A stretch of DNA of 64,000 nucleotides from contig NZ_AP024322.1 in assembly GCF_018408855.1 (NCBI RefSeq), positions 1,860,001 through 1,924,000 of the forward strand, written 5' to 3'. Each line of letters starts with the position of its first letter. The stretch's first letter is position 1. The position numbers and the translations under genes are program-made. Source of the stretch: Caballeronia sp. NK8 (GTDB lineage Bacteria > Pseudomonadota > Gammaproteobacteria > Burkholderiales > Burkholderiaceae). This document shows positions 1-64,000 of this stretch, in pieces. The notes below the pieces were generated by a model. The model was not told the DNA's origin and made no database searches. It worked only from the letters and a program-made list of their open reading frames with translations.

Positions 1-153
1 CGAACCGGTCGCACCGAAGAGACTCCCCGATGCGCCGCTGCCGAACGCCGCGCCCATGTCCGCGCCCTTGCCGTGCTGAAGCAGCACGAGGCCGATAACG
101 CCCAGCGCCGACAGCAACTGGACAACGATAATCAATGTCTTCAAATACAGCAT
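1..153 (-). CDS. secG: SecG, protein-export membrane subunit (3' end outside window)
   Basis: Only the first 51 codons are present; the gene runs off the left edge. The protein begins [19 protein letters not shown], one hydrophobic helix, followed by [18 protein letters not shown], the conserved cytoplasmic loop of SecG. SecG joins SecYE in the inner-membrane translocon and assists SecA-driven export. The ATG at 151-153 follows an AGGTGAG ribosome-binding site. It lies 88 bases downstream of tpiA on the same strand, a pairing common in proteobacteria, so the two are probably co-transcribed. Identification is firm although the C-terminal half cannot be seen. Confidence 0.93.
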
Positions 154-241
154 TTCAACTCACCTGATTCCTGATATTTCCGTGACACCTTCGTGTCGCA
201 CTATGCTCTTTCGCCTGCCCTGCCTGCTTCCCGGCCGCCGA

Positions 242-1015
242 TCAGTGCAGCACGGTTTGCGCTGCCTGGCAGATCGCCAGAAAATCCTTCGACTTCAACG
301 AGGCGCCGCCGATCAGCCCGCCGTCGATGTCCTTTTGCCCGAACAGCTCCTGCGCGTTTTCGGGCTTCACGCTGCCGCCGTACAGAAGCGGCACGTTCTC
401 GACAGTCGCGCCCTTCTCCAGCAACTTGCGACGCAGAAATGCATGAACGTCCTGCGCCTGGCCCGGCCGCGCGGTCTTGCCCGTGCCGATCGCCCAGACC
501 GGCTCATAGGCGACCACGATGCCCGCCGCCTGTTCTTCCGTCAGTACTTGCAGAACGGCGTCGAGCTGCGTGCCGATGACCTGCTCCGTCGTACCGGCTT
601 CACGCTCGTCGAGCGTCTCGCCGACACAGACGATCGGCGTGAGTCCCGCTTCGATCACGCGCTGCGCTTTCGCCGCGACGATCTCCGGACTTTCGCGATG
701 ATACGCGCGTCGCTCCGAATGCCCGACGATCGCGTAAGTGACACCGAAATCCGCCGCCATTTCCGCCGCGACTTCGCCGGTGAATGCCCCGCCCGCATGC
801 GCGGACACGTCCTGGATGCCCCACTGCACGACCGAGCCGCTCAAAAGCGCCTGCGATTGCGCGAGATAAGGACACGGCACGCACACGCCCACGCGCACGC
901 CCTTTTGCAAAGCCGATGCCCCTGCGGCGACTTCGGTCAGCAGGGTCGCATTGTCACCGATGCGGCCGTGCATCTTCCAGTTGCCCACCACCAGTTTCGC
1001 TCGTTCTCTGGACAT
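242..1015 (-). CDS. tpiA: triosephosphate isomerase
   Basis: A 257-residue TIM-barrel enzyme interconverting dihydroxyacetone phosphate and glyceraldehyde 3-phosphate in glycolysis and gluconeogenesis. All catalytic residues are visible: Lys14 in GNWKM, His99 in IVGHSERR and Glu171 in AYEPVWAIGTG. The phosphate-binding GGSVKPEN loop and C-terminal GGLIGGASL are also intact. Length is normal for the family. The start gives MSRERAKLVVGNWKM, with the barrel beginning immediately, so no other start is needed. It precedes secG on the same strand; the upstream neighbour is an oxidoreductase 168 bases away. Confidence 0.98.
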   Translation of the reverse strand: MSRERAKLVVGNWKMHGRIGDNATLLTEVAAGASALQKGVRVGVCVPCPYLAQSQALLSGSVVQWGIQDVSAHAGGAFTGEVAAEMAADFGVTYAIVGHSERRAYHRESPEIVAAKAQRVIEAGLTPIVCVGETLDEREAGTTEQVIGTQLDAVLQVLTEEQAAGIVVAYEPVWAIGTGKTARPGQAQDVHAFLRRKLLEKGATVENVPLLYGGSVKPENAQELFGQKDIDGGLIGGASLKSKDFLAICQAAQTVLH

Positions 1016-1183
1016 ATGTCTCGTCAGTCGGCGGCGGCTTTCGAGAGCCGCCGTGTTATAGGAGTGAAGCCGCTACAAACTGCAAACTGCCTGCAAAACA
1101 GGCGATTTTACTGTGTTACGACGAAACCGGTCAAACCACCAAAAGCGTATCGCAAGGTGAAACGCTGCGACGCGCTTGAAACC

Positions 1184-2200
1184 TCACGCATCCTCGCGCC
1201 AGTCCAGCACGATCTTGCCGACATGCGTGCTGCTTTCCATGAGCGCGTGCGCGGCGGCGGCATCGTGCGCCGGGAAAACCTGGTGGATCACCGGCTTGAT
1301 GCGCCCCGCCTCGATTTCCGGCCAGACACGCTCCTTCAGCCTGGCCGCGAGCTTCGCCTTGAACGCGACCGGACGCGGACGCAGCGTCGACCCGGTGATG
1401 ACCAGCCGGCGACGCAGCACGTCGTTCAGATTGATTTCCGCCTTGGCGCCGCCGAGCAGCGCGATCACGCAGATACGCCCGCCGTCCGCCAGCGACTTGA
1501 GCTCGCGCTGCAGGTAATCGCCCGCGACCATGTCGAGAATCACGTCGACGCCACGGTCGTTCGTCAGCGACTTCACCACTTCGACGAAATCCTCCGTCTT
1601 GTAGTTGATCGCGCGCTCCGCGCCGAGCGCTTCGCACGCACGGCACTTTTCATCGGTGCCGGCCGTGGCGAACACGCGAAAGCCGAGCGCCTTGGCGATC
1701 TGAATCGCCGTCACGCCGATGCCGCTCGATCCGCCCTGCACGAGCAGCGTCTCTTCCGCGCCGTTCTCGCCCGCGCCCAGCTGACCACGTTCGAAGACAT
1801 TGCTCCAGACGGTGAAGAACGTCTCCGGCAGCGACGCGGCCTCGATATCCGACAACCCCTTCGGCACCGGCAGACATTGCTCGAGCGGCGCCACCGCGTA
1901 CTCGGCGTAACCACCACCCGCGAGCAGCGCGCACACGCGATCGCCTTTTTTCAGACCGAACGGGTTGTGCCTGGGATCGAAATCGCCATCGACGATTTCA
2001 CCCGCGACCTCCAGCCCCGGCAAATCCGACGCGCCCGGCGGCGGCGCATAAGCGCCCTTGCGCTGGAACACGTCCGGCCGGTTCACGCCGGAAGCGGCCA
2101 CCTTGATCAACACCTCGCACTTGCCCGGCGCAGGCGTCGGACGTTCGCCCAGTTTCAGGACTTCGGGTGCGCCAAACTCGGTGATTTCGATGGCCTTCAT
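1184..2200 (-). CDS. NAD(P)H quinone oxidoreductase (zinc-free MDR, PIG3/QorA-like)
   Basis: A 338-residue medium-chain reductase of the quinone oxidoreductase branch. The N-terminal GroES-like domain starts MKAIEITEFGAPEVLKLGE and contains GVNRPDVFQRKG, typical of the PIG3 group. A Rossmann domain follows with VQGGSSGIGVTAIQIAKALG. No catalytic-zinc cysteine cluster is seen, so one- or two-electron reduction of quinones with NADPH is the likely chemistry; the physiological substrate is unknown. The open frame extends 60 codons further upstream, but ATG at 2198-2200 has GGAGAGG six bases ahead and matches the family N-terminus. It lies between pnp and tpiA, all on the same strand. Confidence 0.9.
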   Translation of the reverse strand: MKAIEITEFGAPEVLKLGERPTPAPGKCEVLIKVAASGVNRPDVFQRKGAYAPPPGASDLPGLEVAGEIVDGDFDPRHNPFGLKKGDRVCALLAGGGYAEYAVAPLEQCLPVPKGLSDIEAASLPETFFTVWSNVFERGQLGAGENGAEETLLVQGGSSGIGVTAIQIAKALGFRVFATAGTDEKCRACEALGAERAINYKTEDFVEVVKSLTNDRGVDVILDMVAGDYLQRELKSLADGGRICVIALLGGAKAEINLNDVLRRRLVITGSTLRPRPVAFKAKLAARLKERVWPEIEAGRIKPVIHQVFPAHDAAAAHALMESSTHVGKIVLDWREDA

Positions 2201-2340
2201 TTCCTCTCCCTGTGCCGACCGGAGTCGGTGTGCATTCGAACCGGATGGCACTGCGCGCGCTCGGAGTGATCCACGCTCCACACTGCCATCGAGTCCGATG
2301 ACGCGTCGGACAACGCATAGCGTCCGAAGCGTCATACATG

Positions 2341-2372
2341 AAAACGGCCGGCTCGCATCAGCGGCCGGCCGT
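2341..2372 (-). terminator. Rho-independent terminator of pnp
   Basis: Inverted repeat ACGGCCGGC (2344-2352) and GCCGGCCGT (2364-2372) with an 11-base loop. Read on the minus strand the stem is followed by TTTTC. It lies 16 bases past the pnp stop, so it should end the pnp transcript before the oxidoreductase gene. Confidence 0.75.
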
Positions 2373-2387
2373 CTACACATTACCGCA

Positions 2388-4511
2388 TTACTGCTGCGGG
2401 TGCGTGGGTTCCGCCTGTTGCGCGCCTTCGTTCAGAAGCGCCTTCGCCGACAGACGCACACGACCCTTTTCGTCCGTCTGGATGACCTTGACCTTCACGA
2501 TCTGGCCTTCCTTCAGATAGTCGTTGATGTCCTTCACGCGCTCGTTGACGATCTCGGAGATGTGCAGCAGACCGTCCTTGCCCGGCAGGATGTTCACGAT
2601 CGCGCCGAAGTCGAGCAGCTTGAGCACCGGGCCTTCGTAGACCTGACCCACTTCCACTTCAGCCGTGATGTTCTCGATGCGCTTCTTCGCGTCGGCCATG
2701 CCTTCGGCGCTCGTGCTCGCGATCGTCACGACGCCGTCGTCCGAAATGTCGATGGTCGTGCCGGTTTCTTCCGTCAGCGCGCGGATCACCGAACCGCCCT
2801 TGCCGATCACGTCGCGGATCTTCTCCGGATTGATCTTGATGGTGATCATGCGCGGCGCGTAGTCCGACAGCTCCGTGTTGGTGCTCGGCACGGCTTCCGT
2901 CATCTTGCCGAGGATGTGCATGCGGCCTTCCTTCGCCTGCGCGAGCGCGACCTGCATGATTTCCTTGGTGATGCCCTGGATCTTGATGTCCATCTGCAGC
3001 GCGGTCACGCCTTGCGCCGTGCCGGCCACCTTGAAGTCCATGTCGCCGAGGTGATCTTCGTCGCCGAGGATGTCGGTCAGAACCGCGAACTTGTTGCCTT
3101 CGAGGATCAGGCCCATCGCGATGCCCGCGACGTGCGCCTTCATCGGCACGCCGGCGTCCATCAGCGCGAGGCAGCCGCCGCAGACCGAAGCCATCGACGA
3201 CGAACCGTTCGATTCCGTGATTTCCGACACGACACGGATCGAGTAGCCGAATTCATCGGCGCTCGGCAGGCACGCGACCAGCGCGCGCTTGGCCAGTCGG
3301 CCGTGACCGATTTCACGACGCTTCGGCGAGCCGACGCGGCCCGTCTCGCCGGTCGCGAACGGAGGCATGTTGTAGTGGAGCATGAAGCGCTCGCGGTATT
3401 CGCCTTCGAGCGCGTCGATGTTCTGCTCATCGCCCTTCGTGCCGAGCGTCGCGACGACCAGCGCCTGCGTTTCGCCGCGCGTGAAGAGCGCCGAGCCGTG
3501 CGTACGCGGCAGGACGCCCGTGCGGATTTCGATCGGACGCACCGTGCGCGTGTCGCGGCCGTCGATACGCGGTTCGCCGTTGAGGATCTGCGAGCGGACG
3601 ATCTTCGCTTCGATGTCGAACAGGACGTTGCCGATGGTTGCCGCATCGGCCACCACTGCTTCCTCGGCGAGCTTCGCGGAGGTCGCTGCGTAGACTTCCT
3701 TCAGCTTGGTCGAACGCGCCTGCTTGTTGCGCAACTGGTAAGCCGCTTCCAGTTCCGACTTGGCGATTTCCGTCACGCGCGAAATGAGCGCTTCGTTCTT
3801 CGCGGCAGGCTTCCAGTCCCATTCCGGCTTGCCGCCTTCGCGCACGAGTTCGTGAATCGCGTCGATGGCCGTCTGCATCTGCTCGTGACCGAACACGACG
3901 CCGCCGAGCATCACTTCTTCGCTCAGTTGCTGCGCTTCCGATTCCACCATCAGCACGGCGCGCTCGGTGCCGGCGACGATCAGGTCGAGCGCCGATTCCT
4001 TCATCTGCGGGCGCGTCGGGTTCAGCACGTACTCGTTGTTGATGTAGGCGACGCGCGCGGCGCCGACCGGACCGTTGAACGGCAGGCCCGACACGGCCAG
4101 CGCGGCGGATGCGCCGATCAGCGCGGGAATGTCCGCCGGAACGTCCGGGTTCAGCGACAGGACGTGGATCACGACCTGCACTTCGTTATAGAAGCCTTCC
4201 GGGAAGAGCGGGCGCAGCGGGCGGTCGATCAGGCGCGAGATCAGCGTCTCGCCTTCCGACGGACGGCCTTCGCGGCGGAAGAAGCCGCCCGGAATCTTGC
4301 CGGCGGCGTAGGTCTTTTCGAGGTAATCGACGGTCAGCGGGAAGAAGTCCTGGCCCGGCTTGGCGGTCTTCGCGCCGACGACGGTCGCGAGCACGACGGT
4401 GTCTTCGACATCGACGATCACCGCGCCGCTTGCCTGACGAGCGATCTCACCCGTTTCCAGGCGGACATTGTGCTGTCCCCACTTAAATTCTTTGACGATT
4501 TTATTGAACAT
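2388..4511 (-). CDS. pnp: polyribonucleotide nucleotidyltransferase (PNPase)
   Basis: A 707-residue 3'-to-5' phosphorolytic exoribonuclease that degrades mRNA, with RNase E in the degradosome in related bacteria. Domain order is the usual one: RNase PH domain 1 ([27 protein letters not shown]), an all-helical linker, RNase PH domain 2 ([17 protein letters not shown]), a KH domain ([15 protein letters not shown], about residue 560) and a C-terminal S1 domain ([18 protein letters not shown]). The frame is open 47 codons upstream, but ATG at 4509-4511 follows AAGGAGTCACA and gives the canonical [12 protein letters not shown]. It follows rpsO, as in most proteobacteria. A long stem in the leader suggests RNase III-dependent autoregulation. 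Confidence 0.98.
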
Positions 4512-4586
4512 TGTGACTCCTTCTACGTTGCGCCGCGCCGCTTCATCTGGCGCTGGCTGGGGCGGCCGCGAGCCACGCTTGAGAGG

Positions 4587-4653
4587 TGTGTTATGCCATT
4601 CCAGCGCGGGGCCCGCCCAACGTGCGCGGCACGCGCCGCGATGGAATGACACA
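4587..4653 (-). promoter_or_regulatory. long imperfect stem in the pnp 5' leader
   Basis: CATTCCAGCGCGG (4597-4609) pairs with CCGCGATGGAATG (4636-4648) with one mismatch. Past a 5-base bulge the stem continues as TGTGT (4587-4591) with ACACA (4649-4653), about 18 pairs in all. Inside the loop a second hairpin, CGTGC-gcg-GCACG, lies at 4621-4633. The stem is 76 bases upstream of the pnp start. In E. coli the pnp leader carries a double-stranded RNase III target used for autoregulation; position and shape suggest the same role here, which is inference. I see nothing else in the rpsO-pnp spacer at 4654-4789. Confidence 0.5.
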
Positions 4654-4789
4654 AAGCTCTGCCGCGAGGCCGGACCGGGTGTCGAACCGGACGATGCATC
4701 CGGGTAAAGCCTATGACCTGCCGAAACAACCGACTACGGTGGGCCGACCGCCGGAAATTACGATCGGGCACCACTTCGCGACCGGAACG

Positions 4790-4830
4790 TACAAAAACAA
4801 AATGCCTGTATCAGCGGACTGACACAGGCA
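4790..4830 (-). terminator. Rho-independent terminator after rpsO
   Basis: TGCCTGTATCAG (4803-4814) and CTGACACAGGCA (4819-4830) form a 12-base stem with one mismatch and a CGGA loop. On the minus strand it is followed by the T-rich stretch ATTTTGTTTTTGT. Part of the transcription from rpsO may read through into pnp, as in E. coli. Confidence 0.75.
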
Positions 4831-4861
4831 CTTCGTTGGAACGCTGGCCGCTTGGCGCCAA

Positions 4862-5131
4862 TTACTTGCGCAGACCCAGCTTCTCGATCAGCGAGCGATA
4901 ACGATCCGCATCCTTGCCCTTCAGGTAGTCGAGCAGCTTGCGACGACGGCTCACCATGCGCAGCAGGCCGCGGCGGCTATGGTGATCCTTCGAGTGCGAC
5001 TTGAAGTGGACGGTCAGTTCGTTGATGCGGCTCGTGAGCAGTGCGACCTGCACTTCGGGGGAGCCGGTGTCGTTGGCGCCGCGCGCGTATTCAGCGACGA
5101 TATCGGATTTCTTGACTTCTGCTACGGACAT
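4862..5131 (-). CDS. rpsO: 30S ribosomal protein S15
   Basis: An 89-residue primary 16S rRNA-binding protein of the small subunit platform. The family signature is visible: [33 protein letters not shown] and the C-terminal [11 protein letters not shown]. The frame is open 38 codons upstream, but ATG at 5129-5131, behind AAAGGAAAAGCA, gives the expected [12 protein letters not shown]. The gene precedes pnp with a terminator between them. In E. coli S15 represses its own translation through a leader pseudoknot; the roughly 95-base leader here would have room for such a structure, but I have not demonstrated one. Confidence 0.98.
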
Positions 5132-5233
5132 TTGCTTTTCCTTTGATACAGACAGGCGGTCACGGAAGAAAGGCCGTGCCGTGGATTTACAAGTTTCGGT
5201 TTTCGCTTCGGCCAAACCAAAGACGAAGCGCGA

Positions 5234-5242
5234 AGTATAGCA
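5234..5242 (-). promoter_or_regulatory. extended -10 promoter for rpsO
   Basis: On the minus strand the sequence reads TGCTATACT: an extended TGn followed by a 5/6 match to TATAAT (5234-5239). No convincing -35 is present 17 bases upstream, as expected for an extended -10 promoter. The predicted start near 5227 gives a leader of about 95 bases. Confidence 0.5.
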
Positions 5243-5275
5243 CAACGAGCGGCCTTCGAGACGCGCTTCCGGTGC

Positions 5276-6565
5276 CTAGCGGGCCGGACGGGTCATTTTG
5301 CAGGTCGTCGGCTGAACGGTCTGGTCTGCGGCGACGGCGAGCAGCGTGCGAAAGCCGTAGCCGGAGCCTTCGTTATCGACAGCCACGCCCTTCGTGCCCG
5401 CTTTGTCCATCTCCATGACATAAAGGGGCTGGATCACCTGATGATCGTCGGCGCGCATGGTCATTGCGTGGAAACCTTCGCCGTCGAACTTCATGCCTTC
5501 CAGCGCGCGCGCCACGGCAAACGGGTCCGCGCTGCCGGCGCGCGTCATCGCGGCGGCGAGCATTTCGATCATCAGCGGCATGCGCGCCACCAGATAGTCG
5601 TCCGCGTCGGCCGGATAACGGGCGCGAAAAGCGCGATAGTACGCGTCGGACGCCGCGCCGCCCGCGTTCGGATGCCAGTCGGCCACCGCGATCACGCGCT
5701 TCACGCCCGCATCGCCGAGCGCAGCCGGCGCGCCCAGACTATTGCCGTAGAACGTATAGAACTTCGTGTCGAGGCCCTGTTCGCGCGCCGCTTTCACGAG
5801 CAGCGTGAGATCGTTGCCCCAGTTGCCGGTGACCACGGCGTCCGCCCCGCTTGCGCGGATTTTTGCGATATAAGGCGCGAAATCCTTCACCCGGCCGATC
5901 GGATGAAACTCGTCGCCCGCGATCGTGACATCCGGCCGCCGCGCCTTCAGCGCGCGCTGTGCCTCGCGGCTCACGTCGTGGCCGAAGCTGTAATCCTGAT
6001 TCAGCAGATAGACCTTCTTCACCGCGCGATCGTCGTTGAGCGCATCGGCGAGCGCGTCCATACGCATGCCGGCGTGAGCATCGAAGCGGAAGTGCCAGAA
6101 GCTGCACGCGTCGTTGGTGAGCGCGGGATCGTCGGCGGAATAGTTGAGGAACATCACGCGCCGGTCGGGCTCGCGCGCGTTCTGCCGGTCGACCGCCGCG
6201 ACGAGCGCCGCCGCCACCGCCGAACTGTTTCCCTGCATGACGAAGCCGATGTGGTCGTCGATCGCCGCGCGCAGTTGCACGAGACTCGCCTCGCTGCTTC
6301 CTTTGCCATCGAGCACGACGAGTTGCAGCGGATGCACGCCGTCGGCGAGCTTCACGCCGCCCTTCGCGTTCACGCGCTCCACGCCGAAGCGCAGATTGCG
6401 CTCGACCATCGCGCCGGCGTTGGCGAACGGACCAGACATGCCCTCGATCAGCGCCAGCTTGATGGGCGGCAGATCGGCCGCATTCGCCGTCAGGGACAAT
6501 GCCAGGCACGTCGATGCCACAGAGCGCAGCCATCGCATCGCGCGCACGCTGATTCGTTTCTTCAT
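5276..6565 (-). CDS. periplasmic branched-chain amino acid-type ABC substrate-binding protein
   Basis: A 429-residue periplasmic binding protein of the LivJ/LivK family (type I fold). A signal peptide is clear (MKKRISVRAMRWLRS, hydrophobic LALSL, cleavage after TANA). The mature protein starts ADLPPIKLALIEGMSGPFAN, the standard first strand and ligand loop. Later come GFVMQGNSSAVAAA and a hinge region around VYLLNQDYSFGHD. Most members bind amino acids, amides or aromatic acids, and the ligand cannot be read from sequence. No permease or ATPase genes lie nearby, so this is an orphan component that must share a transporter encoded elsewhere. Divergent from the lipoprotein gene at 6740. Confidence 0.88.
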   Translation of the reverse strand: MKKRISVRAMRWLRSVASTCLALSLTANAADLPPIKLALIEGMSGPFANAGAMVERNLRFGVERVNAKGGVKLADGVHPLQLVVLDGKGSSEASLVQLRAAIDDHIGFVMQGNSSAVAAALVAAVDRQNAREPDRRVMFLNYSADDPALTNDACSFWHFRFDAHAGMRMDALADALNDDRAVKKVYLLNQDYSFGHDVSREAQRALKARRPDVTIAGDEFHPIGRVKDFAPYIAKIRASGADAVVTGNWGNDLTLLVKAAREQGLDTKFYTFYGNSLGAPAALGDAGVKRVIAVADWHPNAGGAASDAYYRAFRARYPADADDYLVARMPLMIEMLAAAMTRAGSADPFAVARALEGMKFDGEGFHAMTMRADDHQVIQPLYVMEMDKAGTKGVAVDNEGSGYGFRTLLAVAADQTVQPTTCKMTRPAR

Positions 6566-6739
6566 GGGTTTGCGTCGATCCGCCGAAAGCGCGGATCATA
6601 GGCCGCGGTGCGTTCGCCGCGCAAGTCCGGCATTGCCGACACATCCGCTCGAATGCCGCGACGTCATGGCGAATGTTTTGCCGCGCGCGCGTGTCAAAAT
6701 CACAGGAAACATCGAACAATTCAGCACGCGGAGGCTACC

Positions 6740-7255
6740 ATGCTGCACCCATTCAACCGTCTGCGCGGAGCGCTCGCGGGCGCAGGCGTCGCGCTGCTCC
6801 TCACGGCCTGCGCGCAGCCGTGGCAGAACTATCAGACCGGCGCGGATGCATCGGCGATCACGACCCGCCTCGGCCCGCCGCGCGAAGTCTACGATCTGCC
6901 CAACGGCGGCAAGCGCCTGATGTGGCCGACGCAGCCGCTCGGCGAATTCACCACCGCCGCCGATATCGACGCGTCCGGCAGGATCGTCAGCGTCAGGCAG
7001 GTGCTCGACGAGAACGAGTTCTACAAGGCGCAGATCGGTACGTGGACGAGAAAGGACGTGCTCGTGAACTTCGGGCGTCCAGTCGAGACTTCGTACTTTC
7101 CGCTGATGAAGCGCGAAGTCTGGACCTATCGCTACATGGAAGCGAACATCTGGTACCTGATGTACAACTTCTACTTCGACGATCAGGGCATTCTGCGCAT
7201 GACGCAGAAGACACCCGACCCGCTGCACGATCCCGACCGGCGCAATCTGTTCTGA
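6740..7255 (+). CDS. small outer-membrane-type lipoprotein, SmpA/OmlA-like features
   Basis: A 171-residue lipoprotein. The signal peptide ends in the lipobox LLTAC, so Cys24 is the predicted lipidation site; the next residues AQPW carry no Asp+2 retention signal, suggesting the outer membrane. The mature part resembles BamE/SmpA-fold lipoproteins in layout: ITTRLGPPREVYDLPNGGKRLMW, then VNFGRPVETSYF and an aromatic WTYRYMEANIWYLMYNFYF. The two G-x-P turns suggest two repeats of that fold, which is inference. ATG at 6740 was chosen because GGAGG lies six bases upstream; the open frame extends further without a signal peptide. Its function is not recognised. Confidence 0.75.
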   Translation: MLHPFNRLRGALAGAGVALLLTACAQPWQNYQTGADASAITTRLGPPREVYDLPNGGKRLMWPTQPLGEFTTAADIDASGRIVSVRQVLDENEFYKAQIGTWTRKDVLVNFGRPVETSYFPLMKREVWTYRYMEANIWYLMYNFYFDDQGILRMTQKTPDPLHDPDRRNLF

Positions 7256-7275
7256 CGACATCCGCGCCGCACCAT

Positions 7276-7305
7276 GCAAAAAGCCCTCTCGCGAGGGCTT
7301 TTTGC
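7276..7305. terminator. bidirectional Rho-independent terminator
   Basis: A perfect 13-base inverted repeat, GCAAAAAGCCCTC (7276-7288) and GAGGGCTTTTTGC (7293-7305), with a TCGC loop. The A and T tracts within the stem let it act on both strands. It separates the convergent lipoprotein gene and leuA. Confidence 0.88.
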
Positions 7306-7331
7306 TTTTCAGCCGAAACCGCGTTCGAACA

Positions 7332-8876
7332 TCAAAGCTGCGGATTGAGCTTCTCGACCTTCGAATGCAGCTTGTTCAATGCGGCGATGTAAGCCTTCGC
7401 CGACGCCGCGACGATGTCCGGATCGGTGCCCACGCCGTTCACGATGCGCCCGCTCTTCGACAGACGCACCGTCACTTCGCCCTGCGCCTGCGTGCCGGTC
7501 GTGATCGCGTTCACCGAATACAGCACGAGTTCCGCGCCGCTCGACACCTTCGATTCGATCGCGTGCAGCGTCGCGTCGACGGGACCGTTGCCGCCCGCCT
7601 CGCCCGTGACTTCGTTGCCCTCCACCGCGAACACGACCTTCGCTTGCGGCTGCTCGCCGGTCTCCGAATGCTGCTTCATCGATACGAAGCGGAAGTGCTC
7701 CTTCGCCTGCGCCTCGGCGGATTCCTCGGAGACGATCTGCATGATGTCTTCGTCGAAGATTTCGGCCTTGCGGTCGGCGAGCTCCTTGAAGCGCGCGAAT
7801 GCGGCGTTCACGTCGGCTTCGGATTCGAGCGTCACGCCGAGTTCTTCCAGACGCTGCTTGAACGCGTTACGGCCGGACAATTTGCCGAGCACGATCTTGT
7901 TCGCGGCCCAGCCCACGTCTTCCGCGCGCATGATTTCGTAAGTGTCGCGCGCCTTCAGCACGCCGTCCTGATGGATGCCCGATGCGTGCGCGAAGGCATT
8001 CGCGCCGACCACCGCCTTGTTCGGCTGCACGACGAAGCCGGTGATCTGCGAGACGAGCTTCGACGTGGGAACGATCTGCGTCGTGTCGACGCCGACATCG
8101 AGCCCGAAGTAGTCCTTGCGCGTCTTGACGGCCATCACGATTTCTTCGAGCGACGTGTTGCCCGCGCGCTCGCCGAGACCGTTGATCGTGCATTCGACCT
8201 GACGCGCGCCGCCGATCTGCACGCCGGCGAGCGAGTTCGCGACCGCGAGGCCGAGGTCGTCGTGACAGTGAACCGACCAGATGGCCTTGTCGGAATTGGG
8301 CACGCGCTCGCGCAGCGTCTTGACGAGATTGCCGTAATGCTCCGGAATCCCGTAGCCGACCGTATCCGTGATGTTGATGGTGCGCGCGCCTTCTTCGATG
8401 ACACCTTCGAGCACGCGGCAGAGGAAATCGATATCCGAGCGGCTGCCGTCTTCCGGCGAGAACTCGACGTCATCGGTGAACTTGCGCGCGAAGCGCACCG
8501 CGAGGCGCGCCTGCTCGTAGACCTGCTCCGGCGTCATACGCAGCTTCTTTTCCATGTGCAGCGCCGACGTCGCGATGAACGTGTGGATGCGGAACTGGTT
8601 CGCCGGCTTCAACGCATCGGCGGCGCGCTGGATGTCCTTGTCGTTCGCACGCGCGAGCGAGCAGACCGTGCTGTCCTTCACGAGCGATGCGATCGTGTTG
8701 ATTGCGTCGAAGTCGCCGTTCGAGCTGGCGGCGAAGCCTGCCTCGATCACGTCGACCTTCATGCGCTCCAGTTGCTTCGCGATGCGGATCTTTTCTTCCT
8801 TCGTCATCGACGCGCCGGGGGACTGCTCGCCATCGCGCAAGGTCGTATCGAAGATGATCAACTTGTCTGCTGCCAT
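7332..8876 (-). CDS. leuA: 2-isopropylmalate synthase
   Basis: A 514-residue enzyme condensing acetyl-CoA with 2-oxoisovalerate in the first committed step of leucine synthesis. The N-terminal DRE-TIM barrel has the metal and substrate motif DTTLRDGEQ (residues 10-18) and the [12 protein letters not shown] signature. The C-terminal LeuA allosteric domain (from about residue 390) includes [13 protein letters not shown] and ends near residue 514, so leucine feedback should be intact. The ATG follows GGAG at a six-base gap. The gene stands alone, not with leuBCD, and a leucine-rich leader peptide with its own promoter lies 129 bases upstream, indicating transcript-level control as well. Confidence 0.98.
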
Positions 8877-8926
8877 GCTGGGCTCCTGTGGGGAGATTTA
8901 TCGATTGTTGGGTGGAAAACGATCAG

Positions 8927-8972
8927 GCAAAAGGGAATTCGGGTGTTCGCGCCACCGCTGGCGTCGAAAACC
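8927..8972 (-). promoter_or_regulatory. putative attenuator hairpin between leader peptide and leuA
   Basis: On the minus strand GGTTTTCGACGCCA (8959-8972) pairs with TGGCGCGAACACC (8942-8954) around a GCGG loop. The stem has about 13 pairs, one bulged A and one mismatch. It begins 33 bases after the leader-peptide stop and ends 65 bases before the leuA ATG, the expected place for an attenuator. The following sequence GAATTCCCTTTTGCC has only a short T run, so its strength as an intrinsic terminator is uncertain. Confidence 0.45.
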
Positions 8973-9004
8973 TGACTAGGCGAGCAGACGGGAGGCGAGA
9001 CGAA

Positions 9005-9091
9005 TCAGCGCGGTAGGCGCGCTAGCAGCGATAGTGCGCGTAGCGACGCACCTGCCGGGAACAGCGAGAAGGGGAACGGGAAAAAGTTCAT
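9005..9091 (-). CDS. leuL: leucine leader peptide of the leuA attenuator
   Basis: A 28-codon frame beginning ATG AAC TTT TTC and ending CTA CCG CGC TGA. The first half is Phe/Pro-rich (MNFFPFPFSLFP). The second half packs five Leu codons into ten positions (LRALSLLARL), and four of the six Leu codons in the peptide are CTA, a codon almost unused in neighbouring genes, where CTC and CTG dominate. Clustered rare codons for the pathway's end product are the hallmark of ribosome-mediated attenuation, as in enterobacterial leuL. No Shine-Dalgarno is seen. The predicted transcription start coincides with the ATG, suggesting a leaderless message. The gene name is given by role, not by homology. Confidence 0.7.
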   Translation of the reverse strand: MNFFPFPFSLFPAGASLRALSLLARLPR

Positions 9092-9097
9092 TCAAAA

Positions 9098-9126
9098 ACT
9101 ATAACGGCTTTTAGAGGCGCGTGCAA
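9098..9126 (-). promoter_or_regulatory. sigma-70 promoter of leuL-leuA
   Basis: On the minus strand TTGCAC (9121-9126), a 17-base spacer, then TATAGT (9098-9103): 4/6 and 5/6 matches to consensus with ideal spacing. A start seven bases past the -10 falls at 9091, the first base of the leader-peptide ATG. Confidence 0.72.
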
Positions 9127-9184
9127 TCAGGGCTTTGGTCGAACCAGTCGACGCCGGCATGTCCCGCGCGCGGCCCGGAAATGC

Positions 9185-9217
9185 AAAAAGCCTGCATCCC
9201 GAAGGAGGCAGGCTTTT
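9185..9217 (-). terminator. Rho-independent terminator of the NlpC/P60 gene
   Basis: AAAAGCCTGC (9186-9195) and GCAGGCTTTT (9208-9217) form a 10-base stem. On the minus strand it is followed by a T tract and lies 21 bases after the stop codon. It also insulates the leu promoter from upstream transcription. Confidence 0.82.
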
Positions 9218-9237
9218 CCTGATGCCAGTCAGACCGA

Positions 9238-9897
9238 TCAGTAACCGCCGATCGACGCGCTCACGCGCTGACGCAGTTCCGAGCCATCGCCGACCTGCGC
9301 GTTCTCGATGCGGCGCGCGCCCTGGAAGCGCTTTTCCCAGTAGCCGTCTTCCATGTCGTCGACACGGATCGTGCTGCCGGTGGACGGCGAATGCACGAAC
9401 TTGTTGTCTCCGATATAGATGCCGACATGCGAGAACGAACGGCGCATCGTGTTGAAGAACACCAGATCGCCCGGCTTGAGGTCGGAGGCGGTAACCTTCT
9501 CGCCCACACGGCTCATTTCCTCGGCGCGGCGCGGCAAGGTCATGCCGAGCGTGTCCTGAAACACGTAGCGCACGAAACCGCTGCAATCCAGACCGGAATC
9601 CGGCGTGTTGCCGCCCCAGCGGTAGCGCACGCCGATCATGTTCAGCGCGCCGACGACGACGTCGCCCGCCTTGCTGGCTACGCCCGACAGAAACGACTTC
9701 GCGCCGCCCGGAGTGCTGGCGGCGTCTGCGCTGGATCCATCAGTGGATTTGCTGGAGGAGAAAATGCCGTTGTTGGCATTTTGGCTGCTACTGTTGACTT
9801 CGTCGGCGAACGCGCCGGAAGTTGTTGTCATCAGAAGGCCGATCAACATGCTCGCGGCGGCGCGGGCGCATGTCTGAGTCAACGTTAGTGGCTGCAT
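9238..9897 (-). CDS. NlpC/P60 family cell-wall endopeptidase (C40)
   Basis: A 219-residue secreted cysteine peptidase. An N-terminal signal peptide (hydrophobic ASMLIGLLMT, cleavage near GAFA) is followed by a Ser/Asn-rich linker to about residue 75. The catalytic domain then shows RYRWGGN, the nucleophile in LDCSGFVRYVF, the histidine in SHVGIYIGD and the FVHSPSTG strand, a complete C40 triad. These enzymes cleave peptide stems of peptidoglycan. ATG at 9895-9897 gives a proper signal sequence, while the longer open frame does not. No strong ribosome-binding site is visible. A near-consensus promoter lies just upstream and a terminator just downstream, so this is a single-gene unit. Confidence 0.9.
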   Translation of the reverse strand: MQPLTLTQTCARAAASMLIGLLMTTTSGAFADEVNSSSQNANNGIFSSSKSTDGSSADAASTPGGAKSFLSGVASKAGDVVVGALNMIGVRYRWGGNTPDSGLDCSGFVRYVFQDTLGMTLPRRAEEMSRVGEKVTASDLKPGDLVFFNTMRRSFSHVGIYIGDNKFVHSPSTGSTIRVDDMEDGYWEKRFQGARRIENAQVGDGSELRQRVSASIGGY

Positions 9898-9959
9898 CGG
9901 TCGGTAGGTTTTACAATTAAAAGCTGCTAAATCAGGGAGATACGTGAAAGTTTGGAAGG

Positions 9960-9988
9960 ATACTAGCCACAAAGTATTTAACTGTCAA
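9960..9988 (-). promoter_or_regulatory. near-consensus sigma-70 promoter for the NlpC/P60 gene
   Basis: On the minus strand a perfect TTGACA (9983-9988), a 17-base spacer and TAGTAT (9960-9965). It sits in unusually AT-rich DNA (about 9895-10040). The predicted start near 9953 gives a 5' leader of about 55 bases. Confidence 0.75.
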
Positions 9989-10044
9989 AAGAAATAGAAA
10001 AATACAATTAAGATGGGCACCCAATTGGTGAAAAAGAAAGATTT

Positions 10045-11643
10045 TTAGGAATCCAGGGCTGCTTTCAGAAGCTTTCTTGTGTATTCGTCGGACGGGTTCG
10101 AAAAAATCTTCTCTACTTCTCCGGACTCGACGATAAGACCATTCCGCATCACCGCGACGCGATGCGCCATTGCCCCGATCACCTGCAGGTCGTGGCTAAT
10201 GAAAACGTAACCGAGATTGTGCTTCTGCTGAATGCTGGCCAGCAACGCAAGTACTTGAGTCTGAATGGAAACATCGAGCGCGCTGGTCGGTTCGTCGAGA
10301 ATCAGGATGCTGGGTTCCAGCACGAGCGCACGCGCGATCGCGATGCGTTGCCGTTGTCCGCCCGAGAACTCGTGCGGGTAGCGTTCGAGCGCCGAGCGCT
10401 CCATGCCGACCTCTCGCAGCACCGCGATCACCTTGGCGCGCCGCGCGGCCGCGTCGAGTTCCGGGCGATGCAGCGCAAGCCCTTCCCCGACGATCCGTTC
10501 GACGGTCTGCCGCGGCGACAGTGAGCTGAACGGGTCCTGAAACACCACTTGCAGATTCGAGCGCAGCACCGTTTTTTCGCGTCCGCGAAAATCGCCGAGC
10601 GCGCGGCCCTGAAACTGCACCGCGCCGTTTGAAATGCGCTGCAACCCGAGGAGCGCCATCGCGAGCGTCGATTTCCCCGAGCCCGACTCGCCGACGATGC
10701 CGAGCGTCTCGCCCTGGCGCACCGTCAGTGTCACATCGTCGACGGCCTTGAAGCGGCCGCTTCGAAACCAGCCTTTGAGCCCGGGCACGCGCGTCGGGTA
10801 ATCGACGGACACGTCCTTCGCGTCGAGCAGCACCGGCGCGATCGGCAGCACGGGCAGCACGGTGCGCTTCGGCTTGCTTGCCAGCAGGCGCTGCGTGTAC
10901 GGATGCTGCGGCGACGTGAAAATATCGTCGGTGGCGCCGGTTTCGACGAGCACGCCGTTCTCCATCACCGCGACGCGTTCGGCGAAGCGCCGCACGAGAT
11001 TCAGGTCGTGCGTGATGAGCAGCACGGCCATGCCGCGCTTTTCCGCCTCATCGCGCTGCAACTCCAGCAGCAGATCGACGATCTGCGCGCGGATCGTCAC
11101 GTCCAGCGCTGTCGTCGGCTCGTCGGCGAGCAGCAGGCGCGGCCGGCACGCGAGCGCCATCGCGATCATCACGCGCTGGCGCTGTCCGCCCGAAAGCTGA
11201 TGCGGATAGCTGTCGACACGCCTTTCCGGCTCGGTGATGCCGGTGCGCGCGAGCAGCGCGATCGCGCGCTGCCGCGCCTCGCGCGGGCTCGTGCCGTCGT
11301 GGAGCTGAATCGTCTCGCCGATCTGGTCGCCGACCGTGTAGAGCGGATTGAGCGCCGTCATCGGCTCCTGGAAGATCATCGCGATATCGGAACCGCGCAG
11401 GCCGCGCATCGCGTGCTCGCTCTTCGACAGCAACTCGTCGCCGGCGAAGCGGATCGAGCCGGTCACTTCGGCATCGCGCACGAGCCGCAGGATCGACAGC
11501 GCCGTCACGCTCTTGCCCGAGCCCGATTCGCCGACGAGCGCGACACGCTCGCCCGCGCGGATCTCCAGATTCACGCCGTCGACGGCGAGCGTGTCGCCGA
11601 AACGCACGCGCAGGTCTTCGATAGCAAGCAAAGGCGCGCTCAC
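10045..11643 (-). CDS. yejF: peptide ABC transporter ATP-binding protein YejF
   Basis: A 532-residue double ATPase for peptide import. The two nucleotide-binding domains each have a Walker A GESGSGKS, a Q-loop ([12 protein letters not shown] and [12 protein letters not shown]), a signature (QLSGGQRQR and EFSGGQRQR) and a Walker B with catalytic Glu ([12 protein letters not shown] and [11 protein letters not shown]). The oligopeptide-transport C-terminal motif HPYTQRLL is present after the first domain. The start is GTG at 11641-11643, overlapping the yejE stop as GTGA, which points to translational coupling. It powers YejBE. In enterobacteria YejABEF takes up peptides, including microcin C; the substrate here is not known. 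Confidence 0.95.
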
Positions 11644-12761
11644 TGCCCGCCTCCCGCTTTCACCGCATCGGCGATGCGCGTATCGAGCGCGTTGCGCAAG
11701 GCGTCGCCCATGAAGGTCAGCAACAGCAGCGTGGCGACCAGCACGCCGAAAGTCGACAGCGAGATCCACCACGCGTCGAGATTGGCCTTGCCCTGCGCGA
11801 GCAGTTCGCCGAGCGACGGCGTCGGCGACGGCACGCCCAGGCCGAGAAAATCGAGGCTCGTCAGCGCGAGAATCGCGCCGCTCATGCGAAACGGCAGGAA
11901 GGTGATGACCGGCGTCAGGCTATTGGGCAGCACGTGCCGCCAGATGATCTGCCAGTTCGAAAGGCCCATCGCGCGCGCCGCGCGCACGTAGTCCTGCGTG
12001 CGATTGCGCAGAAACTCCGCGCGCACATAGTCCGACAGACCGATCCAGCCGAACAGCGACAGCAGGATGATCAGCAGGATCAGGCTCGGCTCGAAGATCG
12101 ACGCGAAGATGATGAGCAGATAAAGCTCCGGCAGCGCGCTCCATATTTCGATCAGCCGCTGCCCGGTGATATCGATCCTGCCGCCGAAGTAGCCCTGAAA
12201 CGCGCCCGCGACGACGCCGAGCACCGTGCCGATCGCCGTCAGCACGAGCGCGAACAGCACCGACACGCGAAAGCCGTACAGGAGCCGCGCGAACACGTCG
12301 CGGCCGCGGTCGTCGGTGCCGAGCCAGTTCTCGCGCGAAGGCGGCGCCGGGTTCGAGCCTTTCGAGAAGTAGTTGAGCGTGTCGTAGTAATAGTGATTCG
12401 GCGGATAGATCGCGAAGTTGCCGGGCGCGCTGAAACGGTCGCGCACGAACGGATCGAGATAATCGGCGGGCGTCGGGAAATCGCCGCCGAAGGTCGTTTC
12501 CGCGTAGGTCTTCACGAGCGGGAAATAGACATGCCCCTGATAGCGCACGACGAGCGGCTTGTCGTTCGACCACAGCGGTCCCGCGAGACTGATGACGAAC
12601 GCCGCGACGAACACGATGAGGCTCCAGTAGCCGAGGCGATTGCGCCTGAAGCGCAGCCACACGCGCCGCCCCGGCGAGATCGATGCCTCGCTGCGCAACG
12701 GTTGCGCGTCGCCGCCATTGGCCTTGCGCCGTGACGATTCCGGTGAAGCGGCTCGATTCAA
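11640..12761 (-). CDS. yejE: peptide ABC transporter permease YejE
   Basis: A 373-residue inner-membrane permease. One membrane helix near residues 45-65 (SLIVFVAAFVISLAG) precedes a long periplasmic insert containing the family's PNHYYYDTLNYF. Five further helices follow, with the EAA-type loop YVRAARAMGLSNWQIIWRHVLPN that contacts the ATPase. The start appears to be TTG at 12759-12761, directly after the yejB stop; GGAG lies ten bases upstream and no in-frame ATG exists nearby. It pairs with YejB to form the channel. A TTG start suggests lower translation efficiency, or reliance on coupling to yejB. Confidence 0.93.
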   Translation of the reverse strand: MNRAASPESSRRKANGGDAQPLRSEASISPGRRVWLRFRRNRLGYWSLIVFVAAFVISLAGPLWSNDKPLVVRYQGHVYFPLVKTYAETTFGGDFPTPADYLDPFVRDRFSAPGNFAIYPPNHYYYDTLNYFSKGSNPAPPSRENWLGTDDRGRDVFARLLYGFRVSVLFALVLTAIGTVLGVVAGAFQGYFGGRIDITGQRLIEIWSALPELYLLIIFASIFEPSLILLIILLSLFGWIGLSDYVRAEFLRNRTQDYVRAARAMGLSNWQIIWRHVLPNSLTPVITFLPFRMSGAILALTSLDFLGLGVPSPTPSLGELLAQGKANLDAWWISLSTFGVLVATLLLLTFMGDALRNALDTRIADAVKAGGGQ

Positions 12762-12762
12762 A

Positions 12763-13803
12763 TCAGCGCTCCAGTTGTTCGAATTGAATGCGCGGATCGA
12801 CCCAGACGTAGCAGAGATCCGAGATGAGCTTGGTCGCGAGGCCGATCAGCGTGAAGAGATACAGCGTGCCGAGCACGACCGGGTAATCGCGTCGCACGAC
12901 GGATTCGTACGAAAGCAGGCCAAGGCCGTCGAGCGAAAACAGCGTCTCGATCAGCAGGCTGCCCGTGAAGAACGCGCCGATGAACGCCGCCGGAAAACCC
13001 ACGATCAGCGGCAGGAGCGCATTGCGGAACACGTGTTTCCACAGCACGCGCCGCTCGCTCAGGCCCTTGGCGCGCGCGGTCAGCACGTATTGCTTGCGAA
13101 TTTCGTCGAGAAACGCGTTCTTCGTCAGCATCGTGACGATGGCGAAGCTGCCGACCACCGACGCCACCACCGGCAAGGTGATGTGCCACAGATAGTCGAG
13201 GATCTTGCCGCCGAGCGAAAGTGTGGCCCAGTTGTCGGAGGTGAGATTGCGCAGCGGGAACAGTTGCCAGAAGCTTCCGCCGCCGAACAGCACGAGCAGC
13301 AGCACGCCCAGCACGAAGCCCGGAATCGCGAAGCCGACGAGCACGACGAGACTCGTCGCGACATCGAACCTCGAGCCGTTCCTGACCGCCTTCGCGATGC
13401 CGAGCGGCACCGATATCAGATACGTGATGAAGAAGGTCCACAAGCCGATGCTGATCGACACCGGCAGCTTCGACACGATCAGCGACCACACGCTCTGATG
13501 CCTGAAGTAGCTTTCGCCGAGATCGAAGCGCGCGAACTTGCCGAGCATCAGGACGTAGCGTTCGAGCGGCGGCTTGTCGAAGCCATAGAGCTTCTTGAGC
13601 TGCTCGACCTGTTGCGCGTCGACACCCGTGTGCGTGCGCAGGCCGAACCCGCCGCCGCCTTCCGTCTGGCCGCGCCGCAGATCGTGCACCGCCTGCTCGA
13701 CCGGACCGCCCGGCACGAACTGGATCACGACGAACGTGAGCGTCAATACGCCGATGAGCGTCGGGATCATCAAGAGAATCCGTTTAAGGATGTAACTCCA
13801 CAT
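12763..13803 (-). CDS. yejB: peptide ABC transporter permease YejB
   Basis: A 346-residue inner-membrane permease beginning MWSYILKRILLMIPTLIGVL, the typical first helix of DppB/YejB proteins. The YejB-specific segment GPVEQAVHDLRRGQ lies after it. The coupling loop QYVLTARAKGLSERRVLWKHVFRNA and GSLLIETLFSLDGLG follow in the C-terminal half. ATG at 13801-13803 was chosen over a 53-codon extension that has Arg-rich non-homologous sequence. It starts 13 bases after yejA and abuts yejE, so the four genes form one transcript. Confidence 0.95.
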   Translation of the reverse strand: MWSYILKRILLMIPTLIGVLTLTFVVIQFVPGGPVEQAVHDLRRGQTEGGGGFGLRTHTGVDAQQVEQLKKLYGFDKPPLERYVLMLGKFARFDLGESYFRHQSVWSLIVSKLPVSISIGLWTFFITYLISVPLGIAKAVRNGSRFDVATSLVVLVGFAIPGFVLGVLLLVLFGGGSFWQLFPLRNLTSDNWATLSLGGKILDYLWHITLPVVASVVGSFAIVTMLTKNAFLDEIRKQYVLTARAKGLSERRVLWKHVFRNALLPLIVGFPAAFIGAFFTGSLLIETLFSLDGLGLLSYESVVRRDYPVVLGTLYLFTLIGLATKLISDLCYVWVDPRIQFEQLER

Positions 13804-13816
13804 GGCGCACCGTCCT

Positions 13817-15685
13817 CTATTTCGCCGCGGGCGCGGACTTCGCCCACCACGTCGATATGACCCATTCCTCGGCGCCGTAATACAGCGGCAATGTCGACGG
13901 GTACGCGAGCGTATTGCGATACGCCACGCGATGCGTCGCCGAGTACCAGTGCGGCACCACATAGTAGCCGTTCATCAGCACGCGATCGAGCGCGTGCGTC
14001 GCGTCGACCAGTTGCTCGCGCGTCTGCGCGGAGATCACTTTCTGCAGGATCGCATCGACGGCCGGCGACTTCACGCCCGCGAGATTGTCCGAGCCCTGCT
14101 CGTCGGCGGACTTGCTGCCGAAGCGCGAAACCTGCTCGGTGCCCGGCACCTGCACGTCGGGCATGCGCACGCTCGTCATGTCGAAGTCGAACGCGTCGAG
14201 ACGCTTCTGGATGAGCGCGTAATCGACGGTGCGAAAGTTCATCGTGATGCCGAGCTTCTGCAGATTGCGCCCGAATGCGGCGGCGACCGGCTCCATCGAC
14301 GCGCCGCCGCCGGTGTCGTCGAGAATCTCGAATGCGAATGGCTGCCCTTTCGCGTTGCGCAGCGCGCCGTCGCGATAGGTCCAGCCGGCCTGCGCGAGTA
14401 GTTCGCGCGCCTTGATGAGATTGGCGCGCAGCGAGCCGGGCGCGTCGGTATTCGGCTGACGCGGCATCTCGCCGAACACGGCGGGATCGAGTTCCTGCTT
14501 CAACGGATTCAGGATTGCCAGTTCGCCATCGCTTGGCTTGCCCTTCGCCTGCAGATCCGTATTGACGAAAAAGCTGTCGATGCGCCGGTACTGATTGAAG
14601 AACAACTGCCGGTTGAGCCATTCGAAATCGAGCGCGAGATCGAGCGCCTGACGCACGCGCACGTCCTTGAAAAGCGGCTTGCGCGTGTTCATGAAGAAGC
14701 CCTGCATGCCCGTGCCGTTGTGCTGCGGAAACTCGCGCTTGATGAGCTCGCCATTGTCGAAGCGCTTGCCGATATCGCGCCGCACCCAGCTTCGCGCAAT
14801 GTATTCGACGAGCACGTCGTACTCGCCCGCCTTGAAGGCTTCGAGACGCGCGGTGGAGTCGCCGTAAAGCTTGTAGTCGATGTGCGCGAAGTTGTACATG
14901 CCGACCCGCACCGGCAGCGCCGCGCCCCAGTAATCCGGATTGCGCCGGTACGAGATCGTGCGGCCGTTGTCGAACCGGTCGAGCAGATACGGCCCGCTGC
15001 CGATGGGCTTCTGAAACGCGATCTGATCGAACGGGACGCGCGTGCCGTCCGGCTTCATGCCCCACTTGCGCGAGAACACCGGAATGCCGCCCGCGAGCAG
15101 CGGCATTTCGCGCGTCGCGATCTTGAACTCGAAGCGGATCGTGAGCGGATCGACGACGACCGCGCGCGCGATCTGCCCGAAGTAGACCGCGAACTGCGGC
15201 GCGGCCAGCGGACTCTTGAGCGTCTCGAACGAGAACTTCACGTCCTCGGCCGTGACCGGATCGCCATTGGAGAAGCGTGCTTTCGGGTTGATGTGGAAGG
15301 TCGTCGACATGCCGTCGGGCGCGACCGAGATATCGTCGGCGAGCAGGCCGTAAGCGGTCGCTACTTCGTCGGAACTGCCGGTCGTCAGGCTTTCGAACAT
15401 CAGTGAAAGGCCCGGCGCCGGATTGCCGCGCAGCGTGAACGGATTGAACTTGTCGAAGCTCGTCAGCCGGTTCGGATTGGCGAGCACGAGCGTGCCGTCA
15501 CGCGGCGCATCGGGATTGACGTAGTCGAAGTGCCTGAAATCCGCCGGGTATTTGGGTTCGCCATATTGCGCGATGGCGTGGACCGCGTAAGCCGGGCTCG
15601 CGAGCCACGCGATCGATCCGGCCAGTGCAAGCGCGATGAATCTGCATGAGGCGCCGGATGAGCGGATCGTCGTGCGAGTCGTCAT
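13817..15685 (-). CDS. yejA: peptide ABC transporter substrate-binding protein YejA
   Basis: A 622-residue periplasmic binding protein of the SBP_bac_5 (cluster C) family. The signal peptide ends at AYA before VHAIAQYGEPKYPADF, and no lipobox is present, so the protein should be soluble. YejA motifs include GEPKYPADFRHFDYVNPDAP, GTLVLANPNRLTSFDKFNPF and TLRGNPAPGLSLMFESL. ATG at 15683-15685 has AAGAGG six bases upstream. It is the first gene of yejABEF and delivers peptides to the membrane channel. The divergent neighbour is fabI, 231 bases away. Confidence 0.95.
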   Translation of the reverse strand: MTTRTTIRSSGASCRFIALALAGSIAWLASPAYAVHAIAQYGEPKYPADFRHFDYVNPDAPRDGTLVLANPNRLTSFDKFNPFTLRGNPAPGLSLMFESLTTGSSDEVATAYGLLADDISVAPDGMSTTFHINPKARFSNGDPVTAEDVKFSFETLKSPLAAPQFAVYFGQIARAVVVDPLTIRFEFKIATREMPLLAGGIPVFSRKWGMKPDGTRVPFDQIAFQKPIGSGPYLLDRFDNGRTISYRRNPDYWGAALPVRVGMYNFAHIDYKLYGDSTARLEAFKAGEYDVLVEYIARSWVRRDIGKRFDNGELIKREFPQHNGTGMQGFFMNTRKPLFKDVRVRQALDLALDFEWLNRQLFFNQYRRIDSFFVNTDLQAKGKPSDGELAILNPLKQELDPAVFGEMPRQPNTDAPGSLRANLIKARELLAQAGWTYRDGALRNAKGQPFAFEILDDTGGGASMEPVAAAFGRNLQKLGITMNFRTVDYALIQKRLDAFDFDMTSVRMPDVQVPGTEQVSRFGSKSADEQGSDNLAGVKSPAVDAILQKVISAQTREQLVDATHALDRVLMNGYYVVPHWYSATHRVAYRNTLAYPSTLPLYYGAEEWVISTWWAKSAPAAK

Positions 15686-15916
15686 GTGCCTCTTGGCGCG
15701 ATGTGTGGTGAAGCGTTGAATGAGCGGGCAAGGCCCGAAGCGAGCGCCGCGAGAATCCTGGGCAGGCATTGCATTGTGAGAGAATTCTACCCAAAATCAC
15801 GCGCCATACGGCTTGCGGCCTAGGGGTTCGCCACCAGGCTCGCATTTGAGCCGATCGCGCCACGCACGATACGCGCGGTATCCGCGCGCGACATTGACAT
15901 CAAAGAAGGAGCATTC

Positions 15917-16714
15917 ATGGGCTTTCTCGCTGGAAAACGAATTCTGCTGACGGGCCTGCTGTCGAACCGCTCGATCGCTTACGGCATCGCCGCGGCCTGC
16001 AAGCGCGAAGGCGCGGAACTGGCGTTCACGTATGTCGGCGAACGCTTCAAGGAGCGCATCACCGAGTTCGCGACCGAGTTCGGCAGCGACATGGTCTATC
16101 CCTGCGACGTCGCCGACGACGCGCAGATCGACGCCCTCTTCGGCTCGCTCAAGGAACGCTGGGACTCGCTCGACGGCCTCGTGCATTCGATCGGCTTCGC
16201 ACCGCGCGAGGCGATCGCGGGCGATTTCCTCGACGGCATGACGCGCGAGAACTTCCGCATCGCGCACGACATCTCAGCGTACAGCTTCCCCGCGCTCGCC
16301 AAGGCCGCGCTGCCGTTGCTGAAAGATGGCTCGTCGCTGCTGACGCTCTCCTACCTCGGCGCCGAGCGCGCGCTGCCGAACTACAACACGATGGGTCTCG
16401 CGAAAGCATCGCTCGAAGCCAGCGTGCGCTACATGGCAGCGTCGCCGTCGCTCGGCGGCAAGGGCGTGCGCGTCAACGCCATTTCGGCCGGCCCGATCAA
16501 GACGCTCGCGGCGAGCGGCATCAAGGGCTTCGGCAAGATCCTGAACTTCGTCGAAGAAAACGCGCCGCTCAAGCGCAACGTGACGATCGAGCAAGTGGGC
16601 AATGTGGCCGCGTTCCTGCTCTCGGATCTGTCGGGCGGTGTGAGCGCCGAAGTCGTTCACGTCGATGCCGGCTTCCACGCGGTCGTCGGCGGCATGGGCG
16701 GCGAGGCGGAATAA
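15917..16714 (+). CDS. fabI: enoyl-[acyl-carrier-protein] reductase (NADH) FabI
   Basis: A 265-residue short-chain reductase that carries out the last step of each fatty-acid elongation cycle. It starts [20 protein letters not shown], the FabI form of the nucleotide-binding loop. Active-site residues fall at the same numbers as in E. coli: Tyr146 (LSYLGAE), Tyr156 (NYNTMGLAK) and Lys163. This is the NADH-dependent, triclosan-sensitive family; resistance cannot be judged by eye. AGAAGGAG precedes the ATG. It is followed by a strong terminator, so it is a single-gene unit. Confidence 0.98.
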
Positions 16715-16733
16715 GCCGCGTCTGACGCTGTCG

Positions 16734-16774
16734 AAAAAAGCGCCGCTCGTGTCATGCGAGCGGCGCTTTTTTTT
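16734..16774 (+). terminator. Rho-independent terminator of fabI
   Basis: GCGCCGCTCG (16740-16749) and CGAGCGGCGC (16757-16766) form a 10-base stem. It is followed by eight T residues and preceded by an A tract that extends the pairing. It probably also ends transcription of the convergent small gene at 16810. Confidence 0.9.
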
Positions 16775-16809
16775 GCCGCGGCCGTTTGGGCGTGACCGTG
16801 GCGTGACCG

Positions 16810-17184
16810 TCAGTGGCGTCCGTGCGGGCCGCCGTGCCCATGTCCGTGTCCGTGTCCGTTGCCATGCCCCGGCGGCGGACCATGATGCGGCCCGCGCCCA
16901 TAGCCGTGATGGCGATTCCAGTCGTTGCGGTTCCAGTAGCGGCGGCCATCCCAATATCGATTGCCGTGCCAGCCGATCACCACCGGCGCCGCGTACACCG
17001 GCCCGGGCTGATAGATCACTGGCGGCGGAGGCGGCGCATAAACCGGCGTCGGCGCGACATAGACCGGCGCCGGAATGCCGATATTCACGCCCACATGGAC
17101 ATCGGCGCGCGCGATGCTCGTGACGCCCAGAGCCGCAACCGCGAGCACGCCCGCCAGAATTCCTGCCGAAAGTTTCCTTGTCAT
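16810..17184 (-). CDS. small secreted Pro/Tyr- and His/Gly-rich protein (paralogue A)
   Basis: A 124-residue exported protein of unknown function. The signal peptide MTRKLSAGILAGVLAVAALG ends near SIARA. The mature part has three blocks: VHVGVNIGIPAPVYVAP, a Pro-rich PVYAPPPPPVIYQPG, and GWHGNRYWDGRRYWNRNDW. A tail of HG repeats (GHGNGHGHGHGHGGPHGRH) suggests metal binding, an inference from composition. It is clearly related to the protein at 17409-17762, which shares the first and third blocks almost residue for residue. A TTG two codons upstream is possible, but ATG at 17182-17184 is preferred, with GAGG ten bases ahead. Confidence 0.78.
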   Translation of the reverse strand: MTRKLSAGILAGVLAVAALGVTSIARADVHVGVNIGIPAPVYVAPTPVYAPPPPPVIYQPGPVYAAPVVIGWHGNRYWDGRRYWNRNDWNRHHGYGRGPHHGPPPGHGNGHGHGHGHGGPHGRH

Positions 17185-17347
17185 ACGCAACCGACCTCGC
17201 TCTTCTACTTGTTCGATTGCGACCGAATATAACGGAAAGCTTTCAGCGCAATATTTCAGCTTTGTAAGTTATTGCGTGTCTGCGCATAACGTCTGGAGAA
17301 ACCTTACCTTTTGTTACATCGCAACTGACGGAATTGTCCGGCGGGGC

Positions 17348-17376
17348 AAAAAAAAGCCACCCGGACGATGGGTGGC
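17348..17376 (-). terminator. Rho-independent terminator of paralogue B
   Basis: GCCACCC (17356-17362) and GGGTGGC (17370-17376) enclose a seven-base loop. On the minus strand they are followed by eight T residues. It separates the two related small genes, so they are transcribed independently. Confidence 0.82.
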
Positions 17377-17408
17377 GTTCGGCGCGAGACGCCGGTGCTG
17401 CGCGAGGA

Positions 17409-17762
17409 TCAATGCCAGCCGTTGTGATGGCCGTTGTCATGGCCGTCATGGCCGTGGCCGTGCCCGTGATCATGGTCGTAATGGCGGTAGTAGTCGTCGC
17501 GGTTCCAGTAGCGACGGCCGTCCCAATAACGATCGCCGTGCCAGCCGACCACGATGACCGGCTGCGCATACATCGGCGGCGGCGGCGCGTACACGACCGG
17601 CGGCGGAGGCGGCGCATAGACCGGCTGGGGCGCGACGTACACGGGCGCAGGCACCCCGATGTTGACGCCTACGGACACGCCCGCACTGGCCGCCCCGGAC
17701 AACGTCAGACCGCCGATCATCACGGCGCCAGCCAGCACGGAAGCCTTCGATACCTTGTTCAT
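17409..17762 (-). CDS. small secreted Pro/Tyr- and His/Gly-rich protein (paralogue B)
   Basis: A 117-residue exported protein, paralogous to its neighbour at 16810. The signal peptide MNKVSKASVLAGAVMIGGLT ends near GAASA. The mature sequence runs VSVGVNIGVPAPVYVAPQP, then PVYAPPPPPVVYAPPPP, GWHGDRYWDGRRYWNRDDYY and an HDHGHGHGHDGHDNGHH tail. The Tyr/Trp/Arg block recurs in many small betaproteobacterial envelope proteins of unknown role. ATG at 17760-17762 is preceded by GAGGTGGG. The His/Asp-rich tail could chelate metal ions, but no regulator or metal transporter lies beside it to support that. Confidence 0.78.
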   Translation of the reverse strand: MNKVSKASVLAGAVMIGGLTLSGAASAGVSVGVNIGVPAPVYVAPQPVYAPPPPPVVYAPPPPMYAQPVIVVGWHGDRYWDGRRYWNRDDYYRHYDHDHGHGHGHDGHDNGHHNGWH

Positions 17763-17891
17763 GTGAAGCCCACCTCGATGGGATGTTTGTTGTGTTGACG
17801 GGACTATATCGGACGGATGCCGCGCCAAGTGTTCGACTTCGTAACCTGCTATTACCGAGGAAAAACTTACAGAAAGTAAGCTCGCGCGCAT

Positions 17892-17925
17892 AAAAAACGG
17901 CGGCCTTCTTCACGAAGGCCGCCGT
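17892..17925 (-). terminator. Rho-independent terminator of the MFS gene
   Basis: ACGGCGGCCTTC (17897-17908) and GAAGGCCGCCGT (17914-17925) form a perfect 12-base stem with a five-base loop. The T tract follows on the minus strand. It lies 21 bases past the transporter stop codon. Confidence 0.88.
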
Positions 17926-17946
17926 CCGCGAGAGCTGTTGTATCGG

Positions 17947-19266
17947 TCAGTTCGGCAGTTCCTGCCCGCGTGTTTCCGGCGCGAACGGAATCACCGCGAG
18001 ACCCACGAGAAACGCAATCGCAGTGAGCGCGATCGGCACGCCGAGCGTCTTCATGTTGAGCACCATCGCGCCGATGCCGAAGTTGACGATCGCGCCGAAA
18101 AAACGCCCCACCGACGTGCAGAACGCGAACGCGGTCGCCCGCACGCGCGTTTCGAACTGCTCGGGCAGCCACAGCGAAAAAAGCGCGAAGTTGCCGCCGA
18201 AAAAGCCCAGCACGACGAGCAGCGCGATGAACGGCACGAGCCCGTTCGGCAGATAGAACGCCCAGCCGAACGCGAGCGCGATCGACACCGCCATGCCGAC
18301 GAAATACACCGCGAGCGTCTTTTTGCGGCCGATCTTCTCCGCCATCGGCGGCAGCGCGAGACAGCCGACGATCGTGCCGATCGACAGCAGCCCGGTCGCG
18401 ATCGACGCCATGCGCGCCGCGTCGTGCTTGTCCATGCCCGCCTTCGTCGCGAGCTGGATCACCGCCGACGGCTCATACACCGCCCCCGCCCACAAGCCGA
18501 TGATCGCCACCGTCAGCAGCACCGCCGCGACGATCGTGCGCTTGCGATGCTGCGCGTTGAAGATCGCCTTGAGCGAACTCTCGTGTCTGACGTGCGGCTG
18601 AACGGCTTCGGCGCGCTCCCATTTGTCGGTTTCCTTCACGCGCAGGAGCACCATGATCGACACGACGACCGGGAACAGGCCGACGAGGAACATCGCGCGC
18701 CAGCCGAACGCCGCGCCGATGGTGTAGTTCAGTGCGGCAGCGAGGAAGAAGCCCGCGTAATAGCCGGTTTGCAGATAGCCCGCGCCCATCTTTCGACGAT
18801 CTTCCGGCCACGCTTCGGCGACATAGGTTCCGGCAAGCGCCCATTCACCGCCGATTCCCACGCCCGCGAAGAAGCGATAGATGCCGAGTTCCCACACCGT
18901 ATGCGCGGTGGCGGCGAGGCCCGTGAAAATCGCGAATGTGAAGATGGTCGCAGCGAGCACCTTGGTGCGCCCGAAGCGATCCGCGAGCGGCCCCCATATG
19001 AACGACAGTCCCCACCCCACCAGAAAGAGCGCGAACAGGATCGACCCTGCCAGGCCGACGTTGGCCGGCGTCGCCGCGTAGCCGGAGCGCGGCAGCAGTT
19101 CCGTGAGCGCCGGCGCGAGCACGAGCGCATAAATGAAAGAATCCATTCCATCGAGCGTCCAGCCGGCCCACGCGCCCCAGAAACCGGTGATCTGCGACCG
19201 GTTGAGCGGCGTCTTCGCGGCGCGCGTGGCGCTGATGCGTCGATCCAGGATTGTCGGCATGGCCAT
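17947..19266 (-). CDS. MFS metabolite:H+ symporter, probable malonate importer
   Basis: A 439-residue, roughly 12-helix permease of the metabolite:H+ symporter (ShiA/PcaK/NanT-like) group. Family marks are DGMDSFIYALVLAPAL in helix 1, GPLADRFGRTKV between helices 2 and 3, and FFAGVGIGGEWALAGTYVAE in helix 4. It is divergent from the gntR-mdc operon with 138 bases between. The mdc cluster lacks the usual MdcF or MdcLM carriers, so import of malonate or a related dicarboxylate is the best guess. Two in-frame ATGs lie at 19266 and 19260; GGAGAG fits either, and I give the longer. Confidence 0.85.
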   Translation of the reverse strand: MAMPTILDRRISATRAAKTPLNRSQITGFWGAWAGWTLDGMDSFIYALVLAPALTELLPRSGYAATPANVGLAGSILFALFLVGWGLSFIWGPLADRFGRTKVLAATIFTFAIFTGLAATAHTVWELGIYRFFAGVGIGGEWALAGTYVAEAWPEDRRKMGAGYLQTGYYAGFFLAAALNYTIGAAFGWRAMFLVGLFPVVVSIMVLLRVKETDKWERAEAVQPHVRHESSLKAIFNAQHRKRTIVAAVLLTVAIIGLWAGAVYEPSAVIQLATKAGMDKHDAARMASIATGLLSIGTIVGCLALPPMAEKIGRKKTLAVYFVGMAVSIALAFGWAFYLPNGLVPFIALLVVLGFFGGNFALFSLWLPEQFETRVRATAFAFCTSVGRFFGAIVNFGIGAMVLNMKTLGVPIALTAIAFLVGLAVIPFAPETRGQELPN

Positions 19267-19336
19267 GTCTCTCCAAGTGAATTATCGACGCGCGCGTTGA
19301 AAGTGTTTGTTATGGCGTCTAGGGAAAGCACCGGAT

Positions 19337-19366
19337 TTGCGTGTGCAATTTTATATATAATATTTG
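19337..19366. promoter_or_regulatory. AT-rich divergent promoter/operator between MFS gene and gntR
   Basis: The 138-base divergent spacer carries a very AT-rich core with the 10-base perfect palindrome TTATATATAA (19351-19360) overlapping a TATAAT hexamer (19356-19361) that points at gntR. Nothing convincing matches a -35 at 17 bases. FadR-type regulators bind short palindromes, so this is the best candidate operator for autoregulation and control of the transporter. This is inference from position and symmetry. Confidence 0.4.
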
Positions 19367-19404
19367 AACATCAACTCGCGACAAGTCCGCGTTTTCACCT
19401 AGCC

Positions 19405-20178
19405 ATGTCGACAGATCTCTCAGCCCGATCGCAGCATCCGGCATCATTTCGCGACGCGCAGTTCGAGCCGCGCCAGAGCACGTCGCGCTTCATCGCGGAC
19501 GCGCTGCGCAACGCGATCGTCGAAGGCTCGCTGCTGCCGGGCGAGCCATTGCGACAGGACGCCATCGCGCGACAGTTTTCCGTCAGCGCGATCCCGGTGC
19601 GCGAGGCGTTTCGCCAGCTCGACAGTGAAGGCTGGGTGACGATCGAGCCGAATCGCGGCGCGGCCGTCAGCTTGCAATCCGCCGACGAGGCGCGCGAGAT
19701 CTACGAGATTCGCGCATCGCTGGAAAGCCTGGCGATCGGCATCGCGATCGACCATCACACGCCCGCCACGCTCGCCGAAGTGAAGCGCCTGCTCGAGGCC
19801 GCACAAAACGAGCCTGATCCCGCGCTCTATGTGGTGCGCAACGAGCAGTTTCATATGAGCCTGTATGCGCCCGCGGACCGTCCGCGCCTGATGGAACTGA
19901 TCGGCCAGATGCATCGGCGCGGCGAGCGCTATCTGCGTCTGAAGCTCGGGCTGCCCATCCACAAGGATGCGTCCGATGCCGAGCATCGCGCGATCTTCGA
20001 TGCCCTCGTCGCGCGCGATATCGAACAGGCCCAAACACTCGTCGCGCGTCATCTGCTCGCGACGGGCGAACTGATTCACCGCTTTCTCGCCGATGCCCAG
20101 TCGCTCGCTCAAATGAGCCACGTCAAGAAGAAGCGCCGCGCATCGTCCCGAACGACTTCCCCAAAGGCTGACCGATGA
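19405..20178 (+). CDS. GntR family (FadR/FCD) regulator of malonate genes
   Basis: A 257-residue repressor-type protein. The N-terminal winged helix-turn-helix shows IADALRNAIVEGSLLPGEPLRQDAIA and SAIPVREAFRQLDSEGWV. The C-terminal FCD ligand domain has EIRASLESLAIGIA, NEQFHMSLYAPADRPRL and DASDAEHRAIFDAL, with His residues that bind metal in FCD proteins. Its stop overlaps the mdcA start as ATGA, so it is first in the mdc operon rather than divergent. Malonate or malonyl-CoA is the likely effector by context. The frame is open far upstream, but the ATG at 19405 lies just after the AT-rich promoter and gives a normal length. No clear ribosome-binding site is seen. Confidence 0.88.
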   Translation: MSTDLSARSQHPASFRDAQFEPRQSTSRFIADALRNAIVEGSLLPGEPLRQDAIARQFSVSAIPVREAFRQLDSEGWVTIEPNRGAAVSLQSADEAREIYEIRASLESLAIGIAIDHHTPATLAEVKRLLEAAQNEPDPALYVVRNEQFHMSLYAPADRPRLMELIGQMHRRGERYLRLKLGLPIHKDASDAEHRAIFDALVARDIEQAQTLVARHLLATGELIHRFLADAQSLAQMSHVKKKRRASSRTTSPKADR

Positions 20179-21851
20179 ACTCGTCCACACCTCCTGACGC
20201 GCTCCGCGCGACCCGCAACTGGAACACCCGGGCGCAGGAAAAAGCGCGGCGACTGAAGCTGATCGAACCGTGGCTGAACGGCTCGGTGCTCGACTCCGCG
20301 CGTATCGTCGATGCGTTGAGCGCGTTGATCGTCAGCGGCGACCGGGTTGCGCTCGAAGGCAACAACCAGAAGCAGGCCGACTTTCTCTCGCGCGCGTTCG
20401 CGAAGCTCGATCCAGAGCGCGTGCACGACATCCATCTGCTCATCTCGAGCATCAGTCGTCCGGAGCATCTCGCGCTGTTCGAGCAAGGCATCGCGCACAA
20501 GGTGGATTTCGCTTTCGCGGGGCCGCAGAGCCTGCGCGTCGCGCAACTGCTCGAAGACGGCATGCTGGAGATCGGCGCGATCTATACGTACATCGAACTG
20601 TATGCGCGCATGTTCATCGATCTCACGCCGCAGGTCGCGCTCGTGTGCGCGGTGCAGGCGGACCGGCACGGCAATCTGTACACCGGCGCGAACACCGAGG
20701 ACACGCCGACCATCGTCGAAGCCACCGCGTTCCGTCATGGCATCGTGGTCGCGCAGGTGAACGAGGTCGTCGATGAACTGCCGCGCGTCGATATTCCCGG
20801 TTCGTGGGTCGATGTCGTCGTTCAGGCGGATCGCCCGTTCGCGGTTGAACCGCTCTTCACGCGCGATCCGCGTCACATCGGCGAGCTGCAGATTCTCATG
20901 GCGATGATGACGATCCGCGGCATTTATGACCGCTATGGCGTGACGTCGCTCAATCACGGCATCGGCTTCGACACGGCCGCGATCGAACTGCTGTTGCCAA
21001 CGTATGGTGAATCGCTCGGGCTGAAGGGCAAGATCTGCACGAACTGGGCGCTCAATCCGCATCCGACGCTCATACCCGCGATCGAATCCGGCTGGGTGCA
21101 GAGCGTGCATTGCTTCGGCAGCGAAGTCGGCATGGAGGACTACATCGCGGCCCGCTCCGACGTGTTCTTCACCGGCCGCGACGGCAGCCTGCGCTCGAAC
21201 CGCGTGTTCTGTCAGCTCGCGGGGCAATATGGCGTCGACCTGTTCATCGGCTCGACCTTGCAGATGGATGCCGACGCGAACTCGTCGACTGTCACGCTCG
21301 GGCGGCTCGCGGGCTTCGGCGGCGCGCCGAACATGGGACACGATCCGCGCGGCCGCCGGCATTCGAGCGAAGCGTGGCTCAAGCTGCTGAAGGACGACGG
21401 CCCGAACCCGAAGATCGCGCGCGGCCACAAGCTCGTCGTGCAGACCGCCGAGACGTACAAGAAAGGCGGCGAGCCGACCATCGTCGATGCGCTGGATGCG
21501 ATCGCCGTCGGCGAAAAGAGCGGCATGCCGATCGCGCCGGTGATGATCTACGGCGACGACGTCACGCACGTCGTGACCGAGGAAGGCATCGCGTATCTGC
21601 ATGCGGCCGAAGGCGTCGATGAGCGGCGCGCCGCGCTCGCGGCGGTCGCGGGCGTGACGCCGATCGGCATGCGCGCCGATCCGGCGAAGACGGCGGAACT
21701 GAGACGGCGCGGCATCGTCGCCTATCCGGAAGATCTCGGCGTGCGGCGCGGCGAAGCGAAGCGTTCCCTGCTCGCGGCGCGCAGCATCGACGATCTGGTC
21801 GCGTGGTCGGGCGGGCTCTATGCGCCGCCGGCGCGCTTCAGAAGCTGGTGA
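20175..21851 (+). CDS. mdcA: malonate decarboxylase alpha subunit (acetyl-ACP:malonate ACP transferase)
   Basis: A 558-residue subunit that exchanges malonate for acetate on the acyl carrier subunit MdcC, forming malonyl-ACP and releasing acetate. Diagnostic segments include RNWNTRAQEKARRLKLI at the N-terminus, GDRVALEGNNQKQADFLSRA, and YDRYGVTSLNHGIGFDTAAIELLLPTY in part. GFGGAPNMGHDPRGRRHSS is the central MdcA signature. Length matches the family. The ATG overlaps the gntR stop by four bases, indicating coupled translation, and mdcB starts seven bases after the stop. Confidence 0.97.
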   Translation: MNSSTPPDALRATRNWNTRAQEKARRLKLIEPWLNGSVLDSARIVDALSALIVSGDRVALEGNNQKQADFLSRAFAKLDPERVHDIHLLISSISRPEHLALFEQGIAHKVDFAFAGPQSLRVAQLLEDGMLEIGAIYTYIELYARMFIDLTPQVALVCAVQADRHGNLYTGANTEDTPTIVEATAFRHGIVVAQVNEVVDELPRVDIPGSWVDVVVQADRPFAVEPLFTRDPRHIGELQILMAMMTIRGIYDRYGVTSLNHGIGFDTAAIELLLPTYGESLGLKGKICTNWALNPHPTLIPAIESGWVQSVHCFGSEVGMEDYIAARSDVFFTGRDGSLRSNRVFCQLAGQYGVDLFIGSTLQMDADANSSTVTLGRLAGFGGAPNMGHDPRGRRHSSEAWLKLLKDDGPNPKIARGHKLVVQTAETYKKGGEPTIVDALDAIAVGEKSGMPIAPVMIYGDDVTHVVTEEGIAYLHAAEGVDERRAALAAVAGVTPIGMRADPAKTAELRRRGIVAYPEDLGVRRGEAKRSLLAARSIDDLVAWSGGLYAPPARFRSW

Positions 21852-21857
21852 AACGCG

Positions 21858-22727
21858 ATGACGAGAATGTCTGCGGCCGCCCTTCCCCTCGCGCGCGACG
21901 AAGCGGCTTCGCCACCGCTCATTGCAGCGCTCGCCGTCGATGCGCTGATCGCCGAGGCGCGTCTCACGCCGAAGCCCGCGCTCGTCGATGAACGCGGCAG
22001 CGGCGCGCATCGCGATCTCGATCTGGACACGATGCTGCGTTCCGCCCGCGCGCTGCAACCGACCTTTCTCGCGATCGCGCGCGCGGCGTCGGGCGTGCGA
22101 CCGTCGCAGGGATTGCGCGAGCGACTGGCGCGCATCGGCCGCGAAGGCGAAGCCGCGATGATGCGCGCGACGAGCGGCAGCAACGCGCATCGCGGTGCGA
22201 TCTGGATCGTCGGTCTGTTATGCGCGGGCGCGTCGATGCACGCATCCGACGATGTCGAATCGATCTGCGCGTCGGCTGCGGCGATCGCGCGTCACGAGGA
22301 TCGTTATGCGCCGCCATCGGCGACGGCGAGTCACGGCGCGCGCGTGAGCGAGCGCTATCGCGTGGCGGGCGCGCGCGGCGAAGCACGCGATGGCTTCCCG
22401 CATGCGCGCTTCGTCGGGCTGTCCGCACTCGACGATGCACGGGCGCGCGGGCTCGACGAACCGGACGCGCGTCTCGATGCGCTCATCGCGATCATCGCGT
22501 CGCTCGACGATACATGCGTGCTGCATCGCGGCGGCTCGAACGCGCTCGATGCGGCGCAGCGCGGCGCGCGGCTCGTGATGGATCGCGGCGGCGTGGGCAC
22601 CGACGAGGGGCGCGCGGCGCTCGCGCAACTCGAAGCTGATCTGCTGGCGGTGAACGCATCGCCCGGCGGCGCGGCCGACCTGCTCGCGGCGACGCTCTTT
22701 CTCGACAGTCTCAGGCGTCTGGCTTAG
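21858..22727 (+). CDS. mdcB: triphosphoribosyl-dephospho-CoA synthase
   Basis: A 289-residue CitG/MdcB-family enzyme that makes 2'-(5''-triphosphoribosyl)-3'-dephospho-CoA from ATP and dephospho-CoA, the precursor of the MdcC prosthetic group. Visible signatures are LTPKPALVDERGSGAHRDLD, RATSGSNAHRGAIWIVGLL and DDTCVLHRGG near the C-terminus, plus a final GGAADLLAATLFLDSL. It follows mdcA by six bases. Its stop is followed by a 715-base gap filled by an inverted-repeat element before mdcC, which breaks the otherwise overlapping operon. Two ATGs lie at 21858 and 21867; the first is used. Confidence 0.94.
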   Translation: MTRMSAAALPLARDEAASPPLIAALAVDALIAEARLTPKPALVDERGSGAHRDLDLDTMLRSARALQPTFLAIARAASGVRPSQGLRERLARIGREGEAAMMRATSGSNAHRGAIWIVGLLCAGASMHASDDVESICASAAAIARHEDRYAPPSATASHGARVSERYRVAGARGEARDGFPHARFVGLSALDDARARGLDEPDARLDALIAIIASLDDTCVLHRGGSNALDAAQRGARLVMDRGGVGTDEGRAALAQLEADLLAVNASPGGAADLLAATLFLDSLRRLA

Positions 22728-22793
22728 CGCATGTCAGGGCTTTTGATAAGGAATGCTATTGTGATGTGTCGAGTGCAAGCCGGAGTTTTCGTC

Positions 22794-22994
22794 GGATCCC
22801 GTTTTCGTGTCGGTCTATTGGCGTTGCCCCTGTGCGGGGCGGCAGTCACTTTCTTTGCTGCTGCAAAGAAAGTAACCAAAGAAAGCAGCTCGAGACGCCC
22901 GCGGTCACACGCAATTTGGGTGTTCTTCTCGTTGTTCGTGGGCTCAGTAGCGAGTGCCCTCGTAGGCCACCTCGGGCTTGGACCGCGCACGGTC
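22794..22994 (+). repeat. arm A of a large inverted repeat in the mdc operon
   Basis: A 201-base arm that matches the reverse complement of 23199-23399 with about ten mismatches by my count (about 95% identity). It begins GGATCCCG and ends GACCGCGCACGGTC. Inside are two perfect hairpins: GCCCC-tgtgc-GGGGC (22826-22840) and ACTTTCTTTGC-tgct-GCAAAGAAAGT (22848-22873). No transposase or credible gene lies in it. It looks like one half of a non-autonomous palindromic element. Confidence 0.9.
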
Positions 22995-23198
22995 TGTCAC
23001 ATCGCGCCGCGTAAGCGGCTGGTTCAGCACGAAATGGCTCCGACCCGCTTCGCGGCCGATGGGTTTATCGGGTGCGCGCGTGCTTTCATACCAAGTTATC
23101 CATACCAATGGTTTCCCTTGCATACCCAACGGCAGCGCGTAGCGCTGTGCCGGAACTGTTTCGTGCTGAACCAGCGTCTTTTGGGTACTAGCTCGTCA
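22995..23198. repeat. central spacer of the palindromic element, with inner inverted repeats
   Basis: The 204-base centre is less symmetrical but not unrelated: CTGGTTCAGCACGAAA (23019-23034) recurs as its exact reverse complement at 23159-23174. Flanking bases show partial matches too, so the two arms may once have been about 260 bases long. Only about the middle 80 bases lack a counterpart. The frames here give no recognisable protein and I do not call a gene. Confidence 0.7.
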
Positions 23199-23399
23199 GA
23201 CCGTGCGCGGTCCAAGCCCGGTTAGGCCTACGAGGGCACTCGCTACTGAGCCCACGAACAACGAGAAGAACACTCAAATTGCGTGTGACCGCGGGCGTAT
23301 CGAGCTGCTTTCTTTGGTTACTTTCTTTGCAGCAGCAAAGAAAGTGACTGCCGCCCCGCACAGGGGCAACGCTAATAAACCAACACGAATACGGGATCC
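23199..23399 (-). repeat. arm B of a large inverted repeat in the mdc operon
   Basis: The reverse-complement partner of 22794-22994. It ends 44 bases before the mdcC start, and the spacer to mdcC keeps a ribosome-binding site. The two arms could fold an mdc transcript into one very long hairpin between mdcB and mdcC, which would separate an upstream gntR-mdcAB segment from a downstream mdcCDEGH segment. Whether it stops polymerase or only stabilises RNA ends cannot be told from sequence. Confidence 0.9.
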
Positions 23400-23442
23400 G
23401 GCGACAAACCAGCCTCAAAGCACCTCGAAGAGGAAACGAACG

Positions 23443-23745
23443 ATGGAAAACATGCGATATGAATACCCGGCCAAGCGGCCCGTCACGCGCCGCGCCCACG
23501 TGGGCGTGGTCGGCTCCGGCGATCTCGAAGTGCTGCTCTCGCCGTCGCCGGGTGCGAACGCGGAAGTGGTGATCCGCACCAGCGTCGATGGTTACGGCCA
23601 CGTATGGAAAAGCGTGCTCGATCGCTTCTTCCAGCGCTACGACGGCGCAGCGAAAATCGAACTCAACGATTTCGGCGCGACGCCCGGCATCGTGATGTTG
23701 CGCCTGAACGAAGCCGTGGAAGCAAGCGAAGGAGACACGCCATGA
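23443..23745 (+). CDS. mdcC: malonate decarboxylase acyl carrier protein (delta subunit)
   Basis: A 100-residue acyl carrier subunit holding the 2'-(5''-phosphoribosyl)-3'-dephospho-CoA arm. The attachment serine is in VVGSGDLEVLLSP and falls at residue 25, the position known for the Klebsiella protein, which supports ATG at 23443 over one at 23452. The remaining sequence (VVIRTSVDGYGHVWKSVLDRF, shown in part) fits the MdcC family. AGAGG lies nine bases upstream, so the gene has its own translation start after the palindromic element. Its stop overlaps mdcD as ATGA. Confidence 0.95.
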   Translation: MENMRYEYPAKRPVTRRAHVGVVGSGDLEVLLSPSPGANAEVVIRTSVDGYGHVWKSVLDRFFQRYDGAAKIELNDFGATPGIVMLRLNEAVEASEGDTP

Positions 23746-24581
23746 ACGCGCACGACACTTTCCTCGCGCGCCACAGCTTCATCGAACTGACCGCGCGCGA
23801 GCGCGCCCGAACGCTGCTCGACCAGGGCACGTTCCGCGAACTGCTGGGCCCGTTCGACCACCTCGAATCGCCATGGCTCGCGATGCAAAACATCGTCTGT
23901 CAGGCCGACGACGGCGCGGTCATCGCGCGCGGCACGCTCGACGGCGAACCTGCGGTGATCGCCGCGATCGAGCCCGCCTTTCAGGGCGGCAGCATCGGAG
24001 AAGTGTCGGGCGCGAAAATCGCGGCCGCGCTCGAACTGGCCTTGAGCGAATTCGAAGCAGGACGCGCGATCCGTCCCGTCGTGCTGTTCGAAACCGGCGG
24101 CGTGCGCTTGCAGGAGGCCAATCTCGGACTCGCCGCGATCGCCGAGATTCAGGCGGCGATCGTCGCGCTCAGGCGGCATGTGCCAGTGGTCGGCGTGATC
24201 GGCGGAATGGTCGGCTGCTTCGGCGGCATGTCGCTCGCGGCGGCGCTGTGCACGGATCTCGTGATGACGCGTCAGGCCCGCCTCGGCATGAACGGACCCG
24301 AGGTGATCGAGCAGGAAGCGGGCATCGAGGAACTCGATTCGGGCGACCGGCGCCTCATCTGGTCGATGATAGGCGGCGACGAACGCGTTGCGGTCGGGCT
24401 GGCGGACACGCTCGTCGAAGACGATACGGATCAGGTCCGCGAAGCCGTGCTCGGCGCGTTCCGACGCGGCGTGCAAAAACATCGCACCGAGGACGTGGAC
24501 GGCTTCATCGCGCGGCTCGCGCAAGTGAACCCGCACGCCATCGATCCCGACACACTGCGCACCTTGTGGGGCACATCATGA
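23742..24581 (+). CDS. mdcD: malonyl-ACP decarboxylase beta subunit
   Basis: A 279-residue carboxyltransferase-fold subunit that, with MdcE, decarboxylates malonyl-ACP to acetyl-ACP. It contains FRELLGPFDHLESPWL, AFQGGSIGEVSGAKIAAAL, the glycine-rich VVGVIGGMVGCFGGMSLA oxyanion region and RLGMNGPEVIEQEAG. Length is typical. The start overlaps mdcC by four bases (ATGA) and the stop overlaps mdcE in the same way, indicating tightly coupled translation and stoichiometric synthesis of the complex. Confidence 0.96.
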   Translation: MNAHDTFLARHSFIELTARERARTLLDQGTFRELLGPFDHLESPWLAMQNIVCQADDGAVIARGTLDGEPAVIAAIEPAFQGGSIGEVSGAKIAAALELALSEFEAGRAIRPVVLFETGGVRLQEANLGLAAIAEIQAAIVALRRHVPVVGVIGGMVGCFGGMSLAAALCTDLVMTRQARLGMNGPEVIEQEAGIEELDSGDRRLIWSMIGGDERVAVGLADTLVEDDTDQVREAVLGAFRRGVQKHRTEDVDGFIARLAQVNPHAIDPDTLRTLWGTS

Positions 24582-25393
24582 CCGACACGCTTTCCCGTGG
24601 CGCGCGCTGGCTCGACGCGCTGAGTTCCGCACCCGCGCAAACCGAAAGCGGCCCGATCCGCGCCCGCGATGGCCAGCTCGGCGGCGCGCGCGCGAGCTTC
24701 TTCGCCGTCGTGCCCGATCCGCAGAACCGTTTTCCGCGCGCCACCGACAACGTCGTCGGACTCGAACAAGGCTGGCTGCTCGCCCGCGCAGTGCGCGCCG
24801 TGATCGACGCCGATCGCGCCGCCGATGTGAAGCGCCCGATCGTCGCCGTGGTCGATGTCAAGAGCCAGGCGTACGGCCGCCGCGAAGAACTGCTCGGCGT
24901 TCATCTCGCGTGCGCCGCCGCCGTCGATGCCTACGCCTGCGCGCGGCTCGCCGGTCATCCGGTGATCGCGCTGATCGTCGGTCCGGCGATGTCGGGCGCG
25001 TACCTCGCGCACGGTTATCAGGCGAACCGCATCGTCGCGCTCGACGCGCCCGGCACCGCCGTGCACGCGATGGGCAAGGAAGCCGCCGCGCGCGTCACGC
25101 GCCGCAGCGTCGAGAGCCTCGACGCGCTCGGCGACACCGTTCTGCCGATGTCGTACAAGATGAGCGCCTACGCGAAACTCGGGCTGCTGCACGAGCTGAT
25201 CGAAGGCGTGGACGCCGACGCGCCCTCTTCCGCCGATATCGAGCGCGTGAAGGCGTCGCTCGCCGCCGCGGTGGAGGATGCGCGCAACGGCCCGCGCGAT
25301 CTGTCGAGCCGGCTCACATCCGCCGACGCGCAACGCACCCGCGCCGCGTCGATCGAAGTGCGCAGGCGCATGCGCGAGCAGTGGAGCGCGTGA
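24578..25393 (+). CDS. mdcE: malonyl-ACP decarboxylase gamma subunit
   Basis: A 271-residue partner of MdcD with the crotonase/carboxyltransferase fold. Visible family features are GQLGGARASFFAVVPDP, GLEQGWLLARAV, DVKSQAYGRREELLG, VGPAMSGAYLAHGYQANRI and AVHAMGKEAAARVT. It starts in an ATGA overlap with mdcD and its stop shares one base with the mdcG start. The complex acts in the cytoplasm, allowing growth on malonate as a source of acetyl units. Confidence 0.96.
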   Translation: MTDTLSRGARWLDALSSAPAQTESGPIRARDGQLGGARASFFAVVPDPQNRFPRATDNVVGLEQGWLLARAVRAVIDADRAADVKRPIVAVVDVKSQAYGRREELLGVHLACAAAVDAYACARLAGHPVIALIVGPAMSGAYLAHGYQANRIVALDAPGTAVHAMGKEAAARVTRRSVESLDALGDTVLPMSYKMSAYAKLGLLHELIEGVDADAPSSADIERVKASLAAAVEDARNGPRDLSSRLTSADAQRTRAASIEVRRRMREQWSA

Positions 25394-26022
25394 TGAACCG
25401 CGCGCCGCGTCCGCACGATCTGCTGCGGCTCGTGCCCGCCGCGCCGCCGTTCGCCGATGCGCCCGCGTGGGTCGCGCCGGCGCTCGCGCGCGCACCGTTC
25501 GTGGTCGTGCGGCGCGTGCCTCGCATCGGCGATGCGATTGCCGTCGGCGTGCGCGGCGTCGCGCGCAACGAACGCTTCGGCACGTGGATCGAGCCGCGCT
25601 GGATCGACGCGATTCTCACGCCGGAAGATCTGCGCACGCGCGAACCCGATCCGCTGCGAGCCGCCGTGCCCGCGCTTGCGTTGTTGCGCGCGGTGGCCCC
25701 GATCATCGACGCTCACGGCGTCGACTGGGGTCCGACCGGCAGCGCAGGCTTCGAACTCGCCAGCGCGATGCCGACGCTCACGCGCGACAGCGACCTCGAT
25801 ATCGTCGTGCGCGCACCGACGCCCTTGCCGCGCGATGAGGCCGCAGCGCTCTTCGACGCGCTCTCGCACGCCGCGCAGGAAGCCGGCACGCGCATCGACG
25901 CGCAGATCGAAACGCCCGACGCGGCCTTTTCGCTGGCCGAATTCGCGCGCCCCAATCTGCGCGTGATGCTGCGGCACGCCGACGGCCCGCGCCTCGTCAT
26001 CGATCCGTGGGCGGGCGCGTGA
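25393..26022 (+). CDS. mdcG: phosphoribosyl-dephospho-CoA transferase (holo-ACP synthase)
   Basis: A 209-residue nucleotidyltransferase that transfers the prosthetic group made by MdcB onto Ser25 of MdcC. The N-terminus MNRAPRPHDLLRL and RPFVVVRR-like strand are typical of MdcG. The catalytic region is GPTGSAGFELASAMPTL followed by DSDLDIVV, the paired aspartates of the fold. The start shares a base with the mdcE stop (TGATG), and the stop overlaps mdcH as GTGA. Together with mdcB it makes the cluster self-sufficient for holo-enzyme assembly. Confidence 0.94.
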   Translation: MNRAPRPHDLLRLVPAAPPFADAPAWVAPALARAPFVVVRRVPRIGDAIAVGVRGVARNERFGTWIEPRWIDAILTPEDLRTREPDPLRAAVPALALLRAVAPIIDAHGVDWGPTGSAGFELASAMPTLTRDSDLDIVVRAPTPLPRDEAAALFDALSHAAQEAGTRIDAQIETPDAAFSLAEFARPNLRVMLRHADGPRLVIDPWAGA

Positions 26023-26954
26023 TCGCCTTTGTGTTTCCCGGCCAAGGTGCGCAGACGCCGGGTTTTCTGCATCGGCTGGGCGGCGACACGCCGCATCCGT
26101 CGATCGCACGCACGTTCGACGAAGCATCGGACGTGCTCGGCGAGAACGTGCTCACGCTCGATACCGCCGATGCGCTCGCGTCGACCGTCGCGGTGCAGGT
26201 CACGCTCGTCGTCGCGGGCGTGGCGGCGGTGCGCGCGCTCGCGCAGGAAGGCATCGAGCCGGAGGCGGTCGCGGGTCTGTCGGTCGGCGCGTACGGCGCG
26301 GCGGTCGCGAGCGGCGCGATTGCCTTCGCCGATGCGCTGAAGCTCGTGCGCCTGCGCGCGGCCTTCATGGAAGAAGCCTGTCCGCGCGGCTACGGCATGC
26401 TGGCGGTGCTCGGGCTGAACGAGCGCGAACTCGCCCTCGCGATAGCCGACAGCGGTGCCGACGCCTACATCGGCAATCTGAACGCGCCGCGCCAGATCGT
26501 CGTGTCGGGCAGCGATGCCGCGCTCGCGCAGGTCCGCGACATTGCGCTCGCACGCGGCGCGCGCAAAGCCGAACGGCTCTGCGTGAGCGTACCGTCGCAT
26601 TGCGTGCTGCTCGAAGGCGCCGCCGCGCGTCTGATCGATGCGGCGCGCGAGGTGCGCCTGGAGACGCCGCGCATCGCGTATGTCGGCAATCGTGGCGCGC
26701 GCGTGCTGCGCCGCGCCGACGCGATCCGCGAAGACCTCGCGACCAACCTGCGCTACCCGGTGCGCTGGCACGATTCGACCATCGCGCTGTCCGAGCTCGG
26801 CGCGAGCGTTTTCGTCGAAATGCCGCCCGGAGGCACGCTCACCTCACTGCTCGCCGACGCCCTGCCCGGCACCCCCGCCTACGCGATGGACGCGTCGCCG
26901 ATCGGCTCGATCGCCGCGCGCGTTCGCATCGCGCGCAACCGCGCGAACGATTGA
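26019..26954 (+). CDS. mdcH: malonate decarboxylase epsilon subunit (malonyl-CoA:ACP transacylase)
   Basis: A 311-residue FabD-like acyltransferase that primes the decarboxylase by loading malonyl from malonyl-CoA onto MdcC. The start is GTG at 26019 (VIAFVFPGQGAQTPGF), overlapping the mdcG stop. The nucleophile motif is GLSVGAYGAAVASG and the catalytic histidine is in SVPSHCVLLEG. It is the last gene of the cluster. No clear intrinsic terminator follows in the 169 bases before the next gene, although a short direct repeat (GATTGATTCGC... then GACTGATTCGC...) is present at about 26949-26990. Confidence 0.95.
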   Translation: MIAFVFPGQGAQTPGFLHRLGGDTPHPSIARTFDEASDVLGENVLTLDTADALASTVAVQVTLVVAGVAAVRALAQEGIEPEAVAGLSVGAYGAAVASGAIAFADALKLVRLRAAFMEEACPRGYGMLAVLGLNERELALAIADSGADAYIGNLNAPRQIVVSGSDAALAQVRDIALARGARKAERLCVSVPSHCVLLEGAAARLIDAAREVRLETPRIAYVGNRGARVLRRADAIREDLATNLRYPVRWHDSTIALSELGASVFVEMPPGGTLTSLLADALPGTPAYAMDASPIGSIAARVRIARNRAND

Positions 26955-27123
26955 TTCGCTTCTCGCGCACGACTGATTCGCGCTTCGCGCTGGCGTTTTC
27001 ATCGATTCTGTCAGCAAAATCGGAATTTTCGGGTGGCTTACGAGTCGACTTTCATTAGCATTTCGCGGCGTCTGCGCATCCTTGCGCGACGACAACCACA
27101 ACGACATTCCAAAGGTAAAAACT

Positions 27124-27882
27124 ATGACGATCTTCCGCATCGCGGTGGCGGCATCCGCCGTGGTCACGCTCGCGTCGTGCAGCAGCATGGGCAGCATGGA
27201 TCCGAACCAACTGATGCAATCCGGCCAGTTGGCGACGCAGGCGCTGTCGCTCAGCGATTCCGACGTCCGCACCCTGTCCGACAAGTCCTGTGCCGAACTC
27301 GACAAGGAAAACCAGATCGCGCCGGCCAACAGTCCGTACACGCAGCGCCTGAACAAGATTTCGAAGCAGCTCGGCGACAACATCAACGGCGTGCCCGTCA
27401 ACTACAAGGTGTATCTGACGAAGGACGTCAACGCGTGGGCCATGGCCAACGGCTGCGTGCGCGTCTACAGCGGCCTCATGGACCTGATGAACGATGACGA
27501 AGTGCGCGGTGTCGTCGGCCACGAAATGGGCCACGTCGCGCTCGGCCACACGAAGAAGGCGATGCAGGTTGCGTACGTGACGACGGCGGCGCGCACGGTG
27601 GCGTCATCGGCGGGCGGGATCGTCGGCAATCTGTCGGCGTCGCAGCTCGGCGATCTGTCGGAGAAGTTCGTCAACGCGCAGTTCTCGCAATCGCAGGAAA
27701 CCGCCGCCGACGATTACTCGTTCGACACGCAGAAAAAGAAGGGCTATGACCCGAAGGGACTCGTGACCGCGTTCCAGAAACTCGCGACCATTGACGGCGG
27801 CAAGTCGAGCATGCTGAGTTCGCACCCGGCGTCGCCGGCGCGCGCGAAGCATATCGAAGACCGGATCGCGTCCGGGAAGTGA
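27124..27882 (+). CDS. M48 family metalloprotease lipoprotein (LoiP/YcaL-like)
   Basis: A 252-residue lipoprotein. The lipobox LASC places lipidation at Cys19, followed by SSMGSM without an Asp+2 signal, so the outer membrane is likely. The zinc motif HEMGH spans residues 133-137 and the third ligand is Glu192 in QETAADDYSF. The C-terminal part has KGLVTAFQKLA and SSHPASPARAKHIEDR, as in LoiP/YggG. Such proteases take part in outer-membrane protein quality control. The frame begins 14 codons earlier, but ATG at 27124 gives the proper signal peptide and has AAAGG upstream. Confidence 0.92.
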   Translation: MTIFRIAVAASAVVTLASCSSMGSMDPNQLMQSGQLATQALSLSDSDVRTLSDKSCAELDKENQIAPANSPYTQRLNKISKQLGDNINGVPVNYKVYLTKDVNAWAMANGCVRVYSGLMDLMNDDEVRGVVGHEMGHVALGHTKKAMQVAYVTTAARTVASSAGGIVGNLSASQLGDLSEKFVNAQFSQSQETAADDYSFDTQKKKGYDPKGLVTAFQKLATIDGGKSSMLSSHPASPARAKHIEDRIASGK

Positions 27883-27900
27883 CGCCTGCCCAGGTGTTGC

Positions 27901-27924
27901 GCACGCGCGTCGGAGCGCGCGTGC
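27901..27924. other. GC-rich stem-loop between convergent genes
   Basis: GCACGCGCG (27901-27909) and CGCGCGTGC (27916-27924) form a perfect nine-base stem around TCGGAG. Neither strand has a following T run. It may mark transcript ends between the M48 gene and the convergent outer-membrane protein gene. Confidence 0.4.
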
Positions 27925-27940
27925 ATGGGAGCGAAGAAAA

Positions 27941-28444
27941 TCAGAAGAAGTAGTAGCGCACGCCCACGGTCAGGCTGTCGTTGCGGCGATGGCCGCCGTC
28001 GTAGTGCGCGGTGTCGCCCGTGTATTCACCCGAGACGCTCCAGTTTTTCTGGAACTTGTATTCGACGCCCGCACCGTAGTGCAGGCGCGTGTCCGGCCAG
28101 AAGCCCGTGAAGCCGATGCGGGCATAGGGCATCAGATGGTTGTCGAGCGGCATGCCGAAGCGTGCGTCGAAGCCACCGTCGTTGCGGGTCGTCGAGCTGT
28201 TGTGGAAATCGGCGAATCCTTCGACACCGACCACGAAGCGATCGACATCGAAGTTGTAGCCCGCCATCAGGCCGGGGAAGAACGTGGTGTGAGTGGATTC
28301 CTGATAGCTGCGGCCCGTTGCATCGGACCAGTTGACGCCGACCTTCGTGCCGACATAGGGACCCGCGAATTCACTGGCCTGCGCGTGTGCAAGCGCGAAC
28401 AACGAGACGAGAAGCGGCGCGACGAATTTCTTGAAACCTGCCAT
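27941..28444 (-). CDS. outer-membrane beta-barrel protein
   Basis: A 167-residue protein with a signal peptide (MAGFKKFVAPLLVSLFALAHA, cleavage near AQA). Alternating strands suggest an eight-stranded barrel: FAGPYVGTKVGVNWS, FFPGLMAGYNFDVDRFVVGVEGFAD (in part), HLMPYARIGFTGF, LHYGAGVEYKFQKNWSVSGEY and a final strand SLTVGVRYYFF. The terminal Phe is the usual signal for the BAM complex. It resembles porin-like/OmpA-type small barrels; the function is not recognised. ATG at 28442-28444 was chosen by the signal peptide, as no strong ribosome-binding site is present. Confidence 0.82.
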   Translation of the reverse strand: MAGFKKFVAPLLVSLFALAHAQASEFAGPYVGTKVGVNWSDATGRSYQESTHTTFFPGLMAGYNFDVDRFVVGVEGFADFHNSSTTRNDGGFDARFGMPLDNHLMPYARIGFTGFWPDTRLHYGAGVEYKFQKNWSVSGEYTGDTAHYDGGHRRNDSLTVGVRYYFF

Positions 28445-28700
28445 GACTGACTGATGGACCGTTAGTGAGGTATTGCCCCGCTGCGCAAGCGCGTCCGGGC
28501 GATAACCGTAAATCGGGACAACGAACGCGCGCGTTGCGTTGCACTTTGCTTGCCCAATGACAAGCAACCCGCGAGGTTAGTTACCTACGGTCAGCATCGA
28601 AAGCGGAAATGTCCGAAAGAGGATGCTTTTCGGCGTGGCAGATTCGCAGGATGACGAATCAATGCGAGAACGTAAAAGCCGATGATCGCGCCGCAAAAAG
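28445..28700. other. spacer upstream of the barrel gene, no gene seen
   Basis: About 255 bases between the barrel gene start and the tRNA terminator. The sequence is less GC-rich than its surroundings and should hold the barrel promoter, but I find no hexamer pair I would defend. No open frame here resembles a protein. Confidence 0.5.
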
Positions 28701-28733
28701 AAAAAGCCCCGCAAGTTTTTACGCTTGCGGGGC
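28701..28733 (-). terminator. Rho-independent terminator of tRNA-Ser
   Basis: GCCCCGCAAG (28706-28715) and CTTGCGGGGC (28724-28733) form a perfect 10-base stem with an eight-base loop. It is followed by five T residues on the minus strand. It lies 14 bases beyond the tRNA 3' end. Confidence 0.9.
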
Positions 28734-28747
28734 CTTCCTACTACTAC

Positions 28748-28840
28748 TGGCGGAGACGGAGGGATTCGAACCCTCGATCCAGTTTTTAGCCAGATGCTCC
28801 CTTAGCAGGGGAGTGCCTTCGACCTCTCGGCCACGTCTCC
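28748..28840 (-). tRNA. tRNA-Ser(GCU)
   Basis: A 93-base class II tRNA with encoded CCA (28748-28750). The acceptor stem GGAGACG pairs with CGTCTCC. The anticodon stem CTCCC/GGGAG encloses the loop CTGCTAA, giving anticodon GCT for AGC and AGU codons. A long variable arm follows, and the T arm GAGGGTTCGAATCCCTC is perfect. It has its own near-consensus promoter and terminator. Nothing inserted at its 3' end suggests an integrated element. Confidence 0.97.
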
Positions 28841-28883
28841 CAAACTTTTCGTTGCACCGGGAGTGCAGTGCAACGAGATCGAG

Positions 28884-28912
28884 ATAATAGCGTGTTCGCA
28901 TGCGCCGGTCAA
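28884..28912 (-). promoter_or_regulatory. sigma-70 promoter of tRNA-Ser
   Basis: On the minus strand TTGACC (28907-28912), a 17-base spacer and TATTAT (28884-28889), each 5/6 to consensus. The predicted start is about 37 bases before the mature tRNA 5' end, leaving a short 5' leader for RNase P. Confidence 0.8.
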
Positions 28913-28982
28913 ATTCACATGACGATTTTTTTCAAAACCGTCAATATCGGACCGCCCCGCTCCGCGAACCGCAACGGTGCAA

Positions 28983-30233
28983 TTACGCGCGGTCGAGTTC
29001 GAACGCCTTGTGCAGCGCGCGCACGGCGAGTTCGGTGTACTTCTCGTCGATCAGCACCGAAATCTTGATTTCCGACGTGGAGATCATCTGGATGTTGATG
29101 CCCTCTTCCGACAGCGTGCGGAACATCGTGCTCGCGATGCCCACGTGCGAGCGCATGCCCACGCCCACCACCGACACCTTCGACACCTTCGGATCGCCCA
29201 GCACGGTTTCCGCCTGCACGTGGCCCTTCACCTGGTTGTTCAGGATTTCGAGCGCGCGCTGGTAGTCGCCGCGGCCGACCGTGAACGTGAAGTCGGTCTT
29301 GCCGTTCACGCTCTGGTTCTGAATGATCATGTCGATGTCGATGTTCGCATCGGCGACCGGCCCGAGAATCTGATACGCGACGCCCGGCTTGTCGGGCACG
29401 CCCATGACCGCGATGCGCGCTTCGTCGCGCTGGAACGCGATGCCAGAAATCACTGCTTTTTCCATGTTCTCGTCTTCTTCAAAAGTAATCAGGGTGCCGG
29501 AGTGCATCTCGTCGGCGAGCGGCATCAGCGGATCGGTCAGGCTGGAGAGCACGCGCGTCTTCACCTGATACTTGCCGGCGAATTCCACCGAGCGGATCTG
29601 CAGCACCTTCGAGCCGAGGCTCGCCATTTCCAGCATTTCCTCGAAGGTCACGCGGTCGAGCCGGCGCGCTTCCTCGACGACGCGCGGGTCGGTCGTATAG
29701 ACGCCGTCGACGTCGGTGTAGATCAGGCACTCGTCCGCTTTCATCGCCGCCGCGATGGCGACCGCCGAAGTGTCCGAGCCGCCGCGGCCGAGGGTGGCGA
29801 TATGACCTTCGGGATCGACGCCCTGAAAGCCCGTGATGACCACGACCTTGCCCGCGTCGAGATCCTTGAGCACGCGCTCGCCGTCGATCTCGCTGATGCG
29901 CGCCTTGGTGAACGCGCTGTCCGTCTTGATCGGCACTTGCCAGCCGGCATAACTCACGGCTTCGAGGCCTTCGGCGTGCAGCGCGATGGCGAGCAGCCCC
30001 ACGCTCACCTGCTCGCCGGTCGAGGCAATCATGTCGAGTTCGCGCGGGTCCGGGTCGGCCTTGATGTCTCGCGCGAGACCGAGCAGGCGATTGGTTTCGC
30101 CGGACATCGCCGAGGGCACGACGACCATCTTGTGGCCGGCCTTGTGCCATTTGGCGACGCGCTTGGCGACGTTCTTGATGCGCTCGACCGAGCCCATCGA
30201 AGTGCCGCCGTATTTGTGTACGATGAGTGCCAT
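28983..30233 (-). CDS. lysC: aspartate kinase
   Basis: A 416-residue monofunctional aspartokinase that phosphorylates aspartate, the first step to lysine, threonine, methionine and diaminopimelate. The kinase domain starts MALIVHKYGGTSMGS and contains GFQGVDPEGHIATLGRGGSD (in part) and YTDVDGVYTTDPR. Two ACT domains follow from about residue 265 (VPDKPGVAYQILGPVADANI and VGVGMRSHVGIASTMF), the feedback sites for lysine and threonine. The frame is open 47 codons upstream, but ATG at 30231-30233 matches the family start. Length is typical of the betaproteobacterial single-chain form. It lies downstream of tilS on the same strand. Confidence 0.97.
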   Translation of the reverse strand: MALIVHKYGGTSMGSVERIKNVAKRVAKWHKAGHKMVVVPSAMSGETNRLLGLARDIKADPDPRELDMIASTGEQVSVGLLAIALHAEGLEAVSYAGWQVPIKTDSAFTKARISEIDGERVLKDLDAGKVVVITGFQGVDPEGHIATLGRGGSDTSAVAIAAAMKADECLIYTDVDGVYTTDPRVVEEARRLDRVTFEEMLEMASLGSKVLQIRSVEFAGKYQVKTRVLSSLTDPLMPLADEMHSGTLITFEEDENMEKAVISGIAFQRDEARIAVMGVPDKPGVAYQILGPVADANIDIDMIIQNQSVNGKTDFTFTVGRGDYQRALEILNNQVKGHVQAETVLGDPKVSKVSVVGVGMRSHVGIASTMFRTLSEEGINIQMISTSEIKISVLIDEKYTELAVRALHKAFELDRA

Positions 30234-30558
30234 TGTCGTTCTTGAACTGGAAGGAAAACCGCGCTTCACGCGCGCTGGCGCGAGAGCGCTCGAGACTCGT
30301 GCTCGATATTGCTTCAGGGGATATCGAAGCCTACGAACAGCGGGCGCTGCCGCTCGCCCGTCGCGCGCTCGCATGAGAGATGGAACGCTGCGCGCGGATG
30401 CGTGGTTGCGGGCGAAATCGAGTCTTTTGAACGCAGATGCCGCGCAAAAACGCGCTTGGGCGAAAACGAGTTACCGTACCCGATCGAGGCTTAAATTACA
30501 AGATGGAGCGCCCGAGACGACGATTTTACCGGCTTCGGCGCAACGGTCGCGAAGCGGC
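30234..30558. other. tilS-lysC spacer, no gene seen
   Basis: A 325-base gap between tilS and lysC. On the minus strand TTGTAA with a 17-base spacer before TACGGT (near 30470-30500) could be a weak lysC promoter. I see no convincing terminator, riboswitch or protein. lysC therefore probably has its own transcript in addition to any read-through from tilS. Confidence 0.35.
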
Positions 30559-31986
30559 TCACGCCAGCAGCAAATCCGGCCGCCACGAGATGCGGCGCAG
30601 CGCGCCGTGCGCCGCGTTCGGCGCAGCTTCCCGGTTCACGCCCACATGCGGCACGAACAGCAGCGCCTCGCCGACGAAAAGCAGCGGGACGTCGCGCTTC
30701 CAGGCCGGCACGCCGCGCTCCTGAAACAGGTTCTTGAGCGTGCGGCTCGGCGCTTCACCCGCCACGCGCATGCGCTCGCCGCCGGCACGCGAACGCGCGA
30801 CGAGCGTGGCCGCGCGCAGCACGCCTTCGCCGACGGCGTCATCGACGGCAGCGTCGACCGGTTCGAATACGAACGAGCCGCGCCATTGCGGCAGACGCCA
30901 GATTTCCTCGCCCTGCCATCGCAATTCGACGGGGAGCTTAGCCGCGGGCGCGCCTTCGTCGAGATCGGGCGCATCGCCGCTGTCGCCCGGCTCCCAGAAC
31001 AGCGCATTGCGATACACGCGCAGACAATACCCCGCATGATCGACGCGCAACGCGTGACCATCGCGCGCGGCGGCGGCATCGCGCAACTGGCGCAGCATGT
31101 CCGCGATGCGCGCCGTCGATGCCGCCAGCAGGCCGCGCGAGCGAATCCAGAAACGCATGAGATTGATCGCGCGTTCGTCGTCGAGTGCGAGGAACGCGTC
31201 GAGCGCGAGCGCGTGTGCCTCGTCTGCGCTTTCCACGCCGTCCAGATCGATGCGCGCGAGCTGATCCAGCAGCCGTTGCGCCGACGCCGCGTGCGAAGCG
31301 GTGCGCGCGAGCGCATCGCGAAAACCGGGGAAATGCACCGCGAGCACCGGCAGCACGTCGTGTCGCAGCGCGTTGCGTGAATAGCGCGTGTCGGCGTTGG
31401 ATTCGTCATCGATCCAGCTCAGATCGCGCTCGTGCGCGTACTGCTCCAGTTGCGCGCGCAGCAGGCGCAGTAACGGGCGCAAACGCGGCGTCGCGCCGTC
31501 GAGCCGCTGCGGGGCCATCGCCGCGAGGCCCGCTACGCCCGCGCCACGCAACAATTGCAGCAGCACGGTCTCGGCCTGATCGTCGGCGTGATGCGCGATC
31601 AGCAGCGCGCTTGCGCCGTACTCGTCGCAGAGATCGTCGAGCGCGTCGTAACGCGCATCGCGCGCCGCCGCTTCGAGACTCTCGCCGCCCGCGCGTGCGA
31701 CATCGACATGACGCGCCGCGTAGGGCACGTCGAGCGAAGCCGCGAAGCGCTCGCAATGCGCGGCCCACGCGTTGGCGTTCGGGCTCAGGCCATGATGGAC
31801 ATGCAGTGCGACGACGCGCCGCGCGCCGAAGCAGTGCACGGCCGCATCGAGCAACACGGTCGAGTCGAGTCCGCCGCTCAGTGCGACGGCGAGAAGCGCA
31901 TCGGGGGGAAGCGCCGCATCCGAAACCGCCGTGCGCAGCGCCTCGAACACGAGGCGGCCGGCTGGGGTTTCGGTAGCGGATGTCAC
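30559..31986 (-). CDS. tilS: tRNA(Ile)-lysidine synthase
   Basis: A 475-residue ATP-dependent enzyme that converts C34 of the CAU anticodon of tRNA-Ile2 to lysidine so that it reads AUA. The PP-loop SGGLDS is at residues 37-42, followed by VALHVHHGLSPNA and the family signature IAHHADDQAETVLLQLLRG. Substrate-binding and C-terminal domains follow (RLRPLLRL, then SRTLKNLFQERGVPAWKR). The start is GTG at 31984-31986, with no in-frame ATG near and no strong ribosome-binding site. It lies 36 bases after accA and is probably co-transcribed. Confidence 0.96.
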   Translation of the reverse strand: MTSATETPAGRLVFEALRTAVSDAALPPDALLAVALSGGLDSTVLLDAAVHCFGARRVVALHVHHGLSPNANAWAAHCERFAASLDVPYAARHVDVARAGGESLEAAARDARYDALDDLCDEYGASALLIAHHADDQAETVLLQLLRGAGVAGLAAMAPQRLDGATPRLRPLLRLLRAQLEQYAHERDLSWIDDESNADTRYSRNALRHDVLPVLAVHFPGFRDALARTASHAASAQRLLDQLARIDLDGVESADEAHALALDAFLALDDERAINLMRFWIRSRGLLAASTARIADMLRQLRDAAAARDGHALRVDHAGYCLRVYRNALFWEPGDSGDAPDLDEGAPAAKLPVELRWQGEEIWRLPQWRGSFVFEPVDAAVDDAVGEGVLRAATLVARSRAGGERMRVAGEAPSRTLKNLFQERGVPAWKRDVPLLFVGEALLFVPHVGVNREAAPNAAHGALRRISWRPDLLLA

Positions 31987-32023
31987 GAGAGAAACGTGAG
32001 AGATGAACGCCGAAGATGCCGGG

Positions 32024-32995
32024 TTACGCGCCCGGCAGCGTTTCCTTGAACTTGCCGTAGGCCATCAGCTTGTCGAAACGACGCTCGCGCAAGTCGTTGA
32101 CGCTCATGCCCTGGAACTGACGCAGCGAATCCGCGAGCGCCCGGCGCAGGAGCGCGGCCATGCCCTTCGGATCGCGATGCGCGCCGCCGAGCGGCTCGTT
32201 CACGATCTTGTCGATGAGACCGAGCGCCTTCAGCCGATGCGCCGTGAGACCCAACGCCTCGGCCGCTTCCGGCGCCTTCGCCGCGCTCTTCCACAGAATC
32301 GACGCGCAGCCTTCCGGCGAGATCACGGAATAGGTGGAGAACTGCAGCATCATCACGGTATCCGCGACGGCGATCGCGAGCGCGCCGCCCGAGCCGCCTT
32401 CGCCGATGATGGTCGTGATGATCGGCGTCTTGAGCTCCGCCATGACATACAGGTTGCGGCCGATCGCCTCGGACTGCCCGCGCTCTTCCGCGCCGATGCC
32501 CGGATACGCACCCGGCGTATCGACGAAGGTGAAGATCGGCAGGCTGAACTTCTCGGCCGTACGCATCAGGCGCTCGGCCTTGCGATAGCCTTCCGGACGC
32601 GGCATGCCGAAGTTGCGCAGCGCGCGTTCCTTCGTGTCGCGGCCCTTCTGATGGCCGATCACCATGCACGGCTGGCCATTGAAGCGCGCGAAACCGCCGA
32701 CGATCGCGAGGTCGTCCGCGTAGGAACGATCGCCGTGCAGTTCGTGAAAATCGGTGAAAAGCTCGCTCACGTAGTCGAGCGTGTAGGGACGCTGCGGGTG
32801 ACGCGCGATTTGCGAAACCTGCCAGGGCGACAGGTTCGCGTAGAGATCCTTCGTGAGTTGCTGGCTCTTCTTCGACAGCCGCTCGATTTCTTCCGAAATA
32901 TCGACAGCGGAATCGTCCTGCACGAAGCGGAGTTCTTCGATCTTCGCTTCGAGTTCAGCGATCGGCTGCTCGAAATCCAGAAACGTGGTCTTCAT
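32024..32995 (-). CDS. accA: acetyl-CoA carboxylase carboxyltransferase subunit alpha
   Basis: A 323-residue subunit that, with AccD, transfers CO2 from carboxybiotin to acetyl-CoA to give malonyl-CoA for fatty-acid synthesis. It starts [22 protein letters not shown], a coiled N-terminal region, then [11 protein letters not shown] and [16 protein letters not shown]. The carboxyltransferase core has [20 protein letters not shown] and [17 protein letters not shown] at 32993-32995 has AGGAC upstream; a start seven codons earlier is less likely. It sits between an AlkA-like gene and tilS, an arrangement common in Burkholderiaceae. Confidence 0.98.
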
Positions 32996-33113
32996 ATGTT
33001 CGAGTCCTAGAACCATCGGGCAGCGCGTATTCTAACCGCGTCCGTCCCTGATAAATGCGCGCGGAAGCTATGGATTATAAATCAACGATAGTTCCGCGAT
33101 TCGCTGGCCAAAG

Positions 33114-34160
33114 TCAGTGATCTGCCGGGATCGGATTGAGGCTGCGCCACATGTACCAGGTCGCGACCGTGCGCCATGGCTCCCAGTTCGCCGCCACTTC
33201 GCGCGCCTCGCTGCGCGTGACCGGCTCGCCGCTGAAGTAGTTGACGCTGATCGCCTGGATCAGGCCGAGATCGTCGAGCGGCAAAACGTCCGGGCGCGAC
33301 AGATTGAAGATGAGGAACATCTCCGCCGTCCATCGGCCGATGCCGCGAATCTGCGTGAGTTCCGCGATCACGGCTTCGTCGTCCATGGAGGTCCATGCAT
33401 CGACATGCAGCGCGCCCGATTCGAAATGCTGCGCGAGATCCAGAATGTATTCGGCCTTGCGTTTCGACAAGCCGCAGGCCTGCAGCTTCTCGTGCCCGAG
33501 CCGGATGAAATGCGCGGGATGCACTTCCGGGCACGCGCTCTTCACGCGTTCCCAGATCGCTTGGGCCGCTTTCACGGAAATCTGCTGGCCCGCCACCGAG
33601 CGCGCGAGCGTCGAGAACGGATCGCCCAGATTGACGAGGTGGATCTCGCCAAAAGTAGGGATCAGCTTCTTGAGGATGCGGTCACGCTTCATGAGATCGG
33701 CGCACGCACGATCCCAGTAGTCGGGACGAACGACCTCGCGCGTGAGTCCGCCGATCTGCACCGGCACCGCCGCATCGGCCGTGACGACGCGCGACTTGCG
33801 CACCACTTCGCCACGTTCCGCGACGAGCGTCTGCGCGTTTGCGCCGTCGCCCGCGACCGCGCGGCCGTTGCCCTTCGCGGGCGACGCTTCCGCTTCTTCC
33901 GTGCCCGCCTTCGATGCGCGCGCAGCCCCGTTCAGGCGCGCCGCGGTCTCGGGCTTCGCTGCCTTGAGCGCGGCGCTGCGGGTCGGCTTCGCGCCGACGC
34001 CCGCACGCTTGAGCGCGGTCTTGCGGCCGACCGTTGCACTTGCGCCATCGATCTTCTGCGTGTTCGTTTTCGTTTGCGCGCTGCGCGTGCGCTTCGTTGC
34101 GCCCGACGCATCGCTGACAGACGCGGGTCGTTTGACCGGCGCCTTCCTGGCCGTTGCCAT
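33114..34160 (-). CDS. DNA-3-methyladenine glycosylase (AlkA-type, HhH-GPD) with basic N-terminal tail
   Basis: A 348-residue base-excision repair glycosylase. The catalytic part (from about residue 145) has RDRILKKLIPTFG, VAGQQISVKAAQAIW and the helix-hairpin-helix ELTQIRGIGRWTAEMFL. The catalytic Asp is one of the pair at residues 296/297 in VLPLDDLGLIQA. The first ~125 residues are low-complexity, rich in Lys, Arg, Ala, Thr and Ser (RKAPVKRPAS, KRTRSAQTKT, ALKAAKPETAARL), like a histone H1 tail. This should be disordered and could hold the enzyme on DNA. The ATG at 34158-34160 is the only plausible start. It lies 47 bases after cysS on the same strand. Confidence 0.9.
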   Translation of the reverse strand: MATARKAPVKRPASVSDASGATKRTRSAQTKTNTQKIDGASATVGRKTALKRAGVGAKPTRSAALKAAKPETAARLNGAARASKAGTEEAEASPAKGNGRAVAGDGANAQTLVAERGEVVRKSRVVTADAAVPVQIGGLTREVVRPDYWDRACADLMKRDRILKKLIPTFGEIHLVNLGDPFSTLARSVAGQQISVKAAQAIWERVKSACPEVHPAHFIRLGHEKLQACGLSKRKAEYILDLAQHFESGALHVDAWTSMDDEAVIAELTQIRGIGRWTAEMFLIFNLSRPDVLPLDDLGLIQAISVNYFSGEPVTRSEAREVAANWEPWRTVATWYMWRSLNPIPADH

Positions 34161-34207
34161 CTTGCCTCCTGCCTGGTGAGTCGATCAGAGGGTTCGAAGG
34201 GCCGCGT

Positions 34208-35605
34208 TCAAACGCGGCGCCATTCGGTCGACCCACCCGGTTTGTCTTCAAGCGCAATACCGGCTTCGAGCAATTCAGCGCGAATCCGGTCTGCTTCGGC
34301 ATAGTTCTTCGCCTGCTTCGCGGCGATGCGTGCGGCGATCTTCGCTTCGATCTCCTGCGGCGCGAGGCCCTGCTGCGCGAGCGTGCCGCTCGCCTGCTGC
34401 AGGAACACGCGCGGCTCGCGCCCGAGCAGGCCGAGCACGCCCGCGAGTTCCTTGAGCTGGCGCGCGAGCGCGGTATCGCGCGTGCGGTTCACTTCGCCCG
34501 CGAGATCGAACAGCACCGATACGGCCACCGGCGTGTTGAAGTCGTCGTTCATCGCTGACTGGAAACGCTGCGCGTTCGCCTCGTTCCAGTCAAGTTGCTG
34601 ATTGTCCGGCTCGACATCCTTCAACGCCGTATATAGGCGCGTCAATGCGTTCTTCGCGTCGTCGATATGCACGTCGCTGTAATTCAGCGGCGACCGATAG
34701 TGTGCCCGCGCAATAAAGAAGCGCACCACTTCGGCATCAAATTTTTCGAGGACTTCGCGGATCGTGAAGAAGTTGCCGAGCGACTTCGACATCTTCTCGT
34801 TGTCGATCTGCACGTAGCCGTTGTGCATCCAGTAGTTCACGAACGTCTTGCCGGTCGCGCCTTCGCTCTGCGCGATCTCGTTCTCGTGATGCGGAAACTG
34901 CAGGTCCTGTCCGCCGCCGTGGATGTCGAAGTGCTCGCCGAGCAAGGTGCAGCCCATCGCGGAACATTCGATGTGCCAGCCCGGACGCCCGCGGCCCCAC
35001 TTCGAGTCCCAGCCGGAGTCGGCGGGCTCATCAGCTTTCGCCTGCTTCCACAGGACGAAGTCGAGCGGATCTTCCTTCGCGTCATTGGCGGCGACGCGCT
35101 CGCCGGCACGCAGGTCTTCGAGCGACTTGCCCGAAAGCTTGCCGTAGTCGGCGAACTTGCGCACCGCATAGTTCACGTCGCCGTCCTTCGCCTGATACGC
35201 GTAGCCGTTCGCGTGCAATGCATCGATCATGCCGAGCATCTGCGGGATGAAGTCGGTCGCGCGCGGCTCGATATCCGGGCGCGCGACGCCGAGCGCGGCC
35301 GCGTCTTCATGCATCGCCGTGATGAAGCGATGCGTGAGCGACTTGATCGGCTCGTTGTTCTCGACCGCGCGGCGGATGATCTTGTCGTCGATGTCCGTGA
35401 TGTTCTGCACGTACGTGACCTTGTAGCCGATCGTGCGGAGCCACCGTTGCACGATATCGAACACCACCATCACGCGCGCATGGCCGATGTGACAATAGTC
35501 ATACACCGTCATTCCGCAGACATACATGCGTACCTCGCCGGCTTTGAGCGGCGTGAAGGGTTGCTTGTCACGGGCGAGCGTGTTGTAGATGCGCAGCGAG
35601 TTCAT
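34208..35605 (-). CDS. cysS: cysteinyl-tRNA synthetase
   Basis: A 465-residue class I synthetase that charges tRNA-Cys. The zinc ligand Cys30 lies in [19 protein letters not shown], with HIGH at residues 39-42. [10 protein letters not shown] and [20 protein letters not shown] supply the remaining zinc and cysteine-binding residues, and the second ATP motif is KMSKSLGNF. The C-terminal anticodon-binding part ends [29 protein letters not shown] (in part), as in the family. The open frame extends 28 codons upstream, but ATG at 35603-35605 fits known N-termini. A promoter at 35841-35869 implies a leader of about 230 bases. Confidence 0.98.
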
Positions 35606-36065
35606 AGAAGGCGAAGCATGGACCGGAATCAACCGTGTGCCGGGCAGCAGTCGGCGTGGACGATACGCGCGGGAGCCGGAGAGACCCACACGCGAGCGCG
35701 AACACGACGGTCATGCGACCAGGACGGAGACGGCCACGAGTGGCGAAAGACAGTCTGGCGTCGGCGCGGAATGCGCGCTTGGGGCAACAAGCGCAAGACA
35801 CGTGCGCGGGACGTGCAGACCTTTTGTTAGAATGGGTCGGAGTATAACACCGGGACTTGAGCCTATGAAATGTCGAAGCGGCCGCGCGGCGGGCTTTGCA
35901 AGCCGCGCTCCGGGCCGGGCTGAAAGCCTTGCCGGACCGCGTGCCGCATCGGGCATTTCTGCTCCCGCTCCGGTTCTCGCGATCGTTCACGCCCTGAAGC
36001 GCTCGCGGTCTCTTTCGCCGCTTTCGTGGCATCTTTCGCTGCATCATTCATTGACTCGATTCCAA
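35606..36065. other. divergent spacer between cysS and the TPR gene
   Basis: A 460-base region with the cysS promoter on the minus strand. The cysS leader side (35606-35834) holds no short frame rich in cysteine codons and no obvious attenuator, so I see no sign of amino-acid-sensing control. On the plus strand a frame continuous with the TPR protein is open from 35865, but its encoded sequence is Arg/Ala-rich and not signal-like. Confidence 0.5.
35841..35869 (-). promoter_or_regulatory. sigma-70 promoter of cysS
   Basis: On the minus strand TTCATA (35864-35869), a 17-base spacer and TATACT (35841-35846), the latter preceded by TGT, close to an extended -10. The hexamers are 4/6 and 5/6. The plus-strand ATG at 35865 falls inside this -35 element, an argument against that ATG as the start of the TPR gene. 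Confidence 0.6.
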
Positions 36066-36833
36066 GTGACCCATCGCACAGCGCGCGCGCCTTCGCCACT
36101 CTCCCGCCGGTTCGTTACGCACACGCTCGCCATCGCGGCGTTCGGCTTCGCCGCATGCGTTGGCATGTCGGGCGCGGCGCTCGCGCAAACCTCGCCCGCC
36201 ACGCGCGACGACACGCCGCAAATCGATTCGGCCATCGCCAGCAAGGACTGGAACGCCGCGCTCACGCAACTCGATGCGCGCATCGCGAGCAATCCGCGCG
36301 ACGTGCAGGCGAAGTTCAAGCGCGCGACCGTGCTCGCCCGCCTGAATCGCGACGACGACGCCATCGCCGCCTTCACCGAGCTCACGCAGGCCTACCCCGA
36401 ACTGCCCGAGCCGTACAACAACCTCGCCGCGCTGTATGCGAAGAAAGGCCGCTACGAGGAAGCGCGCGCCGCGCTCGAAACCGCGGTGAAGGCGAACCCC
36501 GGCTACGCGCTAGCGTACGACAACCTTGGCGATCTTTATCTGCGCCTCGCGAGCGAGTCGTACAAGCGCGCGCAGTCGCTCGGCTCGAAGAGTCCGCTCA
36601 CGAGCCAGCGCATCGCGGCGATCCAGAACATCTACACGCCGCCGAAGAAGCGCGCGAGCGCGGCGGACGTCGCGTCGGGCGCGGCGGCGGTTCCGCGCGC
36701 GGCCGACGAATGGACGCCAGAGGCCGGCGCCGGCACGTCGCCGATGCCCTCGCCCGACGAATACTCGCCGTTCGGCGGCCCGAGCGGCCCGCTGCCGACC
36801 ACGCCCTACGTCGCGCCGAAAGCGCAACCGTAA
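36066..36833 (+). CDS. secreted tetratricopeptide-repeat protein (start uncertain)
   Basis: About 255 residues. A signal sequence (THTLAIAAFGFAACVGMSGAALA, in part, before QTSPATRD) leads into three TPR units: SAIASKDWNAALTQLDARI, QAKFKRATVLARLNRDDDAI and PYNNLAALYAKKGRYEEARA, then YALAYDNLGDLYLRLASESY. The C-terminus is Pro-rich and disordered. TPR proteins scaffold other proteins; the partner is unknown. GTG at 36066 is my choice because the signal peptide then lies near the start; TTG at 36051 or ATG at 35865 are alternatives, and none has a good ribosome-binding site. It precedes ppiA by 69 bases, so an envelope-folding context is plausible. Confidence 0.72.
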   Translation: MTHRTARAPSPLSRRFVTHTLAIAAFGFAACVGMSGAALAQTSPATRDDTPQIDSAIASKDWNAALTQLDARIASNPRDVQAKFKRATVLARLNRDDDAIAAFTELTQAYPELPEPYNNLAALYAKKGRYEEARAALETAVKANPGYALAYDNLGDLYLRLASESYKRAQSLGSKSPLTSQRIAAIQNIYTPPKKRASAADVASGAAAVPRAADEWTPEAGAGTSPMPSPDEYSPFGGPSGPLPTTPYVAPKAQP

Positions 36834-36902
36834 GCGCTCGAAACCGCGCGCGCGGCCGACTGTCCGCATTCACCACACGAACCACACGAGGATCGATCCT
36901 TC

Positions 36903-37484
36903 ATGAAATTCCTGATGTTGGCGCTTTCGAGCGCCGCCCTGATCGCGAGCGCGCCGGCGTTCGCCCAGCCGAATGCGCAGGCGGCGCGCCCCACCGTGCT
37001 CATCAAGACCACGCAAGGCGACATCAAGGTCGAGTTGTATCCCGAGAAAGCGCCGAAGACGGTCGCGAACTTTCTCGACTACGTGAAGTCCGGTCAGTAC
37101 AGCGGCACGATCTTCCATCGCGTGATTCCGGGCTTCATGATCCAGGGCGGCGGCTATAGCACGAGCTTCGCCGAGAAGCCCACGCGCGCGCCGATCCCGC
37201 TCGAAAGCAGGAACGGTCTGAAGAACGCCACGGGCACGCTCGCGATGGCGCGCACGAGCGACCCGAACTCGGCCACCGCCCAGTTCTTCATCAATACGGT
37301 CGATAATGCGGGTCTCGACTATCCGAGCCCGGATGGCAACGGCTATGCCGTGTTCGGCAAGGTCGTTTCGGGCATGGATGTCGTGAAGAAGATCGAAGGC
37401 AGCCCGACCACCACGCGCGGTCCGATGCAGGACGTGCCGCAGAAGCCGACCGTGATCGAGTCGGCCACCGTGGTCTCGCAGTAA
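36903..37484 (+). CDS. ppiA: periplasmic peptidyl-prolyl cis-trans isomerase (cyclophilin A)
   Basis: A 193-residue cyclophilin with a signal peptide ([21 protein letters not shown]). The mature enzyme starts with [20 protein letters not shown]. It keeps the catalytic [15 protein letters not shown] arginine/phenylalanine motif and [10 protein letters not shown]. It accelerates proline isomerisation in exported proteins. GAGG precedes the ATG. The cytoplasmic paralogue ppiB follows after 38 bases, and the two share about half their sequence, pointing to tandem duplication followed by retargeting. Confidence 0.95.
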
Positions 37485-37522
37485 CACGAAGCTCAATCAA
37501 ACACATTGGAGAGAACACCATC

Positions 37523-38014
37523 ATGGTCGAACTGCATACGAACCACGGCGTCATCAAGCTTGAACTGGACGCCGAGAAAGCGCCGAAGACGGTCGAGAAC
37601 TTCCTCAGCTACGTGAAGAAGGGTCATTACGACAACACCGTGTTCCACCGCGTGATCGACGGCTTCATGATCCAGGGCGGCGGCTTCGAGCCGGGCATGA
37701 ACCAGAAGCCCACCGATGCGCCGATCAACAACGAAGCCAACAACGGCCTCACGAACGACAACGGCACGGTCGCCATGGCGCGCACCAACGACCCGCATTC
37801 GGCGACGGCGCAGTTCTTCATCAACGTGAAGGACAACGACTTCCTGAACCATTCGTCGCCGACGCCGCAAGGCTGGGGCTACACCGTGTTCGGCAAAGTG
37901 GTCGAAGGCATGGACGTGGTCGAGAAGATCAAGAAGGTCAAGACCGGCTCGAAGGGTTTCCATCAGGACGTGCCGGTCGACGACGTCGTGATCGAGAAGG
38001 CCGTCGTGGTCTGA
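37523..38014 (+). CDS. ppiB: cytoplasmic peptidyl-prolyl cis-trans isomerase (cyclophilin B)
   Basis: A 163-residue cyclophilin without a signal peptide, beginning [21 protein letters not shown]. The active-site strand [18 protein letters not shown] and [14 protein letters not shown] are intact. TTGGAGAG lies upstream of the ATG. It is followed by lpxH after only 14 bases, so ppiA-ppiB-lpxH probably form one operon. This ppiB-lpxH order is common in Burkholderiaceae. Confidence 0.96.
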
Positions 38015-38028
38015 TCTCCGTTCATTGC

Positions 38029-38829
38029 ATGATCGATACGAAGACTTCATTCGATCGCATGGCAGCGGGCGCAGCGAACCACGCGCGCCCGCTGTTTTTC
38101 ATTGCCGATCTGCACCTCTCGGAAGCGATTCCCAAAACGGTCGAAGCGTTCGAGCATTTCATCGAAGTGACGGCGAACGAGGCGGACTCCGTTTTCATAC
38201 TCGGCGACCTGTTCGAATTCTGGGTCGGCGACGATATCCTCGATGCGCCTGCGTCGGACGCGCGCGCCAGCTTCGCGCGCCGCATGACGCGACTCATGCA
38301 CACGCTTTCCGAGCGCGGCATCGGCCTCTACGTGATGCACGGCAACCGCGATTTCCTGCTGGGCAAGCGCTTCATGAAGGATGCGGGCGCGCTGCCCCTG
38401 CCCGATCCGTTCGTGATCACCGCGTTCGGCAAGCGCGTCGTGCTCGCCCACGGCGACGGCCTCTGCACGGCCGATCGCGCCTATCAGCGCTTTCGCGCGT
38501 TCGCGCGCAACCGCTTCGCGCAGCGGCTCTTTCTGGCGTTGCCGCTCGACACGCGGCTGGGCATCGGGCAGCGCATGCGCACGAAGAGCGAAGGCGCGCG
38601 CACGATGGGCGTCGACGCGAAATACGACGTCACGAAGAAAGCCGTCTCGCAGCTATTCATCAACAGCCGCACGCATACGCTGATTCACGGCCACACGCAT
38701 CGCCCGGCGATGCATCGCGAAGTCGAAGGCGTGCGCTGGGTTCTGCCCGACTGGGAACTGGACATCGGCAAACCGCGCGGCGGCTATCTGCGCCTCGACG
38801 ATAGCGGCGTGCATCCGCTGCCTCTCTAA
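38029..38829 (+). CDS. lpxH: UDP-2,3-diacylglucosamine diphosphatase
   Basis: A 266-residue calcineurin-like metallophosphoesterase that hydrolyses UDP-2,3-diacylglucosamine to lipid X in lipid A synthesis. Metal-binding motifs are all present: FIADLHLSE, LGDLFEFWVGDD, MHGNRDFLLG, LAHGDGLCTAD and IHGHTHRPAM. Two starts are possible, ATG at 38029 or at 38059; the longer is listed because it is closest to the ppiB stop. It acts at the cytoplasmic face of the inner membrane. The convergent cysE gene ends six bases away. Confidence 0.96.
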   Translation: MIDTKTSFDRMAAGAANHARPLFFIADLHLSEAIPKTVEAFEHFIEVTANEADSVFILGDLFEFWVGDDILDAPASDARASFARRMTRLMHTLSERGIGLYVMHGNRDFLLGKRFMKDAGALPLPDPFVITAFGKRVVLAHGDGLCTADRAYQRFRAFARNRFAQRLFLALPLDTRLGIGQRMRTKSEGARTMGVDAKYDVTKKAVSQLFINSRTHTLIHGHTHRPAMHREVEGVRWVLPDWELDIGKPRGGYLRLDDSGVHPLPL

Positions 38830-38835
38830 AGCCTT

Positions 38836-39627
38836 TTAACGCGCAAGCGATTCCGTACGCTCTTCGGTCTTGCCGTCCATCGACGTGCACAGGCGCTTGA
38901 GATCGACGAGCGCGGCGCCATCGACGGCATTGAGCGCTTCCACGCGCGCGCCGAGCCGTTCGAGCGCCGCGACGATCTCGTCGATGCGCTGCGTCTGCGT
39001 CGAGGCGTGATCGATCAGGCCGTGGATCGCGAGCGACATGGGATCGTCGGCGTTCGGCGTGATGCCATAGGCGCAGAAACCTTCGTGCTTCGTTTCCTTC
39101 GGTCTGGAAACCGCCGGCATCACGATGCGCGCCGGATTGCCCACTGCGGTGCCGCCCGCCGGCACCGGCTTCACGACCACCGCATTGGAGCCGATCTTCG
39201 CCTCGGCGCCGATGGTGAAACCGCCGAGCACCTTCGCGCCCGCACCGACGATCACGCCGCGCTCGAGCGTCGGATGACGCTTCGCGCCGCGCGTGAGCGA
39301 CGTGCCGCCAAGCGTCACGCCCTGATAGATCGTGCAGTCGTCGCCGATTTCAGCGGTTTCGCCGATCACGACGCCCATGCCGTGATCGATGAACACGCGC
39401 CGCCCGAGCGTCGCGCCCGGATGGATCTCGATGCCGGTAAGAAAGCGCGCGAGCTGCGACACGAAGCGCGCGAGCCAGCGCCATTGGCGGCGCCAGCACG
39501 CGTGCGCGAACCGATGCAGCACGATCGCGTGCAGCCCCGGATAACAGGTGACGACTTCCCAGGCGCTGCGGGCAGCGGGATCGCGCTCGCGGATGGCGGC
39601 AATGTCTTCGCGAATTCGGTCGAACAT
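38836..39627 (-). CDS. cysE: serine O-acetyltransferase
   Basis: A 263-residue enzyme that makes O-acetylserine from serine and acetyl-CoA for cysteine synthesis. The helical N-terminal domain starts [22 protein letters not shown] left-handed beta-helix of hexapeptide repeats follows, with [20 protein letters not shown] holding the catalytic His and [19 protein letters not shown] next. The C-terminal extension after residue 190 is longer than in the compact EpsC/NifP forms and may bind cysteine synthase only if its end is accessible. ATG at 39625-39627 was preferred over a 25-codon extension. Confidence 0.95.
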
Positions 39628-39818
39628 GGCGATGTCTCGATGGTGGGAGGGGTCGCGCGCCGTTCCACGCCACGAGAAGCGCCTAAAGCAGGGAACGCGC
39701 AAAGCTTATATCGGCGGTCGCCGTTTTTCGCCGATTGTAGGGCGAGCGCGCCGCGTTTGCCCGATGCCCCCGATGGCAACGCGGTCGCTGCCATCCGGAC
39801 AAACGGGCGCACGCGCGT

Positions 39819-40589
39819 TCAGTCTTTCCTGGCGCGAAGCAGGATGTGCTTGGCGATGCCGCGCAGGATATTCACCTCTTCGTGCTCCAGCCCCGAGCGC
39901 GCGAAGAGCCGCCGCACGCGCGACATCAGCTTCTTCGGATTGGCCGGATCGAGAAATTCGAGCGCGACGAGCGCCTCTTCGAGATGCGCGTACATGCCTT
40001 CGATTTCATCGCTCGCCGCGCTCTGCGCCGCCGGCTCGACGGCGGCAAGCGAACTCGCGGGCGCCTGGAACGCGAGCCGCAGCTCGTAGGCGAGCACCTG
40101 CACGGCTTGCGCGAGATTGAGCGAACTGTAGGCGGGATTGGCCGGAATATGCGCGAGCGCGCTGCAGCGCTCGACATCCGCGTTGGACAGGCCGGTGCGC
40201 TCGTTGCCGAACACGAGTGCGATGTCGCCGTGGCGCACGAATTCGTGCGCGCGTTCGGCAAGCGCGCGCGGCGGCATCTGCGGCGGTCCGTATTCGCGCA
40301 TGCGGGCGGTCAGCGCCACCGACCAGCGCACGCCGACGAGCGCTTCGGCGAGCGAGTCGACGACATGGGCGGACGCGAGCACGTCGTCGGCGCCGGAGGC
40401 CATCGCGATGGCTTCGGGCTCGTTCTTCACGTCGGCGACGCGCGGCGCGACGAGGACGAGGCGCGCGAAGCCCATCGTCTTGAGCGCGCGCGCGGCCGCG
40501 CCGACGTTGCCCGGATGACTCGGCTCGACGAGGATGAAGCGCGTGGACGTGAAGCCGCCGGCAGGCGCGGAGAGATCGTTGGGTTCCAA
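39819..40589 (-). CDS. trmJ: tRNA (cytidine/uridine-2'-O-)-methyltransferase TrmJ
   Basis: A 256-residue SPOUT-class methyltransferase that modifies position 32 of several tRNAs. It starts close to [23 protein letters not shown], the defining N-terminal motif. The trefoil-knot region has [19 protein letters not shown] and [18 protein letters not shown], followed by a C-terminal helical extension ([18 protein letters not shown]) as in TrmJ rather than TrmL. The start seems to be TTG at 40587-40589; no in-frame ATG precedes the conserved region. It is divergent from suhB, 250 bases away, a common neighbour pair. Confidence 0.92.
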
Positions 40590-40839
40590 GGCTCGATGTG
40601 CGTTGAATGTGCGAACCCGCCATGTTAACGCGCTTTGGCGAACAGCCGGAAACGCGCAGCCACTTTCGGGTAAAATGGCCCCTTCGCGCGCCGCGAACGA
40701 TTGTCGCAGTCAGTCGAATCTTCGCGCGAACGCCCCGCTCTTATTCAATTCGTCTTTCGTCGACATAGTCGTTGTCGCCAACTTTTCCGCCTGCGCGTGT
40801 TCGTCGCTGAACGCGCCCGGCGGCCACAGGATTTCGCTC

Positions 40840-41643
40840 ATGCATCCGATGCTCAATATCGCTGTCAAGGCCGCGCGCCGCGCCGGACAGATCATCAACC
40901 GCGCGTCGCTCGATCTGGACCGCGTCCAGGTCAGCAAGAAACAGCACAACGACTTCGTGACGGAAGTCGACAAGGCGTCCGAAGCCGCCATCATCGAGAC
41001 GCTGCACACCGCCTATCCCGATCACTCGATCCTCGCCGAAGAGTCCGGCGCGACGGATCGCGAGTCGGAGTTCCAGTGGATCATCGATCCGCTCGACGGC
41101 ACCACCAACTTCATCCACGGCTTCCCGTACTACTGCGTGTCGATCGCGCTCGCGCACAAGGGCGTCGTCCAGCAGGCCGTCATTTACGATCCGACCCGCA
41201 ACGACCTCTTCACCGCATCGCGCGGCCGCGGCGCGTATCTGAACGAACGGCGCATTCGCGTCGGCAAGCTGGATCGGCTGTCGGATGCGCTGATCGGCAC
41301 CGGTTTCCCGTTCCGCGACGGGCAGGGCCTGAACGGCTACATGCGCCTCTTCAGCGAAATGACGCTGTCGTGCGCGGGCCTGCGCCGTCCGGGCGCGGCG
41401 GCGCTCGATCTCGCCAACGTCGCGGCCGGCCGCCTCGACGGTTTCTTCGAGCAAGGCATCCATCCGTGGGACGTGGCGGCGGGCAGCCTGATGGTGACGG
41501 AAGCGGGCGGGCTCGTCGGCAATTACACGGGCGAATCGGATTTCCTGTTCCAGAACGAGATCGTCGCCGCCAATCCGAAGGTGTACGCGCAGATGATCAA
41601 GATTCTCGATCCGTACTCGCGCACGCGTCTGACGGGCGAATAA
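40840..41643 (+). CDS. suhB: inositol-1-monophosphatase family protein SuhB
   Basis: A 267-residue Mg2+-dependent phosphatase. Metal ligands are Glu67 and Glu68 in LAEESG, and Asp83 and Asp86 in [11 protein letters not shown]; the third-metal Asp is in [11 protein letters not shown]. Its biochemical activity is inositol monophosphate hydrolysis. In E. coli SuhB also joins the rRNA antitermination complex, which may be the more important role. ATG at 40840 ([16 protein letters not shown]) is the family start although the frame is open upstream. A terminator follows directly. Confidence 0.95.
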
Positions 41644-41652
41644 GCTGCATCG

Positions 41653-41683
41653 AAAGGGCGCGCCCTGCGCCCTTTCTCTTTTC
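41653..41683 (+). terminator. Rho-independent terminator of suhB
   Basis: AAAGGGCGC (41653-41661) and GCGCCCTTT (41667-41675) form a nine-base stem with loop GCCCT. It is followed by CTCTTTTCC, a moderate T tract, and begins ten bases after the stop. Confidence 0.75.
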
Positions 41684-41823
41684 CTCTCCTCGCGTCCCCT
41701 GCGCTGCAACGATCGCACGGCTCCGTTACAGTGCAATCTTTTGCCCTCGCCACCCGAAGGCGACGCTTCGTCGCGCCCTTCCCCGTCTGTCCGCCGCGCG
41801 CCGCGCCACACGTCACTCCCGCC

Positions 41824-43122
41824 ATGAAGAAAGGCTTCTACACGATCATCGCCGCGCAGTTCGTTTCATCGCTCGCCGACAATGCGCTCCTGATCGCCGC
41901 GATCGCCATGCTCGCCGTCGTGCAATCCGCGCCGTGGGTCACGCCGCTTCTGCAAATCTTTTTCACGATTTCCTATGTCGTGCTCGCGCCATTCGTCGGC
42001 GCATTCGCCGATGCGATCCAGAAACGCCACGTCATGTTCATCTCGAACGCGCTCAAGGCGGGCGGCTGCGCGATGATGATCGCGGGCGTGCATCCGATGC
42101 TCGCGTATGGTGTCGTCGGTCTCGGTGCGGCGGCGTATTCGCCGGCGAAATACGGCATTCTCACCGAGCTGCTGCCGCCGCAAAAGCTGATCGCGGCGAA
42201 CGCGTGGCTCGAATCCGCGACCGTCGGCTCGACGATTCTGGGCACCGTGATCGGCGGCGCGCTCGTGAGTCAGGTCGTCGCGCGCTGGGTCACGCACGCG
42301 CATCTGCCGCTCGTGAGCACCGCCGCGCACGCCGCGCTCTTCGCGGTGATGGTGATCTATGCATCGGCGGCCGTCATCAACGTGTTCATTCCGGACACCG
42401 GCGCGCGCTATCCGAACCTGCTCACCGAGCCGACCCGGCTCGTCGGCGATTTCTCCCACAGCTTCAAGGTGTTGTGGAAAGACAAGCTCGCGCAGATCGC
42501 GCTGTGGGTCACGACGCTGCTGTGGGGCGCGGCCGTCACGCTGCAACTGCTCGTGCTCAAGTGGGCCGATGCGAACCTCGGCCTGTCGCTGTCGAAGGCC
42601 GCCGTGCTGCAGGGCGTGACGGGGCTTGGCATCGCGCTCGGCGCCGCGGCGGCGTCCGCGTGGATCGTGCTGCGGCAATCGCTGCGCGTGCTGCCGGTGG
42701 GCGTGCTGATCGGCGCGGTGGCGGTCGCGATGGCCTTCTACAACAAGGATCTCTTTCCTGAGGGCGCGGGCGTGCAGATCGGCCCGTTCTTCGCGCCGGC
42801 CTACATCCTGATGGCCTATCCGCTGATGATCGCGCTGGGCGGTCTGTCGGGCTTTTTCATCGTGCCGATGAACGCGATCCTGCAGCATCGCGGCGCGACG
42901 CTGCTGTCCGCCGGGCATTCCATTGCGGTGCAGAATTTCAACCAGAATCTCGCCGTGCTCTCGATGCTCGGCGCGTATGCGCTGCTTCTGACCGTCAAGG
43001 TGCCGGTGCAGTGGATCATCGTCGTATTCGGCCTGTTCGTCTGCCTGATGATGGCGCTCGCGATGCGCCGCCACAGCCAGAACGAACGCGAAACGGACCT
43101 GGGCGCGCTGGTCGAGGAATGA
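41824..43122 (+). CDS. lplT: lysophospholipid transporter LplT
   Basis: A 432-residue MFS permease starting MKKGFYTIIAAQFVSSLADNALL (in part), the LplT signature at helix 1. About 12 membrane helices follow, with PFVGAFADAIQKRHVMF after helix 2, YSPAKYGILTELLPPQKL, and VPMNAILQHRG late in the protein. LplT moves lysophospholipids such as lyso-PE inward across the inner membrane for re-acylation. In enterobacteria it is paired with the acyltransferase Aas, which is absent here. The frame is open 31 codons upstream without membrane character. ATG at 41824 is the family start. Confidence 0.92.
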   Translation: MKKGFYTIIAAQFVSSLADNALLIAAIAMLAVVQSAPWVTPLLQIFFTISYVVLAPFVGAFADAIQKRHVMFISNALKAGGCAMMIAGVHPMLAYGVVGLGAAAYSPAKYGILTELLPPQKLIAANAWLESATVGSTILGTVIGGALVSQVVARWVTHAHLPLVSTAAHAALFAVMVIYASAAVINVFIPDTGARYPNLLTEPTRLVGDFSHSFKVLWKDKLAQIALWVTTLLWGAAVTLQLLVLKWADANLGLSLSKAAVLQGVTGLGIALGAAAASAWIVLRQSLRVLPVGVLIGAVAVAMAFYNKDLFPEGAGVQIGPFFAPAYILMAYPLMIALGGLSGFFIVPMNAILQHRGATLLSAGHSIAVQNFNQNLAVLSMLGAYALLLTVKVPVQWIIVVFGLFVCLMMALAMRRHSQNERETDLGALVEE

Positions 43123-43209
43123 ACCTTGCTCAACGGTGTATTCTGGGTCCATACCCCGGCTGCGGGGTACGGCGATATTCCTCGGCAACGTCACTAAAGG
43201 AGCAAGGAA

Positions 43210-43578
43210 ATGGGATTGTTCACACGTTCGACGCTCGACAGCAAGATCAATGGCGCCGCCGATCTCGGCCAGCGCGCGGTGCGAGGTGCGAGCGACGCGG
43301 TCGATTCGGCCAGCGGCCAGTTGCGCAGTCTGCTGGATGATCTGGAAAGCTCGATACTGAACGCAAAGGATATCGATGCGGACAAGCTGCGCAAGGAATT
43401 GCAATCGAAGCTCAAAACTGCCCGCTCGCAGATGAACGGCGCGGGCGGCGCGATTTCGGGCAAGCTCGGCGATGCAGCCGGATACGCCGACGATTTCGTG
43501 CATGACCGGCCGTGGCATACGCTCGGCGCGGTGGCGGGGCTCGCATTGCTCGTCGGTTATCTCGCTGGGCGCGCGTGA
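43210..43578 (+). CDS. DUF883 family inner-membrane-anchored protein (ElaB/YqjD-like)
   Basis: A 122-residue protein. An N-terminal amphipathic helical region (residues 15-80, RAVRGASDAVDSASGQL, KLRKELQSKLKTARSQM) precedes a C-terminal membrane helix with the DUF883 motif RPWHTLGAVAGLALLVGYLAG. ElaB and YqjD bind ribosomes at the membrane in stationary phase; whether this one does is unknown. AAAGGAGCAAGGAA lies before the ATG, a strong ribosome-binding site suggesting high expression. It stands between lplT and mutS, with its own upstream spacer of 87 bases. Confidence 0.85.
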   Translation: MGLFTRSTLDSKINGAADLGQRAVRGASDAVDSASGQLRSLLDDLESSILNAKDIDADKLRKELQSKLKTARSQMNGAGGAISGKLGDAAGYADDFVHDRPWHTLGAVAGLALLVGYLAGRA

Positions 43579-43656
43579 CGCGCACTCGTCCTCTCGGCCT
43601 GCCGCCGCAACGTTGAAGCATTCGTTTCGGCGGCGGGCATTATCCTCGCCACACGC

Positions 43657-43717
43657 GAGCGGGCACGCCTTGCCCGCTCACATCTGCTGAATTCGCCTTC
43701 GCCAGCAGCGCGCTGCT
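43657..43717. other. two stem-loops in the DUF883-mutS spacer
   Basis: GAGCGGGCA (43657-43665) and TGCCCGCTC (43671-43679) form a perfect nine-base stem. The perfect palindrome AGCAGCGCGCTGCT lies at 43704-43717. Neither is followed by a T run. They may be transcript-end stabilisers or binding sites ahead of mutS. No gene is seen in the 260-base spacer. Confidence 0.4.
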
Positions 43718-43838
43718 AGCCCGTTCGGCCGACTCGCGCCCATCCGGCACAGGTTAAACTCTTGCCCTATCGGCTCATTCGCGCCGGCGCAACCTCGCGC
43801 CCGGCCGTCTGGTCATTCCGGCTTCCACAGCACGCAAG

Positions 43839-46547
43839 ATGGGCAATCACACGGCAACTCCCGACACTTCCTTCGATAGCGGCGCGCCACTCGCGGACCT
43901 GTCGCAGCACACGCCGATGATGCAGCAGTATCTGCGCATCAAAGCGGAACATCCCGGCACGCTCGTTTTCTACCGGATGGGCGATTTCTACGAGCTTTTC
44001 TTCGACGATGCGGAGAAAGCCGCGCGCCTGCTCGATCTCACGCTCACCCAGCGCGGCGCTTCGGGCGGCAATCCGATCAGAATGGCGGGCGTCCCGCACC
44101 ACGCATGCGAGCAATATCTCGCGAAGCTGGTCAAGCTCGGCGAGTCGGTGGCGATCTGCGAACAGATCGGCGATCCGGCGACCTCGAAAGGGCCGGTCGA
44201 GCGCAAGGTGGTGCGCGTCGTCACGCCCGGCACGCTGACCGACGCAGCCCTGCTCTCGGACAAGAGCGATGTCTATCTGCTCGCGCTGTGCCCCGCGCAC
44301 AACCGGCGCGGCGTGGTGACGAGCGTCGGCCTCGCGTGGCTCAATCTCGCGAGCGGCGCGCTGCGTCTCGCGGAGGTCGCGCCGGGGCAAGTAAGTACTG
44401 CGCTCGAGCGCATCCGCCCGGCGGAGACGCTCATCGCGGATTCGATCACGGACGCGCAGTCATCGCTCGGCGTGACGAATCCGGGCGCGACCACGCGCGT
44501 TCCCGCCTGGCATTTCGATGTCGGCTCGGGCACGCAGCGTCTGCGCGAACAACTCGATGTCGCGAGTCTCGACGGCTTCGGCGCTCAGACGCTCACCTGC
44601 GCGTGCGGTGCGGCCGGCGCGCTCCTGCTCTATGCCGCCGCGACGCAAGGCCAGCAGTTGCGTCACGTGCGCAGCCTGAAGGTCGAATACGAATCGGAAT
44701 ACATCGGGCTCGATCCCGCCACGCGCCGCAATCTCGAACTCACCGAGACGCTGCGCGGGACCGAATCGCCCACGCTGTTCTCGCTGCTCGACACCTGCTG
44801 CACGACGATGGGCAGTCGGCTGTTGCGCCACTGGCTGCATCATCCGCCACGCGATGCATCGGTTGCGCAGGCGCGTCAGCAGGCGATCGGCGCATTGCTC
44901 GACGCACCCGTGAACGGCGGGCTCGACACCTTGCGCGGCGCGCTGCGCAAGATCTCGGATATCGAGCGCATCACGGGGCGGCTGGCGTTGCTGTCGGCGC
45001 GGCCGCGCGATCTGTCGAGCCTGCGCGACACCTTCGCCGCGCTGCCCGACCTGCGCGCGCTCGTAGCGGCCGTGGCGGCGCATGCGTCGGCGCTGGAGCG
45101 CATCACTGTCGCGCTCGAACCGCCGCACGAGTGTCTCGATCTCCTGACGAGCGCCATCGCGCCCGAACCTGCCGCGCTAATCCGCGACGGCGGCGTGATC
45201 GCGCGCGGCTACGATCCCGATCTCGATGAATTGCGCGATATTTCGGAGAACTGCGATCAGTTCCTGATCGAACTCGAAGCGCGTGAGCGCACGCGCACGG
45301 GCATCGCGAATCTGCGCGTCGAGTACAACAAGGTGCATGGCTTCTATATCGAGGTCACGCGCGGCCAGACCGACAAGGTGCCCGACGACTATCGCCGCCG
45401 TCAGACGCTGAAGAACGCCGAACGCTACATCACGCCCGAGCTGAAAACGTTCGAGGACAAGGCGCTGTCCGCGCAGGAACGCGCGCTCGCGCGTGAACGC
45501 GCACTCTATGACGCGCTGTTGCAGAACCTGCTGCCCTTCATCGCCGATTGCCAGCGTGTGGCGGGCGCGCTCGCGGAACTCGATCTCCTGTGCGCGTTCG
45601 CCGAACGCGCCCGCGCGCTCGACTGGGTCGCGCCGCAATTCACCGCCGATGCCGGCATCGATATCGAACAGGGCCGGCATCCGGTCGTCGAGGCGCAGGT
45701 CGAGCAGTTCATCGCCAATGATTGCTGTCTCGGCCAGGATCGCAGGCTGCTGCTGATCACCGGCCCGAACATGGGCGGCAAGTCGACCTTCATGCGCCAG
45801 ACCGCGCTGATCGCGCTGATGGCGTACGTCGGCAGCTATGTGCCTGCGAAGCGCGCGCGTTTCGGCGCGCTCGATCGCATCTTCACGCGCATCGGCGCGG
45901 CGGACGATCTCGCGGGCGGCCGCTCGACCTTCATGGTCGAGATGACGGAAGCAGCGGCGATTCTGAACGACGCGAGCGCATCGAGTCTCGTGCTGATGGA
46001 CGAGATCGGGCGCGGCACCTCGACCTTCGACGGTCTCGCGCTCGCCTGGGCCATCGCGCGGCATCTGCTCACGCACAACGGCTGCTACACGCTGTTCGCC
46101 ACGCACTACTTCGAGCTCACGCAATTGCCCGCGGAATTCGCGCAGGCGGCGAACGTGCATCTGTCGGCGGTCGAGCACGATCACGGCATCGTGTTCCTGC
46201 ACGCGGTGAGCGAGGGTCCGGCGAATCAGAGCTACGGCTTGCAGGTCGCGCAGCTCGCGGGCGTGCCGGGCGCGGTGATCCGCGCGGCGCGCAAGCATCT
46301 CGTGCATCTGGAGCAGCAGTCGATCGGCCAGCCGACGCCGCAATTCGATCTGTTCGCGAGTCAGCCCTACGCACCCTACGAGGACGAGCCGCGCGACGCT
46401 GAACCAGCGCCGGCCGAAGCGCCCGAACATCCGGTGATGGACAGGCTGCGCGCGCTCGACCCGAACGAGCTGCGTCCGCGCGATGCGCTCGATCTGCTCT
46501 ACGAACTGCATGAACTGGCGAATCGTCCGCCGGATGCCGCGCGTTGA
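43839..46547 (+). CDS. mutS: DNA mismatch repair protein MutS
   Basis: A 902-residue mismatch-recognition ATPase. The N-terminal mismatch-binding domain has [17 protein letters not shown] and the mismatch-wedging [15 protein letters not shown]. Connector, lever ([22 protein letters not shown], in part) and clamp domains follow. The ATPase has Walker [10 protein letters not shown] (about residue 642), [12 protein letters not shown] and the FATHYFELT motif. The C-terminal acidic/Pro-rich stretch leads to [17 protein letters not shown], the tetramerisation region. The next gene starts inside the last 14 bases of mutS, implying co-transcription. Confidence 0.98.
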
Positions 46548-47850
46548 GCGTGGTGTCGCCGCGCGCCTGACGAGCGCAGTATCGATCGCAATCGCGCTCG
46601 GGTGCATCGCCATGTCACAGGCGCATGCCGAAGGCAGCGCGCCGCTCGGCTTCGCCGTCATCTCCGACGCCCTCACCCGTCCCGCCGACGAAGCCCCGGT
46701 GCGCCGCATGCTCGACGCGATCGGACGTGACGGCAGCATCGCGTTCATCGTCTACGACGGCAATCTGAAGGGCGGCGCGGAGCCGTGCCGGGACGGCATC
46801 TATCAGGCGCGGCATGATCTGCTGGACGCGTCGCGCACGCCGCTCGTGCTGCTGCTCGGTCAGCACGACTGGGCCGATTGCGGCCTCGCGCACGCGGGCG
46901 CTTACGACCCGGTGGAACGGCTCGATTTCGTCCGCCAGCTCTTCTTCGCGGATGCCGGTTCGCTCGGACAAAGCCCGCTCAACCTTGCGCGCGAAAGCGA
47001 TGTCGCGCGCTTTCGCACGTTCCGGGAAATCGTGCGCTGGCAGGCGCAAGGCATCGCGTTCATCGGTCTGAACGTGCCGAGCCCGAACAATCACTATCTG
47101 ACGGCCGGTGGGCGCAACGGCGAGTTCGAAGACCGTACCGTCGCGACGACCTTCTGGATCGAGCACGCGGCGGAATCGGCGCGGCGCAGCGAGATGCGCG
47201 CGCTCGTCGTCATTCTGCAAGGCGATCCGGATTTTGCGCGCTACGAACGGCGCGAGCGCTTCGGCTGGCTGCGCTTCTCGCGCTCGAACCAGCCGCGCGA
47301 CGGCTTCCTCGAACTCAAGCGCAGCCTCGCGAAGGCGGCGGACATCTTTCGCGGGCCGGTCATCGTGATTCACGGCACCGATACGCCCGAGCCCAACGGC
47401 TTTCATATCGATCAACCTTTGCGCAATGACAAGGGTTTGATCGTCACCAATCTCACGCGCGTCGCGGTGGCGTTCAAGAAGCCGCAAACGCAATGGCTCG
47501 AAGTGCAGAGCGATGCGCAATGGCATCCGCCGTTCAGGCTGCGCGTGCGCGATGTGAAGGAGGGGCGCACGCGCGATTCGGCCGCGTCGACGCCCGAAGC
47601 GCCCGCGCAATCGAGCACGCCTTATGCGCCCTATCCGGCGCCCTATCCGGCGCCCAATCCCGCGACGCAACCCACGCTGCCCGCGTCGATGCCGCCGCCG
47701 GAGTCGCTGCCCGCGCCGCCCTCGATGCCGCTGCCCGCCTCCGACCTTCCGCCGATCCTCACGCCGCCGCCGCCGCCGCAATCGCAATCGCTGCCGCCGA
47801 TCTATTCCGTGCCCGCATCGGGCGTACGCAACGACACGAGCGGGCAATAA
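46534..47850 (+). CDS. secreted metallophosphoesterase-like protein, probably degenerate
   Basis: A 438-residue exported protein overlapping mutS by 14 bases. A signal peptide ([18 protein letters not shown], cleavage near AHA) precedes a domain with the layout of calcineurin-like phosphoesterases: [34 protein letters not shown] and [12 protein letters not shown], ending in [18 protein letters not shown]. Compared with active relatives the GD motif reads DGN and the GNHD motif reads GQHD, so metal ligands look altered. The last 100 residues are Pro-rich with repeated [14 protein letters not shown] units. I infer a non-catalytic or altered-metal protein. A convergent terminator follows. Confidence 0.68.
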
Positions 47851-47875
47851 AAAACGCAGCCGAAGCTGCGTTTTT
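47850..47875. terminator. bidirectional Rho-independent terminator
   Basis: AAAAACGCAGC (47850-47860) and GCTGCGTTTTT (47865-47875) pair perfectly around CGAA. It serves the phosphoesterase-like gene and the convergent slyD. Confidence 0.88.
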
Positions 47876-47895
47876 CAGTAAGCCGATACGCTCGA

Positions 47896-48447
47896 TCAAT
47901 GCAGCGTCGGACCTGCATCCTTGCGCGGTTCGTCGTCATCATCGTCATCGTCTTCATCGACGACCTGCAGGCCGTCCGCGCCATGCGCGTGCTGATGTTC
48001 GATCTCGTCGTCGGTCGCAGTACGCACTTCCTGCACCGACAGCGAGAAGCGCAGCGCCATGCCCGCGAGCGGATGATTGCCGTCGAGCACGACCTTGTCC
48101 TCGGCGACATCGGTCACGGTGTAGATGAGCGAGTCGATGTCGTCATCGCCGTCTTCCGGCGTGCCCTCGAACTGCATGCCGACTTCCAGCGGCTCCGGAA
48201 AGCGGCTGCGCTCCTCGATCTTCACGAGTTCGGGATCGTACTCGCCGAACGCGTCTTGCGGTTCGAGCTGAATGAGCGTTTCATATCCGGCCTCGTGACC
48301 GTCGAGCGCTTCCTCGATCTTGGGGAACGTGCCATCATAGCCGCCGTGCAGATAGACCATCGGCTCGTCGCTCTCCTCGATCAGATTGCCTTGCGCATCC
48401 GATAGCTTGTAAGCGACCGAAACGACAGTGTCTTTCGCAATTTTCAT
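47896..48447 (-). CDS. slyD: FKBP-type peptidyl-prolyl isomerase SlyD
   Basis: A 183-residue cytoplasmic prolyl isomerase and chaperone. The FKBP core begins MKIAKDTVVSVAYKLSDAQG, contains the insert-in-flap region (PQDAFGEYDPELV, then ERSRFPEPLEVGMQFEG), and ends DGNHPLAGMALRFSLSVQEV. The tail has EIEHQHAHG followed by a run of eight acidic residues (DEDDDDDDDE), whereas enterobacterial SlyD has a long His/Cys-rich nickel-binding tail. Nickel handling is therefore probably weaker. ATG at 48445-48447 follows GGAGGATCCA. Divergent from roxA with only 33 bases between. Confidence 0.93.
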   Translation of the reverse strand: MKIAKDTVVSVAYKLSDAQGNLIEESDEPMVYLHGGYDGTFPKIEEALDGHEAGYETLIQLEPQDAFGEYDPELVKIEERSRFPEPLEVGMQFEGTPEDGDDDIDSLIYTVTDVAEDKVVLDGNHPLAGMALRFSLSVQEVRTATDDEIEHQHAHGADGLQVVDEDDDDDDDEPRKDAGPTLH

Positions 48448-48480
48448 TGGATCCTCCAAGATACAAGCCTCGATTATACG

Positions 48481-49719
48481 ATGCCCAAGCGGCCCCAAGA
48501 CGCAACACCAATCCCTGTTTCCGGCCCTCCCGAGCATGCTCGCGCGGCTTTGCCGGATGAACCCACACCCTTGTTGGGCAACCGCACGCCGCGACAGTTC
48601 ATGCGGCGTTACTGGCAGAAAAAGCCGCTCCTGATCCGGCAGGCCATCCCCGATATCGCGGCGCCGCTCGCGCGCGACGAACTCTTCGAACTCGCCGATC
48701 TCGACGACGTCGAGTCCCGTCTCATCACCCATTTTCGCAAGACGTGGAATCTGGAGCACGGCCCGTTCGCGCCCGACGAATTGCCTTCAGTGAAGAAACG
48801 CGAATGGACGCTGCTCGTGCAGGGCGCGAACCTGCACGACGATCGCGCGCACGCGCTGATGAACCGCTTTCGCTTCATTCCGGACGCGCGCCTCGACGAC
48901 CTGATGATCTCGTATGCGACCGACGGCGGCGGTGTCGGACCGCACTTCGACTCTTATGACGTGTTTCTGCTTCAGGTTCATGGGAAGCGCCGCTGGCGTA
49001 TCGGCGCGCAGCGCGATCTTTCGCTAAAACCCGGACTGCCGTTGAAAGTTTTACAGCACTTCGAGCCGGAAGAAGAATGGCTGCTGGAGCCGGGCGACAT
49101 GCTGTATCTGCCGCCGCACATCGCGCATGACGGCATCGCGGAAGGCGAGTGCATGACCGCATCGATCGGCTTTCGCGCGCCCTCCACGCACGAGCTCACG
49201 GCGCAGTTCCTCTATCATCTCGCCGAGCGCAGAGACGATGCATCGGAAGGCACCCGTTCCCACACGCGGTATCGCGATCCGGCGCAGGAACCGGTGGCAA
49301 ATCCGGCGGCGTTGCCCGCACTGCTCGTCGAGCGGGTTGGCGCGATCCTTGCGAACGTCAACTGGACTGAAAAGGATATCGCGGCGTTTCTAGGCACTTA
49401 TTTGAGCGAGCCAAAAGCCAACGTCGTATTCGACTCGCCGGAGCGCGCGCTCAATGAGCAAAAATTTGTAGAGCGAGCGAGAAAAACGGGCGTAAGGCTG
49501 GATAGAAAGACTGTTTTGCTCTACAACGCAAGGTCATTTTTCATAAATGGCGAAGAGCAGGCGTTGTCTTCGAAGCTGAAAAAGTGGCTCCCTGAATTGG
49601 CCGATACTCGGCATCTGGAGGCGAAACGCTTTGTAACACTTACAGACGATTCGTCAATGACAGCGCTGCTACACGAATGGTATCGTGCGGGCTGGCTTCG
49701 GATGGGTGCTTTGCCTTGA
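48481..49719 (+). CDS. roxA: ribosomal oxygenase (JmjC), uL16 arginine 3-hydroxylase
   Basis: A 412-residue Fe(II)/2-oxoglutarate oxygenase of the YcfD family, which hydroxylates ribosomal protein uL16. The metal triad begins with His155 and Asp157 in VGPHFDSYDVFLLQVHGKRRW; the distal histidine is in LPPHIAHDGIA. A winged-helix C-terminal domain follows, including RKTVLLYNARSFFINGE. The ATG at 48481 has no ribosome-binding site and lies 33 bases from divergent slyD. From about 49395 to the stop, codons change abruptly to AT-rich ones (AGA, AGG, ATA, GTA, ACA, CTA) unlike the first part of the gene. The reading frame is intact across that change. Confidence 0.93.
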   Translation: MPKRPQDATPIPVSGPPEHARAALPDEPTPLLGNRTPRQFMRRYWQKKPLLIRQAIPDIAAPLARDELFELADLDDVESRLITHFRKTWNLEHGPFAPDELPSVKKREWTLLVQGANLHDDRAHALMNRFRFIPDARLDDLMISYATDGGGVGPHFDSYDVFLLQVHGKRRWRIGAQRDLSLKPGLPLKVLQHFEPEEEWLLEPGDMLYLPPHIAHDGIAEGECMTASIGFRAPSTHELTAQFLYHLAERRDDASEGTRSHTRYRDPAQEPVANPAALPALLVERVGAILANVNWTEKDIAAFLGTYLSEPKANVVFDSPERALNEQKFVERARKTGVRLDRKTVLLYNARSFFINGEEQALSSKLKKWLPELADTRHLEAKRFVTLTDDSSMTALLHEWYRAGWLRMGALP

Positions 49720-49827
49720 CTGGCTTGACTTCACGAGACTTCCTGACACGCTGCGGAATACTGGTATTTTGCTGTTCCGCAATATGAAAGTTTGTATGAG
49801 AAAGACAACGTATCGTCCCCTGATTTA

Positions 49828-49856
49828 TCGACGGTCGTTACGAAAGTGCCTATAAT
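49828..49856 (+). promoter_or_regulatory. sigma-70 promoter for the Ala/Ser-rich lipoprotein
   Basis: TCGACG (49828-49833), a 17-base spacer and a perfect TATAAT (49851-49856). The predicted start near 49863 gives a 5' leader of about 125 bases that contains a small stem, CTCACA/TGTGAG, near 49880-49902. The surrounding spacer (49720-49988) is much more AT-rich than average and holds no protein frame I would accept. Confidence 0.65.
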
Positions 49857-49988
49857 TTCCGGCCAAGCCGTAGGAAGTCTCACACAAAAAAGAATTGTGA
49901 GTCTCCACAGCGGCCCAGGTCGGTGTTGGAGCACACATTACCGGTACTTTGCGCTGTTGCTTACCTTTAACCATAAAAGGACGTGATC

Positions 49989-50243
49989 ATGAAGAAATCC
50001 CTCCTCGTAGCATCCCTGTTGGCTGCTGTTGCTCTGGCTGCATGCAACAAGTCTAGCGAAACGGCTGCTCCGAGCGCTGCAAGCGATACGTCGGCTGCTT
50101 CGGCTCCGGCTGCTGCTGCTTCGGACGCAAACGCTGCTGCATCGAGCGCTTCGGCCGCTGCAAGCGACGCAGCTTCGGCTGCTGGCGCAGCTTCGGACGC
50201 TGCCGCTTCGGCTGCTGCTCCGGCATCGGGCGCAAGCCAGTAA
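49989..50243 (+). CDS. Ala/Ser-rich low-complexity lipoprotein
   Basis: An 84-residue lipoprotein. MKKSLLVASLLAAVALAAC is a textbook lipoprotein signal with Cys19 lipidated. The mature part after NKSSETAAPS is almost wholly Ala, Ser and Asp in irregular repeats of AASDA and AASSA. Such proteins may form alanine-rich helices like Lpp or Braun-type spacers, but there is no C-terminal Lys for peptidoglycan linkage. AAAGGA lies eight bases before the ATG; GTG at 49983 is a less likely start. It has its own promoter and terminator, and many codons end in T (GCT for Ala), suggesting high expression or selection on codon choice. Confidence 0.82.
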   Translation: MKKSLLVASLLAAVALAACNKSSETAAPSAASDTSAASAPAAAASDANAAASSASAAASDAASAAGAASDAAASAAAPASGASQ

Positions 50244-50298
50244 GGCTTGTCGGCGCTTCGGCGCCAAGGCATGCGCCGCTCGATGCGGCCTGCCGACG

Positions 50299-50326
50299 AA
50301 AAAACCGGCTCTTGGGCCGGTTTTTT
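50299..50326 (+). terminator. Rho-independent terminator of the lipoprotein gene
   Basis: AAAAAACCGGC (50299-50309) pairs with GCCGGTTTTTT (50316-50326). The stem is followed by C and a T-rich stretch. It lies 55 bases past the stop codon. Confidence 0.88.
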
Positions 50327-50382
50327 CTTATCTGCTTTCTGCGCTGCTTTCTGCGTTTTTCTATCGCGCCATGTGCGCGTAT

Positions 50383-51156
50383 TCAGAGCGCCAGCCAGTC
50401 GAAGCCTTCCGCCTGCGTCGCGACCACCACATCGACTGCCGACGCGCCCAGCGCCGCCGCAAGCGCCGCCTGCGCCAGATGCGGCAGATTGTTTTGCTGA
50501 CTGAGATGAGCGGCCACGAGATGACGCAGCCTGGAACGATCGAGCGATGCGAGTATGGCCGCCGCCGCTTCGTTATTCAGGTGTCCATGAGTCCCGCCGA
50601 TGCGCGCCTTCAGCGAGGGCGGATAGCGGCTCGCGGCAAGCATGCCGACATCGTGATTGGATTCGAGCACGAGCGCGTCACAGCCGCTCAGGACGCTCGT
50701 GATATGCGGCGTCGACACACCCACATCAGTCAGCACGCCGAGGCGGCAGGCGCCGTCTGAAAAGACGTATTGCAGCGGCTCGCGGGCATCGTGAGGCACG
50801 GTGTACGGCAGCACGCTCAGATCGCCGATGGCCACACTCTCATCGCCCCACAGCACGTGCAGGTCGACATCGGCTTCGTCGGCGCCGATCGCGCGCGCGG
50901 TGCCCCAGCTCATGTGCAGTGGAATGGACCATCGGCGCGCGAGCGTCAGCGCGCTGCCGATATGGTCCGTGTGCTCGTGCGTGATGACGATCGCGTCGAG
51001 GTCCTCGGCGCGGCAGTTCAGACGCGCGAGACGACGCTCGACTTCCTTGCCGGAAAATCCGCAATCGAGCAGCACGCGCGTCGTCGTCGTGCCGCTCGAT
51101 GCCTCGACGAGCAATGCATTGCCCTCGCTGCCGCTGCCGAGACTGGCGAATTTCAC
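50383..51156 (-). CDS. MBL-fold metallohydrolase (WalJ/YycJ-like)
   Basis: A 257-residue metallo-beta-lactamase-fold hydrolase. The N-terminus MKFASLGSGSEGNALLVE and the metal motif HEHTDH (residues 60-65) mark the YycJ/WalJ group. LVLESNHDVGML and HGHLNNEAAAAIL follow, and LVAAHLSQQNN lies near the C-terminus. In Gram-positives the homologue affects cell-wall or DNA-replication phenotypes; its role in betaproteobacteria is not established. The start is GTG at 51154-51156. It begins 18 bases after bamC and is likely translated from the same message as dapA-bamC. Confidence 0.88.
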   Translation of the reverse strand: MKFASLGSGSEGNALLVEASSGTTTTRVLLDCGFSGKEVERRLARLNCRAEDLDAIVITHEHTDHIGSALTLARRWSIPLHMSWGTARAIGADEADVDLHVLWGDESVAIGDLSVLPYTVPHDAREPLQYVFSDGACRLGVLTDVGVSTPHITSVLSGCDALVLESNHDVGMLAASRYPPSLKARIGGTHGHLNNEAAAAILASLDRSRLRHLVAAHLSQQNNLPHLAQAALAAALGASAVDVVVATQAEGFDWLAL

Positions 51157-51174
51157 AATGTCTTCAGAAGTCGT

Positions 51175-52317
51175 TTAGTTCAACTGCGCGTGCAGCAATG
51201 AAACGATGCGCTGCGCATCGGACGAGGTATCCGGCTGCCCGTTCGCATCGACGACGCCGACTTGCGTGACCGCGTCCGCCTTCGGCCGCACGTTGACGAG
51301 GAACTGACGCGTCGGCTTCGGCGTATTGCCCGAGAAGAACTTGCCGAACAGTCCGTCCTTCTTCAGCTCCGCCATGGAGTCCGAATAATGGACGTAGTAA
51401 ATGCCCTTGTCGCGATCGCGATTGTCGACCGTGAAGTTGGTGCGATCGAGCGCGAGGCCCACGCGCAGCCATGCGCGATCGAACGGTTCGGCCAGATCGA
51501 GTGTGGAACCGCCCGCGCTCTGGTCCACCGCCACCTTCGCGCCCGAAGGACGCGCCTGAGCCATCAGCTGCTGCGACTGCTTTTCGGTCAGGCCGAACTT
51601 CTGCATCAGCTTCGTGAGTACCGCGGCTTCGAGCTGCGGATTGCGCGGACGCGCTTCCCAGCGCGACGAAGTCTTGTCCTGCCCCGTCAGCACTTCTTCC
51701 ATCGCGCTGTGCGTGACCGAGATATCCGTCGAGCCGTCCGACGCGCGGTCGACCTGCGTACGGAACATGTCGCGCGTACCCGACGAATACGCGAAGTCGA
51801 GCAGCTTGCCCACGCTGTTGCGGAACCAGTCGTTGGGAATGTTCGCGCGGTTCTCAGCCCAGTCGGTCGCCATGATGCCGGTCTGCGGCGCGTCGGTTTT
51901 GAGCGTGAAGCCGTTCTCTTCCCAGAACTCCTTCAGCGGTCCCCAGATCTGATCGGGCGAGCGGCCATCGACGACGAGCCAGCGGCGGTCGCCATCGCTC
52001 TCGACGTGCATGCCGAACGGATCCTGCGCGTTCGGCACGCCGAGCGTCGCGTTGCCGGCCGGCGTGACCGCGCGTTCCGCGGCGCCGCCCAGCGCGTTGA
52101 TCTTAGGCGGCGCGGCATAGCGCTGGCTGATGTCGGCCGTGCTCAGATCCGACGGAACGTTGAGCGACGGTGCGGTTTCAGCAGCCTTGTAGTTGACGCG
52201 ATCCGGCGCGAGCCAGTCGTTGAGCGTGTCGCAACCTGCGAGCGCGAAGATCGCGCCGGCGCCGAGCGACAGCATGCTCAGGCGTTTGGCGTGAGTAAGA
52301 AGAGCGGAACGTTTCAT
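51175..52317 (-). CDS. bamC: outer membrane assembly lipoprotein BamC
   Basis: A 380-residue lipoprotein of the BAM complex. The signal peptide ends in the lipobox LAGC with Cys29 lipidated, followed by DTLNDWLAPDRVNYK, the conserved unstructured N-terminal part. Two helix-grip domains follow, the first around RWLVVDGRSPDQIWGPLKEFW and the second near LAEPFDRAWLRVGLALDR. ATG at 52315-52317 follows AAGAAGGA. It lies downstream of dapA, as in E. coli, but the two genes are separated by 184 bases rather than being contiguous. Confidence 0.94.
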   Translation of the reverse strand: MKRSALLTHAKRLSMLSLGAGAIFALAGCDTLNDWLAPDRVNYKAAETAPSLNVPSDLSTADISQRYAAPPKINALGGAAERAVTPAGNATLGVPNAQDPFGMHVESDGDRRWLVVDGRSPDQIWGPLKEFWEENGFTLKTDAPQTGIMATDWAENRANIPNDWFRNSVGKLLDFAYSSGTRDMFRTQVDRASDGSTDISVTHSAMEEVLTGQDKTSSRWEARPRNPQLEAAVLTKLMQKFGLTEKQSQQLMAQARPSGAKVAVDQSAGGSTLDLAEPFDRAWLRVGLALDRTNFTVDNRDRDKGIYYVHYSDSMAELKKDGLFGKFFSGNTPKPTRQFLVNVRPKADAVTQVGVVDANGQPDTSSDAQRIVSLLHAQLN

Positions 52318-52501
52318 GAGGTCCTTCTTTGCTGCTGATGACGCATTGCCTCGCGCCGATGCCGCTCTAGCCGAGCGGATCATCGACGCAGATGTCGAGG
52401 CGAATGAGCGGCGGTTGATGACTGAACGTGAGCTTCATTCCGTTCACTTGCGGCGGCGCGGACTTTCGATTCTTTGTGACTTGCCGTGCCGCCACGGGTG
52501 A

Positions 52502-53407
52502 TCAGGCGAGCAGCCCGGACTCGCGCAACGCATCACGCACGACGTCGTGATAGCGCGCGTCGAGCGGCGTGAGCGGCAGGCGGATGCCGCCTTCCATGCG
52601 GCCGAGCGCCTGCAGCGCCCATTTGGCCGGAATCGGATTCGATTCGCAGAAGAGTTGCTTGTGCAGCGACAGAAGCTTCAGATGGATGCGGCGCGCGGTG
52701 ATCGCATCGCCTTCGATCGCGGCGCGGCAGAGCTGGCTCATTTCCTTCGGCGCGACGTTGGCCGTCACCGAAATGTTGCCGTGGCCGCCTAGCAGCATCA
52801 GCGCGATGGCCGTGGGATCGTCGCCGCTGAAGATTGCAAAGTTCGCTGGCGCGTGCTTGATCAGATGCGCCGCGCGATCGATGTTGCCCGTCGCTTCCTT
52901 CACGCCGATGATGCCCGGCACGTCCGCGAGACGCAGGATGGTCTCGTTGCTCATGTCGGCGACGGTGCGGCCCGGCACGTTGTACAGGATCACCGGCAGA
53001 TCGACCGCTTCCGCGATGGTGCGGAAATGGCGGTACATGCCTTCTTGCGTCGGCTTGTTGTAATACGGGACGACTTGCAGCGTGGCGTCGGCGCCGACCT
53101 TCTTCGCGTGCTTCGAGAGCTCGATGGCCTCGGCCGTCGAATTGCCGCCCGCGCCCGCGATGATCGGGAAGCGCTTGGCGGCGTGCTCCACCGCCGTCTG
53201 GATCATCAGGATATGTTCTTCGACCGACAGAGTGGCCGATTCGCCGCTCGTGCCGACCACGACGAGACCGTTCGATCCTTGCTCGACGTGCCAGTCGATC
53301 AGTTTTCGAAACGCCGGCAGATCAAGACTACCGTCCTCGTGCATCGGTGTGACGATGGCAGGGATGCTGCCGCGGATCTGGATGCCGCCGTGTGTTCCGT
53401 TTGTCAT
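52502..53407 (-). CDS. dapA: 4-hydroxy-tetrahydrodipicolinate synthase
   Basis: A 301-residue class I aldolase condensing pyruvate with aspartate semialdehyde on the route to diaminopimelate and lysine. The Schiff-base residue is Lys170 in [10 protein letters not shown], and Tyr142 in ILYNVPGRT completes the site. [13 protein letters not shown] and [14 protein letters not shown] are the other signatures. The start [21 protein letters not shown] is a few residues longer than E. coli DapA. With lysC at 28.9 kb, this window encodes two early lysine-pathway steps at separate loci. Confidence 0.97.
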
Positions 53408-53470
53408 GAAACTCTATGAATTTAATCGTGAATTTAATCGCAAAAAGCGATATTACGCGATTGTAGCGGA

Positions 53471-54055
53471 TTAGCCGGTCAGCGCGTAACGTGGCGGACG
53501 CGGCGGTGTGTTACTAATCGTGAGCGGGTTTTCCGCTGACTGCGGTTCGCGAATCGCGCAAATCCGCTGCACGTAGGCAGGACGCGGGTCGTCGACGAAT
53601 CCGTCTTCGAAGGCGATCACGCGCAGCCGCCCGCGCACCGCGTCCAGCAGTTCGCCCGGTTCTAGCAGAAACGCCGGATTCGACGGCTTGCCGATACTGC
53701 CGTTACCCGCCGCGAACGTCTCGTAGATCAGCACGCCGCCGGGCGCGAGCGCGTCGATCAAGTGCCCGAACAGCGGCCGATGCAGATAGTTGGTCACGAC
53801 GACCGCATCGAACGTCCGGTCGCCCGGAAGCGGCCAGGGCGCGCCTTCGATATCGGCACTGAGCGTATCGATGCCCGCGATCGACGACATCGACGCCAGC
53901 GCCTCGGCGTCGCGATCCACGGCCAGCACGGCAAACCCGCGCGCCGCGAGCCAGCGCGCGTGCCGCCCGCGACCCGACGCGACATCGAGCACCGCACCGC
54001 CGGGCGCGGCGAGATGCGCCCAGCGTGCGACCCACGGGCTCGGCGCGCTTTCCAT
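53471..54055 (-). CDS. class I SAM-dependent methyltransferase
   Basis: A 194-residue methyltransferase with a minimal Rossmann fold. Motif I is VLDVASGRGRHARWLAARG, followed by the acidic end of strand 2 (VLAVDRDAEAL) and strand 4 in DAVVVTNYLHRPLF; the TehB-like pattern NYLHRPL suggests a small-molecule substrate. The substrate is unknown. ATG at 54053-54055 shares one base with the trpS stop (TGATG), so translation is probably coupled. The open frame extends 94 codons upstream inside trpS and is not used. Confidence 0.85.
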   Translation of the reverse strand: MESAPSPWVARWAHLAAPGGAVLDVASGRGRHARWLAARGFAVLAVDRDAEALASMSSIAGIDTLSADIEGAPWPLPGDRTFDAVVVTNYLHRPLFGHLIDALAPGGVLIYETFAAGNGSIGKPSNPAFLLEPGELLDAVRGRLRVIAFEDGFVDDPRPAYVQRICAIREPQSAENPLTISNTPPRPPRYALTG

Positions 54056-55257
54056 CAGTTGTAAGACAGGCCCATGGCCTCGCGCACGTCGCGCATGGTC
54101 TCGGTGGCGAACTTGCGCGCCTTGTCGCAGCCGTCCGCGACGATCGCGCGCAACAGCGACGGATCGTCCATGTACTTCTGCGCGCGTTCCAGCATGGGCT
54201 GCTGCTCGCGCAGGATGCCCTCGATCACCGGTTGCTTGCACTCCAGACAGCCGATGCCCGCGCTGCGGCAGCCCTTCTGGACCCATTCGTGGGTCTTTTC
54301 GTCGGTGTAGACCTGATGCAGTTGCCAGACCGGGCACTTGTCCGGATCGCCCGGATCGGTGCGGCGCACGCGCGCCGGGTCGGTCGGCATCTTGCGGACC
54401 TTCTGCTCGATAGTCGCGGCGTCCTCGCGCAGGCCGATGGTGTTGCCGTAGGACTTCGACATCTTCTGCCCGTCGAGGCCCGGCATGCGCGACGCTTCGG
54501 TCAGCAGCACCTGCGGCTCGACGAGGATGAGCTTGCGCGCTCCTTCGAGGTAGCCGAACAGCCGCTCGCGATCGTTCATCGACAGGCTTTGCGACTCCTG
54601 CAACATCGCGCGCGCCTGTTCAAGGGCTTCGTCGTCGCCTTCTTGCTGATACGCGACGCGCAGCTCGTGATACAGCTTGGCGCGCTTGCCGCCGAGTTTC
54701 TTAGCCGCATCGAGCGCCTTTTCCTCGAAATCCGCTTCCTTGCCGTACAGATAGTTGAAGCGGCGCGCGATCTCGCGCGTCATCTCGACGTGCGGCACCT
54801 GATCCTCGCCGACCGGCACGAGCGACGCGCGGTACAACAGAATGTCTGCCGCCATCAGCACCGGATAGCCGAGAAATCCGTAGGTCGACAGATCCTTCTC
54901 GCGCAGCTTCTCGATCTGCTCCTTGTAGGTCGGCACGCGTTCGAGCCAGCCGAGCGGTGTGCCCATGCCGAGCAGCAGCGAAAGCTCGGCGTGCTCGGGC
55001 ACGCGGCTCTGGATGAAGAGCGTCGCCTGCGCCGGATCGATACCCGATGCCAGCCAGTCGATCAGCACTTCCCAGACGTTTTTCTCGATGACCTCGGGCG
55101 TCTCGTAGTGCGTCGTGAGCGCGTGCCAGTCCACCACTGCGAAGAAGCACGGATATTCGGACTGCAACCGCACCCAGTTTTTCAGCACGCCGTGGTAGTG
55201 GCCGAGGTGCAGCGACCCGGTGGGCCGCATGCCGGAGAAGATACGGTCAGGGAACAT
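54055..55257 (-). CDS. trpS: tryptophanyl-tRNA synthetase
   Basis: A 400-residue class I synthetase charging tRNA-Trp. It starts MFPDRIFSGMRPTGSLHLGHYHG, with the HIGH-type LHLGHYH. The signature GQKMSKSYGNTIGL (KMSKS) follows later. Two Cys-containing segments, CPVWQLHQVYTDEKT and GCRSAGIGCLECKQPV, form the small zinc-type insertion found in the longer TrpS group, explaining its length over the usual 330-340. The ATG at 55255-55257 follows the site-2 protease gene by four bases. Confidence 0.97.
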   Translation of the reverse strand: MFPDRIFSGMRPTGSLHLGHYHGVLKNWVRLQSEYPCFFAVVDWHALTTHYETPEVIEKNVWEVLIDWLASGIDPAQATLFIQSRVPEHAELSLLLGMGTPLGWLERVPTYKEQIEKLREKDLSTYGFLGYPVLMAADILLYRASLVPVGEDQVPHVEMTREIARRFNYLYGKEADFEEKALDAAKKLGGKRAKLYHELRVAYQQEGDDEALEQARAMLQESQSLSMNDRERLFGYLEGARKLILVEPQVLLTEASRMPGLDGQKMSKSYGNTIGLREDAATIEQKVRKMPTDPARVRRTDPGDPDKCPVWQLHQVYTDEKTHEWVQKGCRSAGIGCLECKQPVIEGILREQQPMLERAQKYMDDPSLLRAIVADGCDKARKFATETMRDVREAMGLSYN

Positions 55258-55261
55258 GATC

Positions 55262-55927
55262 TTATGGGAATAGTGAAGCGAGGGGATTCAGAATAGCCGA
55301 CACCGCCGTATAGCCGACATTCACGAGCGGCCCGAGCCAGAAGCGCGTCAGCACGCCGGTCACGACGAGCGCCATGACGATGAAGAAGCCGTAAGGTTCG
55401 AGCTTCGAAAACGCGATCGACGCGCGCACCGGCAACAGCGCCATGACGACGCGGCCGCCGTCGAGCGGCGGCAAGGGAAAGAGATTCAGCACGCCGAGCA
55501 CCAGATTCACGCCGACGCCCGCCGCCGCCATGCGCGTGAAAAACGGCTCGTCGACATGAAAGGCTGCGAGCAGCACCGCGATCACGCCCCAGACGATCGC
55601 CTGCACGAAGTTGCTGCCGGGGCCCGCCGCGGCGACCCAGAGACTGCCCCAGCGCGGATTGCGCAGATTGCCGAAGGCCACCGGCACGGGCTTCGCGTAG
55701 CCGAACATGAAGGCGCCGCTCGTCACGAAGTAAAGGACGATCGGAATCACGATCGTGCCGATCGGATCGATGTGGCGCATCGGATTCATGGAAACGCGGC
55801 CCAGCACGTAGGCCGTGTTGTCACCGAGCAGTCGCGCGGCGTAGCCATGCGCGGCCTCGTGCAGCGTGATCGCGAAGATCACCGGGAGCGCGTAGACCGC
55901 GATGGTTTGTATCAGGGAGGAGTCCAT
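55262..55927 (-). CDS. site-2 protease family (M50) membrane metalloprotease
   Basis: A 221-residue polytopic membrane protease. Zinc-binding HEAAH spans residues 23-27 in helix 1 (ITLHEAAHGYAARLLGD). The second metal motif lies in NLFPLPPLDGGRVV near residue 160. About five hydrophobic helices are seen and no PDZ domain, so it is a compact Rip/SpoIVFB-like form. Substrates are unknown. ATG at 55925-55927 was preferred to a start 30 codons upstream that is Arg-rich. The stop is four bases before trpS, so the two are probably one transcript. Confidence 0.9.
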   Translation of the reverse strand: MDSSLIQTIAVYALPVIFAITLHEAAHGYAARLLGDNTAYVLGRVSMNPMRHIDPIGTIVIPIVLYFVTSGAFMFGYAKPVPVAFGNLRNPRWGSLWVAAAGPGSNFVQAIVWGVIAVLLAAFHVDEPFFTRMAAAGVGVNLVLGVLNLFPLPPLDGGRVVMALLPVRASIAFSKLEPYGFFIVMALVVTGVLTRFWLGPLVNVGYTAVSAILNPLASLFP

Positions 55928-56072
55928 GGGGCGGTATTGTATCAAGCGGGCAAGTCGAATCAGACGCGCGCGACGGCGCCGGGCGCGCACTATTTCGCCC
56001 ATCATGTGCGATAACACTTAGTCGGGGCTTACGCCCGTGTGCGTCAGTGCACGGCGCGCGTGTGAACAGACA

Positions 56073-56702
56073 CTACGCCGTGAGCCCGAACGGTTCGAGA
56101 CTGCCTCTCCCCGCGCGCACGAGCACTGGCTCCCCCGATGAAAGGTCGATCACCGTCGACGGCTCCGCCGGACACGCGCCGGCATCGATCACGAGTTCGA
56201 CCTGCTTTTCCAGCCGCTCGCGGATTTCCTCGGCGTCGTTGAGCGGCTCGGTGTCGGGCGGCAGGATCAGCGTCGAGGCGAGCAGCGGCTCGCCGAGCGC
56301 CTCCAGCAACGCAAGCGTGATCGCGTGATCCGGCACGCGCAGGCCGATCGTCTTGCGCGACGGGTGCGAAAGCCGGCGCGGCACTTCCTTGGTCGCCTGC
56401 AGCACGAACACGTAAGGCCCCGGCGTCACCGACTTGATCAGCCGGTACTGCTGGTTGTCGACCATCGCGAAATTGGACAGCTCGGAAAGATCGCGCACGA
56501 GCAGCGACAGCAGTTGCTTGTCGTCGATACCGCGAACACGCCGCAATCGCTCGACGGCGTCCTTGTCGTCGAGATGGCAGGCGAGCGCGTAGCTCGAATC
56601 CGTCGGCAACGCGACGAGACCGCCGTCCTTGATGATCTGCACGGCCTGATTGATGAGCCGTGGCTGCGGATTGTCGGGGTGAATGCGAAAAAATTGTGAC
56701 AT
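56073..56702 (-). CDS. yciO: L-threonylcarbamoyladenylate synthase-like protein (YciO/Sua5/YrdC)
   Basis: A 209-residue YrdC-domain protein. The nucleotide and carbonate site is in GGLVALPTDSSYALAC, and the family strand TPGPYVFVLQATKEVPRR follows, with KTIGLRVPDH and PLLASTLILPP. The sequence fits the YciO branch rather than TsaC, which would normally be encoded elsewhere. YciO members have weak or uncertain activity in forming threonylcarbamoyl-AMP for t6A37 in tRNA. It lies between a PHP phosphatase and the M50 protease, the same yciO-trpH pairing seen in enterobacteria. Confidence 0.9.
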   Translation of the reverse strand: MSQFFRIHPDNPQPRLINQAVQIIKDGGLVALPTDSSYALACHLDDKDAVERLRRVRGIDDKQLLSLLVRDLSELSNFAMVDNQQYRLIKSVTPGPYVFVLQATKEVPRRLSHPSRKTIGLRVPDHAITLALLEALGEPLLASTLILPPDTEPLNDAEEIRERLEKQVELVIDAGACPAEPSTVIDLSSGEPVLVRAGRGSLEPFGLTA

Positions 56703-56851
56703 GGCGACGCCTTATTGTTTCGATCGTTATCGCGAAGGCCGGGCGCGGCGCGGATCACGCGCGAGCGCGCCCGACGCGATGTGCGTGCGGAAAATCACCG
56801 GTGATGCAAAGACCGTGCGCGCGAGGAAGAAATACGCGCGCCGAAGGAGCG

Positions 56852-57682
56852 CTACAGCCAGCGCTCCCAGACGGGCGTGAGATCGTCGGGCAACGGCGGA
56901 AGCCGGCCGAGATCGACACGCCCTTCGCCCGCGTCGTGGAAGTCCGAGCCGCGCGACGCCTCGAAGCCGTAACGGCGCGCGACATCCGCATACTCGCGGT
57001 ATTGATCGGGCGTGTGGCTGCCCGTCACGACTTCGATGGCGCGGCCGCCGAGCTGGATGAACTCGTCGAAGAGCGCGGCGAATTCGACCGGCGTGTAATC
57101 GTAGCGACCCGGATGCGCGATGATCGGCTCGCCCCCCGCATCCTTGATCCATTTCACGGCGTCCGCGAGCTTCGCCCAGCGATGCCCGACGAAACCGGGC
57201 TTGCCGTCGCCGAGATAGCGCGAGAACACATCCGAGGTGGACTGCGCGTAACCCGCCTCCACGAGATACCGCGCGAAGTGGGTGCGCGAAATCATGTCGG
57301 GGTCGTCGGTGAAGCGCAGCGCGTTCTTGTAGCAATCCGGAATGCCGATCGCCGCGAGCGCCTCGCCGATCGCCACGCCGCGCGCCGCGCGCCCGTCGCG
57401 GGTGCATTCCAGCCCCTTGAGCAGCGCTTCGTTGTTCGGATCGACGTTCATGCCGACGATATGCACCGTGCGCGACGCCCACGTCACTGAAATCTCGACG
57501 CCCGGCAGATAGCGCATGCCGAGCGCCTCGGCGGCCTCACGCGCTTCCTCTTGCCCGCCCAGCTGATCGTGATCCGTGAGCGACCATAGCGTCACGCCGT
57601 TCGCGTGCGCGCGCGCCGCGACCTCGGCGGGCGCGAACCGGCCATCGGAAACGGTGGAATGGCAATGCAGATCGGCGTTCAT
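56852..57682 (-). CDS. PHP-domain phosphoesterase (TrpH/RNase AM-like)
   Basis: A 276-residue metal-dependent phosphatase. PHP motifs are DLHCHSTVSDG (near the N-terminus), LTDHDQLGG, LPGVEISV, IAHPGRYDYTP and SDFHDAGE, which together make a complete trinuclear site. Homologues hydrolyse 3',5'-nucleoside bisphosphates and act as 5'-to-3' exonuclease on short RNA. I place the start at ATG 57680-57682 because AAGAG lies six bases upstream and it gives MNADLHCHS; ATG 57685 and GTG 57706 are possible. It is upstream of yciO on the same strand. Confidence 0.92.
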   Translation of the reverse strand: MNADLHCHSTVSDGRFAPAEVAARAHANGVTLWSLTDHDQLGGQEEAREAAEALGMRYLPGVEISVTWASRTVHIVGMNVDPNNEALLKGLECTRDGRAARGVAIGEALAAIGIPDCYKNALRFTDDPDMISRTHFARYLVEAGYAQSTSDVFSRYLGDGKPGFVGHRWAKLADAVKWIKDAGGEPIIAHPGRYDYTPVEFAALFDEFIQLGGRAIEVVTGSHTPDQYREYADVARRYGFEASRGSDFHDAGEGRVDLGRLPPLPDDLTPVWERWL

Positions 57683-57764
57683 CATCGGCTCTTGGATATC
57701 ACTCACATTCTAACTGTAACGGCATGACACGCCAGTTATGTAGTTCCTTCGTACTGCGCGCCGC

Positions 57765-58649
57765 TCACGCGCAGAATGATTCGATCAGCGCCGCGACACG
57801 CTCCGGCTGGTCGTGATGGATCATGTGACCGGCGCCATCGACGATTTCCTCACGCCAGTCGGGAAAGACGGCGAAACGCGTCTTGAACTCGGCGACCGGC
57901 GTCTGGCCCGCGAAGGTCGCGAGCGTCGGCGAGTCCTTCGCCTCGACGTGCAGCACCGGCGCCGTGACGCGCGCCCACGCCGCGCTGACTTCATCCAGCC
58001 GGTACAAGGTCGGACCGCGCAACTTGTGGGCCGGATCGGCGAGCAGATGAAAGCGCCCGTCGGCTTCCTCGCGCGACCAGTGCTGCGCGAGGAAACGCGC
58101 GCGGGCGAGCGGCAGACGCGGATTCGTGCGAATCAGCCGGTCGGCCACTTCGTCGAGGCTCGCGTAGCTGCGCAGTTCGGGCGGCACGCGCAGATCGTCG
58201 AGCCATTGGCCGATGCGCCCCGGCGACTGCGATGCGCGCGCCGCCGGCAATCCGAAGCCTTCCAGATCGACCACGCGCCGCACGCGCTCGGGCCGCACGC
58301 CCGCGTACAGCAAGGCGACGTTCGCGCCCATGCTGTGACCGACGAGATTCACCTGCGCGCCGGGCGCGTAGTGGTCGAGCAGCACGTCGAGATCGGCGAG
58401 ATAGTCCGGAAAGTAGTAATGGCCGCCGCCTTTCTCCGCGACCGGCCAGTCCGATAGTCCGAAGCCGCGGGCGTCGGGCGCGAGCACTTGCCAGCCGCCA
58501 GCCAGCGCATCGACGACGAACTGGAACGACGCGGATACGTCCATCCAGCCGTGCAGCATGAAGAGCATCGGGGCGTCGGGCGCGCCCCAGTGGCGCACAT
58601 GCAGCCGCACGCCGCGCGCATCGACGAATTCGGAGCGCGATTCAGTCAT
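57765..58649 (-). CDS. alpha/beta hydrolase
   Basis: A 294-residue serine hydrolase. The oxyanion HGW is in MLFMLHGWMDVSASF, the nucleophile elbow is NLVGHSMGANVALLYAG, and the catalytic His is in VDGAGHMIHHDQPERV. ARGFGLSDWP after strand 4 fits epoxide-hydrolase-like and esterase families. The substrate is not predictable. It begins with a 13-codon leader that is not a signal peptide, so the protein is cytoplasmic. It is the upstream gene of the PHP-yciO-M50-trpS block, 82 bases away. Confidence 0.9.
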   Translation of the reverse strand: MTESRSEFVDARGVRLHVRHWGAPDAPMLFMLHGWMDVSASFQFVVDALAGGWQVLAPDARGFGLSDWPVAEKGGGHYYFPDYLADLDVLLDHYAPGAQVNLVGHSMGANVALLYAGVRPERVRRVVDLEGFGLPAARASQSPGRIGQWLDDLRVPPELRSYASLDEVADRLIRTNPRLPLARARFLAQHWSREEADGRFHLLADPAHKLRGPTLYRLDEVSAAWARVTAPVLHVEAKDSPTLATFAGQTPVAEFKTRFAVFPDWREEIVDGAGHMIHHDQPERVAALIESFCA

Positions 58650-58707
58650 GTGTGGCCTCGAATGTAAAAAAGGATGATCGTTCGATTATAGCGGCGATGC
58701 GCGCGCA

Positions 58708-59547
58708 CTACCCGGCATCGTCGAGGCCGGCGAGCGCGCGCAGTTCCGCTTCGTCGAAACCGGCCTCGCGGCGCGCCTCGAAGTTGAACGGGCCGCGCAG
58801 CTTCGGCGCGTGGTATTGCGCGGCGAGGCGTTCGTAAGTCGCGTGCGGGTCGAGATTCGCGCCGTCGCAGAGAAAACGGAACCAGCGATTGCCGATCAGC
58901 ACATGGCCGATCTCATCGCGCAGGATCACGTCGAGAATCGCCGCCGATGCGTGATCGCCCGCCTGCGCGAGACGCTTGCGGATCGGCGGCGATGCATCGA
59001 GTCCGCGCGCCTCGAGCGTGCGAGGCACGAGCGCCATGCGTGCAAGTACGTCGTCGCGCGTGCGCTGCGCCATTTCCCACAGTCCGTCATGCGCGGGAAA
59101 GTCGCCGTAAGCGTGGCCGAATTCCGCGAGACGCGCGTTCAACAGCGAGAAGTGATACGCCTCCTCCGCCGCGACTTTCAACCAGTCGAGATAAAAATCA
59201 CGCGGCATCGACGAAAAGCGCCAGGCGGCATCGAGCGCGAGATTGATCGCGTTGAACTCGATGTGCGCGAGCGCGTGCAGCAGCACGGCGCGCCCCGCAT
59301 CCGACTGCATGCTGCGCCGCTTCAGCGACGACGGCTCGACGAGCGCCGGACGCGCCGGCCGTCCGGGCAGATCGGCGGGTTCTTCGAGCGTGGCTTCAGG
59401 ATCGATGCGCGCAGGCTCGGCGCACACCGCGTCGAACAATGCGCGGGCGCGCGCCGCCTTGGTCGCGGGCTCGCACTCGCGCAGGATGGCGAGCGCCGCG
59501 CGGCGCGCGCAGATTTCGGCTTCGAAGGAAATCACGGGGTCGTGCAT
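58708..59547 (-). CDS. DUF455 family ferritin-like protein
   Basis: A 279-residue cytoplasmic protein. Paired E/H motifs of a ferritin-like four-helix diiron site are visible: HIEFNAINLALDAAW, KVAAEEAYHFSLLNARL and DEIGHVLIGNRW. That layout resembles MiaE-type diiron hydroxylases, but DUF455 members have no firmly known reaction as far as I know. Length and motif order are typical of the family. ATG at 59545-59547 is the only strong start. It is divergent from the carbonic anhydrase gene, 204 bases away. Confidence 0.85.
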   Translation of the reverse strand: MHDPVISFEAEICARRAALAILRECEPATKAARARALFDAVCAEPARIDPEATLEEPADLPGRPARPALVEPSSLKRRSMQSDAGRAVLLHALAHIEFNAINLALDAAWRFSSMPRDFYLDWLKVAAEEAYHFSLLNARLAEFGHAYGDFPAHDGLWEMAQRTRDDVLARMALVPRTLEARGLDASPPIRKRLAQAGDHASAAILDVILRDEIGHVLIGNRWFRFLCDGANLDPHATYERLAAQYHAPKLRGPFNFEARREAGFDEAELRALAGLDDAG

Positions 59548-59751
59548 CGAACTGTCTCAAAAACGGCGTCGAAAATCGCGGTCGCAGCGGACGCTTACAG
59601 CAAACAGCTAAAATGGTAATCCCGGCGAACGCCACGCATCGCGCAACAGTCGGCGCAACGACGACGGCCATGACCGTCGAGCCGCACCGGCAGGCGCGCA
59701 TTTTAGCGCCGCCAGCGCCCCACCCTCACGACATCAAGCCCAGGAGACAAA

Positions 59752-60276
59752 GTGGCCATCTACAAACTCGGCGACGACGCCCCGACCATCCACGAAAGCG
59801 TGTTTCTCGCGGACACCGCGACCATCATCGGCCGCGTGACGCTCGAGGAAAACGCGAGCGTCTGGCCCGGCGCGGCGCTGCGTGGCGATAACGAACCGAT
59901 CGTCGTCGGGCGCGGCAGCAACGTGCAGGAAGGCGCCGTGCTGCATGCCGACCCCGGCTTTCCTCTGACAATAGGCAACGATGTCACCGTCGGCCATCAG
60001 GCGATGCTGCACGGCTGCACGATCAAGGAAGGCGCGCTGATCGGCATTCAGGCGGTGGTCTTGAATGGTGCGGTAATCGGCCGCAACTGTCTGGTTGGCG
60101 CGGGCGCCGTCGTCACCGAAGGCAAGGTGTTCCCGGACAACACGCTGATTCTCGGCTCGCCCGCGAAGGCGGTGCGTGAAATCGGCGAGGCGGATATCGC
60201 CCGCATGCGCGCGGCCACGGCAAGTTATGCCGACCGGCGCGAATATTACAAGGCGCAGCTCGTGCGCATCGGCTGA
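59752..60276 (+). CDS. gamma carbonic anhydrase family protein
   Basis: A 174-residue left-handed beta-helix protein of hexapeptide repeats. Zinc-ligand histidines are in GAVLHADPG and VTVGHQAMLHGCTI. IGIQAVVLNGAVIGRN and GSPAKAVREI are the later turns, followed by a C-terminal helix. It resembles YrdA and PaaY, whose enzymatic role is uncertain. The start is GTG at 59752, with GGAG five bases ahead. hslO starts 54 bases downstream on the same strand. Confidence 0.9.
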   Translation: MAIYKLGDDAPTIHESVFLADTATIIGRVTLEENASVWPGAALRGDNEPIVVGRGSNVQEGAVLHADPGFPLTIGNDVTVGHQAMLHGCTIKEGALIGIQAVVLNGAVIGRNCLVGAGAVVTEGKVFPDNTLILGSPAKAVREIGEADIARMRAATASYADRREYYKAQLVRIG

Positions 60277-60330
60277 AACATCGGCTGAAACCCGGAAGAA
60301 CGGGCGAGCTTCAACATTCAAGGAAGAGTT

Positions 60331-61281
60331 GTGAACGACCAGTTGCAGAAATTCATGTTCAACGCGGCGCCCGTGCGCGGCGAGATCGTCTCATTGCGCC
60401 ACACGTGGCAGGAAGTGCTCGCGCGCCGCGCCTATCCGGCGGCCGTGCGCAACGTGCTCGGCGAAATGATGGCCGCGTGCGCGCTGCTGTCGGCGAACCT
60501 CAAGTTCGACGGCACGCTCGTCATGCAGATCTACGGCGACGGCCCGGTGAAGATGCTGGTCGTGCAGTGCGATTCGAGCCTTGCGCTACGCGCCACCGCG
60601 AAGCTCGCCGAAGGCGCTGGAAGCGAGCTCGACAACGAAATGTCGCTCGCCGACCTCCTGAACCGTCACGGGCGCGGCCGCTGCGTCATCACGCTCGATC
60701 CCACCGACAAAAAGCCGGGTCAGCAACCGTATCAGGGCATCGTGCCGCTGTCGGGCGAGCACGGCCCGCTTGCGTCGATGGCCGAGGTGCTCGAGCACTA
60801 CATGCATCACTCCGAGCAGCTCGACACGCGGCTGTGGCTCGCCGCCGATACCGATCGCGCCGTCGGCATGCTCCTGCAGAAGCTGCCGGGCGATGGCGGC
60901 ATCGTGCCGCATCCGGGCGAGCACGACGCGGACACCTGGCAGCGCGTCTGCCATCTCGGCAGCACGCTGTCGACGGCAGAACTGCTGAAGGAAGAGCCGG
61001 AGACGGTCTTCAAGCGTCTGTTCTGGCAGGAAAACGTGCAGCATTTCGATCCCGCGCCCGCGCGCTTCCAGTGCACGTGCTCGCGCGGCAAGGTCGGCGG
61101 CATGCTGAAGATGCTCGGCCGCGAGGAAGTCGACAGCGTGCTCGAGGAGCGCGGCAACGTCGAGGTGCACTGCGAGTTCTGCAACCAGCGCTACGACTTC
61201 GACGCCGTCGACGTGGCGCAACTTTTTGTCGCAAAAGAACTCTCACAAGGCGTGAGTCCGGCGCCGGACCAACGGCACTGA
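60331..61281 (+). CDS. hslO: redox-regulated chaperone Hsp33
   Basis: A 316-residue holdase chaperone activated by oxidative unfolding. The four zinc-binding cysteines are Cys248 and Cys250 (FQCTCSRGKV) and Cys281 and Cys284 (VHCEFCNQRYDF), the C-x-C and C-x-x-C pairs. The N-terminal substrate-binding domain includes LGEMMAACALLSANLKFDGT. The start is GTG at 60331 behind AAGGAAGAG. It lies downstream of the carbonic anhydrase gene and probably in the same transcript. Confidence 0.97.
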   Translation: MNDQLQKFMFNAAPVRGEIVSLRHTWQEVLARRAYPAAVRNVLGEMMAACALLSANLKFDGTLVMQIYGDGPVKMLVVQCDSSLALRATAKLAEGAGSELDNEMSLADLLNRHGRGRCVITLDPTDKKPGQQPYQGIVPLSGEHGPLASMAEVLEHYMHHSEQLDTRLWLAADTDRAVGMLLQKLPGDGGIVPHPGEHDADTWQRVCHLGSTLSTAELLKEEPETVFKRLFWQENVQHFDPAPARFQCTCSRGKVGGMLKMLGREEVDSVLEERGNVEVHCEFCNQRYDFDAVDVAQLFVAKELSQGVSPAPDQRH

Positions 61282-61444
61282 GCGCGCCGCAAAGCCTTGT
61301 GCAGCGGGCGTTACGCGGTGTTCATCGCAGGCGCCGGAGCACGGCGCGCGGTCGTCGCGCCCACCCGCGGCGGGTGTTCGCCCCAGCCTGCCACGCGCTA
61401 TGATTGGAGTCTTGCTTAGTTGTCCGACCCGCTGGAGGTCGCAA

Positions 61445-61795
61445 ATGAATACCGCCACGCTCAACTGGAAATTGCTGCCGTGCCTCGCCGGCGTCGCGCT
61501 CGTCGCCGGCTGCATGATGGACCCGCCCGGCCCCTCGCCCATCTATAGCCGCCTGCCCGATACACCGCCGGCGGTCCAGCAGACGCTCACGCCGCAGCAG
61601 CAGATGGAGCGCTACAACGCCATCGACAAGCAGGCGCTCAACGAATCGCAGCAGGCCGCGGCCGCGGGCAATGCCGCCAAGACCATGTCGCAGTTCTCTG
61701 CGCCCATGCCGGTGTCGGTCTACGGCGGATATTCCAGCGGCGGCTGGGGCGGGCCTTACTGGGGCACAGGCGTCGGAGTCGGCACCTGGTGGTGA
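61445..61795 (+). CDS. small lipoprotein, Gln/Gly-rich
   Basis: A 116-residue lipoprotein of unknown function. The signal peptide ends at LVAGC, lipidating Cys23. The mature part has RLPDTPPAVQQTLTPQQQMERYN, shown in part, then an Ala-rich stretch and a glycine/tryptophan-rich end (GGWGGPYWGTGVGVGTWW). ATG at 61445 has GGAGGTCGCAA ahead, a strong ribosome-binding site, so the frame upstream is not used. A bidirectional terminator separates it from the convergent ftsB. Confidence 0.8.
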   Translation: MNTATLNWKLLPCLAGVALVAGCMMDPPGPSPIYSRLPDTPPAVQQTLTPQQQMERYNAIDKQALNESQQAAAAGNAAKTMSQFSAPMPVSVYGGYSSGGWGGPYWGTGVGVGTWW

Positions 61796-61810
61796 GCGAA
61801 GCCGAATAAA

Positions 61811-61845
61811 AAATGGCGCGATCGATGACCGCGCCATTTTTTTGT
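61811..61845. terminator. bidirectional Rho-independent terminator
   Basis: AAATGGCGCG (61811-61820) pairs with CGCGCCATTT (61830-61839), with A and T tracts on both sides (TTTTTTT to 61843). It lies between the lipoprotein gene and ftsB, which converge. Confidence 0.88.
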
Positions 61846-61865
61846 TCCGAACAAAGCTTATCGCG

Positions 61866-62330
61866 CTACTGCGGCGCGCCCTGCTTTTTCTTCGCTTCAG
61901 CCGCTTTTTCCTTCTGCGCTTTCTTGTCCAGGTCGCGCAACTCCTGCTTCGAACGCGAAACCGGATTCGGCACCACGCGCAGCGGCGCCGCCGAGACCTG
62001 ACCGCGCGTCGAGCCGTTCATGCCGGGCACGTTGGCGGAATTGACGGGCGCGGTGGAATTCGGCGAGACGAACTGCACGAACACCTCGCTGTCCTTCACC
62101 ATGCCCATCTCATAGCGCGCGCGCTCTTCCACGGCCGCGGTGCCGCTTTGCAGGTCCTGCACTTCGCCCTGAACGCGCTCATTGCGCAATCTCAGGTTCG
62201 TGTTCTTGTCAGTCTGCTGCGCGAGCTGCTGCTGCAATTCATGCACGCGCAGCCAGCCGCCGTGCCCCCACCAGAGCGGGTATTGGATCAGCACCAGCAA
62301 CAGAACCAGAACGACAGTTACGAGCCGCAT
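61866..62330 (-). CDS. ftsB: cell division protein FtsB with extended C-terminal tail
   Basis: A 154-residue bitopic membrane protein that joins FtsL and FtsQ to activate septal peptidoglycan synthesis. The single membrane helix is [21 protein letters not shown] coiled coil follows ([20 protein letters not shown] and [10 protein letters not shown]), then [21 protein letters not shown], the FtsB signature. E. coli FtsB is about 103 residues; here some 55 extra residues after it are Pro/Ser-rich then charged ([17 protein letters not shown]). It is downstream of eno by 114 bases, the widespread eno-ftsB order. Confidence 0.94.
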
Positions 62331-62444
62331 TCACGTAGCCGAAATAAGCGCCGCCCCGCGGCGGGAAACCGTTGGGCGGCGGGCTTCAAAAGATGACGCT
62401 TCAAAGACGCCTTAGCGTCCTTATCGACCAAAGCGGCGAAAGCT

Positions 62445-64000
<1,556 letters not shown>

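Follow-up and report, generated by a model that had tools for sequence, protein, structure and literature searches.

A putative leucine-responsive leader upstream of leuA in Burkholderiales, with a predicted leaderless start and a proposed Rho off-switch in Caballeronia and its close relatives

Among the known leader peptides that control leucine biosynthesis, the attenuator of the enterobacterial leu operon (Salmonella, and leuL of E. coli), which we take to be the element described by Rfam family RF00512, carries a Shine-Dalgarno (SD) sequence and an intrinsic terminator. CUA is a control codon of this leader. The Leu leader is about 28 codons long and lies upstream of leuA, as outlined in PMC6123439, and in Salmonella a CUA-to-CUG change lowers the sensitivity of the system (Carter et al. 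1986, as described in PMC1183508). In the epsilonproteobacterium Campylobacter jejuni, a LeuL leader of 28 amino acids with rare Leu codons precedes leuABCD; it was found by requiring a ribosome binding site and is therefore leadered, as presented in PMC3847290. Leader peptides can also be leaderless, and in S. lividans such peptides are described for leuA, leuS, trpE and other genes (PMC8079986). The actinobacterial LEU element (S. lividans LeuL1) encodes a peptide with a run of Leu upstream of leuA, is transcribed leaderless and has no typical intrinsic terminator, according to the accounts in PMC8079986 and PMC1262725. Within the Proteobacteria, the trpL attenuator RNA of Sinorhizobium meliloti (rnTrpL) begins with the ATG of the leader frame, as summarised in PMC7298713 and PMC10117765. 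The trpL system resembles the locus described below in this respect and differs in its amino acid (tryptophan), its length (14 codons) and its attenuation-derived small RNA, and we claim no sequence relation. Leaderless short open reading frames with poly-cysteine in mycobacteria are reportedly amino-acid-responsive attenuators too, in work by Canestrari et al. from 2020; both their amino acid and their host group differ from those of the present leader.

The leader described here lies upstream of leuA in Caballeronia sp. NK8, in a stretch of 64,000 nucleotides (contig NZ_AP024322.1, positions 1,860,001 to 1,924,000), which we call the window and to which all coordinates refer. It shares with the enterobacterial leader the position, the length of about 28 codons and the CTA control codons, but it has no good SD, starts at the predicted 5' end of the RNA and has, in this clade, no intrinsic terminator. 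When positions 7000-11000 of the window were searched, the Rfam Leu leader family was not among the five matches up to E = 10, and seven related loci gave no gathering match; the element corresponds to no Rfam family. No likeness to the LEU element was seen in the peptide tails, which were compared at the peptide level. The original prediction, made from the letters of the window, was a leucine attenuator whose unusual part is a leaderless leader peptide; unusual it is, although the actinobacteria and Sinorhizobium provide precedents. We regard the conserved leucine-sensing leader as real and its leaderless start as very probable, leaderless leader peptides as such being already known elsewhere. 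We propose that the locus controls leuA in response to leucine, by way of ribosomes on a leaderless leader peptide, a reading of the sequences that we think is probably correct; a Rho off-switch in this clade is the less certain part of it.

All parts of the locus are on the minus strand. The leuA gene (7332..8876) encodes a 2-isopropylmalate synthase of 514 aa (NF002087.0, 906.9 bits against a cut-off of 729) and is preceded by the SD sequence AGGAG (8883..8887). Upstream of it is the leader frame (9005..9091), which encodes MNFFPFPFSLFPAGASLRALSLLARLPR in 28 codons followed by a stop codon and has five Leu in residues 17-26, just as had been predicted. The leader peptide of Caballeronia megalochromosomata, the top named relative (L031), is identical. 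A -10 element TATAGT (9098..9103) lies 6 nt 5' of the leader ATG and is separated by a 17-nt spacer from the -35 element TTGCAC (9121..9126), so placed that the RNA is predicted to start on the A at 9091 or within 1 nt of it. The -35 hexamer agrees with the consensus at only three of six positions and a simple sigma-70 scan did not report the site; the case for this promoter is one of conservation, as seen in the sequences of relatives. A scan of the 9.2 Mb genome for TTGC-N18-20-TATAGT-N5-7-ATG gave two matches, and the reversed control pattern gave none. The only other match (L232, contig C2 near position 599474) has a 58-codon frame behind it. Further upstream, the NlpC/P60 gene ends in a terminator of a stem followed by a T run (9186..9217; -19.4 kcal/mol, z -4.8), which should insulate the leuA unit from that gene. 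At the other end, between leuA and a convergent gene (6608-7255), the hairpin AGCCCTC/GAGGGCT (7278-7320) with T runs on both strands is probably a bidirectional terminator.

The six Leu codons of the leader are CTG (9064-9062), CTA (9043-9041), CTA (9034-9032), CTG (9028-9026), CTA (9025-9023) and CTA (9016-9014), and the last five fall in the control region CTA CGC GCA CTA TCG CTG CTA GCG CGC CTA (9014..9043). That four of the six are the locally rare CTA held up on counting: CTA makes up 17 of the 1440 Leu codons in the 35 long ORFs of the window, and at this frequency the chance of at least four CTA in six is 2.9e-7. The same scoring of the frames in relatives, which had been suggested as a check, gave 432 CTA among 861 Leu codons (50%) in 131 leaders versus 15 of 3559 (0.4%) in leuA of 97 loci, an enrichment of about 100-fold. 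This codon bias is the strongest sign in the sequences that the frame senses leucine, and we hold it highly probable that a leucine-sensing leader stands in front of leuA. All 70 unique sequences of group A (Caballeronia, Paraburkholderia and Burkholderia, chosen by the core motif of the hairpin HPT described below) have a frame of 26-32 codons with 3-6 Leu within the last 13 codons. The two halves of the peptide differ in constraint. In a set of 32 leaders, each 28 codons long, sites in codons 14-28 differ on average by 0.102, 0.040 and 0.126 at codon positions 1, 2 and 3, and those in codons 2-13 by 0.229, 0.241 and 0.284. The notion that the Phe/Pro-rich first half, MNFFPFPF, paces or docks the ribosome is not borne out by this near-equal variation of the three positions, nor by other leaders, in which it is replaced by MTAFSRL, MIFFAHP and other residues; since the frame is kept but the residues hardly are, this half is best read as a spacer.

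We compared 230 leuA upstream regions, nearly all from Burkholderiales (a first 30, then 80 named, 26 new and 94 stretches); a few genomes are in both collections, and there are 221 distinct 180-nt leuA-proximal sequences. Because circularity with the -10 spacing was to be avoided, the leader frame was picked by Leu content alone (ATG start, 12-55 codons, at least four Leu in some ten residues). Such a frame was present in 160 loci (154 unique), and 145 unique leaders were left after tails of upstream genes had been dropped. A -10-like hexamer is found 5-8 nt before the ATG in 131/145, with 61 at 6 nt, 65 at 7 nt and 5 at 8 nt, and out to 59 nt no spacing besides 6 and 7 is shared by more than five leaders. 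The controls gave 17 of 618 other upstream ATGs and none of the 145 leuA starts, counts to be read with the loci being related by descent and thus not independent. In a tally over the same leaders, TTGCAC or TTGCGC lies exactly 17 nt 5' of the -10 in 88 entries. The spacing survives although the promoter letters differ, the Comamonadaceae having TGTGnTACATT-like -10s and the Burkholderiaceae TTGCRC-17-TATAGT or TATATT. Frame, Leu codons and spacing are conserved upstream of leuA in relatives, far beyond the controls, which supports the original prediction that the start falls on the leader ATG. The ATG also stands without an SD, as claimed: the longest anti-SD match before a leader ATG is 4 nt, in 10/145, while leuA starts have a match of at least 4 nt in 143/145. 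Ten of the 14 spacing exceptions show the right spacing with a TATAGC hexamer (L012) or with another ATG at gap 6-7 (L030, L059, L063, L102, L105, L108, L142, L183 and L216); the true exceptions are L186 and L200, whose -10 is about 13 nt before the ATG, L218 and L229. A Leu-rich leader is missing in 80 loci, and 37 of these also lack any frame at the -10 spacing. With the RNA 5' end placed by promoter position and conservation, a leaderless start of the leader peptide is, in our judgement, very likely.

In some loci the promoter and the ATG spacing are kept but the frame has few Leu codons (L192, L193, L195 and L230, Pandoraea-like by similarity, and L139 and L140, Paraburkholderia-like), possibly as decaying sensors. 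The comparison was extended to 29 loci from other families of this class. A frame with four or more Leu in ten residues stands at a gap of 6-7 nt in 12 of them, a count that leaves out L246 for its resemblance to an upstream-gene tail, and ten other Leu frames have the nearest -10-like hexamer at 4 or 9-29 nt. In five of these other-family loci (L234, L235, L240, L241 and L254) that hexamer lies 23-29 nt 5' of the ATG of the Leu-rich frame, so these leaders are possibly leadered, and more distant relatives seem to have both leadered and leaderless forms.

Three hairpins are kept in group A, with 96.7-99.4% of cells paired per helix. HP1 (9034..9051; -8.0 kcal/mol, z -1.7) lies inside the coding region, and its five aligned pairs are 98.3% standard in 60 group-A sequences. 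HPS (AGCGCG-CCTAC-CGCGCT, 9007..9023; -8.2 kcal/mol, z -2.1) extends over the final codons of the leader and one base into the stop codon, is paired in 98.6% of cells and shows one compensatory change (L136). HPT (GGTTTTCGACGCCAGCGGTGGCGCGAACACC, 8942..8972; -15.6 kcal/mol, z -3.6) is the hairpin that the original prediction had placed before leuA; its pairing is 97.0% in group A, a conservation that is partly by construction because group A was selected by the HPT motif. When the clade is picked by the leader tail instead, the HPT core motif is present in 70/78 loci; the other eight (L016, L138, L143, L151, L153, L157, L158 and L181) sit among 39 other terminator-less leaders. HPT has no U-tract directly behind it and is therefore not a standard intrinsic terminator, so the predicted hairpin is there but does not have that role in this clade. 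In 500 shuffles of group A, the covariation score was matched or exceeded 8 times, the share of paired cells 16 times, the number of two-sided changes 29 times and the number of pair types 399 times; strong covariation was not to be had because the variation is too low. The whole leader folds slightly better than shuffles (z -1.3). RNAalifold pairs the stretch after the stop codon with the 3' arm of HPT, and eight sequences are changed on both sides at one pair, probably through few events in one clade. Two alternative pairings were set aside: an 11-bp helix between the leader end and the 3' arm of HPT, paired in 95.9% of cells with no two-sided changes and not favoured in folding, and a pairing of the HP1 3' arm with the HPS 5' arm, whose single two-sided change is equalled by 198/500 shuffles.

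Intrinsic terminators were counted in 169 leaders. For this count, and never for the 145 of the spacing count, the low-Leu leaders of the Ralstonia, Cupriavidus and Pandoraea types were added back by the -10 rule; the taxon labels of part of the loci come from similarity to named loci. A compact hairpin with a U-tract lies between leader and leuA in 61/169, namely in Comamonadaceae and relatives, in Ralstonia/Cupriavidus and in one small-genome Burkholderiaceae genus (g28). A locus from a MAG named Polynucleobacter (L056) has a different leader without a terminator, and among the Comamonadaceae-like loci one leader lacks a terminator (L095) and several loci lack a leader. In group A a terminator was found in 0/69 leaders, and taking the leader tail as the mark of the clade gave 0/74. 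The terminator rule was adopted after the result of a looser rule (40/169) had been seen, which gave long-loop hits in group A (L018, L019, L036, L118, L121, L152 and L154) and missed 4-U tails. In the sister groups, the 5' arm of the terminator has its complement at the end of the leader, immediately behind the Leu codons. These helices, for which the final 14 codons and 6 nt more were scanned, are of 5-9 bp and start at codons -3 to -7 in 59/61, and their letters are clade-specific: CAGGTCGGG/CCCGGCCTG, ACGGGC/GCCCGT, TTGGGGC/GCCCCAG and CTGGGGT/ACCCCAG. Taken row by row, 31/61 of the pairings score above 95% of shuffles, and those of L097, L098 and L211 are what chance would give. By anatomy, the sister-group leaders read as classical attenuators with a leaderless peptide. 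They share with the leader of the window the position, the leaderless spacing and a Leu-bearing leader, but have intrinsic terminators and candidate antiterminator arms that the clade of the window lacks. As for the predicted leucine attenuator, the Leu-rich, CTA-biased leader before leuA stands; since the hairpin of the clade of the window is no intrinsic terminator, the classical layout is seen, anatomically, only in the sister groups.

The C-rich stretch after the leader stop (8973..9004) is a candidate Rho loading region. In the 40 nt after the stop, C exceeds G in 69/69 group-A leaders (C 0.37, G 0.23), in 38/39 other terminator-less leaders (C 0.39, G 0.20) and in 47/61 terminator-bearing leaders (C 0.32, G 0.22); the excess in group A is modest. 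Ribosomes stalled on upstream ORFs can alter Rho loading sites, as discussed in PMC12121999. Rho-dependent termination is the likeliest off-switch in the clade of the window, though still a guess that may well be wrong; we prefer it because there is no intrinsic terminator, the stretch after the stop is C-rich and folding shows no SD switch. In the proposed sequence of events, RNA polymerase would start on the A of the leader ATG or at most one nucleotide from it, and with the RNA starting there the ribosome would have to begin on a bare 5' AUG. It would read the variable first half and then the Leu cluster, mostly of rare CTA, where scarce Leu-tRNA would slow it; the bias of the codons is observed and the sensing follows by interpretation. 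In the sister groups, the segment complementary to the terminator 5' arm follows immediately on the Leu codons, the layout expected of a classical attenuator. In the clade of the window, when leucine is plentiful, the ribosome would probably reach the stop codon and leave, HPS would close, the C-rich tract would be exposed and Rho would terminate the transcript short of leuA; a ribosome stalled at the CTA codons would prevent this. A bolder version, speculative and rather doubtful to us, makes leaderless initiation itself part of the mechanism of this terminator-less attenuator: ribosomes would load only on the emerging 5' AUG, locking the start of translation to that of transcription, so that the element would read both Leu-tRNA charging at the CTA codons and the capacity of the cell to initiate on leaderless messages (70S/IF-dependent), and would act through Rho. 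The clade would then have exchanged an intrinsic terminator for Rho and kept the sensor.

The same leader might have a translational output in this clade, its occupancy altering the pairing around the leuA start as proposed for the actinobacterial LEU element. In the pseudoknot proposed for that element the base stem consists of Leu codons and the leuA SD, whereas the pairing examined here joins the region after the leader stop to leuA codons 1-4 (GUCUGC with GCAGAC): a helix of 7-9 bp forms in one register in 62/70 group-A sequences, with 9 bp in 15, and folding leaves little of the leuA SD unpaired (mean 0.17). Changes in leuA or in the element are uncompensated in the other 8/70, however, so that this pairing was rejected as the primary mechanism; in single rows, too, shuffles often do about as well (0.01 to 0.22 among the 62). 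SD accessibility stayed nearly level when the 70 leaders were folded with the ribosome absent (0.17 unpaired), stalled (0.15) or at the stop codon (0.16), and no switch was seen, although the HPT and long-pairing figures from this folding depend on fixed registers and are to be read loosely. We consider translational control unlikely. A low probability also attaches to classical intrinsic attenuation in this clade, with HPT or HPS as a weak terminator whose U-tract is displaced. In its favour are the stable HPT, the complementarity of its 3' arm to the leader end over 11 bp, the RNAalifold pairing with eight sequences changed on both sides at one pair and the long-loop hits of the looser rule in seven leaders; yet the rule that finds 61 terminators elsewhere finds none in the 69 group-A leaders, the 11-bp pairing has no two-sided change and, on average, equilibrium folding prefers neither of the long pairings.

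The remaining alternatives bear on the leader itself and not on its output. Transcription may start (also) upstream, so that the leader is actually leadered and the -10 beside its ATG incidental, a reading to which the poor -35 match and the silence of the promoter scan lend something; the spacing kept in most unique leaders but in few control ATGs, the want of a good SD and the strong terminator upstream at 9186-9217 make it quite improbable. The frame might also be left over from something else, or encode a small protein whose function has nothing to do with the control of leuA. This would suit the six few-Leu loci that keep promoter and start, but is hard to square with the enrichment of CTA, with a Leu cluster kept beside hairpins or with a first half free of amino-acid constraint, and we give it hardly any credence. 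Leucine-dependent control through the leader peptide remains our preferred reading, with Rho as the proposed effector in this clade.

If this reading is true, many Burkholderiales, including Burkholderia, Paraburkholderia, Caballeronia, Cupriavidus, Ralstonia and Comamonadaceae, would sense leucine synthesis by a peptide made from a message without a 5' UTR, and leaderless translation would be central to a conserved housekeeping circuit in Gram-negative bacteria. The group would also offer a natural comparison, the same sensor being joined to an intrinsic terminator in some clades and to another off-switch in others. No report of the element was found by title or abstract in the open-access literature searched, most subscription papers being outside this search; the proteobacterial survey of Vitreschak et al. 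from 2004 may touch on it. Start-site papers on B. cenocepacia (PMC4603805) and C. metallidurans (PMC7563307) discuss leaderless messages, and a term search of their main texts met neither leuA nor leader peptide. A small-RNA paper on B. cenocepacia reports short 5' UTRs (PMC5688073), and its main text does not contain the word leuA.

Two further arrangements were observed upstream of leuA. In four loci from Oxalobacteraceae and relatives (L053, L054, L057 and L058), the stop codon of the leader lies in the loop of a GC-rich hairpin, e.g. TGCGC-TAA-CGCGCA, with a C-rich, G-poor stretch behind it and no terminator by the rule used, another terminator-less design. Six loci from Comamonadaceae and relatives (L065, L074, L086, L087, L090 and L104), in which no leader was found in the 260 nt before the leuA start motif, have within that distance a reading like VLDYHEHAIG, which we take to resemble the C-terminal part of LeuA proteins and which suggests a second leuA-like gene directly upstream.
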